Part shown: positions 1-47,256 of the stretch, in pieces
Numbering within the stretch: position 1 is the first letter of the stretch
Layout: each line of letters begins with the position of its first letter
IMG/VR virus record: IMGVR_UViG_3300044712_000335
Coordinates: 1-47,256 of that record
Reading direction: 5' to 3' (one strand)
Source: a virus
DNA: 47,256 nt
Program-made: the position numbers and the translations under genes
Notes under the pieces: generated by a model
What the model saw: only the letters and a program-made list of their open reading frames with translations
What the model was told of the DNA's origin: nothing
Database searches by the model: none

Positions 1-127
1 TAATTGTATCTGCTAGAAACGATAAATACAAAAACAAAGATGTTTATATGGCATTGGAAGAATCTGTTCATGGTGTATACGCCAATAAGGATACCCCTGT
101 TGACGATATTATGAATGGCAAAAACGA
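1..127. repeat. Terminal direct repeat, left copy (circular joint)
   Basis: These 127 bases are identical to the last 127 bases of the window (47130-47256). The repeat lies inside a single open reading frame that stays in frame across the joint. An exact repeat of 127 bases is what an assembler leaves when a circular or circularly permuted molecule is closed with a 127-base k-mer, so it is probably not a biological terminal repeat. The unique genome is therefore 47,129 bp. Confidence 0.95.
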
Positions 128-3100
128 TAACATATCTGCTGTTGAATTTTATAATTTGTTTGATGAAACAAGAAATAAATTACGAAAGCAATATGGAGAC
201 ACTATTACTCTTTATCGTTCAGAGGGAAAACAAAAAGCAAAGGCAACTAAAAACTACGTTACCACACAGGAAGCGGTTCAAGAATATTTAGATACACAAG
301 AAAGTACCGGCGTTACTAAAGTTGAAGTGCCTATTGAAAATATCATTGCCGTTGAAGTTGGCAATGGAAATTACCATGAAATAATCGTTGGGAATCCCCC
401 TATTACGTCACCACAAACAGCAGAAACAAAAGAACCCATCGTAAAAAAGGGAAGAAAAATAATATCACATGGGCATCGTGGCGGTGGATTAAATGCCGCT
501 GAATATGGTGGAACGTTTGTCGATGATTACTTTGTTGCAAGGATGCCCGATTCAAGGGAAGCATCGTATGGTATTTATGACAAAACAGGATATGACATTC
601 GTGGTGGATTTGACAAGGCATCAGAAGCAATAGAATATGTTAAAAATGCTATAACTTCTGGCAAGCCGGTTGAACGTAGGGGTGAACAGTACACTAAGCC
701 GACTAGCGCAAGCAACGCTAATGCGGCAGAAATTCTGTACAACAACGGATATCGCTCTGAATCCAACCCAAATGCAACGCTTGATGAAGTTAAACAGATG
801 TTTGAAAAACAATCGTCTGTTGGCATGATTTATGTTGCACCACAAACAGCAAAAAAAGTGACGCAAGAAGCGAAAAAAGAAGAAAAAGCAGAACCTAAAC
901 GGACATTGGAACAAGAGATAGATGATATCGTTAATTCTGCTATGTCTGTTGAAGAAGCAACACAATCGCTCAAGAATAAACTAAAAGCGAATCCTGAAAT
1001 ATTGGATGAACTGCGGAAGTCTGTAACCAATAAAGAAGAATTGGCAATGAAGTTGCTTGATATTAAAAATCAAATGCAACTGCATCCATCAATGTTCAAT
1101 TCACCGCTTAGTTGGAAAATGAAGTTAAATCTGTTATCGTTGCAGGAATATGCGCTTCGTGTTCTTGATGTTCCAGAAAACAGCAGACCATATTCATTCA
1201 TGGGCAACATGGTTAAATATCTTGGGAAAACCGTTGATGAACAGGATATGTCAAGGCTTAATGCTGAAATGGATGAAATCTTCTATGAGCAACTTCACAA
1301 TAAAGACGTAGTTGAAGATGCAAAAAGCATCATGGACAGCAAGGATAAGGGTAAAAAACTCGATGAATTGTACAATCGTCTGACGCTGAAACAAACCATT
1401 GACGGTAAAAAAGTCGATTTTGTGTTAGAACCGCATGAAATGGTTGCTCTTGGACTATGGACAAGGGAACTTATCAGTTCTGACGATGGCGAAAATATCA
1501 TAAAAGCGAATGAAATTATTCGCAAACTATCCAACAGAATGACTACCGCAGGACAATTCACGCAAGCGGCTAAGGTTCTATACGAAACGCTGTATCCTGA
1601 AATGATTTCAGAACGTATTGCAAAGGAAGTTGAAAACCAAAACAAGAAATCCGAACTGGAAGATTTGAAGAATCAAGTGAAGCGGTTAATGGAAACCATA
1701 ACGAAACTTCGCAATGAAGCCGGTAAAGCGGCTGTTAAACGCATTATTGACGATTCAGACACGAATCAAGGCGATGTCAAGGATGTTGTTCTGACAAAAG
1801 AGCAGAAGAAAACGCCTGCTGAAATACTTAAAGCACGAATTGAAGCCGATCTGAAAGGCAGAAAAGGTAAGGAGCGTACCGATTTGCAGAAGCAAATTGA
1901 AACGCTATTCAGAATATACAAGGAAACAAATAAGACAACGGCGAAAGAAACTGATGTTTACAAGGCTATTTCCGATATGGTGATGAACCGCAGGGAATAT
2001 GCTGATACATGGGACAAAGCAAAAGCACTCATTCTGAAAGAAAATGCTGACAATCCTGCATTGGTTGATTATTTTAATCGTCTTGCTGACCCTACCATGA
2101 CGGCATCGGTAATGAACAAGGTTATATCCGAAACATTCAAGTCGATGGGAAAGTCTGCAAACGATCTTGCTAGGGCATACTTTGTAACCGATGGCGCAAA
2201 CGTCAAGGAATTTTTGGATATATTGAGAACTAATATGTCTGAAATTGACGATGCTTCGTTTGAATATTTGTCTACGCATTTGAAAGCGCAATTCACTAGG
2301 CAGATGGAAGAACGTAGAACACGCATGATTGATGCGCTTAACCGTCAGTATGATGAAACCGGAAAACGGATAATTCGCAAAGAACCACAAGGGCATAAGG
2401 AACGAGTAATCAATCAGCTAATTGATGCTTCATTCAAACAGGCATTGGACATTTCTTCTGTACGCCAAGCATGGGCAGACAGAATGGGATTAACAACAAT
2501 TGATGATGCTACAAAGGCTATTATTTATTCTAGGATGAAAGAAATTGCACAAATTAGTGATGAAGAAGCAAAGGAAAACGCCTTTGATGATTTGCTGAAA
2601 GAGATCGCAGGAAAATTAGAGGGAAGCAACTACGATAAATTCCTTGCATGGCGAAGATTTGCTATGTTGTTTTCTCCTGTATCGTGGATAAAAAATGGTG
2701 TGTCCAATATTGCTTCATTGCCGTTCTACAAGGCTACCGATGCTATTGAGAAATTCCTCAACAATATGGCAGGCGAAGATATCAAGGCTGAACGTCGGAT
2801 AGCAGGCGAAAAGTTCTTGGCAGAGGGAAAGGACGCACAGATAGACGAAGTAGTAGATTATTATTCTACGCCTAGTCGCATGGAACGCATGATCGAATCA
2901 TCTGCTAAATACACCATTGGTAAAATCATTAGTGCTGAAAAGCGGATATTTGGCAACAGCAAGACGGAAAAGTGGACAAAATTGCCTTATAATGTCATGA
3001 GCAAGGGCAAGATTGACGTATTCTCAAGGGAAATAAACATACCATTCCTTGGCGATCAATACATGTTCAAACGTCATTTCAAGACAGCGTTGCGGAATCG

Positions 3101-4520
3101 TCTTAACGCTGTTAACTATTCGCAGATAACCGATGAAGCAACGAAGAAGATGGAAGCAAAGAAAGCGGCTGACGAAGCCTATGAAGTCGCCATCATCAGA
3201 ACATACCGCAAGCTGAACGCACTATCCGCTTGGATAATGAAAGTTAAAAACAAAAATATAACCGGTGATATTGTCAAAAGCAAGTTGGCAAAAGGCGATA
3301 TAGCAGGTGCTAAACGTGCGGAGAACATTGGTGTTGCTCTTAATGCTGTAATGGATGTTGTTATGCCATTCGTTACAACTCCGCTTGCCATCGCAGAAGA
3401 AGCGTTCAAGTTTAGTCCGATATACCTTGCTGTTGAAACCGCTTCGTTGGCAGGTTGGCAAATCAAAAAGGCACAACTGGCAAAAGCAGGAATACCTATC
3501 ACTTCTGAAATGCAAGACAAATTAAGCGCATTGCATCATGGATTAGCGCAAGCATTGTCCGGAACTATTGGACAGTTTGCCGTAGGAATTATTCTTGGGT
3601 TGATGGGCATACTTACTGGCGCACCGCCTGACGAAGAAAAAGAAAAATTGGAATGGGCGCAAACTGGCAAACGTGCTTACAGTATTTACATCAAGGGCAT
3701 TGGTTCTCTATCGCTTGATTGGATGCAACCGGTATCTATGGTTCTTGGAATGGGTGCTGAACTCGGACAACAGATGGCGAACAAAGATTTCAGCATTGAA
3801 AAGATGGGTGATGCAGTATTCGCTTCATTGGATTCTCTTGCTAATAGCACCGTATTGGCTGATCTTCAATCTACAATCGGAGGTGGATATAACACATCCC
3901 TTGTAAAAACCATTGGCGATGTAATGATTAGCGGTGCTATGCAAGGCTTGCCCGGAATTGCTCGTAGAATATCTAGGGTTTTTGATCCATACGAAAGGGA
4001 TATCTACACAGGCAATAGCTTCAATGTTATCAAGAATCGCATCATGTCGCACATACCGTTTGTATCCATGTTGATTCCTCCTAAGGTTGATATTTGGGGG
4101 AATCCTGTCAAACAGATAGCAGGAATGAATAACATCGTTGGTATTCTTCCTAGAACGATTACCAATCTGTTGTCACCGTTCATGTACAAGGGTGCTGACC
4201 GTGATCCGTTGACAGTTGAAGTATCAAGATTGTTTGAATCAACAAGCGAATCATCTGCGTTGCCTATTGTTCCTAGCGATTCAATTACCGTTAAAATCAA
4301 AAATCAGGAATACACGTTGGATTTGAAAGGTAGCGATTGGGCAGACTACCAAAAGCTGTTCGGACAAAAGATGTATGAGTACGCCAATGAAGTAGTAGCA
4401 TCAAGTAGATATGCAAAAGCAACTGACACAGACAGGGTGAAACTAATCAAATCGGCGTACGCAGTAGCTTCGGCTGATGCGAAGGAAGAATACATAAAGG
4501 CTTATTTCAAACTACCGTAA
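1..4520 (+). CDS. Giant polyvalent virion/ejection protein, C-terminal part (residues about 547-2052)
   Basis: This is the continuation of the frame that starts at 45491; the first full codon here is at position 3, so the ATG at 48 is internal (residue 563). About 590-680 resembles the ADP-ribosyltransferase-like domain of polyvalent proteins: a TLYRSEG strand, a helix, then VPIENIIAV and YHEIIVG. About 700-760 (from SHGHRGGGLNAAEYGGTF) is a second small domain. A long charged helical region follows to about 1420. The motif LFSPVSWIKNGVSNIAS (about 1440) resembles the NP.thirN.vGN signature of large phage polyvalent proteins. Hydrophobic segments lie around 1650-1770, and PPKVDIWGNPV lies close to the C-terminus. 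The position at the end of the tail gene cluster suggests an internal virion protein injected with the DNA. Domain identities are inference. Confidence 0.85.
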   Translation, partial: IVSARNDKYKNKDVYMALEESVHGVYANKDTPVDDIMNGKNDNISAVEFYNLFDETRNKLRKQYGDTITLYRSEGKQKAKATKNYVTTQEAVQEYLDTQESTGVTKVEVPIENIIAVEVGNGNYHEIIVGNPPITSPQTAETKEPIVKKGRKIISHGHRGGGLNAAEYGGTFVDDYFVARMPDSREASYGIYDKTGYDIRGGFDKASEAIEYVKNAITSGKPVERRGEQYTKPTSASNANAAEILYNNGYRSESNPNATLDEVKQMFEKQSSVGMIYVAPQTAKKVTQEAKKEEKAEPKRTLEQEIDDIVNSAMSVEEATQSLKNKLKANPEILDELRKSVTNKEELAMKLLDIKNQMQLHPSMFNSPLSWKMKLNLLSLQEYALRVLDVPENSRPYSFMGNMVKYLGKTVDEQDMSRLNAEMDEIFYEQLHNKDVVEDAKSIMDSKDKGKKLDELYNRLTLKQTIDGKKVDFVLEPHEMVALGLWTRELISSDDGENIIKANEIIRKLSNRMTTAGQFTQAAKVLYETLYPEMISERIAKEVENQNKKSELEDLKNQVKRLMETITKLRNEAGKAAVKRIIDDSDTNQGDVKDVVLTKEQKKTPAEILKARIEADLKGRKGKERTDLQKQIETLFRIYKETNKTTAKETDVYKAISDMVMNRREYADTWDKAKALILKENADNPALVDYFNRLADPTMTASVMNKVISETFKSMGKSANDLARAYFVTDGANVKEFLDILRTNMSEIDDASFEYLSTHLKAQFTRQMEERRTRMIDALNRQYDETGKRIIRKEPQGHKERVINQLIDASFKQALDISSVRQAWADRMGLTTIDDATKAIIYSRMKEIAQISDEEAKENAFDDLLKEIAGKLEGSNYDKFLAWRRFAMLFSPVSWIKNGVSNIASLPFYKATDAIEKFLNNMAGEDIKAERRIAGEKFLAEGKDAQIDEVVDYYSTPSRMERMIESSAKYTIGKIISAEKRIFGNSKTEKWTKLPYNVMSKGKIDVFSREINIPFLGDQYMFKRHFKTALRNRLNAVNYSQITDEATKKMEAKKAADEAYEVAIIRTYRKLNALSAWIMKVKNKNITGDIVKSKLAKGDIAGAKRAENIGVALNAVMDVVMPFVTTPLAIAEEAFKFSPIYLAVETASLAGWQIKKAQLAKAGIPITSEMQDKLSALHHGLAQALSGTIGQFAVGIILGLMGILTGAPPDEEKEKLEWAQTGKRAYSIYIKGIGSLSLDWMQPVSMVLGMGAELGQQMANKDFSIEKMGDAVFASLDSLANSTVLADLQSTIGGGYNTSLVKTIGDVMISGAMQGLPGIARRISRVFDPYERDIYTGNSFNVIKNRIMSHIPFVSMLIPPKVDIWGNPVKQIAGMNNIVGILPRTITNLLSPFMYKGADRDPLTVEVSRLFESTSESSALPIVPSDSITVKIKNQEYTLDLKGSDWADYQKLFGQKMYEYANEVVASSRYAKATDTDRVKLIKSAYAVASADAKEEYIKAYFKLP

Positions 4521-4573
4521 CCATTTCTTGCAAATGTTACAATTATAGTATCAAGCGTGATTGGGGAACAGAC

Positions 4574-4954
4574 ATGACGATAACATGGGAAGCATTGATT
4601 CTATTTGCATCAGCAGTAATTACCATAGCAACAGCGGTTGGAATCCTGATGAAAACAAGGCGAGATATCATGAAAAGCATTGAGAAGTTTGTCTGTACGT
4701 CCGCTGAAAGAATGGTTCAACCGATTGTCCAATCGCAGACGGCTTTGCTTCGCCATCAAATCGTCAGGGATTATGAATACTATTCTCGCATTGGTACTAT
4801 CAGTCTACACGCCTTGCGTTCTGTTGATGAATTGTATCGTGCTTATCACGCTATGGGTGGAAACGGTTTTATCGATCAGATAATGAAAGGCATGAGCAAG
4901 CTACCTGTCGATGCAACTTATCATGAAAACGGAGACCACATAGAAGTAAAATAG
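4574..4954 (+). CDS. Membrane-anchored small protein, holin/antiholin-like
   Basis: A 126-residue protein with one N-terminal membrane segment (about residues 5-26: ALILFASAVITIATAVGIL) followed by a soluble helical tail. It starts 53 bases after the giant virion gene and directly precedes the holin gene at 4991. Phages of Gram-positive-type hosts often place a one-TM lysis accessory protein (antiholin or second holin) next to the holin, so this is the likely role. The start at 4574 is used because GGGGAACAG lies upstream. The family was not recognised from motifs. Confidence 0.6.
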   Translation: MTITWEALILFASAVITIATAVGILMKTRRDIMKSIEKFVCTSAERMVQPIVQSQTALLRHQIVRDYEYYSRIGTISLHALRSVDELYRAYHAMGGNGFIDQIMKGMSKLPVDATYHENGDHIEVK

Positions 4955-4963
4955 TGCTATAAT
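4955..4963 (+). promoter_or_regulatory. Extended -10 promoter for holin gene
   Basis: TGCTATAAT is a perfect extended -10 element 28 bases upstream of the holin start. No -35 box is visible. The identical nonamer occurs at 17885 and 30390, so it looks like a recurrent promoter type in this genome. Confidence 0.5.
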
Positions 4964-4990
4964 AATATTATCAAAACAAAGGAGAAAAAC

Positions 4991-5191
4991 ATGGAACAGT
5001 CAAGATGGAAAAGCCCTATGTTCTGGACGCTAATCACTGGTCAGATCATCGCCTTGCTTGTTATCGTTGGTGCTTTTGATGCAATCGGATTGGATGTTAC
5101 AGTAGTAGAAAAAGTTGTTGCGCTTGTTATTGAATTGGTATTCTCTGTTGTAAATGGTATTAACAATCCTACAAACAAAACTGGTTGGTAA
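4991..5191 (+). CDS. Holin, phi-LC3-like
   Basis: A 66-residue protein that begins with WKSPMFWTLITGQIIALLV and ends with NGINNPTNKTGW. A Trp-Lys-x-x-x-Phe-Trp start, two hydrophobic segments and a C-terminal N(D)PTxKG/TxW motif are characteristic of the phi-LC3/phage_holin_1 type of small holins. It would form pores in the cytoplasmic membrane and release or activate the lysin. The ribosome site AAAGGAG is 8 bases upstream. The putative lysin (36638) is about 15 kb away round the circle, inside the structural genes, which is an unusual separation. Confidence 0.75.
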   Translation: MEQSRWKSPMFWTLITGQIIALLVIVGAFDAIGLDVTVVEKVVALVIELVFSVVNGINNPTNKTGW

Positions 5192-5204
5192 GAAAGGATA
5201 AACC

Positions 5205-5351
5205 ATGCCTGATTTTCGTGTTCCAAGAGATACATTGCAGAAGATAGCAGATTACCTGTCGCTTCGTCCTTATAATGAAGTGGCAAATCTTATATCTGAA
5301 CTTGTCGAAAATTCAAAAGAAATTAAGGTTGACACAGAAGCATCTGAATGA
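5205..5351 (+). CDS. Small unknown protein (48 aa)
   Basis: A 48-codon frame with a good ribosome site (GAAAGGATAAACC) directly behind the holin gene. The product is soluble and mostly helical (begins MPDFRVPRDTLQKIADYL) with an acidic end. The pattern RVPRDTLQKIADYLSLRPYNEVANLI suggests a short oligomerising or regulatory helix pair, but no family is recognised. It is probably co-transcribed with the holin and ends before the terminator at 5396. Confidence 0.6.
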   Translation: MPDFRVPRDTLQKIADYLSLRPYNEVANLISELVENSKEIKVDTEASE

Positions 5352-5395
5352 TATGATGTATTAGTCCTCATAGTTTCCCTCCTTTCACAAGAATG

Positions 5396-5444
5396 GCACT
5401 CTCTATTGTTCGTCACCATGCGAAACACGAGAGTGCTATTTTTG
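5396..5444 (+). terminator. Intrinsic terminator after holin unit
   Basis: GCACTCTC (5396-5403) pairs perfectly with GAGAGTGC (5429-5436). An inner TTCG/CGAA helix lies in the loop, and TATTTTTG follows. It separates the lysis unit from the early promoter at 5447. Confidence 0.8.
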
Positions 5445-5446
5445 TC

Positions 5447-5476
5447 TTGACAACACATCAAATATTGTGGTACAAT
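5447..5476 (+). promoter_or_regulatory. Sigma-A-type promoter, start of early operon
   Basis: TTGACA at 5447-5452, an 18-base spacer and TACAAT at 5471-5476, with GTGG before the -10 as at 8401 and 34630. It lies 25 bases upstream of the ribbon-helix-helix gene. Confidence 0.8.
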
Positions 5477-5501
5477 GGTTGTGAAAGGTTAGGTGATTGA
5501 A

Positions 5502-5672
5502 ATGAAAGAAAGATTTACACTGTATCTCGAACCGGAACTGAAAGCAAGGGTTAAGAAAATGGCTGACCATGTAGGACTGTCTATCAATTCTCTGATGATG
5601 GTAATTCTATCCGAGTTTGTTGATGAAAAGAAGCAAATGGCTATGGTTGAGTATCTAAGGGGGAAGAAATAA
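5502..5672 (+). CDS. Ribbon-helix-helix regulator (56 aa)
   Basis: A 56-residue protein beginning MKERFTLYLEPELKARVKKM. The pattern of a short beta strand (RFTLYL), helix, GLSINSLMMVILSEF turn and second helix is the Arc/MetJ/CopG-type ribbon-helix-helix fold, which binds DNA as a dimer. As the first gene behind the strong promoter at 5447, it may act on its own promoter. Its stop overlaps the next start (TAATG), so the two genes are translationally coupled. It is not in the usual six-frame listings because it is short. Confidence 0.75.
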   Translation: MKERFTLYLEPELKARVKKMADHVGLSINSLMMVILSEFVDEKKQMAMVEYLRGKK

Positions 5673-6160
5673 TGAACGAAATTGAAGCGATGTTTTATAA
5701 TGCGTTTACGTCAAAATATCCTGCGGTTGAAATAAAAACACAATATAGAATTGGAAAATACACCGCAGATTTTATTGTGGGAAGAATAGCAATTGAAATT
5801 GATGGAAAAGATTATCACGAAACATCGGAACAAGTAAGAAGCGATAAAATAAGAGATCGTGAAATAGCATTAAAAGGATTTAATGTTATTAGATATTCTG
5901 GATATGAAGTTTATCATAAGTTGCAAGATGTTATTATTGAAGTTTATAAAATTGTTACAGCATCAAACAAAATGCAATCAAGGGTAGAATCTCAAGATCA
6001 ATTGTGGTTAAGAAAAGTTGTTGATTGCAAATTGACTAGAATTCTTCCAAACAGAAAGGAAACAAGTGGGTGGAAGAACGAGAACTTTTATAACTTTGGA
6101 ATGGTTGTGTGCGACTCTCTAAATAAGGGATACGATGTTAATATCCGGAGGGTAAAATGA
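5672..6160 (+). CDS. DUF559/Vsr-like PD-(D/E)XK nuclease
   Basis: A 162-residue protein. The N-terminal 100 residues show the DUF559 (Vsr-type endonuclease-like) pattern: YRIGKYTADFIVGRIAIEIDGKDYH, then a RDREIALKGFNVIRYSGYEVY block. The Asp in TADFIV and the Glu-x-Asp in IAIEIDG fit the metal-binding residues of the PD-(D/E)XK fold. The C-terminal 60 residues are not recognised. It lies between the regulator and the initiator and overlaps both (TAATG; ATGA). Such proteins in phages may process DNA or act as free-standing nucleases; the target here is unknown. Confidence 0.7.
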   Translation: MNEIEAMFYNAFTSKYPAVEIKTQYRIGKYTADFIVGRIAIEIDGKDYHETSEQVRSDKIRDREIALKGFNVIRYSGYEVYHKLQDVIIEVYKIVTASNKMQSRVESQDQLWLRKVVDCKLTRILPNRKETSGWKNENFYNFGMVVCDSLNKGYDVNIRRVK

Positions 6161-6825
6161 AAGAAGCATACTACTTCTCGCATGATAGCAACGCAAAGGA
6201 CGATCCGAAATGTGTACTTCTAATTGAGCAATTGGGATTAGAGGGATACGGAATCTATTGGGTATTGATAGAAGTGTTGCGTGACCAATCCACATACAAA
6301 TATCCGGTTGCGCTTCTTCCATCGCTTTCCAGAAAATACAACACTACGTTTGAAAAAATGAAAACAGTTGTGTATAATTATGGTCTGTTTACTGTTGATG
6401 AAAATGACTTTTTTAGTTTATCCCTTATGGAACGCATGGAAAACTACGAACACAAGCGTTTGATGGCATCAAAAGCTGGTAAAAAATCAGCTGAACAGCG
6501 TCTTTTGGTTGCAAGTGCAACAAATAATCAACAAGCGTTCAACGGATGTTCAACAGACGTTCAACCTAATAAACTAAATAAAATAAAAGAAAATAATAAT
6601 AGTATTCCACCAACGATTGAAGAAGTATCTTTGTATTGCTTAGAAAGAAAAAACGGAATAGTTGCTCAAAAGTTTATTGACTATTATGAAATGGTTGGAT
6701 GGAAAGTTGGAAACAAAAAGATGGTTAGTTGGAAAGCCGCAGTTAGAACTTGGGAAAATAGAGAAAAAGGAAACTATCCAATAACGCCTCGTGGTGCTGT
6801 CGATGAATTTGTAAAATTCGATTAA
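6157..6825 (+). CDS. DnaD-like replication initiator
   Basis: A 222-residue protein. The N-terminus (YYFSHDSNAKDDPKCVLLIE, then EGYGIYWVLIEVLRD) is the Lin1244/Lin1753-like (DUF4373) winged-helix domain found in phage replication proteins. The C-terminus (FIDYYEMVGWKVGNKKMVSW, then KAAVRTWEN) is the DnaD-like tail that contacts DNA and the helicase system. A polar, low-complexity linker lies at about 125-150. The helicase gene follows after 11 bases, so the pair would act as initiator and helicase, using host polymerase. Confidence 0.85.
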   Translation: MKEAYYFSHDSNAKDDPKCVLLIEQLGLEGYGIYWVLIEVLRDQSTYKYPVALLPSLSRKYNTTFEKMKTVVYNYGLFTVDENDFFSLSLMERMENYEHKRLMASKAGKKSAEQRLLVASATNNQQAFNGCSTDVQPNKLNKIKENNNSIPPTIEEVSLYCLERKNGIVAQKFIDYYEMVGWKVGNKKMVSWKAAVRTWENREKGNYPITPRGAVDEFVKFD

Positions 6826-6836
6826 GGAGAAACTTG

Positions 6837-7955
6837 ATGCAACAAAAAGAACTTGATGAAATTGAAAAGATATTCGGCAAAACTGTTCAAGCAGGATACA
6901 AGACACTTATTCCTAAATGCCCATTGTGTTCAGAACCGTATTCATTTGCTTTTAGTGGAACGATTGAAGTGTGGAACTGTCCTGTTTGTAACAATTCTGG
7001 TAATTGGCAAACGCTAGTTGACATGCTAAGCAAGGTCGATGGATGGCGAAATGTACTGCTAAATAAAGACAATCCTAAACCACCGGAGGGATTGGTTCTT
7101 CTTTCGCAATGGCATAATGACCATGTTGCAAAGCGGATACTGTCTGGATTTGAATGTCTCGATAGGATGATTGGTGGGTTTGAAGATTCAATGCTTACTG
7201 TTCTTACCGGAAAGCGTGGTGAGGGAAAGTCTACATTTGCTTCACAGTTGGCTCTTAACGCTATTCAAAATAATGTTCCGGTTTTCTTTTACAGTGGAGA
7301 ATTGAACGTGGCTATGTTTAGGCGTTGGTTTTATAGTCAAGCGTGTGGAGAAAGGTTCTTGTTGCCATACAAGGATGATACAGGTGAAACAAGATACAAG
7401 GTTGAGCTTGTTGCCGATGCAAGAATATCTAAATGGTTGGGAAACAAACTTGTAATTTATGACAATACGATTGTTAAAGCATCAGAGCGGAACAGCATCT
7501 TGGAAAGAATGAGACAAGCAAAGAATATGTTCAAGTGCGGACTGTTTATTATAGACAATCTTATGACGGCTAAATATGCTATTGAGAATGAACGCAATTA
7601 TTTTAGGGCGCAGTCAAACTTCGTTGGAGAACTGGTAGATTTTGCACAAGAAACACAAACGCACATAATGCTTGTTGCGCATCCAAGAAAAGGCGAAATG
7701 GATGGAGAAGATTTGAACGATAATGTAGCAGGTTCTTCTGATGTTACAAATAGGGCAAGCAACGTCATAAGAATATCAAAACAATCGGATCAAGCCGTAT
7801 TAAAGGATGGGTTTGACAGCACAATTCAAGTAACAAAGAACAGGGAATATGGAAAGATCGGAAAGTTAAAGTTTAATTTCAATAAAATGACAAAACGATT
7901 TGAACCTGTTGAAATGAATTCAATCAAGAAGTATGGTTGGGAACACAACACTTGA
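6837..7955 (+). CDS. DnaB-like replicative helicase with N-terminal zinc ribbon
   Basis: A 372-residue protein. Cys28/Cys31 and Cys48/Cys51 (CPLC, CPVC) form a zinc ribbon as in T7 gp4-type primase-helicases, but no TOPRIM primase domain follows. Residues about 100-370 are a RecA-like hexameric helicase core: Walker A GKRGEGKST (125-133), Walker B LFIIDNL, then an H-P pair in LVAHPRKGE and a TKNREYG sensor. It should unwind the fork 5' to 3'. The ATG at 6837 is chosen over an earlier TTG at 6834 because AAGGAG is correctly spaced. Length is shorter than bacterial DnaB, which fits loss of the N-terminal domain. Confidence 0.9.
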   Translation: MQQKELDEIEKIFGKTVQAGYKTLIPKCPLCSEPYSFAFSGTIEVWNCPVCNNSGNWQTLVDMLSKVDGWRNVLLNKDNPKPPEGLVLLSQWHNDHVAKRILSGFECLDRMIGGFEDSMLTVLTGKRGEGKSTFASQLALNAIQNNVPVFFYSGELNVAMFRRWFYSQACGERFLLPYKDDTGETRYKVELVADARISKWLGNKLVIYDNTIVKASERNSILERMRQAKNMFKCGLFIIDNLMTAKYAIENERNYFRAQSNFVGELVDFAQETQTHIMLVAHPRKGEMDGEDLNDNVAGSSDVTNRASNVIRISKQSDQAVLKDGFDSTIQVTKNREYGKIGKLKFNFNKMTKRFEPVEMNSIKKYGWEHNT

Positions 7956-7980
7956 CAAACTTAAACATATTTGCTACTAT
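7952..7980 (+). promoter_or_regulatory. Sigma-A-type promoter
   Basis: TTGACA (7952-7957), a 17-base spacer and TACTAT (7975-7980). It overlaps the helicase stop codon and serves the gene at 8013. Confidence 0.75.
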
Positions 7981-8012
7981 GCAATTAACATCTATTGGGT
8001 GCAAGGAGACTA

Positions 8013-8366
8013 ATGACAGAGCGTGAGATTGACCTTGATGATATCCTACCTTGGGAATGGAAACACGTTTTTGATGCTATCCCATATGAGCCTAGGGAAG
8101 TCTGTGTGATGGCGATTGCAAAGCTATCCGATAGATGGATAGAATCGTATAAAGAGGTTTACCAATACATCTACAGCAAGCCACACCCTGTTATTGGCTC
8201 TGAAGATAGGCTAGAAGCAAGGGAAGCAATCATATCAATAATGATGTACGGCATCGAATGGATGGATTTTGACAGAATGGTAGGTAGCTACTTGCGATCA
8301 TCGCCAAAAGAACGAGGATACATTCTAGTTTTTCTAAAGCAAATACCGATACTAAACGCAAGATAA
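8013..8366 (+). CDS. Unknown soluble protein (117 aa)
   Basis: A 117-residue acidic, tryptophan-containing helical protein (MTEREIDLDDILPWEWKHVF at its start). It has its own promoter at 7952 and its own terminator at 8365, so it is a single-gene unit between the helicase and the nuclease cluster. The start at 8013 follows CAAGGAGACTA; the upstream TTG at 7995 has no comparable site. No family is recognised, and the position suggests an early function. Confidence 0.7.
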   Translation: MTEREIDLDDILPWEWKHVFDAIPYEPREVCVMAIAKLSDRWIESYKEVYQYIYSKPHPVIGSEDRLEAREAIISIMMYGIEWMDFDRMVGSYLRSSPKERGYILVFLKQIPILNAR

Positions 8367-8386
8367 CCCCTTAATTGGGGTTTTTC
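8365..8386 (+). terminator. Intrinsic terminator
   Basis: AACCCC and GGGGTT pair around the six-base loop TTAATT and are followed by TTTTTCTTTT. It ends the one-gene unit at 8013-8366. Confidence 0.9.
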
Positions 8387-8400
8387 TTTTCCTAAAAGGC

Positions 8401-8429
8401 TTGACAATAACCAACAACATTGGTACAAT
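8401..8429 (+). promoter_or_regulatory. Sigma-A-type promoter
   Basis: TTGACA (8401-8406), a 17-base spacer, TTGG and TACAAT (8424-8429). It restarts transcription for the recombination operon (8449 onward). Confidence 0.85.
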
Positions 8430-8448
8430 AGATGCATGGAGGTGGTCG

Positions 8449-8763
8449 ATGGGTAAGACTTACAAACACAAATTAACAGGTGCTAAATCGGTATCGCATA
8501 GGTGTAGGAATCATGGTGATTGCTATTGGTGCAAAAGAAAAAGATTGCATAAGATTAAAAGGAGAGAGCCCATGGCGGAAAAAGAATTGACGGAATACGA
8601 TTACTTCAAAAAGGAATTATTGGAACGATTGCACGATGTATCAAAAGCATCACAGTTGGCTTTTGAAGATAAGACAAAACCAGAGGGTGAGAGAGCGTGG
8701 TGGCAAGGATACAAATGGGCATCAGAGCAGACGATTGAATGGATAGAGGATTGGAAGCCATGA
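8449..8763 (+). CDS. Unknown protein with basic Cys/His N-terminus and possible internal start
   Basis: A 104-residue frame. The N-terminal 40 residues are basic and carry a His/Cys cluster (HRCRNHGDCYWCKRKR) that could bind zinc and nucleic acid. The C-terminal 63 residues (from MAEKELTEYDYF) form an acidic helical segment. The start at 8449 follows GGAGGTGG. A second in-frame ATG at 8572 is preceded by AAAGGAGAGAGCCC, an equally good site, so a 64-residue short form may also be made. It overlaps the next gene by ATGA. Confidence 0.65.
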   Translation: MGKTYKHKLTGAKSVSHRCRNHGDCYWCKRKRLHKIKRREPMAEKELTEYDYFKKELLERLHDVSKASQLAFEDKTKPEGERAWWQGYKWASEQTIEWIEDWKP

Positions 8764-9377
8764 CATCCGAAGAATTGCTATCAATCATACAATCGAAATC
8801 AGAAGGACTAATTTTTGCCGAAACCGGACATAAATATTTCTACAACGGAAAGGAAGTTCCATCAGTAAGCAAGATCATTGAACCATTATCTCGGCTGATA
8901 TACGGCGATGGACAATATGCACAGTATCAAACCGGAGCAGATGTACATTTAGCGATTCAGATGTACCTTGAAAATGGATGGAGGGTTTGGGAAGAAGAAA
9001 TAGACGGATACATGATGGGTTTTGAACAATGGTATGAATCGTTCAATGGTGTGTTTGGTGAAATAGTAACAGTAGAAAAGCCTATCACAAATGGAGAATA
9101 TGCCGGTACACCTGATATTATTGCCTTGATGAATGGAGAACCTATCATAATTGACATTAAAACATCGAAGTCCGCTAAATGGAACTTATGGAAGACGCAA
9201 CTATCAGCATATGCAAATATTTTTGATGGAAAGGAATGGAAAAGGGCAATACTACAATTAAAGGGGGATAATGATTACAAATTCCAGATAGTATGCGATG
9301 AAACGGAAATATTCTATAACATGCTCAATGTTTATCGGTACAGCAAAATGAGAAACAATGCGAAAGGAGTAAAATGA
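8760..9377 (+). CDS. PD-(D/E)XK exonuclease, Cas4/RecB-like
   Basis: A 205-residue protein. The nuclease core is seen in EYAGTPDIIALMNGEPIIID and IKTSKSAKWNLWKTQLSAYA: the Asp of GTPD, the IDIKT motif (Asp-x-Lys) and a following QLSAY helix that is typical of RecB/Cas4-family nucleases. An earlier GADVHLAIQMYLENG helix fits the upstream conserved His. It sits upstream of the Bet annealing protein, which matches the usual phage exonuclease/annealase pairing. The start at 8760 gives the ATGA overlap; an in-frame ATG at 8739 is possible. Confidence 0.8.
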   Translation: MTSEELLSIIQSKSEGLIFAETGHKYFYNGKEVPSVSKIIEPLSRLIYGDGQYAQYQTGADVHLAIQMYLENGWRVWEEEIDGYMMGFEQWYESFNGVFGEIVTVEKPITNGEYAGTPDIIALMNGEPIIIDIKTSKSAKWNLWKTQLSAYANIFDGKEWKRAILQLKGDNDYKFQIVCDETEIFYNMLNVYRYSKMRNNAKGVK

Positions 9378-9577
9378 CGCACGATAAAGAAACCCAAAAA
9401 CTACTTAAAAGAATGTTTGTTCAATTTTCCGCTTATGGCGCAATGGTTATGATAACTTTGTCTGGTGCGTTCACATGCTTTGATACTGGAAAAATTCTAT
9501 TTGGAGTGCTTGGAATGTTGGGTTGCCTTGGATGGATTGGAATAATCGTAATTTCGATGAATATTTACAGCAAATAA
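9374..9577 (+). CDS. Two-span membrane protein (67 aa)
   Basis: A 67-residue protein with a charged N-terminus (MTHDKETQKLLKRMF) and two hydrophobic segments (about 18-34 and 41-62, with GVLGMLGCLGWIGIIVIS). It overlaps the nuclease gene by ATGA and precedes the Bet gene by 17 bases. The function is unknown; membrane proteins inside a recombination operon are common in phages. Confidence 0.65.
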   Translation: MTHDKETQKLLKRMFVQFSAYGAMVMITLSGAFTCFDTGKILFGVLGMLGCLGWIGIIVISMNIYSK

Positions 9578-9594
9578 GCGAAGGAGAAAACAAA

Positions 9595-10743
9595 ATGGCT
9601 AATGAAATGGTGACCTTTAAGGACAACAACGGCGAGGTGGTAAAACTTACACCTAGCATCATTCGGAATTACATCAGCAATAACAAGGATATTACCGATG
9701 GCGAAGTGGTTATGTTCATGGAGTTGTGTAAATTCCGCAAGCTGAATCCATTCTTGCGTGAAGCGTATCTTATCAAATATGGCAACTCTCCTGCACAGCA
9801 GATCGTGGCGGCGATTGCTATGAACAAGATTGCAAAGGCAAATCCTAATTATGCAGGAGAAAAGTCCGGTGTAACAGTTATCAAGGAAAACGGTGCAGTT
9901 GAGCGTAGGCGTGGGGAATTGATTCTTCCTACTGAACAACTTGTCGGTGCATGGTGCGAAGTATACATCAAAGGATATGTTGAGCCTATCTTTGAGGAAG
10001 TCAGCCTATCCGATTATGACAAAAAGGTATCGCTTTGGAAAACAATGCCTGCTGTTATGTTGCATAAGGTTGCTTGTGCAAAGGCATGGAGAACAGCTTT
10101 TCCGAATGACTTTTCAGGGGTCTATACAGCAGAAGAAATGCCTGTCGATGTTGCAAAACTTCCTACGCATGAAATCGATGCAACCGAAATCACCGATGCA
10201 CCCATCGAATTCATCAATCAATCATTCTTCACAGCCTTGTCAAAACTATGGGGAACAGACAAATGGAAGCAGATCAAAGCCGTTGAAGTAATGAACAAAT
10301 TCGGTATTCCTGCGCCATACAAGGCTATTGATGTTCGATTGTACGATGAAATCTATGCCGAAATCAAGGAAGCAACAACACCTGTCGAAATTAAAGCAGT
10401 AGAAGTAGTGCCCGTAAAGCCTGATTACATGGCTGACATCGAGGGTGATTTTCCTGATAGCTATGAGCCTGACATGCCGATGGAAGAATATTCACCTGTC
10501 AAGGATTCCTTGACAACTGCCGTCAGACCTAATGCAGACATGACAATCACATTTGGCAAGCATAAGGGCAAGCGATTGGATGAAGTGGAAGATGGATACT
10601 TGCGTTGGTTGCTTGAACAGCCGATTAAAGACGATAACTTCAAGGCATCAAATGTCGCAAGGAATAAGAAAATTCAGGCATATCTTGATGGTAAGCCGAC
10701 AGCAACAGCAGACGATGATATTCCACTTCCGTTTGATCTGTGA
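9595..10743 (+). CDS. bet: Bet/RecT-type single-strand annealing protein with DUF3820-like C-terminal domain
   Basis: A 382-residue protein. Residues 1-200 match the Bet recombinase pattern: EVVMFMELCKFRKLNPFLRE, AYLIKYG, QIVAAIAMNKIAKANPNYAG and LHKVACAKAWRTAFP. This domain would coat ssDNA and anneal complementary strands. Unusually, about residues 315-345 (ITFGKHKGKRLDEV, then YLRWLLEQ) look like the DUF3820/exonuclease-X C-terminal domain, and the very end, DDDIPLPFDL, mimics the acidic tip of SSB that recruits partner proteins. The ATG at 9595 follows AAGGAGAAAACAAA. Its partner nuclease is at 8760 and a separate SSB is encoded at 25495. Confidence 0.88.
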   Translation: MANEMVTFKDNNGEVVKLTPSIIRNYISNNKDITDGEVVMFMELCKFRKLNPFLREAYLIKYGNSPAQQIVAAIAMNKIAKANPNYAGEKSGVTVIKENGAVERRRGELILPTEQLVGAWCEVYIKGYVEPIFEEVSLSDYDKKVSLWKTMPAVMLHKVACAKAWRTAFPNDFSGVYTAEEMPVDVAKLPTHEIDATEITDAPIEFINQSFFTALSKLWGTDKWKQIKAVEVMNKFGIPAPYKAIDVRLYDEIYAEIKEATTPVEIKAVEVVPVKPDYMADIEGDFPDSYEPDMPMEEYSPVKDSLTTAVRPNADMTITFGKHKGKRLDEVEDGYLRWLLEQPIKDDNFKASNVARNKKIQAYLDGKPTATADDDIPLPFDL

Positions 10744-10753
10744 GGTGATGACA

Positions 10754-10942
10754 ATGACAACAAAACTTGAAGCACTACGCAAGCAAGCGGGAATGAGCCA
10801 ATTTGAAATGGCTATCGCATTGAAATGCAGTATCAATTCATATCGGTTGTGGGAGTATGGGGTCATGTTCCCCAATAAAGAGCATCAGAAGCGAATAGAT
10901 GATTTCTTCGGAATGGAAGTAAAAATTGGAGAAATTGTATGA
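10754..10942 (+). CDS. Small XRE-type helix-turn-helix protein (62 aa)
   Basis: A 62-residue protein. The first 50 residues (LEALRKQAGMSQFEMAIALK, then CSINSYRLWEYG) have the spacing of a Cro/CI-type helix-turn-helix, with recognition helix around INSYRLWE. It could be a Cro-like early regulator; no partner repressor was found in the genome. The ATG at 10754 is chosen for spacing from GAGGTG. It overlaps the next gene by ATGA. Confidence 0.75.
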   Translation: MTTKLEALRKQAGMSQFEMAIALKCSINSYRLWEYGVMFPNKEHQKRIDDFFGMEVKIGEIV

Positions 10943-11148
10943 TTAATAATAACTATTGCAAAAGTGGAGTGTTCCAATGTTGGTATTGTGAAAATCGAAT
11001 TGGCTTTAAGGAACATCGCTTTTCAATGGGAATAGTTACATTGCCATTGTGCAAAATAACCGACGAATACATGCTTTGGATAAACGGAATTCCCTGTATC
11101 AAATATGAGCAAAGCAAAGAAAATAAAGAGGGGGTTGCATCAACATGA
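10939..11148 (+). CDS. Small Cys-rich protein (69 aa)
   Basis: A 69-residue protein with CWYCENRIGFKEHRF and two more cysteines, suggesting one zinc site. It is overlapped by both neighbours (ATGA at the start), so it belongs to the same early transcript. No family is recognised. Confidence 0.6.
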   Translation: MINNNYCKSGVFQCWYCENRIGFKEHRFSMGIVTLPLCKITDEYMLWINGIPCIKYEQSKENKEGVAST

Positions 11149-11318
11149 CTGATTTTATGTGGGCATTGCTAATCATCTTTGCGGTTATCATCATTGGCTA
11201 TTCTGCTGAATGTGCATACAATAGCTATTGCGAACGGAAATTCAATGAAGCGATGTTTAAGAAGGATATGGATGCATATATTGTAGCAAGCATCTTGGAA
11301 AAGAGGGGAAAGAAATGA
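11145..11318 (+). CDS. Single-span membrane peptide (57 aa)
   Basis: A 57-residue frame, beginning with a hydrophobic segment (FMWALLIIFAVIIIGYSAE) and ending in a charged helix. The ribosome site is GAGGGGG. It overlaps the next gene by ATGA, which supports it as real despite its size. The function is unknown. Confidence 0.6.
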   Translation: MTDFMWALLIIFAVIIIGYSAECAYNSYCERKFNEAMFKKDMDAYIVASILEKRGKK

Positions 11319-11587
11319 TACATGAAGATGGTTGTGCTGATTGCGGTGGCAGTTTTGGTGATTTCAAATTTACAGTTGTGTTGCCAGATTTAGGAATGAT
11401 TAGTTTATGCGATGGGTGTATCGGTGCGTATGTTTCAGATAAATGTATGGAGAAATTTAATTGTGACGAAATTCAATTTGTAATAACTGTAACAAAAACA
11501 GGAAAACCAGATATTTCAGAAGCAGAAACCGCATTAAACAATGCCATCCAAAATGAAATGGAGAAAAGCCATGATTCATCTGATTGA
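11315..11587 (+). CDS. Zinc-ribbon-like protein (90 aa)
   Basis: A 90-residue protein with CADCGGSF near the start and LCDGCIGAY at about residue 33, the Cys-x2-Cys pairs of a zinc ribbon. The C-terminal half is acidic and helical. Coupled to the preceding gene by ATGA and overlapped by the next. Role unknown. Confidence 0.6.
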   Translation: MIHEDGCADCGGSFGDFKFTVVLPDLGMISLCDGCIGAYVSDKCMEKFNCDEIQFVITVTKTGKPDISEAETALNNAIQNEMEKSHDSSD

Positions 11588-11885
11588 TGATTGGTATTTG
11601 GATTCTGATGATAGACAGTACATCTTGATTGAGTGGAATGGAAAGATGCAGATAGATAAGAATGGAAAGAACAAGGGAATGTCTGGTGCATCGTATCGTT
11701 ATATTAGAGAGCTACCGGAAGTATTCGATCATTTGCTTAAAATCATTACTCGCAGAAAAATCGCAACGCTGACCAATATCACTGAAATTATCGAAGCAAT
11801 CAAAAGCGAAAACGATAGAATGTCCGAATTGTTCTTATTTGTGGATAGCCACATAGTGACAGATGGCATAGGAAGCGTTAGGTAG
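11571..11885 (+). CDS. Unknown early protein (104 aa)
   Basis: A 104-residue protein (MIHLIDDWYLDSDDRQYILI at its start). The layout, a beta-rich start followed by a Tyr-containing strand (SGASYRYIREL) and two helices, resembles a widespread small phage protein found near recombination genes, but the family assignment is uncertain. The ATG at 11571 follows GGAGAAAAGCC and lies inside the end of the preceding gene. Confidence 0.6.
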   Translation: MIHLIDDWYLDSDDRQYILIEWNGKMQIDKNGKNKGMSGASYRYIRELPEVFDHLLKIITRRKIATLTNITEIIEAIKSENDRMSELFLFVDSHIVTDGIGSVR

Positions 11886-11909
11886 CCATAGTACGGCGTT
11901 TCGTATCAA

Positions 11910-11931
11910 AAGTAATATAAATTCATTACTT
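11910..11931. promoter_or_regulatory. Inverted repeat, possible operator
   Basis: AAGTAAT (11910-11916) and ATTACTT (11925-11931) are perfect inverted arms around eight bases, in the only gap in this operon (11886-11972). No T-run follows, so an operator or mRNA hairpin is more likely than a terminator. Confidence 0.4.
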
Positions 11932-11972
11932 CGAATAAAAATGGCTTAATATGGCTTGCAGAGGGGTTGCGT

Positions 11973-12593
11973 ATGACAAGGCTACCAAAAAACCGAGATC
12001 AACTTATATCGGATGTTTTAAGCGGACGATATTCAGCGCAACGAATAAGAGAACGCAATGGATTTACAAGCGTGGCATCATATGTACGTAGATTGCAGAA
12101 ACTTGTGAAAGATGGAATGTTGCCGAAGTCGTGCTTGAAAAAGCCTAATGAAGCTAAACTGCGTTTTCAAAAAGATTGGAACGGATACACGCTATCCAAT
12201 ACGGAATTGATTGTACTGTATAACCTGAAAAGCATTGATACATTGCTATCCAAAGTATCTACAATGCGCCGACAAGGATACGAAATGCGTAGAAACAGGG
12301 ATAGGGTGCAGGTTTGGCAAGACGGCAGAAGAATTGTAATAGGGTCACGCAAAAAGCAATATAAACAATCCGATGTTGTCGATGAAAAACCATACGAAGA
12401 AGTGACGGAAGAAGAGCGCAAAAGCATTATTACATCATACAAAAAGGGTTGTAATATACGGATCAATTCGCAAGTACACGCTGTACAGGAATCAGCCATA
12501 AGGCAAATCATTAAGGAATACAATTCAAGCGTGAAACTGTACGAGAAAAATTTATCTCAATTTACGAGAAAATGTATTGAAATGAAAGGGTAA
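11973..12593 (+). CDS. Unknown basic DNA-binding-like protein (206 aa)
   Basis: A 206-residue strongly basic protein. The N-terminus (LISDVLSGRYSAQRIRERNG, then FTSVASYVRRLQKLVKDGML) has the helix-turn-helix look of a DNA-binding module, and a second similar block (LSNTELIVLYNLKSIDTLLS) follows. The middle (RVQVWQDGRRIVIGSRK) is a beta hairpin. It could be a late-gene regulator or a packaging factor, but no family is recognised. The ATG at 11973 follows GAGGGG. Confidence 0.6.
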   Translation: MTRLPKNRDQLISDVLSGRYSAQRIRERNGFTSVASYVRRLQKLVKDGMLPKSCLKKPNEAKLRFQKDWNGYTLSNTELIVLYNLKSIDTLLSKVSTMRRQGYEMRRNRDRVQVWQDGRRIVIGSRKKQYKQSDVVDEKPYEEVTEEERKSIITSYKKGCNIRINSQVHAVQESAIRQIIKEYNSSVKLYEKNLSQFTRKCIEMKG

Positions 12594-12605
12594 ATCGAAT
12601 ATAAT
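12577..12605 (+). promoter_or_regulatory. Sigma-A-type promoter
   Basis: TTGAAA (12577-12582), a 17-base spacer and TATAAT (12600-12605), 22 bases upstream of the start at 12628. Confidence 0.75.
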
Positions 12606-12627
12606 AGGGTAGAAAGGTGGTGTTGAA

Positions 12628-12798
12628 ATGTCAATAAATGATGAGAAGTACTTCAAGGCGATTTCTTACACAACCAAACTAGGTGATAAGGATTTCGAGC
12701 AGATTATGGATTTGGTAGGTATGAATGTTGCCATGAACGGTGTTACAGAAGCGCAAGCATTGATATTGGTGTTGGAACAAATGGGGATCGAATTATGA
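12628..12798 (+). CDS. Small helical protein (56 aa)
   Basis: A 56-residue acidic helical protein (starts MSINDEKYFKAISYTTKLGD) with ribosome site AAAGGTGG and its own promoter at 12577. It overlaps the next gene by ATGA. The pattern of two helices separated by a Gly turn gives no family. Confidence 0.6.
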   Translation: MSINDEKYFKAISYTTKLGDKDFEQIMDLVGMNVAMNGVTEAQALILVLEQMGIEL

Positions 12799-13088
12799 GC
12801 GGTGAACATTTTGACCAGATTTGCTATAGCGTAGAAAGAGTAGCAGACGAATTGGTACAAAGCAAAAACCTATTGCATGTAGCGTTCGGCAATCATCTCG
12901 CATTGGTAGCCACAGCTTTGCATGATATTGATTGGGTATTGTCCGGTGACTGTTCAGAGGGCGATGAAGAAGAAGCAATCAAGAAAGTGTTAGGGAAACA
13001 ATGGAGAACTATTACAATCCAGTCTGCCCTTGACCAAATGGATCAAATAAGAAATATGGTTGTTGATATTATATATAAGACTGAATAA
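12795..13088 (+). CDS. Unknown helical protein (97 aa)
   Basis: A 97-residue protein, all helical by composition (SVERVADELVQSKNLLHVAF; HDIDWVLSGDCSEGDEEEAI), coupled to the gene before it by ATGA. A four-helix or coiled-coil arrangement is likely. No function is recognised. Confidence 0.6.
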   Translation: MSGEHFDQICYSVERVADELVQSKNLLHVAFGNHLALVATALHDIDWVLSGDCSEGDEEEAIKKVLGKQWRTITIQSALDQMDQIRNMVVDIIYKTE

Positions 13089-13107
13089 TATGCAAGGAGA
13101 TATGTAT

Positions 13108-13302
13108 ATGAAAGAACCTATTCACGATATGCTTGAAACAAAAAATTATCCTGCTTGTCCTTGGTGCGGATCGTTCTATGATGATACGCCAGACAATAAT
13201 TCGGAACAAATGATTATCACTTGTTGGAATTGTAATGAACAGTACGCCTCATATCCTAGTGTGAAATATCAATCATACCCTATCGAATCGGAGGAAAACT
13301 GA
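13108..13302 (+). CDS. Zinc-ribbon protein (64 aa)
   Basis: A 64-residue protein with CPWCGSFYDD at about residue 16 and CWNCNEQY at about residue 41: a clear Cys4 zinc ribbon. The start at 13108 is chosen because AAGGAG lies 8 bases upstream. Small zinc ribbons of this type are frequent in phage early regions; the target is unknown. Confidence 0.65.
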   Translation: MKEPIHDMLETKNYPACPWCGSFYDDTPDNNSEQMIITCWNCNEQYASYPSVKYQSYPIESEEN

Positions 13303-13303
13303 A

Positions 13304-13498
13304 ATGGGGAAAGCCTATACGCAAGATGAGCATGAAAGGATAAACGCAAGGGAATACCCCGGAACACGACAATTGTGTTATGTTTGTGAACAGCCTACTG
13401 GAAGATGTGAAGATGATACTATAACCCTTGACGATGAACCGTATCAGCCATTGTGCGAAGAATGCTATTACAGGGCAATCGGAAAGGAAAAAGAATAA
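13304..13498 (+). CDS. Zinc-binding protein (64 aa)
   Basis: A 64-residue protein with LCYVCEQPTGRC and LCEECYY, giving two Cys pairs for one zinc ion. Starts 1 base after the preceding gene (ribosome site GGAGGAAAACTGAA). It is the second of two adjacent Cys4 proteins. Confidence 0.65.
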   Translation: MGKAYTQDEHERINAREYPGTRQLCYVCEQPTGRCEDDTITLDDEPYQPLCEECYYRAIGKEKE

Positions 13499-13765
13499 AT
13501 GAAAGATAATCTTAAAACGAATATCAGCAATCTGCTATGTAGTATTGTCGATGATGAACTATGGTTTGCAATTACAAAAGGCGAAAAAGATAATGAAGTA
13601 ATGATAGCGGTATGCAATAGCGATAAGAGTATAGTAAAATCGTATATGTTTGACATTGATATGCACACACTGGATAATATATTCGATGGTATAGAAAAAT
13701 TGCGACATGAGGTGAGGACGATTGACAAGCGACAGCAGAAAAAAAGCGGAAGCGCAACTGCCTGA
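13499..13765 (+). CDS. Unknown protein (88 aa)
   Basis: An 88-residue protein starting directly after the stop of the preceding gene. The core (DDELWFAITKGEKDNEVMIA, then VCNSDKSIVKSYMFDI) reads as an antiparallel sheet followed by one helix. The last 40 bases overlap the RusA-like gene. No family is recognised. Confidence 0.6.
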   Translation: MKDNLKTNISNLLCSIVDDELWFAITKGEKDNEVMIAVCNSDKSIVKSYMFDIDMHTLDNIFDGIEKLRHEVRTIDKRQQKKSGSATA

Positions 13766-14396
13766 TTTGTATCCTGATATTGAAAGCCTATTGCCTATCA
13801 GCAGGATAGCAAGTTATTCAGATGATGTGATTCATCCGGTATTGCAAGGATATTATTTGGTAGATTGTAAGGGGAGACAGCTAACAACTGTACTCCCCAT
13901 AACTATATGCGATGCTATTCATGCAGGACTAATTGAGAATAGCGAAACCATAGATAGGCGAATGTCAGCCGATGGTAAACAGGGGATATTGTTAGCACAC
14001 ATCGTAATCCCGCTTAATCCCCCATCGAAAAAGAATTCTCAATCCATTGTAAACAACAACAGGGGAAGACCGTTTATCATTCCGAATCTTAAATATAGGC
14101 AATGTATAGCGGATATAAAGAAACTTGGCAACACCATATATCAATTTAAACGAGAGAAGATTGTATTCCCTATTGAGACAGCGGTAAGGGTTGTTGCACA
14201 TTATTACAGGGATAGCCACAGAAGAATAGACGGAACAAATCTTGAAAGTGCCATGGCTGATATCCTTGTTACCTTTGGTGTTCTAAAGGACGATGATAGC
14301 AAGATACTAAACAACACTGATGGGAGACGGGTGTATTATGATAGGGAGAGACCACGCACCGAACTTTGGATTTACGAGTGGAGGATGCCTAAATGA
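13722..14396 (+). CDS. RusA-like Holliday-junction resolvase
   Basis: A 224-residue protein. The C-terminal 120 residues are RusA-like: PLNPPSKKNSQSIV, a strand with VVAHYYRDSHRRIDGTNLES, and GVLKDDDSKILN. The RusA family cleaves four-way junctions using Asp residues in these blocks, here Asp in RRIDGTNL and KDDDSKI. The N-terminal 95 residues are an extension not seen in standard RusA (about 120 aa). The start is TTG at 13722 behind GAGGTGAGGACGA. It would resolve recombination intermediates before packaging, working with Bet and the nuclease at 8760. Confidence 0.82.
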   Translation: MTSDSRKKAEAQLPDLYPDIESLLPISRIASYSDDVIHPVLQGYYLVDCKGRQLTTVLPITICDAIHAGLIENSETIDRRMSADGKQGILLAHIVIPLNPPSKKNSQSIVNNNRGRPFIIPNLKYRQCIADIKKLGNTIYQFKREKIVFPIETAVRVVAHYYRDSHRRIDGTNLESAMADILVTFGVLKDDDSKILNNTDGRRVYYDRERPRTELWIYEWRMPK

Positions 14397-14854
14397 AAAC
14401 ATGTTATGCAAACGACAACACACCGTTTTTTGTTGATGATGATGATTTCGAGAGAGTAAGCATGCACAATTGGTATTTTTATGGAAATGGATATCTTGTC
14501 ACTTCTATAAAAGGAAGAAACATTAGGCTTCATAGGTTTATTATGAATGCGCCAATGGGAATGGATGTCGATCACATTAACGGAGACTCTCTAAACAACA
14601 GCAAAACTAATTTGCGCATCTGCACCCATCAAGAAAACCAAATGAATCAAACGCCAAGGAAATGCGGAACAAGTAAGTATAAAGGTGTCCACTGGGGAAC
14701 ACGTGATAAAAAGTGGATATCTAAAATAATGATTGATGGGAACACGATCAACTTAGGATACTTTAACAATGAAATTGAAGCGGCTCTCGCCTACAATGTA
14801 AAAGCACAAGAGTTATTCGGGGAATATGCTCGATTAAACATCATCTGGGGATAA
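14393..14854 (+). CDS. HNH-AP2 homing endonuclease (copy 1 of 3)
   Basis: A 153-residue protein. Residues about 40-85 form the HNH core (RLHRFIMNAPMGMDVDHING, DSLNNSKTNLRICT). Residues about 95-150 form an AP2 DNA-binding domain (KYKGVHWGTRDKKWISKIMI, GYFNNEIEAALAYNVKA, EYARLN). Free-standing genes of this type move between phages by cutting and copying. It overlaps the RusA-like gene by ATGA, and related copies are on the minus strand at 22458 and 25903. This copy is the most divergent of the three. Confidence 0.9.
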   Translation: MKTCYANDNTPFFVDDDDFERVSMHNWYFYGNGYLVTSIKGRNIRLHRFIMNAPMGMDVDHINGDSLNNSKTNLRICTHQENQMNQTPRKCGTSKYKGVHWGTRDKKWISKIMIDGNTINLGYFNNEIEAALAYNVKAQELFGEYARLNIIWG

Positions 14855-14858
14855 AGAA

Positions 14859-14883
14859 AAAGGGCGATTATTCATCGTCCTTT
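14859..14883. terminator. Bidirectional terminator between converging operons
   Basis: AAAGGGCGAT (14859-14868) pairs with ATCGTCCTTT (14874-14883) with one G-U, around a five-base loop. T-rich runs flank it on both strands. It lies exactly where the plus-strand early operon and the minus-strand small-gene operon meet. Confidence 0.8.
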
Positions 14884-15095
14884 ACTCTTTTTCTTCTCCA
14901 TGCAATGCAATTCCCATTTGTTATTCGATGATCTGTCAATATGGAATAAGCGGGTAGTAACCAAATTCCGTAGAAGTTTATAGCACCGGGTATATCATGA
15001 CGCTTCAACCTTGTATATATTGACAGCTTTTTGGCATATCCTAATCGTTTTCGGTATTCTTCTACGGTCAGATAATCGCCTGATGGAATCCACAT
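14868..15095 (-). CDS. Excisionase/MerR-like helix-turn-helix protein (75 aa)
   Basis: A 75-residue protein (MWIPSGDYLTVEEYRKRLGY at its start). The run DYLTVEEYRKRLG...IYTRLKRHDIPGAINFYGIWLLP is the pattern of the HTH_17 family: a first helix, a recognition helix, then a wing giving I-W-L-L-P. Members are excisionase-like or transcription regulators. It is the last gene of the minus operon, ending in the terminator at 14859. It overlaps the preceding stop (TAATG). Confidence 0.7.
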   Translation of the reverse strand: MWIPSGDYLTVEEYRKRLGYAKKLSIYTRLKRHDIPGAINFYGIWLLPAYSILTDHRITNGNCIAWRRKRVKDDE

Positions 15096-15280
15096 TATCT
15101 AAACTCCTCGATTCTAGTTATTCTTGGATTGATAGTATCTGGATTGCTTTTCAATTTCTGTATAGCAATAAAATAAGCCTTTTCATGATTTTCTGCTGTA
15201 ATAGTTTCGTGTCCATCACATTCTGCATACGGATCATCCTCTGGTGGATCGACACGCCATGCAACCAGATATGTTTTCAT
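15095..15280 (-). CDS. Unknown protein (61 aa)
   Basis: A 61-residue protein starting MKTYLVAWRVDPPEDDPYAE, with an E-N-H-E-K-A-Y-F-I-A helix typical of small phage proteins that start with a strand and continue as a helix. The ATG at 15280 follows GGAGGAAAAACAA and gives an ATGA overlap with the gene before it. No function is recognised. Confidence 0.65.
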   Translation of the reverse strand: MKTYLVAWRVDPPEDDPYAECDGHETITAENHEKAYFIAIQKLKSNPDTINPRITRIEEFR

Positions 15281-15402
15281 TTGTTTTTCCTCCAATACAT
15301 TATGTCTGCAATGGCGCAAGCAATTTCAAGCAAACCATAAGCGATAATACCAGATATAACAAGTAGTGAGCAGATTGCCAGTGAATAGACACCGTTTGTC
15401 AT
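15277..15402 (-). CDS. Membrane peptide (41 aa)
   Basis: A 41-residue frame beginning MTNGVYSLAICSLLVISGII and ending in the basic tail YWRKNK. One membrane span is clear. It is linked to both neighbours by overlapping start/stop codons, which supports it as a gene although it is very short. Confidence 0.6.
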   Translation of the reverse strand: MTNGVYSLAICSLLVISGIIAYGLLEIACAIADIMYWRKNK

Positions 15403-15608
15403 TTTATTTCCTTTCTGGGTTTCCTGTAATAACCAACATGCCACGGGAAATATTCTGCTTCATGTGAATCAAGTAAATACTTATATGCTTTTTCTCCATT
15501 CAAAACGATTTCTGCATATTCTTCATCACTTGATACATTATGATTCCCATAAAGGAGATCAAGATATAAATTGTAGTCATGTTCGGCTTTTTCCAATTTA
15601 CCAGTCAT
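15399..15608 (-). CDS. Unknown protein (69 aa)
   Basis: A 69-residue tyrosine-rich, acidic helical protein (LEKAEHDYNLYLDLLYGNHN). The ribosome site GGAGACAAA precedes the start. It overlaps both neighbours by four bases. No family is recognised. Confidence 0.6.
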   Translation of the reverse strand: MTGKLEKAEHDYNLYLDLLYGNHNVSSDEEYAEIVLNGEKAYKYLLDSHEAEYFPWHVGYYRKPRKEIK

Positions 15609-15814
15609 TTTGTCTCCTTTCTGTATCTATCCCATAATGTCATCCATGTATCGTTATCATTTGCGTTTTCTGTTGCCCATTCATAAGCATCGTTAATAAT
15701 TTTTTCTTGTTTGCTGTAATTCGTTTCGCCTGTCAATGTTGCGATTGTTCCTGCCGATAGATTGATTAAGCATCGAATAGAATTGTCTTTGCCTTGATTC
15801 ATAGCATGATTCAT
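15605..15814 (-). CDS. Unknown protein (69 aa)
   Basis: A 69-residue helical protein (starts MNHAMNQGKDNSIRCLINLS) with a good ribosome site (GAAAGGAGTAAAACA). It is the first gene downstream of the hammerhead ribozyme at 15837-15891, so ribozyme cleavage would place it near the new 5' end of the downstream mRNA fragment. Confidence 0.6.
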   Translation of the reverse strand: MNHAMNQGKDNSIRCLINLSAGTIATLTGETNYSKQEKIINDAYEWATENANDNDTWMTLWDRYRKETK

Positions 15815-15836
15815 TGTTTTACTCCTTTCTATATTT

Positions 15837-15891
15837 GGTCATCGTCAGGTAACGCATTACGTTACTACGTGCAATTAAGCACGTTTCGACC
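15837..15891 (-). ncRNA. Hammerhead ribozyme, type II (stem II open), upstream of 15605 gene
   Basis: Read on the minus strand: GGTC, GAA, ACGTGC-loop-GCACGT (stem III, 6 bp), A (cleavage base), GTAACG-loop-CGTTAC (stem I, 6 bp), CTGACGA (conserved core), then T and GACC. GGTC and GACC close stem II (4 bp). All invariant core positions (CUGANGA, GAA, A-U pair of stem III, H17=A) are present. The one deviation is an extra U (position 15841) between the core and stem II. Cleavage is predicted after position 15866. It fills the gap between the genes at 15906 and 15605. Confidence 0.8.
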
Positions 15892-15905
15892 TATATTTAA
15901 CTTAT

Positions 15906-16073
15906 TTAATAATCCTGTACCAATTTGCAAAATCCCGATTCAATATCATGTGCAACCATATAGTCTTCTTTAGCATCCAACGCCATAACATAATCACATT
16001 CGAAACGATCAACTTCTTCCCAACGTCCGTTATAATCAATTACCCATAGAACCCATTTATACGTCTTTTCCAT
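15906..16073 (-). CDS. Unknown protein (55 aa)
   Basis: A 55-residue protein (MEKTYKWVLWVIDYNGRWEE at its start), a small two-strand/one-helix protein with an acidic body. The ribosome site is TAGGAGGTAGGATAA. The first hammerhead lies 15 bases behind its stop codon. Confidence 0.6.
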   Translation of the reverse strand: MEKTYKWVLWVIDYNGRWEEVDRFECDYVMALDAKEDYMVAHDIESGFCKLVQDY

Positions 16074-16091
16074 TTATCCTACCTCCTATAT

Positions 16092-16286
16092 TTAGCAACA
16101 AATACCATTACCAATTCCGACTATTTTGCCTTGTGCTACATATTCACCAGATAATGTTTCGATTGTGCCCTTTTCGTCCATTGTCAACTCCTCGTCAAGT
16201 TCAGCCATGAATACGATAATGTAATCATCGTCCTGCCTTGTTTTGCCTGTCATTGAATAGGGATTGAATGATATTTTATGGCACAT
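16092..16286 (-). CDS. Unknown protein (64 aa)
   Basis: A 64-residue protein. It begins MCHKISFNPYSMTGKTRQDD and continues with the strand DYIIVFMAELDEELTM. It ends in Cys-Cys. Ribosome site GAGGAGATAAAACA. No family is recognised. Confidence 0.6.
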   Translation of the reverse strand: MCHKISFNPYSMTGKTRQDDDYIIVFMAELDEELTMDEKGTIETLSGEYVAQGKIVGIGNGICC

Positions 16287-16290
16287 TGTT

Positions 16291-16431
16291 TTATCTCCTC
16301 AATTCCGCTTTAATTTGCGCTTTTGCTTCTGCATATGTGATTTTTCCAGTTTCCGCTTCATACATAATATCGCTGATAACTTTGAAAGATTCATACACCC
16401 AGATTTCGGCACTTGTTTCTTTAATAGTCAT
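16291..16431 (-). CDS. Small helical protein (46 aa)
   Basis: A 46-residue helical protein (MTIKETSAEIWVYESFKVIS at its start). Ribosome site AAAGGAGAATAAAACA. Its closing codons (GAG GAG ATA) also form the ribosome site of the next gene, as is common in tightly packed operons. Confidence 0.6.
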   Translation of the reverse strand: MTIKETSAEIWVYESFKVISDIMYEAETGKITYAEAKAQIKAELRR

Positions 16432-16455
16432 TGTTTTATTCTCCTTTATTTTTGT

Positions 16456-16713
16456 TTAGTCCTTAATTATTCTGCATAATCCAAAATATGGCATACGAGT
16501 ATTGATTGTCAAAATATAATTGTCCGCACAAGGATAAACTTCATCATTTGTTCCCCAAGGTATACCATCATAAATATCTTGTTCAGATTCTTTTCCATAA
16601 TCCCATTGCTTCAAATATTCAAATAATGCGCCTATTCCCTGTTCATTGTAGATTTGTTCCGGTTCTTCTGTTTCATCACTTGATTGGATAAAAACAATAT
16701 TTGCGTATTTCAT
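16456..16713 (-). CDS. Unknown acidic protein (85 aa)
   Basis: An 85-residue acidic protein (MKYANIVFIQSSDETEEPEQ at its start). A strand, a helix (GIGALFEYLKQWDYGKE) and a final strand (YILTINTRM) suggest a compact alpha/beta fold. ATGA overlap with the preceding gene. No function is recognised. Confidence 0.6.
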   Translation of the reverse strand: MKYANIVFIQSSDETEEPEQIYNEQGIGALFEYLKQWDYGKESEQDIYDGIPWGTNDEVYPCADNYILTINTRMPYFGLCRIIKD

Positions 16714-16835
16714 ATAATGACCTCCACTAATTCATATGCCTTGCGCTGATCAGTTGTTTTAAGAATGAGATTGCCTTTTTCATCGTTGACCTCATACCAG
16801 ACTTTTCCGTTTAGGACATAAGCGAAAATTGACAT
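16710..16835 (-). CDS. Small protein (41 aa) behind a structured leader
   Basis: A 41-residue protein (MSIFAYVLNGKVWYEVNDEK at its start) made of three strands and one helix. The ATG at 16835 is used because GGAGTGAAATCT precedes it; a longer frame to 16943 would run through the structured element at 16861-16982. This gene is the one most directly affected by that element. Confidence 0.6.
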   Translation of the reverse strand: MSIFAYVLNGKVWYEVNDEKGNLILKTTDQRKAYELVEVII

Positions 16836-16860
16836 AGATTTCACTCCTTTATTTTTATTT

Positions 16861-16982
16861 GGAGATATACTCTCCATATTGCCCACATTACCGGATTCCG
16901 TCTCTGACGATTGATTCCGTATATCACAATGTAGGAATCTCACCTACTTGTTACTTGTGGGCAATATGCGGAATATATCCGC
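16861..16982 (-). ncRNA. Structured intercistronic RNA element (possible riboswitch or regulator)
   Basis: Four helices are perfect: a 13-bp closing helix (16956-16968 with 16875-16887, CATATTGCCCACA type), GCGGA/TCCGC just outside it (16968-16982), GGAGA/TCTCC on the other side (16861-16875), and GTAGG/CCTAC inside (16931-16947). Two copies of GGAATC inside the loop can each pair with GATTCC in the inner hairpin. It fills the 152-base gap between genes 16988 and 16710. No known riboswitch consensus was recognised. Because the dyads are symmetrical, a DNA-level role is also possible. Confidence 0.65.
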
Positions 16983-16987
16983 AAGAA

Positions 16988-17272
16988 TTAATAGCTATAA
17001 TCTACTACTGTATCGGATGATGGTGTAATGTGCATATACTTGACTACCCCGGTATCCTTGTCGATAAAAGCAAATCCTGCTGTAAAAATGAAAGTGTTTT
17101 TCGATACGATCTTCAAACCCCAACCATCATACTTATAAAACAATTCTTTGCAATAATCCCATGCCTTTTCTTTTTTGGATGAAAAACTTCCATAGGCATC
17201 ACGCAAGTTGTACATTTCAGACTTTTCCCAAAACTTGATATTGTTTTTTGCAGTAGATTCTGAACGTGTCAT
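16988..17272 (-). CDS. Unknown protein (94 aa)
   Basis: A 94-residue protein. A basic helical start (TRSESTAKNNIKFWEKSEMY) is followed by a sheet (LKIVSKNTFIFTAGFAFIDK). The ATG at 17272 follows GGAGAAAAACAA. It is the first gene after the second hammerhead (17301-17352). Confidence 0.6.
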   Translation of the reverse strand: MTRSESTAKNNIKFWEKSEMYNLRDAYGSFSSKKEKAWDYCKELFYKYDGWGLKIVSKNTFIFTAGFAFIDKDTGVVKYMHITPSSDTVVDYSY

Positions 17273-17300
17273 TTGTTTTTCTCCTTTACTTATTTGTTTA

Positions 17301-17352
17301 ATCCTCATCAGTACAGCTTTTAACTGTAGACGCTCATAAGAGCGTTTCGGAT
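17301..17352 (-). ncRNA. Hammerhead ribozyme, type II (stem II open), consensus
   Basis: Read on the minus strand: ATCC, GAA, ACGCTC-TTAT-GAGCGT (stem III, 6 bp), C (cleavage base), TACAG-loop-CTGTA (stem I, 5 bp), CTGATGA (core), GGAT. ATCC and GGAT close stem II (4 bp, with the expected G10.1-C11.1 pair). Every conserved nucleotide of the hammerhead consensus is present. Cleavage is predicted after position 17329. The element begins one base after the stop codon of the gene at 17354-17737. Confidence 0.93.
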
Positions 17353-17353
17353 T

Positions 17354-17737
17354 TTATTGTTTTTCATCCTCTACCAACACTTTACCGACTTTTTCAATTT
17401 GAGAACGCAACCCAACAAGATAATCTTTTTTATTTGAATATTCTGTAGATTCTCCTGTGGATTTACCATTCCATGTTACGATTGTATATCCTGTACAATC
17501 CGACCACCTGAAATCGTAGATTACACGAAACAAGGATTCCTCATGGTAAAAGTCATTTGTTCCAATTCCGCAAATGGTAATGATTGCTTTAGATTTGCCT
17601 TTTGTCCACTTCGCGATCTCATCAACCAAATCCAAAAGCAAAGCCTTGTCATAGTTGAAGAAAAACATTTTACTGCGTTCAATACGATATCCGTTCTCTT
17701 CTGTTTCGATCATGATTTTAATACTTGAATGTTTCAT
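17354..17737 (-). CDS. Unknown protein, first gene of minus operon (127 aa)
   Basis: A 127-residue alpha/beta protein: MKHSSIKIMIETEENGYRIE, a helix (KALLLDLVDEIAKWTKGKSK), and strands with a DFRWSDCTGYTIVTW run. Ribosome site GAAAGGAAACAAGACT. It is transcribed from 17785-17813 and followed at once by a hammerhead ribozyme, so cleavage would leave this message with a ribozyme half at its 3' end. No family is recognised. Confidence 0.65.
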   Translation of the reverse strand: MKHSSIKIMIETEENGYRIERSKMFFFNYDKALLLDLVDEIAKWTKGKSKAIITICGIGTNDFYHEESLFRVIYDFRWSDCTGYTIVTWNGKSTGESTEYSNKKDYLVGLRSQIEKVGKVLVEDEKQ

Positions 17738-17784
17738 AGTCTTGTTTCCTTTCTATTTTATTGTGTTTCCTTGTCTGTGATTTA

Positions 17785-17813
17785 AGAATAGTCCTATCAA
17801 TGCCATATGTCAA
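17785..17813 (-). promoter_or_regulatory. Sigma-A-type promoter of the minus-strand operon
   Basis: On the minus strand TTGACA (17813-17808), a 17-base spacer and TATTCT (17790-17785). It drives the operon running leftward to 14868 and diverges from 17885. Confidence 0.85.
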
Positions 17814-17884
17814 GCGATTTTTGAAAAGATTTTAAAAGAATTTTTAGACGGATAAAACCGATAAAATGTAGCTACGTTTCATCA

Positions 17885-17893
17885 TGCTATAAT
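17885..17893 (+). promoter_or_regulatory. Extended -10 promoter upstream of AT tract
   Basis: TGCTATAAT, identical to the elements at 4955 and 30390, with no -35 box. It would transcribe the AT tract and the gene at 18053, opposite to the promoter at 17785. Confidence 0.45.
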
Positions 17894-17936
17894 AGGATAT
17901 AAAGGATAACCACTTGAAAAGCCAATTCGCCTATCC

Positions 17937-18046
17937 CCATATACTACTATAACTATTTATAATATTCTATACTAATATATATAGTTATAAACATTATTAT
18001 ATTATTATTATTCTATTATTATATATACATATATATATGTAAAGGA
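17937..18046. repeat. Extreme AT tract with inverted repeat; origin candidate
   Basis: About 110 bases contain almost only A and T, with long ATT and TA runs. TATAACTAT (17948-17956) and ATAGTTATA (17981-17989) are perfect 9-base inverted arms. It lies between two divergent transcription units, where an easily melted origin or a regulatory region would be expected. No classical DnaA boxes were seen. Confidence 0.5.
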
Positions 18047-18052
18047 TTAAAA

Positions 18053-18577
18053 ATGAAAAAACAATATACGAATAAGAAAACAGAAAACAATACAGAAAAA
18101 CAGAATGATATTGCTATTGTTAAAATAGTTAATATTGATAATGATTTAGATATAATTAAACTTGTTAAACGCTTGAATACTGATATGTCAGATATAACAA
18201 TAGACTCTGTTATGTATAACATATTATTTTATATGGAAAAAAGAATACCATTATGGAAAATATTAGACGAACTACAAATATCTGATAGTCTATATGCTAT
18301 GTTATGCTTAGATAATCAACTATTTCAAGCATGTATAGATAAATTAAAACAGCAATTTTCTGATAGATTAAAGGATAAAACATTATCATCCTACGATATA
18401 GCATCAGATAATATTAAAATGTTTATAGTAAAATCACAGCATCCGGAATTCCGCGATAATTATTTACCGCAAATGCAAGGTATAAGTAATATTACTATCA
18501 ACCTTGATGGTATAGGCGGATTAAACATAAAAGCTGGATTGATCGAACAAGAGCCATTAAAGGATATAACTGAATAA
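18053..18577 (+). CDS. Unknown protein, possible small terminase-like (174 aa)
   Basis: A 174-residue protein coded in very AT-rich DNA, unlike its neighbours. The middle (RIPLWKILDELQISDSLYAM, then LCLDNQLFQACIDKLKQQFS) has the helix-turn-helix spacing of small terminase DNA-binding domains, and the following helical part (SDNIKMFIVKSQHPEFRDNY) resembles the oligomerisation region. The large terminase is 8 kb away, so this remains weak. It could equally be a replication or regulatory factor acting on the adjacent AT tract. Confidence 0.55.
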   Translation: MKKQYTNKKTENNTEKQNDIAIVKIVNIDNDLDIIKLVKRLNTDMSDITIDSVMYNILFYMEKRIPLWKILDELQISDSLYAMLCLDNQLFQACIDKLKQQFSDRLKDKTLSSYDIASDNIKMFIVKSQHPEFRDNYLPQMQGISNITINLDGIGGLNIKAGLIEQEPLKDITE

Positions 18578-18697
18578 TACTATACATATAATAGGATGTC
18601 TCTAGAATGACCTACAATGCGTTTGAATAAAGGTAGTAATGTAATATCATTGCCGGATATGGACGCTTTGCAAGGTCTAGCAAGATATGGCAAGGCA

Positions 18698-18725
18698 TAA
18701 AAAAGAGGACTCTTGCGAATCCTCT
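18698..18725 (-). terminator. Terminator of the gene at 18748
   Basis: On the minus strand AGAGGATT and AGTCCTCT form an 8-bp stem around six bases and are followed by TTTTTT. The region 18578-18700 holds no convincing gene. Confidence 0.75.
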
Positions 18726-18747
18726 AGTTTTATATGTGGGAATGATT

Positions 18748-18966
18748 TTAGACTATCGTGTAACTATGTTTGCGGTCAAACCGCCTTTCGAATCGATCAA
18801 GATAATCCTTGCTACCCCACACACACTCCTGTCTACCGCTTGTAGGGTCACAGGGAATAGCGACAAGATATCCGTATTGCGTCTCGTATAAGTCCCACAA
18901 ATGATCGTTATCAATTGCATAGAGAATAACATTCTGTTCCATCATTTTACTGAACGTGATTTTCAT
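18748..18966 (-). CDS. Unknown protein (72 aa), single-gene unit
   Basis: A 72-residue protein (MKITFSKMMEQNVILYAIDN at its start), with a tryptophan/tyrosine-rich centre and a basic tail (YLDRFERRFDRKHSYTIV). The ATG at 18966 follows AAGGCGG. It is alone on the minus strand, transcribed toward the terminator at 18698, out of the non-coding region at 18967-19441. The function is unknown. Confidence 0.6.
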   Translation of the reverse strand: MKITFSKMMEQNVILYAIDNDHLWDLYETQYGYLVAIPCDPTSGRQECVWGSKDYLDRFERRFDRKHSYTIV

Positions 18967-19240
18967 AATCGTACCGCCTTCCAATTGTGTATCGTTTGTT
19001 CGTGCCTTAAGACTATCACGCCATTGACAGCCTTGCAATATGCACTATGCATAATCTTTATTGGTGATGCTTGTGCATGATGTACATATGTAGTATGCAA
19101 AACAGCTATTTTGTCTAATACGATATGATATGACATGGAATGAGCGATCAGACGATGATATGCAAGGGCATGCTATGGCATAGGCTCATGCTGTGCTTAT
19201 ATGTAGTGATATATAATTATTATTACATTATAGTGCCGGT

Positions 19241-19264
19241 GGGCGGGTAGGTCGGTTGGGTGGG
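19241..19264 (+). other. G-quadruplex motif
   Basis: Four GGG runs (19241, 19245, 19258, 19262) with loops of 1, 10 and 1 bases, in a genome that is AT-rich overall. Two GG pairs in the long loop could extend or shift the register. The complementary strand is C-rich. Confidence 0.7.
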
Positions 19265-19297
19265 TACGTCCTATTCTGTATGGTATTAAGCAATTTC

Positions 19298-19356
19298 AGT
19301 TTTTTTCTACAAAAGAATATCAACATAAAGTTTTTTTACAAAAGAAATATCCAACA
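19298..19356. repeat. Two 28-base direct repeats, 31-base period
   Basis: The copies at 19298-19325 and 19329-19356 share AGTTTTTTT, ACAAAAGAA and TATC(C)AACA with small indels. The 31-base period is close to three helical turns, which suits two protein molecules bound on one face of the DNA. Confidence 0.7.
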
Positions 19357-19388
19357 AATTATCCATATCATATCGCATCATATTTCTA

Positions 19389-19417
19389 TTTACAAACCAC
19401 GGAATATATGGTAGTAT
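19389..19417 (+). promoter_or_regulatory. Promoter of the 19442 operon
   Basis: TTTACA (19389-19394), a 17-base spacer and TAGTAT (19412-19417), 25 bases upstream of the first start codon of the plus-strand unit. Confidence 0.65.
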
Positions 19418-19441
19418 GTAAGAAAAAGGAGGTAGTCTGAC

Positions 19442-19606
19442 ATGGATACAATAAATATTACTCCTGCTTTTATGGTAAGGGATGATAATGGAGAAATGGT
19501 GGGCATGTATAAGATGCCAACACCGGTGATGGATGATTTAATAGCACAGAGCCAAGCTTACATAAGAATTATGGAAATCGTAATGGAAAAGGAATTCATA
19601 GATTAA
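19442..19606 (+). CDS. Unknown peptide (54 aa)
   Basis: A 54-residue methionine-rich protein (MDTINITPAFMVRDDNGEMV at its start) with an AAAGGAGGTAG ribosome site. Short but placed between a promoter and further genes that share the same ribosome-site style (AGGAGGTAGG), so it is accepted as real. No family. Confidence 0.6.
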   Translation: MDTINITPAFMVRDDNGEMVGMYKMPTPVMDDLIAQSQAYIRIMEIVMEKEFID

Positions 19607-19622
19607 AAGGAGGTAGGGGAAA

Positions 19623-19796
19623 ATGACAATGGATAAAGCAATAAGGATGTTGACAAACTACTCTGTTCTTTTATCTACACAAGATGAACCTTATGACAGA
19701 GAAATGGGAGAAGCTATTGATATTTTGCTAAAAGAATATAGGAAAGCTAATCAATACAGGTCATGGACGATTTCACCGGAGGAAATGGGGAGGTAG
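19623..19796 (+). CDS. Unknown helical peptide (57 aa)
   Basis: A 57-residue acidic helical protein (MTMDKAIRMLTNYSVLLSTQ at its start) with ribosome site AAAGGAGGTAGGGG. The pattern D-K-A-I-R-M-L ... A-I-D-I-L-L-K-E-Y is a helical hairpin common in small phage proteins. No function is recognised. Confidence 0.6.
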   Translation: MTMDKAIRMLTNYSVLLSTQDEPYDREMGEAIDILLKEYRKANQYRSWTISPEEMGR

Positions 19797-19799
19797 GGT

Positions 19800-19994
19800 A
19801 TGAGCGATAGAAGCAGTTCAAGTAGTAGTGGTATTGGATTGGGTGGACTAATTTTCTTGTTATTCTTGGCACTAAAGTTGACAAGGGTTATTGATTGGTC
19901 ATGGTGGTGGATTACTGCACCTTTGTGGATTCCGGCAGGGATTATCGTTATCGTACTGATTATAGCTGGGATTATAGTTATTTTCAAGGATTAA
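19800..19994 (+). CDS. Two-span membrane protein (64 aa)
   Basis: A 64-residue protein: a Ser-rich start (SDRSSSSSSG), then two membrane segments (about 12-28 and 38-60). The first-gene ribosome site GGGGAGGTAGGG precedes it. The tryptophan-rich turn WSWWWIT suggests interfacial anchoring. The function is unknown. Confidence 0.65.
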   Translation: MSDRSSSSSSGIGLGGLIFLLFLALKLTRVIDWSWWWITAPLWIPAGIIVIVLIIAGIIVIFKD

Positions 19995-20006
19995 GGAGGT
20001 AGGGAT

Positions 20007-20510
20007 ATGCCACAATGGTTATGGTTTATTCTGGGATGTGCGATAGTTTTTCTAACACCGCTGATAATTTATGCAATAGTCATGGATGTCATAAGTGATT
20101 GCAGCAAAGGAAAGGAAAAGAAGATGAAGAAAGAAGAACCGGAAATGGTTGAGTACGATGTTTTTGCCAAGTTTAGGGATGATTTGTATAGGCAGATCAA
20201 GTATGCTAGGTCAGATGCATCGGAATTGTATGATAATTTCAAGAATCACATCAACAAACCATCATTTCCTACAGCATCAGAAGCAAGGGTATTGGCATTG
20301 CATGGCAAGGATAGCAAGGATTGGCAGGATTACAAGCGTGAAATGGAGATTATTGAGCGAGAAATAAACAAATCAATTTCTGCAGGCTTTAAATTCATTG
20401 ATGTTGATTTTTTTGTTTGCAGTTTAACCGATGATAAGCTTGTTGGAATGGGATATAAAGTGGAAAACAAAAGCACAGAACTTCAAACAATAACAAGGAT
20501 TTCTTGGTAA
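20007..20510 (+). CDS. Membrane-anchored unknown protein (167 aa)
   Basis: A 167-residue protein with one N-terminal membrane segment (PQWLWFILGCAIVFLTPLII), a lysine-rich linker, and a soluble helical domain. An internal ATG at 20124 preceded by GGAAAGGAAAAGAAG could make a soluble 128-residue form. It follows the membrane protein at 19800. No family is recognised. Confidence 0.6.
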   Translation: MPQWLWFILGCAIVFLTPLIIYAIVMDVISDCSKGKEKKMKKEEPEMVEYDVFAKFRDDLYRQIKYARSDASELYDNFKNHINKPSFPTASEARVLALHGKDSKDWQDYKREMEIIEREINKSISAGFKFIDVDFFVCSLTDDKLVGMGYKVENKSTELQTITRISW

Positions 20511-20511
20511 T

Positions 20512-20568
20512 CCCTATCGGTTATAAATACTGCCCAATTACCCTTGGTTATACCCTATTGGTTATAAA
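20512..20568 (+). repeat. Three direct repeats, possible operator or iteron
   Basis: CCCTATCGGTTATAAA (20512-20527) and CCCTATTGGTTATAAA (20553-20568) differ at one base. A third partial copy, CCCTTGGTTATA (20541-20552), lies between them. They begin just after the stop at 20510 and lie upstream of the 20654 gene. Confidence 0.65.
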
Positions 20569-20653
20569 AATGTGTAGCAAAAGCAGTTTGAGGGTCGACA
20601 AAACGTGATGAAACTCACACAATTATTCAAAATAATGTGATAAGGAGGGATAA

Positions 20654-20977
20654 ATGTTAAGAAAACCATACATCTATATCATAATCTTGACGCTGATTGA
20701 TGTGATGTGCACCGGTATTGGCATAAACGGTGGTTTTATCACAGAGGGCAATCCATTATTGCGAGGGTTGTATCAATTTCCGGCAATAGCAGGAATAGCA
20801 ATCGTGATTTTGACAGTGTTTTTCTTGAAATTGGTAGAGGTTGTTGAATCTTGGCTGAAAATACAAGGGAAAGGCGGTTGGATTTGTCCTGTTTTATGGG
20901 TAGTAGTTGCGATAAAAGTAGGTGTGATAATTTGTCACCTGTACTGGATAACATTAGCATTGAAAGGAGCATTATGA
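20654..20977 (+). CDS. DUF5658-like membrane protein (107 aa)
   Basis: A 107-residue protein with three membrane segments. The first part, LTLIDVMCTGIGINGGFITE, then GNPLLRGLYQ, matches the D-x-x-x-T ... G ... E(G/A)NPL pattern of DUF5658. This family is found in bacteria and phages with no assigned reaction. The ribosome site AAGGAGGGATAA precedes the start; a hairpin ending just before it could modulate translation. Confidence 0.65.
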   Translation: MLRKPYIYIIILTLIDVMCTGIGINGGFITEGNPLLRGLYQFPAIAGIAIVILTVFFLKLVEVVESWLKIQGKGGWICPVLWVVVAIKVGVIICHLYWITLALKGAL

Positions 20978-21201
20978 TTGACGCTAAATTCATTAGACAG
21001 AGGATGTTTGACAAAATGACTGATGATGATATGGAGGTTGTAAAGATTATCGACGATGCATTGAGGGCGCATCTTGAATCTGACGAAATGGAATTCTTTA
21101 TCGAAGTTCCGCTTGAAGTGACATCAACTGTTCTGCATTACATCGAAGAATATGGCTACGATGTTTGTACATACGATGGTACTACTATGATATACTGGTA
21201 G
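20974..21201 (+). CDS. Unknown acidic protein (75 aa)
   Basis: A 75-residue acidic helical protein (MIDAKFIRQRMFDKMTDDDM at its start) with a final strand (YDVCTYDGTTMIYW). The ATGA overlap with the membrane protein before it fixes the start at 20974. No function is recognised. Confidence 0.6.
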   Translation: MIDAKFIRQRMFDKMTDDDMEVVKIIDDALRAHLESDEMEFFIEVPLEVTSTVLHYIEEYGYDVCTYDGTTMIYW

Positions 21202-21226
21202 CCATACCTCATATCATGCCATAGGA

Positions 21227-21255
21227 AGCGTCTGCATGACATAGCAGGCGTTTTT
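21227..21255 (+). terminator. Intrinsic terminator
   Basis: AGCGTCTGC and GCAGGCGTT pair over nine positions with two G-U pairs, followed by TTTTTC. It ends the unit that starts at 19389. Confidence 0.75.
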
Positions 21256-21353
21256 CTATATAAAGTGGATATCGGATACCTTTTTATCTTGATATGGCTT
21301 AAATCGCCTTGTAGAGCGTTTCCGATATGCAGGAATATTACTGCGCTATGGTG

Positions 21354-21382
21354 TTGATTTTTTAATGGGATTATGATAAGAT
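21354..21382 (+). promoter_or_regulatory. Promoter for the 21405 unit
   Basis: TTGATT (21354-21359), a 17-base spacer and TAAGAT (21377-21382) with TGA before it, an extended -10. Just upstream, ATATCGGA (21269-21276) and TCCGATAT (21321-21328) are perfect inverted arms. Confidence 0.55.
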
Positions 21383-21404
21383 AAAAGGCAACAGGAGGTA
21401 TCTG

Positions 21405-21737
21405 ATGATCGTGAACAAGAATGGGAAACTACTGCCAACATTGTTCAACAAGAATGTAAGAAGTCCTATTGGGTTCTGTCGATTGCACATGCTGTACATG
21501 AACAAAAGCCTATCCAATAGAAGATGCGGATTTAAGGGTTCAAGCAAAAGGAAGTATTGCAAGCATTACATCGTATTGACAGAAGATGAACGATTCAATG
21601 GATTGACAGAAGAATGTATGGAACAGTGCGCTAGATGGAATGAACATCACATGATGAAGAAGCAGATAGAACAGGAATTGCAGACAGGTAATGTGGAATT
21701 GGCTAAAGCAGAAGCAAGGGAATGGAGTAAGGCATGA
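21405..21737 (+). CDS. Unknown Cys-containing protein (110 aa)
   Basis: A 110-residue protein. The N-terminal half is basic and has cysteines at CRLHM, RRCGFKGSSKRKYCKHY and a following EECMEQCARWNEHH, which could form a zinc-binding His/Cys cluster; the C-terminal half is a charged helix. Ribosome site AGGAGGTATCTG. It overlaps the next gene by ATGA. No function is recognised. Confidence 0.6.
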   Translation: MIVNKNGKLLPTLFNKNVRSPIGFCRLHMLYMNKSLSNRRCGFKGSSKRKYCKHYIVLTEDERFNGLTEECMEQCARWNEHHMMKKQIEQELQTGNVELAKAEAREWSKA

Positions 21738-21877
21738 ATTGTCCACACGAGAATCAGCAAGCAACGGTTACTATGATGGCGCACAATAGCAAGATGATTA
21801 AGATTGTATGCAAAGAATGTGGTGAAGTGCTTGATTGCTTAAAAGTGTATGGGGTAAGTGCAAATGAAAATAGATAA
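21734..21877 (+). CDS. Small zinc-finger peptide (47 aa)
   Basis: A 47-residue frame with MNCPHENQQA at the start and VCKECGEVLDC in the middle; Cys-x2-His and Cys-x2-Cys could bind one zinc. Coupled to the previous gene by ATGA and overlapped by the next. Confidence 0.55.
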   Translation: MNCPHENQQATVTMMAHNSKMIKIVCKECGEVLDCLKVYGVSANENR

Positions 21878-22127
21878 GTTGAAACTAGGGCAACTACTCA
21901 ACTGGATACGATACGATAGTGAAGTAGAATTTGACAATGAAAGCGTGAAGATAACAAGAAAAGCAAAAGATGGTAGCATATTGGAATTTCGACTAAAAGA
22001 AGATAACATGGTAATCATTTATGACAAACCCATGAATGAATCGCACGTTTCCAACCATTGCTTTTATAACTTTTCAGAAGCCTGTGTGTATTTTAACGAA
22101 TTGTGTGCCATACATGATTCAATTTGA
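21864..22127 (+). CDS. Unknown protein (87 aa)
   Basis: An 87-residue protein starting MKIDKLKLGQLLNWIRYDSE; a helix then beta strands (FRLKEDNMVIIYDKP) and a C-terminal Cys/Phe-rich helix. The ATG at 21864 is preferred over GTG at 21858. It overlaps the preceding gene. No family is recognised. Confidence 0.6.
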   Translation: MKIDKLKLGQLLNWIRYDSEVEFDNESVKITRKAKDGSILEFRLKEDNMVIIYDKPMNESHVSNHCFYNFSEACVYFNELCAIHDSI

Positions 22128-22147
22128 CAGATAGGGAGATAATAAAG

Positions 22148-22465
22148 TTGGTATTTGTAATATCAGGTGCAATTACTGGTGTGCCAAATTATCGTCAGAA
22201 TTTTAAACAAATGGAATACACATTAAGACTTGATGGACATGTTGTTCTAAATCCTTGTATGCTACCAGAAGATGGATTAACTTACGATCAGTATATGCAT
22301 GTGACTTTAGCAATGGTCGATATAGCAGATGCGATCGTAATGCTTCGTGGATGGCATAAAAGCAATGGTGCTATTATTGAAAGGCAAAAGGCTATTGATC
22401 TGAATATACCGAGGTATTATGAGCAGGTAGATGGCGGTATTAAGTCATATGGGGTACTTAAATGA
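22148..22465 (+). CDS. DUF4406 nucleoside deoxyribosyltransferase-like protein
   Basis: A 105-residue protein with the DUF4406 signature: FVISGAITGVPNYRQNF, NPCMLPEDGLTYDQYM and VMLRGWHKSNGAIIE. The fold is that of nucleoside 2-deoxyribosyltransferases, and the Ser-Gly-x-Ile-Thr-Gly start is the nucleotide-binding loop. In phages it is often near replication or modification genes; the substrate is unproven. The start is TTG at 22148 with AGGGAG nine bases upstream, giving the usual family N-terminus. Confidence 0.85.
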   Translation: MVFVISGAITGVPNYRQNFKQMEYTLRLDGHVVLNPCMLPEDGLTYDQYMHVTLAMVDIADAIVMLRGWHKSNGAIIERQKAIDLNIPRYYEQVDGGIKSYGVLK

Positions 22466-22913
22466 TATTTAACCTAGCGTATTCCCCATAAAGTTCAACA
22501 GCGGCTACGTTATAAGCGATAGCCGCTTCTTCTTCGTTCTTAAAATATCCAAGATGGATTCGTTTTTTATTTATCATTATATATGCCCTCCATTTCGATG
22601 TCCACTTAAACCAACACACGCCTTTGTATTGGCTTGTGCGCCCAATTTGTGGCTTTTGATTACAATTGTTTTGTGATCTTGTGCAAATGCGAAGATTGAA
22701 TTTTGTGTTATCCAACTTATTCCCATTTACATGGTCTGTGTCCATTCCAGTGGGCGTGTTCATAATCAATTTGTGTAGGGTTACAGCTATTCCATTTACA
22801 TGTGTAGCCACATAACCATAATAACTTATGTGCCACGTGTGCGCTAAAACAATCGGAAAATCCTCATCGTCTATCTCGAACGCAATGTGATGTTTTTTGG
22901 TGTAGCAAACCAT
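22458..22913 (-). CDS. HNH-AP2 homing endonuclease (copy 2 of 3)
   Basis: A 151-residue protein. HNH core at about 45-80 (LHKLIMNTPTGMDTDHVNGN, NTKFNLRICTRS). AP2 domain at about 92-150 (QYKGVCWFKWTSKWRAYIMI, LGYFKNEEEAAIAYN, GEYARLNII). Its N-terminus (YTKKHHIAFEIDDEDFPIVL) is nearly identical to copy 3 at 25903. It faces against the surrounding genes and its end overlaps the end of the DUF4406 gene, which fits insertion of a mobile gene. Confidence 0.92.
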   Translation of the reverse strand: MVCYTKKHHIAFEIDDEDFPIVLAHTWHISYYGYVATHVNGIAVTLHKLIMNTPTGMDTDHVNGNKLDNTKFNLRICTRSQNNCNQKPQIGRTSQYKGVCWFKWTSKWRAYIMINKKRIHLGYFKNEEEAAIAYNVAAVELYGEYARLNII

Positions 22914-22929
22914 ACTAGTTCTCCCTGTG

Positions 22930-22951
22930 TGTTAATATGTATATGATAACA
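22930..22951. promoter_or_regulatory. Operator-like dyad upstream of HNH-AP2 copy 2
   Basis: A 22-base dyad with outer arms TGTTA and TAACA around an AT-rich centre. The same sequence, in the opposite orientation and with two changes, occurs at 26401-26422 next to copy 3. Confidence 0.45.
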
Positions 22952-23004
22952 CTATTTTATTGATTTGTAAAGCAAAGTATACGATAGGATGAGTGAGATC
23001 AAAA

Positions 23005-23181
23005 ATGGAAAAGAAGTGGATAGAAAAGTCTAACCCTTTAGAATTTATTGAGAAGACGCGCAATTTGACTGCTGTTAATGCGTTTCTTCGTAAGGCAGGA
23101 GCGCATAAGGATAAGCGAGACAAGCGAAAATCCAATGTGGAAAGGAGGATCATACGAGATGCCGAAGAAGGGGAAAGGTAA
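23005..23181 (+). CDS. Basic unknown protein (58 aa)
   Basis: A 58-residue strongly basic helical protein (MEKKWIEKSNPLEFIEKTRN at its start). The start at 23005 is tentative: a GTG at 22993 is in frame, and the ribosome site is weak. Its 3' end overlaps the small peptide gene at 23159. No function is recognised. Confidence 0.5.
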   Translation: MEKKWIEKSNPLEFIEKTRNLTAVNAFLRKAGAHKDKRDKRKSNVERRIIRDAEEGER

Positions 23182-23206
23182 AAAGAAAGGTGGAGGTGGA
23201 TGCTAG
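23159..23206 (+). CDS. Lys/Gly-rich 15-residue peptide
   Basis: The frame MPKKGKGKKKGGGGC is preceded by AAAGGAGG at ten bases and stops at TAG directly before the next start (TAGATG). The peptide is basic, glycine-rich and ends in Cys. Peptides of this kind are easily missed; placement between two real genes in a translational relay is the main support. Confidence 0.45.
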   Translation: MPKKGKGKKKGGGGC

Positions 23207-23356
23207 ATGCCATTCAAATCACAGGCGCAACGAGCCTACTTTTATGCCAACAGAAAGAAACTTGAAAAACAAGGTGTAAGTGTAGAAGAATGGGAAAAGT
23301 CAACCAAGGGAAAGAAACTACCGGAAAAAGTGAAGAAAAAGAAACGGAAAACTTGA
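23207..23356 (+). CDS. Small conserved phage protein, MPFKSxAQRxYF family (49 aa)
   Basis: A 49-residue basic protein: MPFKSQAQRAYFYANRKKLE at the start, then WEKSTKGKKLPEKVKKKKRK. The start pattern MPFKSxAQRxYF and the GKKLPE motif are seen in many phage and environmental sequences; the role is unknown, and a DNA- or RNA-binding role is guessed from the charge. It follows the 15-residue peptide without a gap. Confidence 0.7.
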   Translation: MPFKSQAQRAYFYANRKKLEKQGVSVEEWEKSTKGKKLPEKVKKKKRKT

Positions 23357-23371
23357 TTATGGGTGATTGAA

Positions 23372-23620
23372 ATGCTGATAACAATTAAGGCAAACAATGC
23401 AAAAGAAATGAAACGGATACTTGATGCACTTGAATCAGTAGGATTGATTGAAGAAGTAGAGATAAGTGAAGAATCAAAGATTTCAATACCATATATTCCG
23501 AGTGAACCATATAATCCTACTTATAATCCACCATACATATATACAACCGAAAAGACAGGGACACCCCCGTTTATTTATACCCCTACTTATACCACCGATA
23601 CTGTTCTACTAAAAACTTGA
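23372..23620 (+). CDS. Unknown protein with Pro/Tyr-rich tail (82 aa)
   Basis: An 82-residue protein: an N-terminal helix/strand part (TIKANNAKEMKRILDALESV) and a proline/tyrosine/threonine-rich tail (EPYNPTYNPPYIYTTEKTG). The tail could be an extended linker or a protein-binding ligand. The ATG at 23372 is used; GTG at 23363 is in frame. Confidence 0.55.
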   Translation: MLITIKANNAKEMKRILDALESVGLIEEVEISEESKISIPYIPSEPYNPTYNPPYIYTTEKTGTPPFIYTPTYTTDTVLLKT

Positions 23621-23645
23621 CAAATACAATCAGATGCGATATAAT
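23617..23645 (+). promoter_or_regulatory. Sigma-A-type promoter of a short RNA
   Basis: TTGACA (23617-23622), a 17-base spacer and TATAAT (23640-23645); the best promoter match in the genome. It is followed only by a short transcript and a terminator, then a gene on the opposite strand. Confidence 0.85.
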
Positions 23646-23651
23646 GGTTAC

Positions 23652-23734
23652 AAATCTAGTGATTCCCCACTAAGAGAGGGATAATCCCAATGCAGATGTC
23701 AGAAGAACCCCGTACTACTTGTACGAGGTTTTTT
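23652..23734 (+). ncRNA. Candidate small RNA (about 83 nt)
   Basis: The stretch runs from the predicted start of the 23617 promoter to the terminator at 23706-23734. GATT and CCC pair with GGG and AATC (23661-23685) to form a 5' hairpin, followed by the terminator hairpin. A Met codon at 23690 opens a frame that would run past the terminator, so coding is unlikely. The promoter faces the 3' end of the metallophosphoesterase gene, so an antisense role is possible but the overlap is small. Confidence 0.6.
23706..23734 (+). terminator. Intrinsic terminator of the short RNA
   Basis: AACCCCGTAC (23706-23715) pairs with GTACGAGGTT (23721-23730) with one mismatch, around TACTT, followed by TTTTTT. 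Confidence 0.85.
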
Positions 23735-23757
23735 CTGTTAAGCGGATTAAGTTGTAA

Positions 23758-25203
23758 TTATTCTACCCCACTAAACCAAATATCCCTTAGTCCTTTTTCA
23801 GAACTCCAAACAAATGACATTATCGTTTTAACTGTTTTAGGGAATCCTTGCTTGTGCGCCCACCCACTTGCACTGCTGATTGATGGGAGATATCTAACCA
23901 CTACCCCACCATCTTCAAACGTCTGGTTATAGTTTTTAATTGTAATAGATTTTTCCTTGGTGTTCTGTCTATGAAAATGTCCTGCGTGTACTTCTACCGT
24001 TGAACATTCACCGTATTCTTTTCTGAACATCTGTGGTAGCCAAGTTGACATGTTCTTTTCCGGCATATCACCATGTGTCCAACCAATAAGTGAACTTCCA
24101 ATGCGGATTGCCTTGAATGGATTTGGCGATAGATCAAACTTTACATTAACGTCATTTCTAAATGCCTTTTCGACTGCTTTCATCAACATTCTTCCTGTAA
24201 TGAGGTCGTGATTTCCGGGTAAATATATTACTAATACAGGGGCGATGTTGCCTAACATTGTTATTGCATCTATGAGCATATCAAGTATAAGATCATGAAC
24301 CTTTGCAATTCTTCCATCTGATTGTTGTTTTGTTCCTTTGGTTGTAGATTGTTCTTCGTTGTCGAAATGAAGCAAGTCACCAAGAGTTACAAAAGTTATC
24401 TGTTCTATTTTTCTGCTACGGCAACGATTCTCGATATCTTTCATAGCCGTTTCAAATCTTTGTTTGGCTATGTGTAAATCGTAATCTTCTCCCGTTTCGC
24501 TTCTCCACGAAAACAAACCACCATGCAAATCCGGCAAGTCTATTTCAACGCTTTCCCATTCCCTATCATCATCTTCATCATATTCAATAGGATTAGTCAA
24601 TGGCTTTTCGTTTACAAATGTTTTGTTTTCAAAATAGGATTCAATGTCAAAGACAACGTCTGGCTTAACTATAGGCTTAACAGTAATCTTTGATTGGCAA
24701 TTTACTTTGCTTTCATCTGCACTATTCATCGACCAAAGATTGTTACGGCAAGATACCAATTCCCATTCATCTGGCTGAAATCCATGTGCAAGCATCACTG
24801 ATTTAGGATTCTTGCTATCTGCTTCGATAATTTGAATAAGGCGTTCAGATATTATTGTGCCATCTGCTTTTATTTCAGTTGTTGCACTATTTGCAATAAC
24901 TGGATTTCGGTAGTTTGGCTCAGTTTCGTTCGGTGATTTGGCAATTACATCATTTAGGGTTTCAACTACATCATTTTCGATGGTTTGATTAAGTTGTTTT
25001 CCAATTACGTGGTTTTCACATGTTTCAGTATGCAATTTTCCATCTTTTATTGCTCTGTTTACACCATGCTTTATCATGTCGATAAGGTTGGATTCATTTG
25101 TATATTCGGTGAATAGGTTGTATTCGTTCTGCAATATCCTTGCTATTTCTTTCCATGAATGATCTTGCTTTAAGTCTATCGCTATCTGCTTCCAATCAAT
25201 CAT
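23758..25203 (-). CDS. Calcineurin-like metallophosphoesterase (481 aa)
   Basis: A 481-residue protein. The C-terminal 260 residues hold the metallophosphoesterase motifs in order: D-x-H (DLPDLHGGLF), GD (VTLGDLLHF), GNHD (YLPGNHDLI), H-GD (GWTHGDMP) and GHFH (HAGHFHRQ). The N-terminal part (DWKQIAIDLKQDHSWKEIAR) has a helix-turn-helix look, then a long polar linker. Enzymes of this kind act as nucleases or phosphodiesterases. Linked in one operon to SSB, it may be a DNA-repair or end-processing nuclease. Start at 25203 (overlap of 8 with the preceding gene); a longer frame begins at 25236. Confidence 0.85.
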   Translation of the reverse strand: MIDWKQIAIDLKQDHSWKEIARILQNEYNLFTEYTNESNLIDMIKHGVNRAIKDGKLHTETCENHVIGKQLNQTIENDVVETLNDVIAKSPNETEPNYRNPVIANSATTEIKADGTIISERLIQIIEADSKNPKSVMLAHGFQPDEWELVSCRNNLWSMNSADESKVNCQSKITVKPIVKPDVVFDIESYFENKTFVNEKPLTNPIEYDEDDDREWESVEIDLPDLHGGLFSWRSETGEDYDLHIAKQRFETAMKDIENRCRSRKIEQITFVTLGDLLHFDNEEQSTTKGTKQQSDGRIAKVHDLILDMLIDAITMLGNIAPVLVIYLPGNHDLITGRMLMKAVEKAFRNDVNVKFDLSPNPFKAIRIGSSLIGWTHGDMPEKNMSTWLPQMFRKEYGECSTVEVHAGHFHRQNTKEKSITIKNYNQTFEDGGVVVRYLPSISSASGWAHKQGFPKTVKTIMSFVWSSEKGLRDIWFSGVE

Positions 25204-25498
25204 CAAGCATTTCCTCGCCATCATCGTCCATTCCATCGTCTACCGGCGCAAACATTTCTTCGTAATAGCTTTTGTTAGCAAGTATTGTTCGTGCTAGTGC
25301 CATAGCCTGAATATGCTGTGCCATGATAGATACACCATTAAAGTCACTAGCATCCATGATACAGCTGATCGGCTCATTCTCGTTCGTGAAAGCACAGATA
25401 ATCATGTTCTGAATACCGCCATGCTCTTTCAGCGATAGTTCCTTGTATACTTCTGCGATGAACTCTTGATCGTCTGTGTTGGGAACAAATATGTTCAT
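25196..25498 (-). CDS. Unknown acidic protein between SSB and phosphoesterase (100 aa)
   Basis: A 100-residue protein (MNIFVPNTDDQEFIAEVYKE at its start) with a very acidic tail (FAPVDDGMDDDGEEMLDD). The tail resembles those of SSB and DNA mimics. ATGA overlap with the SSB gene suggests the proteins work together. No family is recognised. Confidence 0.6.
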   Translation of the reverse strand: MNIFVPNTDDQEFIAEVYKELSLKEHGGIQNMIICAFTNENEPISCIMDASDFNGVSIMAQHIQAMALARTILANKSYYEEMFAPVDDGMDDDGEEMLDD

Positions 25499-25902
25499 TC
25501 TGTCACCTCATCATCTGCATCGGTTTCTTCCGATACATCTTCTTCTATTGTTTTTGCCATAGAAGTTAAGCATAACCATTTCAGTTCAAATTGGGAAACA
25601 GGATATTTAAATGTGTCATGCATAAGCGATTTAGTATTGTATTTGCAATCTATCCTTACTCCATCTCCTTTCATTAACTTTTGTGCATTGATTTTACTTG
25701 CAAGTTTTCCCCAACAATAAACATACAAGAACACCCTAGCGAAGTTGTTGTATTCATCGGAGTTGCAAACCATCGTGAATGAAATGAAATCAGCAATTTC
25801 GCCATTCTTCTTTTTCTTCTGCTCGAACTCTGGTGCTTTTGTAATTCTTCCGGTAAACATACAAGAATTGATGTCAGCGTTCGTCCTCCGTTTAAAAGCC
25901 AT
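25495..25902 (-). CDS. ssb: Single-stranded DNA-binding protein (135 aa)
   Basis: A 135-residue OB-fold protein. The blocks CMFTGRITKAPEF, ADFISFTMVCNS, ARVFLYVYCWGKLASK and LMKGDGVRIDCKY match the strand order of SSB. The end (EEDVSEETDADDEVTE) is acidic but lacks the D-F-D-D-x-I-P-F tip, which is instead carried by the Bet-type protein at 9595. It would protect ssDNA at the fork. Ribosome site AGGTAAATTAA. It sits in the minus operon with the phosphoesterase. Confidence 0.85.
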   Translation of the reverse strand: MAFKRRTNADINSCMFTGRITKAPEFEQKKKKNGEIADFISFTMVCNSDEYNNFARVFLYVYCWGKLASKINAQKLMKGDGVRIDCKYNTKSLMHDTFKYPVSQFELKWLCLTSMAKTIEEDVSEETDADDEVTE

Positions 25903-26382
25903 TTAATTTACCTCAAATGCATTAATTCTGGCAAATTCGCCATAATTGTTAATTGCTGATTCGTTGTACGCTAATGCCGCATCTTTTTCATCCTTGAAAT
26001 ATCCAAGATGTATTTGTCTTAAATCTATTTTTATTCCAGACTTCCACATTTCCATCTTTTTGCTCCAACTAACACCTTTGTACTTGCTGGTCATTCCGAT
26101 TTTAGGTTTTTGATTTCGTATGTTTTGTTTTATTGTACAAATCCTAAGATTTGTTTTATGGTTGTTTAACTTATCTCCGTTTATGTGATCTGTACACATT
26201 CCCTTTGGAGTGTTCATAATCAACCGATGGAGAAGAACGGTTTCTCCTTTCGGAGATTTTGTTCTATCGGTTGCCGAAAGATATCCACGACTACTTACAT
26301 ACCATGAATGTGATAAAACTATTGGCAAATCCTCGTCATCAATTTCAAATGCAACATGATTTTTCTTGGTATAGCAGGTCAT
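25903..26382 (-). CDS. HNH-AP2 homing endonuclease (copy 3 of 3)
   Basis: A 159-residue protein. HNH core at about 55-90 (LLHRLIMNTPKGMCTDHING, NNHKTNLRICT), AP2 domain at about 100-155 (KYKGVSWSKKMEMWKSGIKI, LGYFKDEKDAALAYN). Very similar to copy 2 but with an insert (DRTKSPKGET) near residue 40. It sits directly between SSB and the terminase, the position where HNH genes often sit in phages. Ribosome site AAAGGAGGGAAAAT. Confidence 0.92.
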   Translation of the reverse strand: MTCYTKKNHVAFEIDDEDLPIVLSHSWYVSSRGYLSATDRTKSPKGETVLLHRLIMNTPKGMCTDHINGDKLNNHKTNLRICTIKQNIRNQKPKIGMTSKYKGVSWSKKMEMWKSGIKIDLRQIHLGYFKDEKDAALAYNESAINNYGEFARINAFEVN

Positions 26383-26400
26383 ATTTTCCCTCCTTTCAGT

Positions 26401-26422
26401 GTGTTATCATATATATATTAGC
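26401..26422. promoter_or_regulatory. Operator-like dyad between HNH-AP2 copy 3 and terminase
   Basis: The 22-base dyad (arms TGTTA and TAGCA, AT centre) is the reverse complement of the site at 22930-22951 with two changes. It lies between the divergent HNH and terminase genes and could serve both. Confidence 0.45.
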
Positions 26423-26442
26423 ATATATTGAGGGAAATGTAA

Positions 26443-28077
26443 ATGGCAAAAAAGATTAGTGGACTACCACCAGAGATAATTCGCAACATTGTTGTTGAAG
26501 ATGTTATAAACAAAGCGTATATTCCGTACTTAAATGGGATATGGCATTATGAAGTTTACTATGGTGGCGCAGGTTCGGGGAAATCGTTCTTTGCGGCAGG
26601 TCAGAAAATAGCCATGCAGATGTCTGCTATACCCGGAAGAAACATGCTTGCCTTGCGTAATTCAGCTAATGACGCTAGAGATTCTGTTTATCCAGAATTG
26701 CTAGGAGCGTTAAGACAGTTTCATCTTTTGGATGTTTGGAATATCGTGGAACATCCAAAGATAAGGCTTACCAACCTTGCCAATGGCAATGAAATAATCT
26801 TTGATGGACTAGACGATGTTGAGAACATTAAGTCTATCAAATTCAAAAACGGAAACCTAACAGATGTTCTATTGGAAGAAGCAACTGAAATAAAAGACCC
26901 CGGAACAATTCGGCAGTTGGACTTGCGACTTCGTGATATGAACCAAAAAGGGAGAATAATCATTCTGTTCAACCCTGTGTCTGCTCAACATTTTTTGAAG
27001 AACATGATCGAAAAAGAGTTCATCCCTAGCGGAGATTGCATTGTCTGTCATACTACATATAAAGATAATAAATTTTTGCCTAAAAGTTATGCACAAAGCC
27101 TAGAGGCTCTACGCTTTACTGACCCCTACAGATACATGGTGTATGCCCTAGGTCAATGGGGGGTTATGGGAGCATCTGTATTCAATGCGAATATCATACA
27201 TAAGAGGTTGCAGGACTTAGCACAAATTCGTGAAAAGGTTCAACCGATAAGAGGTAACTTCTCATATTCTCGTGACGATAATGGGCATATCCTTGTTTCC
27301 TCGTTTGAATTTTACAAGAATGAAGATGGCGAAACAAAGATATACGTAGAGCCAATACCTAGACACCCTTATGTTATGTCATTGGATACAGCAGGAGAGG
27401 GTTCGGATTACCATGCTTGCCATGTTATAGACAATCTAAGCGGTGAACAAGTGGCAGTATTCCATTCGCAGGATAATCCAGATAGGTGCGTGTATCAAGC
27501 ATTTGGACTAGCAACGTACTACAACAATGCTTTGTTTGTACCGGAAGTGAACTTTGATTCATACCATCTGAACAAATTCAAGGAATTAGGGTACATCAAC
27601 ATCTATCAGCGTGGCACTCCGTCCGATTCGTATTCCGATGGTTATGTACAGAAGTTAGGCTTTCGTACAACTGTTGAAAATAGACAAAGAATGTTGTCTG
27701 AATGTGTGGAATTTGTCAATGCCAATGCAAATCTTATCAACGATGAAGAAACATTAAACGAGTGTTTAACTTTTACTAGGCAAGAAAAAAAGATGAAAGG
27801 TATATTTTGGGGGGCAGAGCCGGGAACGCATGACGATCTTGTAATGGCTTTTGCTATCGTTTTGCAAGCTAGACAGCAAGCACCGTCATATATGGTAGCA
27901 GAACAGATAGGCAAACTGACAGGTGAATGGACAGAACAGGAGTTAAAAGATGCAGTAGTAGGCGGTAGGGTGTCAAATATTCAAGCGATTGAGTACAGAA
28001 GAACGCACACGCACAAAAACATCACTACCATTGGTGGTGATAAAAAGAAGAAAGTGGTAGGACGATATGGTAGATAA
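26443..28077 (+). CDS. terL: Terminase large subunit
   Basis: A 544-residue protein. Walker A is VYYGGAGSGKSFF (GGAGSGKS at 41-48), Walker B is LTDVLLEEA (about 139-147), and a coupling segment RIIILFNP follows. The nuclease half has VMSLDTAGEGSDYHA (Asp315), and the last acidic pair is in THDDLVMAFAIV. This is the standard ATPase-plus-RNase-H nuclease layout; it cuts and pumps DNA into the head. Ribosome site GAGGGAAATGTAA. No small subunit is adjacent; the only candidate is at 18053. Confidence 0.95.
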   Translation: MAKKISGLPPEIIRNIVVEDVINKAYIPYLNGIWHYEVYYGGAGSGKSFFAAGQKIAMQMSAIPGRNMLALRNSANDARDSVYPELLGALRQFHLLDVWNIVEHPKIRLTNLANGNEIIFDGLDDVENIKSIKFKNGNLTDVLLEEATEIKDPGTIRQLDLRLRDMNQKGRIIILFNPVSAQHFLKNMIEKEFIPSGDCIVCHTTYKDNKFLPKSYAQSLEALRFTDPYRYMVYALGQWGVMGASVFNANIIHKRLQDLAQIREKVQPIRGNFSYSRDDNGHILVSSFEFYKNEDGETKIYVEPIPRHPYVMSLDTAGEGSDYHACHVIDNLSGEQVAVFHSQDNPDRCVYQAFGLATYYNNALFVPEVNFDSYHLNKFKELGYINIYQRGTPSDSYSDGYVQKLGFRTTVENRQRMLSECVEFVNANANLINDEETLNECLTFTRQEKKMKGIFWGAEPGTHDDLVMAFAIVLQARQQAPSYMVAEQIGKLTGEWTEQELKDAVVGGRVSNIQAIEYRRTHTHKNITTIGGDKKKKVVGRYGR

Positions 28078-28381
28078 CATTCTTATGGCAATCATTCTTG
28101 CTACACTCGCTGTTACGATTTATTTTATTATGCGTTGGAAGATTCGGAATAAGAACGATATGAAACTATTGGAGTATTACTTTTCTGTGATACAGAGCAA
28201 TACGAATATCATTCAGAAGTTGGCTGAAAACCATAGTATGCGATTCAACGAGTTGGAAGAATTGTTGAAAAGTGAACCGAAGTCCCCCTTACAAGAGGGT
28301 ATAGAATTAAATGAGGGAATACGAGCGCATGAAGAAGTGGAAGCGTATAAGAAGTATCTTAGAAGCAGGAGAGAAAACTAA
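28067..28381 (+). CDS. Small membrane-anchored protein (104 aa)
   Basis: A 104-residue protein with one N-terminal membrane segment (NILMAIILATLAVTIYFIM) and a charged, coiled-coil-like remainder (IIQKLAENHSMRFNELEELL). It overlaps the terminase end and meets the portal gene at the stop/start. It could be a lysis accessory (spanin-like) or a virion protein; neither is supported by motifs. Confidence 0.6.
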   Translation: MVDNILMAIILATLAVTIYFIMRWKIRNKNDMKLLEYYFSVIQSNTNIIQKLAENHSMRFNELEELLKSEPKSPLQEGIELNEGIRAHEEVEAYKKYLRSRREN

Positions 28382-30300
28382 TGGCTGAAAGATTTGGCGA
28401 ACAGATATACGAGGATAAACTTCGGCAAAACAAGAATTACTTTGGTTATACGGAACTAATGACAGAAGAACAGCGTAAGCGTGGCAGATACTATGCACAG
28501 GCTTATTCAAGGCGTAGGGCAGAGGTTGATTCCATTTCAGATAAACTGTCATGGGATGAAATAGAACGTCTATATGCTTGCGATAGGATATCTAACAGCC
28601 AAGATTCAAGCTATCCTAATTCTTTTATTCCGCTATTGACACCTACTATCGAGGGGCAAGCGGCACACATGACTTCTGCTGATACGGAGTTTAACTTTGT
28701 ATCGGATAATCCTGCACATGAAATGTACATGAGCAAACTTGATGCGGCTGATTCGTACATGCGTAGGCAAGGTAAGTTCATGTTGCAGATGAAAGATTTC
28801 ATTCGTTCGTATCTATCACTAGGCGGTGCATGGCTTACTGTCGAATGGACAAAGGCTTATGGCAAGAACGCCGGAAAACCTGACGGCTATGCAAGAGCAA
28901 AGGTTATTCCGATAAGGGATATTCTTGTTGATGGTAGAATCAAGGATTTCAAGGATGTACAGGATGCTGAATATATCATTCACGAAATAGGATTTGTTCC
29001 TATCATTTGGGCAAGGGATGAATATGGCGATGAATACGCCGATGCCCTTATGACACATAATAGCCGATATCAGGGCGATATGCCTGATGTTAGCGAAGAT
29101 GATTCTGATTCATTCTTGCTTCTGCATATTTGGACAAGGGCAAATAAACAGGGAAATCTTCAACTTATCGAAATGGACGAAGCAGGTTTGATTCTGCGTG
29201 AATCCGATTCTAGCAAACCTTACTATGAGCAGGTAGACAATGAATATCCATTCGCTTTTGCAAGGGGTATGCCTGTTCCCGGCTCGTTCTATGGCTATGG
29301 CGATGGCAAGATTCTGTTACCCATGCAGAAAGTGGTAAACAATCTTTGCGATGAATTGGAACTTGCTTGCAGATTTTCTTCGCAGAGCAAACTGTTTGTC
29401 GATTCAAAAGCAGGATTATCCGATGTAAGCGAGATTGATTCTGACCCATCTAGGATTGTTATTGCAAGCAACCCATCACAGAATATTTGGCAGATGCAAT
29501 CCAAAGGCATCAATCCTGCTGTTCAGCAAATGATAGATTTCCTGCTTCGTGAAGCGCAACGTGCTACAAGGTTCAGCGATGTCATGACAGGAATGAAGCA
29601 AGCCGCTTCTACTACTGCTACCGCTACACAGAGCCAACAGATACAGGGAGCAGTTGGTATCTCTGATAAAAAAGCCGACATCATGGAAGTTATGAAATGG
29701 GCAAGGAAATATTGCATCAAGTTGGCTTTGGAAAAATGGACAGCACCGTTTTGGGCAAGGGTTGGCAATAACAAGTCTGCCGAAATGGTTGATATGCCTA
29801 TGGTATCCAAAGTTCCTGCATCATCGTTGCCGTCACCGGAAACTGTGCTTAACTTTATTGCAAAGAATCCGACAGCACCGAGAGCAAATATTCCTACCTA
29901 TGACTTGGTTGAAGATGATAATGGTGAACTTGTCATGGCTGACATTGATTTCGATGTCGATATTGCTATGGGAAGCGATATGCCACACGGCAAGAGCGAT
30001 ATGTACAACATCGTCCTGTCGCTGATGCAGATGCAGGTTATGGAGAATGGTGTTCCTAAACCGTTCATGTCTGCAAGCAAGGCAAGGGAACTTATCGAAC
30101 GCTATGTTGGTATCCCATTGTCGGACGAAGATGAGGAAACAGAATCAGAAAATGGTGGTGTTATGAATCAAGGCGTGAATCCTACATCACCTAATGGTGC
30201 TATTCAGATGCCACAAGGTTCACAGATGCCTACTCCGTCCGCATTAATGAATACAACCCCCGGTACAGGTGCTGTTGATAGACGAGGAATGGCATTGTAA
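28381..30300 (+). CDS. Portal protein (639 aa)
   Basis: A 639-residue protein directly behind the terminase. The N-terminal region (TPTIEGQAAHMTS) and the FAFARGMPVPGSFYGYGDGK and NNLCDELELACRFSSQSKL blocks are typical of the large podovirus-type portal family (related to P22/T7-like portals), which forms the ring where DNA enters and leaves the head. The C-terminal 60 residues are rich in Gly, Gln, Met and Pro. Ribosome site AGGAGAGAAAACTA. A strong terminator follows. Confidence 0.88.
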   Translation: MAERFGEQIYEDKLRQNKNYFGYTELMTEEQRKRGRYYAQAYSRRRAEVDSISDKLSWDEIERLYACDRISNSQDSSYPNSFIPLLTPTIEGQAAHMTSADTEFNFVSDNPAHEMYMSKLDAADSYMRRQGKFMLQMKDFIRSYLSLGGAWLTVEWTKAYGKNAGKPDGYARAKVIPIRDILVDGRIKDFKDVQDAEYIIHEIGFVPIIWARDEYGDEYADALMTHNSRYQGDMPDVSEDDSDSFLLLHIWTRANKQGNLQLIEMDEAGLILRESDSSKPYYEQVDNEYPFAFARGMPVPGSFYGYGDGKILLPMQKVVNNLCDELELACRFSSQSKLFVDSKAGLSDVSEIDSDPSRIVIASNPSQNIWQMQSKGINPAVQQMIDFLLREAQRATRFSDVMTGMKQAASTTATATQSQQIQGAVGISDKKADIMEVMKWARKYCIKLALEKWTAPFWARVGNNKSAEMVDMPMVSKVPASSLPSPETVLNFIAKNPTAPRANIPTYDLVEDDNGELVMADIDFDVDIAMGSDMPHGKSDMYNIVLSLMQMQVMENGVPKPFMSASKARELIERYVGIPLSDEDEETESENGGVMNQGVNPTSPNGAIQMPQGSQMPTPSALMNTTPGTGAVDRRGMAL

Positions 30301-30326
30301 TTACATCTTAATATTTGTTAAACATT

Positions 30327-30356
30327 AAAGGCAGTCATCCGTGGCTGTCTTTTTTG
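30327..30356 (+). terminator. Intrinsic terminator after portal
   Basis: AAGGCAGTC and GGCTGTCTT pair over nine positions (two G-U), around ATCCGT, followed by TTTTT. It ends the terminase-portal message and isolates the non-coding RNA unit. Confidence 0.85.
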
Positions 30357-30389
30357 ATATTATTTATCGATAATCGATATGTACAAGTG

Positions 30390-30398
30390 TGCTATAAT
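30390..30398 (+). promoter_or_regulatory. Extended -10 promoter of the large RNA
   Basis: TGCTATAAT, with a predicted start near 30404-30406. No -35 box is visible. Same nonamer as at 4955 and 17885. Confidence 0.55.
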
Positions 30399-30403
30399 GG
30401 TAG

Positions 30404-30912
30404 TAGGTGGATAGATAAAAAAGAATATCCACTCACCGCTTTCTCAAGGCGGTTTCGAATCTGCAATAGCAGTTGCAAATTCTTAGTGGATACTCCCCTA
30501 TATTGTACCACAAAGACAAAGAAAAGCAATTGTTAGCGCAGATTCCTCAATAGGGACTCTGTGCTTTTTGTAGTTATACAGATATTGCACAGACGGAGAA
30601 TGGATAAGTACAACGATATCTCCGTTATCAACAAATCTGGCGGTATGGCGAAGCCCATGTAGGAAGAATTCGCTCGGACAACAAGATTTATCTGTTTTTC
30701 TGTTGCCCGTGAAGCGAGTTCTAGTGATCGCTATACAAATTACTAGGGGAGGACGTTTCGGATGGGGCTTTCAAGTGGTGTGGACGAAACAACATCAATA
30801 CTTGAATGTAACGGATTGTGCGATAAAGCGACGGCGAAAGCGGTGCTAATGGCGCAAAGGTACTTCTTTCGAGGGGTACTTATGCTCAATTGCTCTGGCT
30901 CTACGGTGATAA
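30404..30912 (+). ncRNA. Large ornate structured RNA, ROOL/GOLLD-like candidate (about 510 nt)
   Basis: The region between portal and the next gene has no convincing frame but about twelve helices. In order: a three-way junction closed by 426-433/485-492 with arms 435-453 and 457-482; hairpin 535-565 (8+5 bp, CAAT loop); 593-599/619-625; a 17-bp arm 666-721; 722-728/739-745; a pseudoknot (755-760/785-790 crossing 770-776/800-806); 816-821/852-857 around a GAAA-capped hairpin; and an 8-bp hairpin with a UUCG loop (860-879). (Coordinates are 30,000 plus.) Size, structure and position in a Bacillota-type phage resemble the ROOL and GOLLD RNAs; class identity is inference. Confidence 0.8.
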
Positions 30913-30922
30913 CAATAAATTA

Positions 30923-30931
30923 TGATATAAT
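30923..30931 (+). promoter_or_regulatory. Extended -10 promoter of the head operon
   Basis: TGATATAAT, an extended -10 element, 35 bases before the start codon at 30966. No terminator was found between the large RNA and this gene, so read-through is also possible. Confidence 0.5.
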
Positions 30932-30965
30932 CGTAAATAAGATAACAATTAAGAAAGGACAACAA

Positions 30966-31571
30966 ATGCCGATAGAACCCGATGCTAAAACATATCAAGC
31001 ATTAGTAAACACAATGAAGCAAACTGACCCACATTCGCTTGGTGTACGCAACATGATAGAAAGCGTCTATCCTGCATTGGCTACCAAACTATTCAAGTCA
31101 ACCAAAACGATAATGAAGTTGGTTATGACAGGGCTGAACCCTATGGATGTTCTTGACTACCCTATTTGTAGCAAGTGCGAGGGATTGGCTTGGCTTGATG
31201 GCAAGGCTAGACGAGGAAAGAAATGGGTTGATGTTTGCCAATGCGATTGTGGCAGACGCACTATTGATCCACCTACATTCCGTGAATGGATTCGTGAAGA
31301 ATTGAAACGTAAAGCACCGCCAGATTTCATGGAAGAAGTGGCATATGTTACTGATGGCATAGCCATGCGAATGATGCGAAAAGCCATGATTCAATTCCAC
31401 AACGAAGCAGAAGCGAAAAGTGCAACGCGAAGCGGACAGATGGGAATTGTCATGCCTGATGGCTCTACCCATGTTCCTGAAAAAAATGTGGTAAAATTAG
31501 ATGAAGATGTTGCTGTACGAAGATTAGCGGAATTGAATATGATAGAAGCAGAGGATGATGACGATGTTTGA
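30966..31571 (+). CDS. Zinc-ribbon protein upstream of head genes (201 aa)
   Basis: A 201-residue protein. A basic helical start (PIEPDAKTYQALVNTMKQTD) is followed by a Cys cluster: ICSKCEGLAWLDGKARRG, then VDVCQCDCGRR, able to form a zinc ribbon. The C-terminus is acidic. The ATG at 30966 follows AAGAAAGGACAACAA; an upstream start at 30762 would run through the RNA element and has no ribosome site. Position before the scaffold suggests a late regulator or packaging factor. Confidence 0.65.
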   Translation: MPIEPDAKTYQALVNTMKQTDPHSLGVRNMIESVYPALATKLFKSTKTIMKLVMTGLNPMDVLDYPICSKCEGLAWLDGKARRGKKWVDVCQCDCGRRTIDPPTFREWIREELKRKAPPDFMEEVAYVTDGIAMRMMRKAMIQFHNEAEAKSATRSGQMGIVMPDGSTHVPEKNVVKLDEDVAVRRLAELNMIEAEDDDDV

Positions 31572-32208
31572 TACCAAAACAAATACCTTGTACCTACCGC
31601 ATGTTATGAATACCGATATCATTGATGGCGTGCAGAAAAACTACAACTGCATTAACGCAGGAATTGTCAAGGCAATCAAGCTAGGGTTTGACGATAATTG
31701 GTATGGTGGTGCTGTCAAGGTTCTCGGACTTGTCAAGGAATATGGATTTTTGGCTTGCCCTAAATCGACAGAACGACTTGGCAAGATTATGGGTTTCCTT
31801 ATTCCATCGACAGAACAGAAATACAAAAACATTGGTGCGGTTCTGACAGAAGATGGTAAACGTGTGTTCGCTGAATGGGCAAGTACTAACTTTCCTACCG
31901 CTACTATTCTTTGGGATGGTGTTCCCAATCCCAATGTAGATATAGCAAAAGAGAGATCAGAGCGAATGGAATTGATTCAGCAATTGCAGAAACTTGGCAA
32001 GGTTCAATCGCAGTACAGTAGCATCCCATTGGAAGAACTAAAAGATATTCTAAAATCCGCAATATTCGCAAAAGAAAATCCTGCGGAAGTGAAACCAAAC
32101 ATTGAAATTTCTAACGGTGTTAGTGACAGTGCTATTAAAAAAGGCGAACGTGGCGTTGTGAATCGTGGCAGAACAGCAGAATCAATGAACATGGTATCGG
32201 CTGAATAA
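31564..32208 (+). CDS. Unknown protein (214 aa), head operon
   Basis: A 214-residue protein. The N-terminus (MFDTKTNTLYLPHVMNTDII) and the glycine-containing middle (GFLIPSTEQKYKNIGAVLTE) suggest an alpha/beta fold; the C-terminus is a charged helix and a polar tail. It overlaps the zinc-ribbon gene by eight bases. Start 31564 is chosen for spacing from GAGG. It is followed by a terminator, so it is the last gene of this short unit. No family is recognised. Confidence 0.6.
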   Translation: MFDTKTNTLYLPHVMNTDIIDGVQKNYNCINAGIVKAIKLGFDDNWYGGAVKVLGLVKEYGFLACPKSTERLGKIMGFLIPSTEQKYKNIGAVLTEDGKRVFAEWASTNFPTATILWDGVPNPNVDIAKERSERMELIQQLQKLGKVQSQYSSIPLEELKDILKSAIFAKENPAEVKPNIEISNGVSDSAIKKGERGVVNRGRTAESMNMVSAE

Positions 32209-32258
32209 CACAAATTAGTGTACCCCATTTGACACAACCCAATATACTTATTAGTGAA

Positions 32259-32289
32259 GCATTATCAGAATATGGTAATGCTTTTTCTA
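32259..32289 (+). terminator. Intrinsic terminator
   Basis: AAGCATTA and TAATGCTT form a perfect 8-bp stem, followed by TTTTTC. The gap 32209-32357 holds nothing else certain; a weak promoter-like TTGCAT...CATTAT lies at about 32293. Confidence 0.85.
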
Positions 32290-32357
32290 CGCTTGCATGG
32301 TGCGGAAATACCATGACATTATGAGTAGGCAACACTCTGATTTGCGAGGGAACTGAC

Positions 32358-33218
32358 ATGGAGAAACTTGACAAAGCACCAGTGGATTTCAATGTTCTAT
32401 CCAAAATCTTCGCTGAAGCCGGTAGTCCAATGACGGAATCTGAAATAGCATATGCGAAACAGAGCAACATGCTAAAAGAACCGGAAGTGGAGCAGGCGCA
32501 GGAAGATGGAACAGAAGATATCACTGATACCGACAATGCTGACGATGTGGGAGAAACCGCCACTGATACCGCAGGTGCGGATATCGTGGAAGAAGATGAG
32601 GAACAGAGTACAGAAGATGTTCCTACAAAGACGGATTCCAAAACACTAAGCAAAGCGGACAAGAAAATCATAGCCATGAAGAACGCTATGAAAGAGAAAA
32701 ATGCTGAACTTGAAGAAGTCAGGCGAAAACTCTCCGAATACGAAAGCAAAAAACAGTTGGTGGAATTTGAAGAGGAATACGGCAAGACACTCGATGCCGA
32801 TACCGCATCCGTCATGGCAAAATCTAGGCTAGCACTCGAACAGCAGAATAGGCAATTGGAACTTCTTAATTTCAAGATCGACAATGCCAATGTCCTGCGA
32901 CAGTACAACGTAATGGAGGAAGCGCAGTCCATCATGGAGAAATCCAAAGCCGCAAGTATGACCGCTGAACAGTATTGCAGGGGCATCTACGGTGACACAG
33001 AACCATTGGACGTTAAGCGTAGCAAAGCAGGTGTCAAAGGACAGTTGCCCTCCACAACGAATAAAGCGGATTATGCCGTTGCCAATGCTAATTCAAATTC
33101 CATCACTAAAGCCAATTCCAAATTGTCCGATCAGGAACGCACACTTGCTAGACGATTGGAAGAATTGGGATTTGCACCAAAACCAGACGAAATCAAAAAT
33201 GTCCGCAAAGGACTATAA
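32358..33218 (+). CDS. Scaffolding protein
   Basis: A 286-residue protein directly upstream of the capsid genes. It is highly acidic in the first third (DITDTDNADDVGETATDTAG) and has a long coiled coil in the middle (KNAEL, EEVRRKLSEYESKKQLVEFE). The basic C-terminus (LARRLEELGFAPKPDEIKNV) is typical of the capsid-binding end of scaffolds. It should direct head assembly and leave or be degraded. Ribosome site GAGGGAACTGAC. Confidence 0.8.
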   Translation: MEKLDKAPVDFNVLSKIFAEAGSPMTESEIAYAKQSNMLKEPEVEQAQEDGTEDITDTDNADDVGETATDTAGADIVEEDEEQSTEDVPTKTDSKTLSKADKKIIAMKNAMKEKNAELEEVRRKLSEYESKKQLVEFEEEYGKTLDADTASVMAKSRLALEQQNRQLELLNFKIDNANVLRQYNVMEEAQSIMEKSKAASMTAEQYCRGIYGDTEPLDVKRSKAGVKGQLPSTTNKADYAVANANSNSITKANSKLSDQERTLARRLEELGFAPKPDEIKNVRKGL

Positions 33219-33238
33219 CAGAAAGGAATTAAAATACT

Positions 33239-33652
33239 ATGTTTGAACTTGTTTCCCCCGGTGGATACCCCCTTATCAAAATGATTGCCGCTTCTGGTGG
33301 AGTTTACAAAGGACAGCTTGTTAAGTTGGTTAGTGCCGAGTGCGCCCCTATTACTGCCGCTGTTGCCACACAGATTATCGTTGGACTTTGCCTTGAAGAT
33401 GCAGATGCAGGCGAAGTTGCTACCATCGCACAGGTTGACGGACAGAAACTTCGTATCCCCATGTATGGTTCGTCTAGCAAGAAAACCATCGCCGCCGCTG
33501 ACTATGGCAAACAGTTCGATATCAATGTTGCCACAAACGAAATGACCATTGACCTTGACGATACCACGAATGGTTTCCTGTTTGTTGTCGATGTTGACCC
33601 TGTCAACCTCACCTGTGACGTTATCGTTTCCAAAGCCGTTCTCCTGCTCTGA
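33239..33652 (+). CDS. Head decoration/capsid-associated protein (137 aa)
   Basis: A 137-residue beta-rich protein (FELVSPGGYPLIKMIAASGG, then QLVKLVSAECAPITAAVATQ). This layout, small beta protein between scaffold and major capsid, is that of phage decoration or stabilising proteins (DUF2190-like). The start is the ATG at 33239. It has a high alanine/valine content as in cage-stabilising proteins. Role inferred from position and fold style. Confidence 0.7.
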   Translation: MFELVSPGGYPLIKMIAASGGVYKGQLVKLVSAECAPITAAVATQIIVGLCLEDADAGEVATIAQVDGQKLRIPMYGSSSKKTIAAADYGKQFDINVATNEMTIDLDDTTNGFLFVVDVDPVNLTCDVIVSKAVLLL

Positions 33653-33687
33653 TTAAACCCTCAAATAACGAAAGGAAGTAAAATAAT

Positions 33688-34608
33688 ATGGCTGGCACTC
33701 GCACTTCTGACATTGATGCCCTTATCGTTGCCGGAATCGACATGATCTTTAACCGTAACCTCCAGAACGAAACCCGTATGTATTACCCCGAAATCTGCCG
33801 TGAAGTCACACAGCCCAAGCCTACCGGTATCTATCAGACCGTTGGCGCACTCGGTGGGGCGTATGTGAAACCTGAAGGTGATAGCTTCACCTATGAATCC
33901 ATCCGTGACTACAACCAGACAACCATCACTTCACAGACGATTGGTAAAGGCGTTGCCGCTTCTTTCGAAGCACTCACCAATGACCAGTATGGCGTTACAC
34001 AGCAGACGTTCGGCGCACCTCTTACGACTACGCTTGTGAAAAAGCGTGAGCGTTATGTTGCCGATGCTTACAATCATGCTTTCGCTACGACTGGCGCAGA
34101 CGGTGTTTATCAGCTTTCCGCTTCTCATCCCCTTGAGAACTCCGCTTCGCTGAATGACAACCTTGCCACTGGTGCTATCACTGTTGAAAACATCAAAACC
34201 GCTCTTAACAAATTCAACTTCATCTATGACATGGCGGGCGAGTTCTTCGATACTTCTGCTACGCATCTTCTGATTCATCCCAACAAACTGTTCACCGTCA
34301 AAGAACTGCTTGAATCCCAGTTGCTTGCATTTGAACTGTCCAACACGAAGAACAGCCTGATGGATACCCCTCTCCGTATCGTTGTTGACAAGTACCTCGA
34401 TTACACCGTTGCTACTGGTGTTTCGCCGTGGTTCTTGCTTGACAGAACGATTACCGATGCAGGCGTGTTCTTCCAGCGTCAGACTGCTCCGAAGATGGAC
34501 TTGTGGTGGAACGAAGATACCCTCGAATATCGTGGTGCTTGTTATGAGCGTTACGGCGTGGGGATTGTCGCGCCAGGATATGGCATTATAGGCAGTTTGG
34601 GAACCTGA
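33688..34608 (+). CDS. Major capsid protein
   Basis: A 306-residue protein in the position of the major capsid protein, between decoration protein and tail genes. The blocks DALIVAGIDMIFNRNLQNET, FTYESIRDYNQTTITSQTI, GVAASFEALTND and LLESQLLAFELSNTKN give the N-arm, E-loop-like and P-domain features of the HK97 fold; codon use is strongly biased, as in highly expressed capsid genes. It should form the hexamer/pentamer shell. Ribosome site GAAAGGAAGTAAAAT. Confidence 0.88.
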   Translation: MAGTRTSDIDALIVAGIDMIFNRNLQNETRMYYPEICREVTQPKPTGIYQTVGALGGAYVKPEGDSFTYESIRDYNQTTITSQTIGKGVAASFEALTNDQYGVTQQTFGAPLTTTLVKKRERYVADAYNHAFATTGADGVYQLSASHPLENSASLNDNLATGAITVENIKTALNKFNFIYDMAGEFFDTSATHLLIHPNKLFTVKELLESQLLAFELSNTKNSLMDTPLRIVVDKYLDYTVATGVSPWFLLDRTITDAGVFFQRQTAPKMDLWWNEDTLEYRGACYERYGVGIVAPGYGIIGSLGT

Positions 34609-34629
34609 TTTCTTTAATCTTTGTGCAAC

Positions 34630-34658
34630 TTGACAATAGAATAAAGATGTGGTACAAT
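34630..34658 (+). promoter_or_regulatory. Sigma-A-type promoter before HNH gene
   Basis: TTGACA (34630-34635), a 17-base spacer and TACAAT (34653-34658), with GTGG before the -10. The leader that follows (34665-34757) has short hairpins (GCAAAG/CTTTGC; GGGAA/TTCCC; CCCAA/TTGGG) that may slow translation of the HNH gene. Confidence 0.75.
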
Positions 34659-34757
34659 TATTGTGGGCTAGGCAAAGACTAATTACCTTTGCTGAAAAGG
34701 GAATTCTCCCATTCCCCTGCCCCAATAAAACCCTTGGGAGATCATGTGGGAGAGTGT

Positions 34758-35420
34758 ATGAATTATTTTACTTGTACTGAATGCGGAAAAACTTTGCCTG
34801 AAACTAGCGAATACTTTCCAATGGATTTGCGTAGAAGTTGCAAAAACTCAACCAAATGTCTTAATTGTTTTAACGCCGATTGCCGTAAAAAATATGCTGA
34901 AACAAGATACAAACAATCTAAGCAGTATCGAGAATCGCATGCGGAAGAATTGGCAATAAAGAAAAAACAATATTATGAAGCAAATAAGGAAAAGGTTTTA
35001 CAACAACACAAGGAATACTACAAAAATCATTTGGAAGATTGGCGAAATAACAGCAAAGAATGGCGAAAAAACAACCCCGAAGCACTTAGAAAGCATACAC
35101 GTCTTAGATATGAACGTCACAAAGAACACATGCTGTCTGTTTCAAAAAACTGGAAAGATAATAACAAAGATAAAGTTATTATTCAAGATCAAAGGCGAGA
35201 AGCAAAAAAGAGATCACTTCCTGCAACTCTTACAGTTAAACAGTGGCATGAAATCGTAAATGCTTTTGACGGAAAATGCGCTTACTGCGGTGAAGAAAAA
35301 CCATTGACGCAAGACCACTTCATTCCGGTTTCGAAGAACGGTGGATACACAAAAGAAAATATTATTCCATCTTGCTTGTCATGTAATTGCAGTAAGATAG
35401 ATAAAGATTTTCAAGAGTAG
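34758..35420 (+). CDS. HNH endonuclease with in-frame amber stop near its end (220 aa)
   Basis: A 220-residue protein: zinc-finger start (FTCTECGKTLPETSEYF, CLNCFNADCRKKY), a long charged helix, and an HNH core (CAYCGEEKPLTQDHFIPVSK, NIIPSCLSCNCSKIDKDFQE). It ends at TAG (35418-35420), but the frame continues without break for 25 more codons (YPTYRFYSKEREEKIISYLE) to another TAG at 35496. The tail is the usual end of this HNH family, often with Trp where TAG is, so a Trp-to-amber change is likely. It lies between the capsid gene and the next structural gene, a common homing site. Confidence 0.85.
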   Translation: MNYFTCTECGKTLPETSEYFPMDLRRSCKNSTKCLNCFNADCRKKYAETRYKQSKQYRESHAEELAIKKKQYYEANKEKVLQQHKEYYKNHLEDWRNNSKEWRKNNPEALRKHTRLRYERHKEHMLSVSKNWKDNNKDKVIIQDQRREAKKRSLPATLTVKQWHEIVNAFDGKCAYCGEEKPLTQDHFIPVSKNGGYTKENIIPSCLSCNCSKIDKDFQE

Positions 35421-35542
35421 TATCCAACATATCGTTTTTATTCTAAAGAGCGAGAAGAAAAGATTATCTCGTATCTTGAAGAAAGTATCATTCATTAGTC
35501 ACAAGATAAAACTTGTGGACACGCCAGAAAGGTGTAATTAAA

Positions 35543-36235
35543 ATGAGCGCATCTATCACAAAACTTCCTGCAAATGATGTCTATGTCGGTTCAGTAAAGG
35601 TTATTGATTCTACTGGTGCTATTGGTGGTACTTCCGGTGGTATGCTTACAGGCGTTACTTCTGGCACTACGCTTATTGCACAGAAATTTGCACCTACTGC
35701 TTCTGCTACTACTGCTAGTATCAACTACCATAAACTGTTTGCTATTGGCGATATTACAGGAACTACGGCTTATGGATTTGGTGACCCTGCGAAACCGACA
35801 ACTGGTATCATGGGTTCATTCGGACGTACCGCTGTTGCTACCGGAACACAGACTGATACCGGACTTGATATTCGTGTTATCAACAAAGTAACGAATACTG
35901 GCGTTAATGCGATTCAGGGTGCTTACATCAAAGCGAAGAACTACTCCACTGGTACTGTTGGTTCAATGATTGGCTTGTTTGTCGAAGTTGCCGCAGAGGG
36001 TACTGTTACGAATGGTGCTACTGCTATCAAAATTGGTTGCGATGGAACTACGCTTAAACAGGACATCATGTTCTCAAATGGACTAGGTTTCTTCACATCT
36101 ACCGAAGCTATTACCGCTAACAGCACATTAACTTCACTTCCTGCCGGTTCTATTGGTATCACCTCGAACGGCACAGGTGTTGGGCATCTGTTCGTTTCTG
36201 ATGGTACGAAATGGCAATACGCCGCCGTAGCATAA
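35543..36235 (+). CDS. Structural (head/fibre-like) protein (230 aa)
   Basis: A 230-residue Thr/Ser/Gly-rich, beta-type protein (GAIGGTSGGMLTGVTSGTTL, TGVNAIQGAYIKAKNYSTGT), beginning MSASITKLPANDVYVGSVKV. The style, no charged helices and regular short strands, is that of phage head-fibre or decoration proteins and of beta-prism/helix fibres. Ribosome site AAAGGTG. It directly follows the HNH gene. A receptor-binding or head-spike role is inferred. Confidence 0.65.
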   Translation: MSASITKLPANDVYVGSVKVIDSTGAIGGTSGGMLTGVTSGTTLIAQKFAPTASATTASINYHKLFAIGDITGTTAYGFGDPAKPTTGIMGSFGRTAVATGTQTDTGLDIRVINKVTNTGVNAIQGAYIKAKNYSTGTVGSMIGLFVEVAAEGTVTNGATAIKIGCDGTTLKQDIMFSNGLGFFTSTEAITANSTLTSLPAGSIGITSNGTGVGHLFVSDGTKWQYAAVA

Positions 36236-36289
36236 CCGTACATTCACGCTTATTTCATCAATGATATAAGCGCAATAGTACACTAAATT

Positions 36290-36336
36290 ATAGGCTTTTT
36301 CTATGCTGTATAATAGTAGAAGAAGCCTATTTTTTA
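36290..36336 (+). terminator. Intrinsic terminator
   Basis: ATAGGCTT (36290-36297) pairs with AAGCCTAT (36323-36330), followed by TTTTTT. A further hairpin (CGCTTAT/ATAAGCG) is just upstream. Confidence 0.8.
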
Positions 36337-36358
36337 TGTAAACATAAGGAGAATAAAG

Positions 36359-36634
36359 ATGAACGGAACAAGAACATATTTTAGAAAACCTTATTCTTGG
36401 CTTGGTGTTACTGCTATTGATGCTTCTGCTGATAGTATTGCTGTTGGTGGAAAGGATATTCGATTCAAGGCTGTTAGTGGAAACATTTGGGTGAACGCAA
36501 AAACTACTGCTGTTGCCAATGCAACTGCGTATCTAATGGCTGTTGGCGAAATTCTTGAATTTGCAGGATGCACTACACTATCCATTATTTCCGATGGTAG
36601 TGGCGGTACATACGAATACATCCTTTGGGAGTAA
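36359..36634 (+). CDS. Small structural protein (91 aa)
   Basis: A 91-residue Ala/Ser/Val-rich beta protein (NGTRTYFRKPYSWLGVTAID at its start, AVGEILEFAGCTTLSIISDG near its end). Regular strands and no charge clusters suggest a head decoration or fibre component. Ribosome site AAGGAGAATAAAG. It is followed by the lysin gene after a 3-base gap. The role is inferred from its neighbours. Confidence 0.6.
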   Translation: MNGTRTYFRKPYSWLGVTAIDASADSIAVGGKDIRFKAVSGNIWVNAKTTAVANATAYLMAVGEILEFAGCTTLSIISDGSGGTYEYILWE

Positions 36635-36637
36635 GCA

Positions 36638-37525
36638 ATGCCGAAGATTAACCATCCTGCATACCAAAAAATAGTAGACATATCGTGCTATCCTGATCCA
36701 CTTGCTGTAAAAGAGCCTGCGCAAAACTACAGGTTGCTTAGCGAAGATGGTGATTTATGGTATACAGGACATCAAGGATTGGACGCATGGACTAATTGGC
36801 ATGCACCGATTTATGCGGTAGCAGATGGCGTTGGAGTTGATTGTGTTAATTGGGGCGATGCAACAGGTGCGTATGGCAGTTCTGGTAGTGGAACATATGT
36901 TTCTATTCAAACCAATGGGTGCGTTGGGTGTGTATCTGTAACGGCATACAAACATTTGTCGGTGAAAACAATAAATAACGGAGACGTAGTAACAAAAGGA
37001 CAGTTGATAGGATACCAAGGAGGGACTGGTAATGTGCCAGAGCATCTTCACTTCGATATCTTTATTGATGGTGTGCGGTATGATCCTGTTCCTTATTTGC
37101 AAGGCGATAAATCATTTCAGGTCATAAGGGGGAATAACCTAGTGAACATAGCAGTTTTTGCAAGATATAAATATGTCGATAGCGGTTGGCTGAACATTCG
37201 CTCTGAACCGTCTGCTTCGTCTGCTGATGTTGGCGATATCACACAAGGTAGCGAATTTGATGTCAATGCCCTGATGGATAATGAGGGTTATACATGGGGC
37301 AAGTTGTCTGATGGTCGTGGTTATGTAGCCATCTACAAGGGAGCAGACGCATGGTGCATCCCTATTGAAATGAATGATAATTCAGAAGCATTGGCTGTTG
37401 CAGAAGCGCAGATAGAAGTGCTTACATCGCAGAACGCCTTGCTTGAAAAAGAGAACACTGACTTGACAGCAGAGAATGACTTACTTGAACAGAAGATTGA
37501 TAACGCAATAGCCGAACTTTCATAA
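36638..37525 (+). CDS. M23 peptidase lysin with SH3 domain and C-terminal coiled coil
   Basis: A 295-residue protein. Residues 1-150 hold the M23 (LytM-type) zinc peptidase motifs H45-x-G-x-D49 (TGHQGLDAW) and HLH (VPEHLHFDI, His136/His138). Residues about 165-240 (YKYVDSGWLNIRSEPSASSA, WGKLSDGRGYVAIY) are an SH3_3 domain that binds cell-wall peptides. The last 45 residues are a coiled coil (ALLEKENTDLTAENDLLEQK). It cleaves cross-bridges in peptidoglycan. Position among tail genes makes a virion-bound lysin as likely as the endolysin; no signal peptide is seen. Confidence 0.88.
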   Translation: MPKINHPAYQKIVDISCYPDPLAVKEPAQNYRLLSEDGDLWYTGHQGLDAWTNWHAPIYAVADGVGVDCVNWGDATGAYGSSGSGTYVSIQTNGCVGCVSVTAYKHLSVKTINNGDVVTKGQLIGYQGGTGNVPEHLHFDIFIDGVRYDPVPYLQGDKSFQVIRGNNLVNIAVFARYKYVDSGWLNIRSEPSASSADVGDITQGSEFDVNALMDNEGYTWGKLSDGRGYVAIYKGADAWCIPIEMNDNSEALAVAEAQIEVLTSQNALLEKENTDLTAENDLLEQKIDNAIAELS

Positions 37526-37537
37526 GGGGTGTAGTCA

Positions 37538-38221
37538 ATGACACTTGCGGAACTTGTAACTGAAATGTCAAGGGAATATCCAACTACGGTTGAGGTGAAC
37601 ACAAGAGTAGCCTTTCTTAATCAGGCATTGCTTGAAATGGAAGATTACTTCGACAATTTTGCTTTGGCTACATTTACAACCGTAGCGGATCAGGATGAAT
37701 ATTCTTTTCCAACCGGAATAGAAGATATTTCACAGATAGTGTCATTTGGCGTTTCAAATAAGGCTACTCCCAGTGATAGATATGATTACACGCAGTATCA
37801 CCCATCAACATTCTTGGATTATTCGCAAAATGGTAATTGCTACTATCAACTTACCAACTCCGCAGGAACGAAAAAACTTATTCTTTATCCTGTTCCAACT
37901 GTTACTGGAAATAAAGTAAGCATTACCTACAAAAAGCACTTCACTACACTTGCTTGGACAAGCAACACGCTATCTCCTGAATTTGATTCAAGGTATCATA
38001 TCCTACTTGTTTACTATGCTAATCACATGATAGCAACAACTGGACATTCTCCTGACACTATGCAGGCAGACATGTTTATGCAGAAATGGCTGAGCGGATT
38101 GCAGGATGTTATAGAAAAGAAAGCAAAAGAATCCGTTACCCATCCTAAAAAACGTAGGGATAATCAACAATGGCATGGTGGTAAGATTCATACGTCAGGA
38201 ACAACGGTGGTAGTTCCATGA
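37538..38221 (+). CDS. Tail tubular protein A / head-tail adaptor-like (227 aa)
   Basis: A 227-residue protein (MTLAELVTEMSREYPTTVEV at its start). The pattern (LNQALLEMEDYFDNFALATF, EYSFPTGIEDISQIVSFGVS, LYPVPTVTGNKVSITYKKHF) follows the T7 gp11/P22 gp4-like adaptor family, which sits below the portal in short-tailed phages. It overlaps the following gene by ATGA. A podovirus-type particle is suggested mainly by this and the next gene. Confidence 0.75.
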   Translation: MTLAELVTEMSREYPTTVEVNTRVAFLNQALLEMEDYFDNFALATFTTVADQDEYSFPTGIEDISQIVSFGVSNKATPSDRYDYTQYHPSTFLDYSQNGNCYYQLTNSAGTKKLILYPVPTVTGNKVSITYKKHFTTLAWTSNTLSPEFDSRYHILLVYYANHMIATTGHSPDTMQADMFMQKWLSGLQDVIEKKAKESVTHPKKRRDNQQWHGGKIHTSGTTVVVP

Positions 38222-40020
38222 GGAATAAATCTCTTTATGGTAGGGTGAAACCTGTCGGACAAAGCGAAATAGTGATAAACAACTTTGGCGGTGGTGTTGA
38301 TGAATATACACCGCCTATTTCCATTGGCGATAATCAACTGTCATCTGGACTTGATTATATCAGTAGGGATGGTGTGTGCCTTAAACATTGGAAAGAAACC
38401 GACAATACAGACAAATACACATTTAGCGGTTCTGGCGTTATGGTTACTTGGAGTGGAACATCTAGTGGTATATTCCCTATGTTGGCATCCATTACTACTC
38501 CATTCCATGCTACTGTTCTTGATGGTACTGCCGCTGACTATTCACTTGCATCATATAATTTTATAGCCTTGCCCGAAACCTCCGGTGCTTTGGAATATAT
38601 CACGCAAGCCGAAACGTACAGCGTGTATTGGTCTACAAGCATGAATATCCTTATTATTCAAGCGCAGACAAGCAAAACGCTTTCCACTGTAACATTGCCT
38701 ACAAATGTATATCCTAGAGATGTAATAGCAAATAAGACTAGATTGTACTTAATTGATACGCACAACACACTTTGGTGGAGTGAAGCCGGAGATTATACAG
38801 CTTGGTATGGTACTACGCCATCCGGCGAATATGTAGCAGAAGATTCAGGTTATTGGTTTATCGATTCACATGATTCAATCAATCGCATCTGCTCATTCAA
38901 GGATAACATTTATATTTATGGTGATAGCTCGATCTACTTATTCAGTGGATATTCGCCTGAAACATTCTCGCTAAATCGCATGTTTGTTGATATAGGAACA
39001 TATGGATACACATATCGTTCATTGACAAAAGACGCAAATTTTATGTACTTCACATACAAGAGCAAAGTTTATGCCTATGACGGAAGCTCAAACTTTCCAA
39101 ACCTTATATCCGAACCTGTCATTGCAAACAAGAATTATGTCAATGGAATCGCATCTGGTGTAAAGCCTTGGAATGAAACATATTACACTACGGCATCCGT
39201 TCTGTCTGTGTATGCTGACGAAGATTATCTTTATTGGTATCCATTCTACAACCCATACGTTGCAGGAATGAATAGCGGAAGTGTTTATCCGATTCTTATG
39301 AGAATAGGTGTGTTTGATACAAAGCGCAAGACATGGTGGAAGATATCTGGATTCAGCGAAGCATACAATTTCCTGACATCTGTACATGCGTTGGTATCAC
39401 ATCAATATTTGTTTCCTGCACCGGAAGCAACTGGAACATATTGGGGAATAGGAACACATACAACACAGACAAATGCACAAACCCCATACAATCGCGTCCG
39501 AAAACTTCAGCCTTGGATTTCTACTGAATACTTCAAAACAAAAGCATTTGCACAGCGTCCGTCTGAAAACATGTTGCTTACGGATGTTTACCTTACGCTT
39601 CGTACAACCAAATACAATGGCGATGCGGATTACCAATCGGGGCGTGTCGATGTTCAACTTGTAGAAGCAAACATGGATACAACTTTTGACGATGTGCTTA
39701 ATACTCTTTACTTTAAAACATATCAACTGTATGGCATGCAGGATTTTAATAGCGGTTGGGATTATTCGGATTATCAGAATATGTTTATAACCTTGCACAT
39801 CCCTGTTGAAAACCGAATGAATATCATGTACCAGAACATGGGTGATGGTGATGAACAAATAACTGATGGAATGTTTGATACATACCAATCGACCGGAACG
39901 AGCGCACCAGCATTTTTGCCTACGCCTTATATCAAATTGATGGTTCGATTCTATACAGACAAGGATTTTGAACTTCATCGCATGGAACTCAAATATAGGG
40001 TAAAGGGGGCATCCAGATAA
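38218..40020 (+). CDS. Tail tubular protein B / nozzle-like (600 aa)
   Basis: A 600-residue protein rich in beta strands. It starts RNKSLYGRVKPVGQSEIVIN, then NNFGGGVDEYTPPISIGDNQ, and contains propeller-like blocks (RLYLIDTHNTLWWSEAGDYT, FKDNIYIYGDSSIYLFSGYS). This is the layout of tail nozzle proteins such as T7 gp12. It should form the tube attached to the adaptor. It overlaps both neighbours (ATGA; TAATG), so tail genes are tightly coupled. Confidence 0.75.
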   Translation: MRNKSLYGRVKPVGQSEIVINNFGGGVDEYTPPISIGDNQLSSGLDYISRDGVCLKHWKETDNTDKYTFSGSGVMVTWSGTSSGIFPMLASITTPFHATVLDGTAADYSLASYNFIALPETSGALEYITQAETYSVYWSTSMNILIIQAQTSKTLSTVTLPTNVYPRDVIANKTRLYLIDTHNTLWWSEAGDYTAWYGTTPSGEYVAEDSGYWFIDSHDSINRICSFKDNIYIYGDSSIYLFSGYSPETFSLNRMFVDIGTYGYTYRSLTKDANFMYFTYKSKVYAYDGSSNFPNLISEPVIANKNYVNGIASGVKPWNETYYTTASVLSVYADEDYLYWYPFYNPYVAGMNSGSVYPILMRIGVFDTKRKTWWKISGFSEAYNFLTSVHALVSHQYLFPAPEATGTYWGIGTHTTQTNAQTPYNRVRKLQPWISTEYFKTKAFAQRPSENMLLTDVYLTLRTTKYNGDADYQSGRVDVQLVEANMDTTFDDVLNTLYFKTYQLYGMQDFNSGWDYSDYQNMFITLHIPVENRMNIMYQNMGDGDEQITDGMFDTYQSTGTSAPAFLPTPYIKLMVRFYTDKDFELHRMELKYRVKGASR

Positions 40021-42422
40021 TGCCAAGCGTTTATCCTACAAAGATTCAATTTAGAACGCTAGAAGAAGCGGCTTTCCAATATAATCGCCTAGTCGATTTG
40101 CTTAATAAAGATTTGTCCGTAGTGGTTATAGGCGGTGGAGTAGGCGATGTTAAGTCACCTATTGTTCCCGGTGTTATTGATAGTACAATCGTTGTGTATG
40201 ATGGTATTACTGGCAAGCGCATTAAGGCTTCTACCATCTATGCAAATTGGTTCGATCAATCCGTTACAAGCACATCATCCCCTACGTTTGTTAAGCCTAC
40301 TGTGAATGGAACACAATTCAATATTGCCGCTACTCCTGCTACAAATGCAGAGGGATTGCTTCAATGGAACGCTACTGATGGTACGCTTGATCTAGGAATG
40401 TCGGGCGGTGCTATCACACAACAAATTGGACAAGAACTATTCACTAAAGTTATCAATAAAACAGCGTCTACTATTGTCAATGGTTCTCCTGTTTATTTCG
40501 ACGGAAGATTGGGTTGGCGTCCTAAAATTAAATTAGCCAAGTCCGATGCAGAAGTAACATCTGCTGTTATGGGAATAACTACTCAAGACATAGCACCTGA
40601 TGCAGAGGGATATATTACTACCCTTGGCTATGTCAGACAAATTAAAACAGACTACGCTACTTGGGCAGAGGGGCAACCTTTGTATGTTTCTAAAACAACA
40701 GCAGGCGCATTGACTAATGTTGAGCCTACTGCACCGCATCATTCGGATATTGTTGGGTATGTCGGTGTAGTAGGTGGCGCAGGAATTGGAAGCATCCTAG
40801 TAAAACTTCAACATCATACCGACTTGGAACATATAACCAACGTTGACGGAAACCCATTTAACACTAATGGGCAGATACTTACATACAATAACGATACAGG
40901 AATACATACTGCTATGAGCCAATTCCCTGTGTCTAATCATTACACAGGATTCCCTAACCTTACAGATACAACGATTGGCTTTAATGATGGAACGTATACC
41001 CTTACTCTTACTGCATCAGCAAAGCCAATTTGGATTAACGGTATTGCATATACGATTGATACATTAACAAAGCAATTATCCGTAGCGCAAGAAGCAGTAA
41101 GTGGGTTGTATTGGTTTTGGTTGTCCGTGTCAGCTAATGTTATATCGTTAAATTGCCAAGTTGGTTCACCCGGATTTGATAAATGCCTTGTTGCTACTGT
41201 TTATTGGAATACGACTACGAACAAAGGGTTGATATCCGATGAACGGCATTACATGGGTAGAGATAAATGGATGCACGAATATCTGCACGAAACCGTTGGT
41301 GCTAGATATGCTAACGGTATGGCAGGAACATTTACCAATACAACATTCTCCATTGGTGCAGGCGAATTTTACGATGAAGATTTGGAACATAAATGGACTT
41401 CACCATTAACAACTGCTCATGTTCTATATCACAATGGTGATGCTGATTGGGTTTGGGATACACTTACTACGCCATATAAGGTAGTTAACCCCGGTGTAGA
41501 CAATAATTTACGGTATAACAATGGAACTGCACTTGCTACTGTTGCTAATAATAAATATGTTAATTCATGGTTCTTCGCAACAGGCGACGTAGCAAATCCT
41601 ATTGATATATTTATTGGAACGGCAGAATACATAACCATTGCTGATGCTCGTGCGGCTACACCTCCGTCATTCGGAGCGTTGATTTCCGCTGAAACAAAGT
41701 TAATATTCAAGGTTACATTTAAAAATAATGGTGGAACGCCTAATTACATCGAAGCAACTGATTATAGAACTGCATCTATTTTGCCTACCGGAAGTTATGT
41801 TGCTACATCACATAGCACATTGACCGATTTAACTTATGCAACATCAGGACATAGTGGATTTTTACCAGATACAGCTATTGATGATACTGCATATGGAGCA
41901 GGATGGAATGGCGATGTAACCCATGCACCTACAAAGAACGCTGTCTATGACAAAATAGAAACAATGACAAGCGCATCGGTGTCAGATGAAGCATATGGCG
42001 GTACATGGGATGGCATAACAACCGTAGCACCGTCAAAAAATGCTGTTTATGATGTTATCGCAAGCCTTGCAGGTGGACATCCCGATGTAACAATCGGTAG
42101 TCCTGCTAATGGATTGTCGGTTGATGGTAGTCAAGTACTATCGCTTGGACTTGCTTCAACATCAACGATAGGCGCATTGTCCGATACAGATTGGGATACA
42201 TTTAATGGCAAAGCCGATCATGGAATTGTCGCAGGGGGAACAACCGGACAAGCATTGGTTAAAAGTTCCAATACGGATTATGCGGTGGAATGGGCAGACG
42301 CAGGAAGTGGTGCTTGCACTCCTGATACAGGTGATACCGAAGTATTGCTTGATGTTATCCTTAATGGTGATCCCGGTGAAATTGAAATTGCACTTGCAGG
42401 AATATTGAATGGAGGTTCATAA
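40020..42422 (+). CDS. Tail fibre/spike protein (800 aa)
   Basis: An 800-residue beta-rich protein with low charge. The start (PSVYPTKIQFRTLEEAAFQY) is likely the tail-attachment domain. In the last third the repeat YGAGWNGDVTHAPTKNAVYD and YGGTWDGITTVAPSKNAVYD occurs twice, the fibre repeat found in many phage tail proteins. The end is a polar tail (VLLDVILNGDPGEIEIALAG). It is the first of two probable receptor-binding proteins. Confidence 0.78.
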   Translation: MPSVYPTKIQFRTLEEAAFQYNRLVDLLNKDLSVVVIGGGVGDVKSPIVPGVIDSTIVVYDGITGKRIKASTIYANWFDQSVTSTSSPTFVKPTVNGTQFNIAATPATNAEGLLQWNATDGTLDLGMSGGAITQQIGQELFTKVINKTASTIVNGSPVYFDGRLGWRPKIKLAKSDAEVTSAVMGITTQDIAPDAEGYITTLGYVRQIKTDYATWAEGQPLYVSKTTAGALTNVEPTAPHHSDIVGYVGVVGGAGIGSILVKLQHHTDLEHITNVDGNPFNTNGQILTYNNDTGIHTAMSQFPVSNHYTGFPNLTDTTIGFNDGTYTLTLTASAKPIWINGIAYTIDTLTKQLSVAQEAVSGLYWFWLSVSANVISLNCQVGSPGFDKCLVATVYWNTTTNKGLISDERHYMGRDKWMHEYLHETVGARYANGMAGTFTNTTFSIGAGEFYDEDLEHKWTSPLTTAHVLYHNGDADWVWDTLTTPYKVVNPGVDNNLRYNNGTALATVANNKYVNSWFFATGDVANPIDIFIGTAEYITIADARAATPPSFGALISAETKLIFKVTFKNNGGTPNYIEATDYRTASILPTGSYVATSHSTLTDLTYATSGHSGFLPDTAIDDTAYGAGWNGDVTHAPTKNAVYDKIETMTSASVSDEAYGGTWDGITTVAPSKNAVYDVIASLAGGHPDVTIGSPANGLSVDGSQVLSLGLASTSTIGALSDTDWDTFNGKADHGIVAGGTTGQALVKSSNTDYAVEWADAGSGACTPDTGDTEVLLDVILNGDPGEIEIALAGILNGGS

Positions 42423-43766
42423 ATGAGTGTAGCAACTTATACATCTGGAATATTAGCGCAGAAAAGCGCACTAGCAGACAACCTTGAAACAATGGGAAGA
42501 ACTGCAACGGTAGCTGAACCATTGGCTGATCTTGTAGCAAAGGTTCTTGACATATCGGATGATGCTGATGCCGCCGCAGGAAATATCCTTAATAGTAAAA
42601 CAGCATATGTGGGTGGTGCAAAGATCACAGGAACTATGCCTGTAAATAATTCCAATAATGTCGAAGTTACCGATATTGATGGAACGCTTATCCCTACTGG
42701 ATACTACAATGGTAGCGGTTCTGCCATTCTTTCTGCCACTGAAGCGGCAAAAGTTATTGCAGAAAACATCAAAGATGGCGTTACCATTCTTGGCGTATTA
42801 GGTACGTTGTCCGGTGCATCTATATTAACTGGAGATGCACTTGTTGGTGATGTGTTAGCAGGAAAAACCTTTTATAGTAATGATCCTGACACTCAATTAA
42901 CAGGAACAATGCCTGTCAACGAGGGTGATAATGCTTGTTCATCTTCTTCTGTAAGCGGTACTACGCTGAAACTTGTGGCACCTACCGGATTTTACGATGG
43001 AGATGATACCGTCACCATCACTGATGCGGATTTCGTAGCGGCTAACATTAAAAGTGGGGTGGATGTTTTAGGCATAACTGGAACACTTACTGCTGTTACA
43101 GACGATGACGCGTACACTGTTTCAATGTTGCACTTCGACGGCGCAAATAATGGAACGACTTTTACTGATGCAAAAGGGAAAACGTGGACAGGCGCAGGAA
43201 CTGCACAAACGTCAACCGTTGACAAAGTATACGGTACAGCAAGTTTGCTACTAGATGGGAATAGCGATTATATTTACACTGACGATTCAGACGATTTCTA
43301 TTTTTCCAACGGAGCCTTTACAATTGATTTTTGGGTTAAAAGAACGACAATAAGTGCAGGTATTTGGACAGTTTATCAACACGGTGCCGATGTGAACAAT
43401 CGTATTGTAATATATTTTAACAATCAGGATTTGGAATTTTATGCAATAACCAGTAGTTCGATAGTAGCATATTATTCTGCAACAGCGGTAGTTTCTTCAA
43501 CTTCACTTTGGTATCATATTGCAATAGTCAGAAGTGGCAGCAACTTTTATATGTTTGTAAATGGATTATCAAAAACCCTAACTGTTACTACTGCAATATC
43601 TACAAATTCACTCCCAAACATTTCAGCTCCAGTATACATAGGTGTAAGAAAATATCCCGGAACAGAAGATAGATACTACATAGGATATATTGATGAATTT
43701 AGAATATCTAAAGGTATTGCTCGGTGGACAGCTGATTTTGTTCCCGGTAGGGCATATGTAGTCTAA
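42423..43766 (+). CDS. Receptor-binding fibre with LamG/concanavalin-like domain (447 aa)
   Basis: A 447-residue protein. The N-terminal half has fibre repeats (NIKDGVTILGVLGTLSGASI and NIKSGVDVLGITGTLTA), in which DGVxxLGxxGT recurs. The C-terminal 210 residues (from SMLHFDGANNGTTFTDAKGK to IGYIDEFRISKGIARWTADF) match the LamG-type jelly-roll lectin fold, with GAFTIDFWVKRT and WYHIAIVRSGSNFYMFVNG. Such domains bind cell-surface glycans, so it probably determines host range. Confidence 0.85.
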   Translation: MSVATYTSGILAQKSALADNLETMGRTATVAEPLADLVAKVLDISDDADAAAGNILNSKTAYVGGAKITGTMPVNNSNNVEVTDIDGTLIPTGYYNGSGSAILSATEAAKVIAENIKDGVTILGVLGTLSGASILTGDALVGDVLAGKTFYSNDPDTQLTGTMPVNEGDNACSSSSVSGTTLKLVAPTGFYDGDDTVTITDADFVAANIKSGVDVLGITGTLTAVTDDDAYTVSMLHFDGANNGTTFTDAKGKTWTGAGTAQTSTVDKVYGTASLLLDGNSDYIYTDDSDDFYFSNGAFTIDFWVKRTTISAGIWTVYQHGADVNNRIVIYFNNQDLEFYAITSSSIVAYYSATAVVSSTSLWYHIAIVRSGSNFYMFVNGLSKTLTVTTAISTNSLPNISAPVYIGVRKYPGTEDRYYIGYIDEFRISKGIARWTADFVPGRAYVV

Positions 43767-43814
43767 TTCCTTACAATGTTACAATATATATAGGCACACG
43801 AAAGGGGCAATATT

Positions 43815-45470
43815 ATGCCAGTAAGAGAGAATGACATTCAGCGTTCAGGCGTAACCACTAATCCGGTTTTGCTTGATCCCTCTGTTTATCCGACAGAGAT
43901 TGACATATCTAGCACTGGCGGTGGCGCAAATCAGCAACAGACATATGTTGCCCCTCCGGAATCTACAATTACTACTGCATCAAATCCAGATATACAGCGT
44001 TCGGGTGTTGTAGGAACAAACCCTCCGGGTGGAACGCAAGCACCTACCGGAACTGTTAATATATCTGCAAGCGATTTCTACGATCCAAATTTTGGTGTAA
44101 AGCCAGATTCTGCGCCCAATTATCGCTATCCTACAATCGAAGAAGCACAACGCAGAGATAATGTCATTCAAGCAAACGCATATCAATCGCCTTATTCTGA
44201 ATATGATATTGCAATGCAAACCGATATCCCCGGCAAATCGCAGGAACAGATTCTAGCAGAAGAAGAAGCAAGGCTTAACAGGGTAAATGAACAAGCGTTC
44301 TTGATTGAGGATCAAGCTAGAAAAGTTAGGGAACTTGAACTGCTTGGCTTGCAAAACAAAGGTACAGGCACAGGTTCTGGTGGATATTCTGGTGTTGGCA
44401 TCAGTAATACAGGCGTAAGCGGTGGCGGTGGTGCTACAAGCGGTACTTCTGGTGGCGGTGGAACATCTGGTGGTGGCACTGGCGGTGTATCTACTGGCGG
44501 GTTGCCTAGTGGTGATGCTATTGTAAAGCAAGTATTGACAAATAAATTTGAGTACGATGTATCATCCGATCCCGATTACAAGATTGATGCTACTAACTTG
44601 GAAAATGAAGTAGCACAGAAGATGGTAGGGCGTGGTGGATTATGGTCATCTGTCACGCAGAACGCATTGCAGAATGGCTTGATTCTATTGCAAGCAAACT
44701 ATCGCAAACAAGCCTTGGAAGAATACAAGGAAAACCGCAATTTCATGATGCAAGTAGCATCCATGATGTACAATCGTGAAGATGAAGCGTGGTCACGCAA
44801 CATGCAGGTTCTGAAGTTCAATGCGGATAGAGAAGATGCGGCTTTCAGTAAGCAAATGCAGATAGAAAATCAGCGAATTGCACAAGCAAACGCACAGTTT
44901 AATCGTGAAATGGCTACTGCATCGGCTAAACAGAAAGCAGAAGCAAGTAGAATTGGAATGAACGCTAATACGCTTGCCGCAAGCTATTCGACATTCCAAA
45001 CCATGCAACAGAAATGGGCATCGTCCAACACCGCTACTGCTGAAATTGCTGAATACTTTGGTGTGGCACAAGGCACGAGATTGAACACATCATCTGGTGC
45101 TACCGCTGTTCAACGCATGAAAGCAAATTTCGATTCAGCACAGCAATCCATTATGGCGGCGGCTTACGAAAGTGGACAAGATGCAATTTACCTAGAGGGA
45201 TTGCAAGGAGATTACTTCATGGGCAATCCTGATACTACTACTGTTGATCCGTCCAAACTTCCATTCATTACTGAAATAGCTACTCCTGCACAGGCACAAG
45301 AGTATAATAGATTGAGAAGCAAAGCGTTGACAGACGATCTTGGCGAAATAGCCAACACGCTTCAAGACATGACTTCTAGGGCAAGTTTGTATATTCAGAA
45401 TCTTGGTGCTGATGCGTATAGAAAACTATACTATGAAATCCAGAACATAGAACAAAACAAGGCGAAGTGA
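43815..45470 (+). CDS. Ejection/internal virion-like protein with Gly-rich linker (551 aa)
   Basis: A 551-residue protein. The N-terminal 200 residues are disordered and proline/threonine-rich, with a duplicated motif (NDIQRSGV at residue 6, PDIQRSGV at residue 57). A long Gly/Ser linker (about 183-233) follows. The rest is helical with a coiled-coil region (MQVLKFNADREDAAFSKQMQ, NQRIAQANAQFNREMATASA). It lies before the giant polyvalent protein and, like it, is probably packaged in the head and injected. No catalytic motif is seen. Confidence 0.65.
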   Translation: MPVRENDIQRSGVTTNPVLLDPSVYPTEIDISSTGGGANQQQTYVAPPESTITTASNPDIQRSGVVGTNPPGGTQAPTGTVNISASDFYDPNFGVKPDSAPNYRYPTIEEAQRRDNVIQANAYQSPYSEYDIAMQTDIPGKSQEQILAEEEARLNRVNEQAFLIEDQARKVRELELLGLQNKGTGTGSGGYSGVGISNTGVSGGGGATSGTSGGGGTSGGGTGGVSTGGLPSGDAIVKQVLTNKFEYDVSSDPDYKIDATNLENEVAQKMVGRGGLWSSVTQNALQNGLILLQANYRKQALEEYKENRNFMMQVASMMYNREDEAWSRNMQVLKFNADREDAAFSKQMQIENQRIAQANAQFNREMATASAKQKAEASRIGMNANTLAASYSTFQTMQQKWASSNTATAEIAEYFGVAQGTRLNTSSGATAVQRMKANFDSAQQSIMAAAYESGQDAIYLEGLQGDYFMGNPDTTTVDPSKLPFITEIATPAQAQEYNRLRSKALTDDLGEIANTLQDMTSRASLYIQNLGADAYRKLYYEIQNIEQNKAK

Positions 45471-45490
45471 AGTTCATAAGGAGAACATAG

Positions 45491-47256
45491 ATGGCTTTCA
45501 AACCATTCGTACCATCAAATTCTACTAGCACAGACTTGGGGTGGGGTTTTAACTCTACCCCTAAAGTTGGTGTGGGCATTGATGAATGGGCAAAGCAAAC
45601 TGCTATATTCAGTCCACAACCCATTCCTGTTGAAGAAACGCCTATTCAACGCACACTAACCGGAACAAAATACGATAATATTCCTGCTGAAAACTTCAAG
45701 CCTATATCTGATTCAGCACAATATACAAAATCTACATTTGACGCTTCTCTCGCAAGAACAGGCGCAACTATTCTTGATTTACCCAACCTTGCTAAACGTG
45801 CATTGGTTTTTACTGCTAATACTATTTCAAGGGCAGGACAAACCATCTTCAAGGCTTTTGGAGATAAGACACCGTACTACGATATCATCAAAGATGACAC
45901 AACGCTTTATAGCAATCTGATGAACGCATCGAATGTTATCGCAGGAAAACAGACGCAGACATACGGAGATAATCCTATTGTTGCAAACATTCTAAGCGGT
46001 GCGCAAAAACAAGAACAAAAGGTTGCTGAACTTGATAGCAAAGTAAATTTTGGTACGAAGATACTTGCTTCTACGTTGGCATCAATTCCTACGAATATAT
46101 CTTGGATGGCGAGTGCGGCGGCAGGTGTTCCTGCTTTGGGTGCGGCAATATCGGTTGGACAAGCCTTACAAAAAGAAGCACCGATGGGTTCTGGCTATAA
46201 GAAAACCGCCTTTGCTTTTGCCAGTGGTGCTATTGATGCCGCTACCGAATACATTTTTGACTTGTGGAAATGGCTGAAACCTTTGCCTAAAGGCATGGGT
46301 ACGTTTGGCGATGTTGCCGAAACCGCTGTATCAAAATACCCCACGCTAGTAAGAGCATCATATGAAATGCTTAAATCGGCAGGTGGCGAGGGTGCAGAAG
46401 AACTCATAGCCTATCCATTCCAACAACTACTTGAATGGCGCATGAATAATCCTGATAAAACCGCATCTGAATTTTATGATGCAAAGAAATTCTTTTCCGA
46501 ATGGGGATACGCAGGACTAGCAGGATTTGCAGGAGGTGCGTTATTTGGTTCATTTGGTACCGTTCATAACATGCGTGTTGATTCCATCAATCGCAAAATC
46601 ATGGAAGCCAAAACAAAAGAGATCGCAGAAACGCCCATCGACCAACTCACATCTGAACAAGTTGCTGAATTTACAAACCTTGTTTCCGATGCAATTATTG
46701 ATGGTGCAGGGTTTGATGCTGTTAATTCAATAGCGCAATACGAAGAACAGAAACAAGCACAATCTACAATGCCACAGGAATCCCTTGCAGAGCCTAGCAC
46801 GGAGTTTGAACCTGTACAGACAGAAAATATCATTACTGATGATGCTAAGGGCGTAGAAACGGCTGTAGAGCCTGTTTATGACAATGTGAAAATAGAACAA
46901 CCTATATCTTCGGAAGAAAGAACACAGAAAGTCTCAAGGCGAAAAGAAGTTATCGCTGAAATGAAAGATATTGTAGATAAAAACGGAAGCGGGTTATCCG
47001 GTAATGTCGCAAGTAAATATGTCGCACTTGGAAAGGAATTGTCAGAACTCACTTTTGCTCTGAAGCCAAAACTAAATGTAGAAAAGCTAAAATCAAAATC
47101 AGATCGCAAAAGTACGTTAGATACTGATATAATTGTATCTGCTAGAAACGATAAATACAAAAACAAAGATGTTTATATGGCATTGGAAGAATCTGTTCAT
47201 GGTGTATACGCCAATAAGGATACCCCTGTTGACGATATTATGAATGGCAAAAACGA
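45491..47256 (+). CDS. Giant polyvalent virion/ejection protein, N-terminal part (continues at 1-4520)
   Basis: The frame starts at ATG 45491 (AAGGAGAACATAG upstream) and is open to the end of the window; it is not closed by a stop here. It codes for residues 1-588, of which the last 42 are the copy of positions 1-127. The N-terminal 120 residues are polar. Residues about 180-230 (STLASIPTNISWMASAAAGV, GAAISVGQALQKEAPMGSGY) are helical and semi-hydrophobic, and KSAGGEGAEELIAYPFQQLL (about 300) resembles the GxEGxEE motif of polyvalent phage proteins. The joined protein has about 2,052 residues. Confidence 0.88.
   Translation, partial: MAFKPFVPSNSTSTDLGWGFNSTPKVGVGIDEWAKQTAIFSPQPIPVEETPIQRTLTGTKYDNIPAENFKPISDSAQYTKSTFDASLARTGATILDLPNLAKRALVFTANTISRAGQTIFKAFGDKTPYYDIIKDDTTLYSNLMNASNVIAGKQTQTYGDNPIVANILSGAQKQEQKVAELDSKVNFGTKILASTLASIPTNISWMASAAAGVPALGAAISVGQALQKEAPMGSGYKKTAFAFASGAIDAATEYIFDLWKWLKPLPKGMGTFGDVAETAVSKYPTLVRASYEMLKSAGGEGAEELIAYPFQQLLEWRMNNPDKTASEFYDAKKFFSEWGYAGLAGFAGGALFGSFGTVHNMRVDSINRKIMEAKTKEIAETPIDQLTSEQVAEFTNLVSDAIIDGAGFDAVNSIAQYEEQKQAQSTMPQESLAEPSTEFEPVQTENIITDDAKGVETAVEPVYDNVKIEQPISSEERTQKVSRRKEVIAEMKDIVDKNGSGLSGNVASKYVALGKELSELTFALKPKLNVEKLKSKSDRKSTLDTDIIVSARNDKYKNKDVYMALEESVHGVYANKDTPVDDIMNGKN
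47130..47256. repeat. Terminal direct repeat, right copy (circular joint)
   Basis: Identical to positions 1-127. See the left copy for the interpretation as an assembly overlap of a circular genome. Confidence 0.95.

Follow-up and report, generated by a model that had tools for sequence, protein, structure and literature searches.

Introduction

To our knowledge, few large and elaborately structured RNAs of bacteria and phages are known, and the RNA-only cages formed by two of them, ROOL and GOLLD, have no known function. The 659-nt ROOL RNA env-120 forms an octameric nanocage, and ROOL was non-essential in the strain studied, while GOLLD, which exceeds 800 nt in many members, forms a 14-mer nanocage; both RNAs are often located near tRNA islands (PMC12286853).

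Here, we analyzed a stretch of phage DNA, referred to as the window, that comprises positions 1 to 47,256 of the IMG/VR record IMGVR_UViG_3300044712_000335 (47,256 bases). A preliminary description had proposed that an ornate noncoding RNA of about 500 bases, of the ROOL or GOLLD class or of a new one, is encoded here between the portal gene and the head genes. By comparing related sequences, we show that the predicted structure of this RNA is conserved in three related phages and that the RNA belongs to no known family. The second of the proposed assignments is the better reading: the RNA is best described as a large ornate phage RNA of a new class, which resembles ROOL and GOLLD in kind but apparently belongs to neither, as no Rfam model matched it.

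Results

Genomic context of the RNA gene

The window originates from a tailed phage and displays the head-module order of terminase (26443-28077), portal (28381-30300), a gene at positions 30966-31571 (g30966) and capsid (33688-34608). Between the portal gene and g30966 lie 665 gene-free bases. The g30966 product is a Cys-rich head-module protein with a zinc-ribbon-like motif, which matched no Pfam or PHROG family and is encoded right after the portal in nearly all relatives. A tRNA scan of the window found none. The region between positions 14855 and 23000 contains many short open reading frames and several gaps of 300 to 900 bases (15341-16263 and 19039-19750, among others), in which a coarse scan revealed no Rfam or tRNA match. 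The terminase (TerL) gene of the window is adjoined by an HNH endonuclease gene (25903-26382) and has no intein; the TerL genes of two relatives (L240:2079-4622 and L227:1828-4248) carry an in-frame intein-like insertion near residue 480 with matches to Hint_2 and Intein_splicing.

As the preliminary description had pointed out, a terminator and a promoter-like sequence isolate the RNA region from the portal gene (Table 1). The TGnTATAAT pattern of the extended −10 promoter recurs just before the first hairpin of the RNA, at an equal distance, in the two homologues described below (TGATATAAT in L240 and TGCTATAAT in L242). A good −35 box was not found near the window copy, nor was this copy called by a consensus promoter scan. 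Judging from the position of TGCTATAAT, transcription would start near 30404-30406. Downstream of the RNA, no strong terminator was found in the window, and the 3′ end is therefore only approximate. The palindrome TATCGATAATCGATA next to the −10 box constitutes a putative operator.

Paired palindromes of the form ATTCC-N5-GGAAT, spaced 29 to 30 bases apart, precede the RNA promoter in L240 (8506-8549) and L242 (5639-5683); one of the L242 copies has a mismatch, and the pair was not found in 12 other relatives scanned. This arrangement suggests that expression of the RNA is regulated and that the pair is a candidate operator for a phage regulator. Alternatively, the palindromes, which face the scaffold gene, could serve that divergent gene. 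In L226, a relative with a 55% identical portal, a terminator-like hairpin (6704-6755) directly follows the portal gene and then the contig ends; an RNA gene in this phage may lie beyond the contig end.

Table 1. Predicted elements of the RNA gene and its surroundings. Coordinates refer to the window; L240 and L242 are the two phages with homologous RNAs.
Element	Coordinates	Strand	Sequence or pairing	Observation
Intrinsic terminator closing the portal gene, 5′ of the RNA gene	30327-30352	+	11-pair stem, loop of 4, then U-run	
Near-perfect palindrome just 5′ of the −10 box	30365-30379		TATCGATAATCGATA	Single exact occurrence in the window
Extended −10 promoter of the RNA	30390-30398	+	TGCTATAAT	Called from sequence; same place in L240 and L242
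RNA, about 500 nt	30404-30905	+		Two homologues, conserved structure, no shared frame
P1, hairpin with A-rich loop	30407-30432	+	GUGGAUA/UAUCCAC	L240 GUGGAC/GUCCAC, L242 GUAGGU/GCCUAC; both sides changed at 3 positions
P2, hairpin	30435-30453	+	ACCGC/GCGGU	AAUCC/GGAUU in the homologues; both sides changed at 3 positions
P3-P4, long arm	30457-30545	+	GAAUCUGC/GCAGAUUC, then GCAGUUGC/GCAAUUGU	P3 present in all members; sequence of outer part conserved
P5, hairpin inside the long arm	30486-30511	+	GUGG/CCAC	Homologues GUUGG/CCAAC
PK1, pseudoknot	30496-30555	+	P5 loop CCCUAU (30496-30501) with AUAGGG (30550-30555)	Pairing kept, sequence differs: L240 AAUU(A)CC/GGAAUU, L242 AUAC/GUAU
T, terminator-like hairpin and U5 tract, mutually exclusive with P3 and P6	30536-30569	+	GCGCAGA/UCUGUGC UUUUU	L240 AUAGGC/GCCUAU UUUUU, L242 ACAGGC/GCCUGU UUUUUU
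P6, hairpin	30558-30593	+	UCUGUGC/GCACAGA	Both sides changed between members at 5/5 core positions
P7, hairpin	30593-30625	+	ACGGAGA/UCUCCGU	CGGAG/CUCCG same in all three; no covariation
M1, hairpin	30643-30660	+	GUAUGG/CCAUGU	L240 GAUGCA/UGCGUC, L242 GGUGUA/UACACC; 5/6 positions changed on both sides
M2, arm	30667-30720	+	AAUUCGCU/AGCGAGUU plus inner extension	8/8 core positions changed on both sides
PK2, pseudoknot	30755-30790	+	GUUUCG (30755-30760) with CGAAAC (30785-30790) in the Q2 loop	Covaries: L240 CCGUG/CACGG, L242 CCAG/CUGG
Q1-Q2, stem	30770-30806	+	UUCAAGU/ACUUGAA with GGUGU/ACAUC	Six positions in total changed on both sides
GAAA-capped conserved motif	30825-30849	+	AAAGCGACGGCGAAAGCGGUGCUAA	Best-conserved internal segment among the members
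E, 14-position hairpin	30854-30885	+	UUCG cap	Long hairpin at same place in L240 and L242
Invariant 3′ tail	30892-30904	+	GCUCUGGCUCUAC	13/13 in L242, 12/13 in L240
Extended −10 promoter of g30966	30923-30931	+	TGATATAAT	Called by pattern scan

Two related phages encode homologues of the RNA

When used as single-protein queries against IMG/VR, the portal, TerL and capsid proteins retrieved no relatives. Relatives were obtained through a chain of profiles, in which a TerL profile led to L068 (a portal relative, 48%), a portal profile led to L226-L238, most of which have portals 34 to 62% identical, and a capsid profile led to L240 and L242. The relatives retrieved with the TerL profile (L004-L225) were too distant and had no RNA; L068 of that set supplied the second portal sequence.

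Full-length homologues of the RNA were identified on the minus strands of L240 (7952-8452) and L242 (5100-5600), two related uncultured phages, and are 58 to 63% identical to the window RNA and 72% identical to each other. Among 252 loci, blastn matched the window RNA to L240:8271-7940(−) with 63% identity over 345 nt (E value of 1.8e-12) and to L242:5604-5090(−) with 58% identity over 548 nt (E value of 1.3e-8). The family hence comprises three members, all of them metagenomic. A blastn search with the three RNAs against 50,697 phage records yielded nothing significant, as did a search with the window RNA against plasmids; an exact 20-mer pattern search gave no match, and no second copy of the RNA was found within the window. 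A 3′-domain covariance model detected no new member among 30 viral records and about 1,390 genomes from four phyla; the genome result is a weak negative since this set held no positive genome.

No reading frame or peptide is shared among the window, L240 and L242 in this region. Translation of the region was thus ruled out, the frames not being common to the homologues, and the window frame at 30762-30965 extends g30966 upstream by accident.

The fold is conserved although the sequence has changed

Compared with dinucleotide shuffles, the window region folds with z-scores of −4.0 (536 nt), −5.9 (the 505-nt transcript) and −6.1 (tile 30301-30700), and the homologues, each in its own fold, reach −3.2 and −3.6 next to the −5.9 of the window RNA. 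However, such a score alone is insufficient as proof of an RNA, because a coding stretch of the window (32358-32857) also folds at a z-score of −4.2. This stretch is a scaffold-like gene whose tile z-score is −8.3, and its strong fold is probably a by-product of coding composition. The RNA is instead established by comparative evidence.

Thirteen helices, including the two pseudoknots, recur at near-identical offsets in the window, L240 and L242 (Table 1), and P3 lies at nucleotide 57 in each of them. Within the helix cores, 218 of the 219 pairs formed by strands of the same RNA are standard, whereas the pairs dropped to 283 of 438 (65%) when the strands were swapped between phages. In some pair of sequences, 41 of the 73 core positions have changed on both sides; such compensation affects 4/4 positions of PK1 and 3/4 of PK2. 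The 3′ part is slightly better conserved than the 5′ part, and both halves covary; GOLLD RNAs, by comparison, often combine a conserved 3′ region with a less conserved 5′ region. P7 and the GAAA-capped motif are invariant and therefore uninformative on pairing. A structure derived from the window RNA could not be projected onto a plain MAFFT alignment, in which the 5′ halves are shifted; for this reason, we relied on strand-swap and shuffle controls.

As the 13 helix cores of the strand-swap count had been picked by hand, we also performed a test without manual selection, in which helices predicted from L242 alone were sought at the aligned places in the window and L240, with 300 shuffled versions of either sequence as the control. 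The summed score was 198 for the window (shuffle mean of 152) and 215 for L240 (shuffle mean of 147), that is, about 4 and 5.8 standard deviations above the mean at a shuffle standard deviation of about 11.5, and none of the 300 shuffles scored as high in either case. When each sequence was folded alone, most of the common helices had a pairing probability of about 0.7 to 0.99; M2 reached 0.88 to 0.99 and Q1-Q2 0.81 to 0.99 in every sequence. The exceptions were P2 in L240, M1 and M3, which are weak in the window, and P7 in L240 and L242. M1 is less certain in the window because it is absent from the predicted ensemble of that sequence.

Collectively, the folding has been kept in two relatives although the sequence changed, which makes this a real, hitherto uncatalogued RNA family. 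The proposal of a large ornate noncoding RNA in this region, based on the window sequence, is thereby borne out by the strong fold, the covariation and the lack of a common frame. Its individual elements were recovered as well: the long arm is composed of a part of 8 bp and another of 8 to 10 bp, two pseudoknots are present where one had been predicted, and both the GAAA-capped and the UUCG-capped elements are found.

The longest nearly invariant stretch of the RNA is its 3′ tail, GCUCUGGCUCUAC, of which no second copy with up to 2 mismatches was detected in the window. It has no clear internal partner in the window RNA, where it cannot pair as it can in L240 and L242, that is, with the P7 loop or with a GCCAGAG/GUCAGAG segment. 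The free tail would fit a regulatory RNA with base-pairing targets in the host or the phage; nevertheless, the internal pairing available in both homologues speaks against this function, no target was identified, and a fold of this size is unusual for a plain sRNA, and we regard such a role as unlikely.

The RNA gene differs in site and strand and is missing from other relatives

In the window, the RNA is encoded on the plus strand between the portal gene and g30966. In L240 and L242, it is encoded on the minus strand, opposite to the head genes, between the homologues of g31555 and g32358, approximately 2 kb further on. In both relatives, the position that the RNA occupies in the window is closed, the portal gene ending at 6765 and the next gene beginning at 6765 in L240 and the corresponding positions being 3766 and 3776 in L242; reciprocally, the L240/L242 site measures only about 150 bases in the window. 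Since site and strand differ between phages, the RNA is a product in its own right, and its gene is free-standing and relocatable rather than a leader, a UTR or the terminator of a neighbor.

The same observation bears on the idea that the RNA acts in cis, as an attenuator or riboswitch-like leader of downstream head genes. In the window, the RNA does immediately precede head genes that share its strand, and the three members share a competition between terminator-like and antiterminator-like helices (see below). However, in L240 and L242 it points at the 3′ end of a convergent gene on the opposite strand and thus has no gene to lead; moreover, the next gene of the window possesses its own extended −10 promoter, and a conserved 3′ domain of 340 nt would be superfluous for an attenuator. 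A cis-acting leader is accordingly quite unlikely.

No RNA-sized gap between the portal gene and g30966 was found in nine relatives (L227, L229-L232 and L234-L237), and the covariance model of the 3′ domain detected no copy in the 48-kb L230 record. On this basis, the RNA is apparently dispensable in this phage group. This distribution also weighs on a role in packaging or head assembly together with the portal or terminase, by analogy with the pRNA of phi29, another RNA of a tailed phage. All three copies are located inside the head/packaging module, beside portal or scaffold genes, as such a role would predict. Yet the RNA is missing at both sites from relatives whose portal, TerL and capsid are homologous, whereas an essential part of the motor would be retained. 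The phi29 pRNA is also much smaller than 500 nt, the window RNA being about three times longer, and no Rfam match linked the two. A pRNA-like function therefore appears improbable.

In L231, the slot between g31555 and the scaffold gene, which harbors the RNA in L240 and L242, contains genes for tRNA-Gln and tRNA-Thr (6644-6798), suggesting that it is a hotspot for accessory RNA genes. The 165-nt stretch following these tRNA genes folds no better than chance (z-score of −0.9).

A terminator-like hairpin competes with the 5′ arm

About 165 nt into the RNA, all three members can form a hairpin of about 11 to 13 pairs that is interrupted by a bulge or mismatch and leads into a run of five or six U residues (hairpin T in Table 1). 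Hairpin T excludes both P3 and P6, since its 5′ half overlaps or abuts P3 and the strand that forms its 3′ half is also the 5′ strand of P6. For nascent RNAs ending at the U-tract, the energies of the terminator and P3 forms were −52.2/−53.4, −43.5/−42.3 and −44.9/−47.7 kcal/mol, a gap of 1.2 to 2.8 kcal/mol in all three. A simple consensus terminator scan of the window and the homologues did not call hairpin T.

According to this model, the polymerase would stop early at hairpin T or, if P3, PK1 and P6 formed, would proceed to the full RNA. The layout could represent an attenuator, a possibility that we raise tentatively because the U-tract doubles as the P6 loop and the consensus scan passed the hairpin over. 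The mutually exclusive helices resemble those of T-box and amino-acid-leader attenuators; unlike these, two of the three copies have no downstream gene on the same strand, the RNA carries a large conserved 3′ domain, and no Rfam leader model matched.

Searches with models of known RNAs

At gathering thresholds, cmscan of the whole window against Rfam 15 yielded no match. With permissive filters and E values of up to 10, the RNA region of the window produced only noise (DLEU2, L20 leader, RybB and ceN114, with E values of at least 2), and nothing relevant was obtained for the L240 and L242 RNAs at E values of up to 3. The ROOL and GOLLD models, which the preliminary description had named among the checks to be made, were thus without a match in all three members. 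In seven relatives, cmscan matched only a tRNA, the set containing no ROOL-bearing positive control. Group I and group II introns, known ribozymes and tmRNA were discarded as candidates, as neither Rfam nor ARAGORN gave a match. No tRNAs were found in L240 or L242.

The notion of a divergent ROOL or GOLLD, i.e., of a known nanocage family, draws on the phage setting in a late region, the size of about 500 nt and the several pseudoknots. In addition, the tRNA genes in the corresponding slot of L231 recall the frequent location of ROOL and GOLLD near tRNA islands (PMC12286853). Against it stand the missing model matches, the absence of tRNAs from the window and the length of the RNA, which is shorter than the 659-nt ROOL env-120 and the GOLLDs of more than 800 nt (PMC12286853). 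The sequence and structure models thus largely refute this assignment, which we consider highly improbable.

Discussion

The RNA described here exhibits the features of a large structured phage noncoding RNA: it is noncoding, free-standing and covarying, contains pseudoknots and occurs in several phages. The explanation that we favor, and consider fairly probable from the sequence comparisons, is that a free-standing gene at this locus encodes an elaborately folded accessory RNA of about 500 nt, which acts in trans and founds a new family of phage RNAs. Like ROOL, it would be a large phage RNA gene with several pseudoknots, lacking a known protein partner and apparently dispensable; it differs from ROOL in matching no model, in being shorter and in carrying the terminator-like switch in its 5′ part. 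Like GOLLD, it is ornate and phage-encoded, and a relative carries tRNA genes in the corresponding slot, but it matches no GOLLD model, measures about 500 nt and has no tRNA in its unit.

We propose that the RNA would be transcribed late in infection from its own promoter and would fold into a compact multi-helix particle held together by the two pseudoknots. By analogy with ROOL and GOLLD, it may then act as an RNA-only or RNA-protein assembly that aids late infection and is dispensable for head building. Relatives that have the same head genes manage without the RNA, which is why we prefer such an assembled particle over a component of the packaging motor. A further step is more doubtful, namely, that this relocatable class has a built-in switch, in which the 5′ 165 nt would choose between the terminator and the pseudoknotted arm, and the full 500-nt assembling RNA would be made only conditionally or late.

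If real, the internal switch would represent an unusual control over the making of a structural RNA. A further phage family unrelated to ROOL and GOLLD would provide an independent case for what such RNAs do, and the phages described here offer natural comparisons, both between relatives with and without the RNA and between copies placed at two sites on opposite strands.
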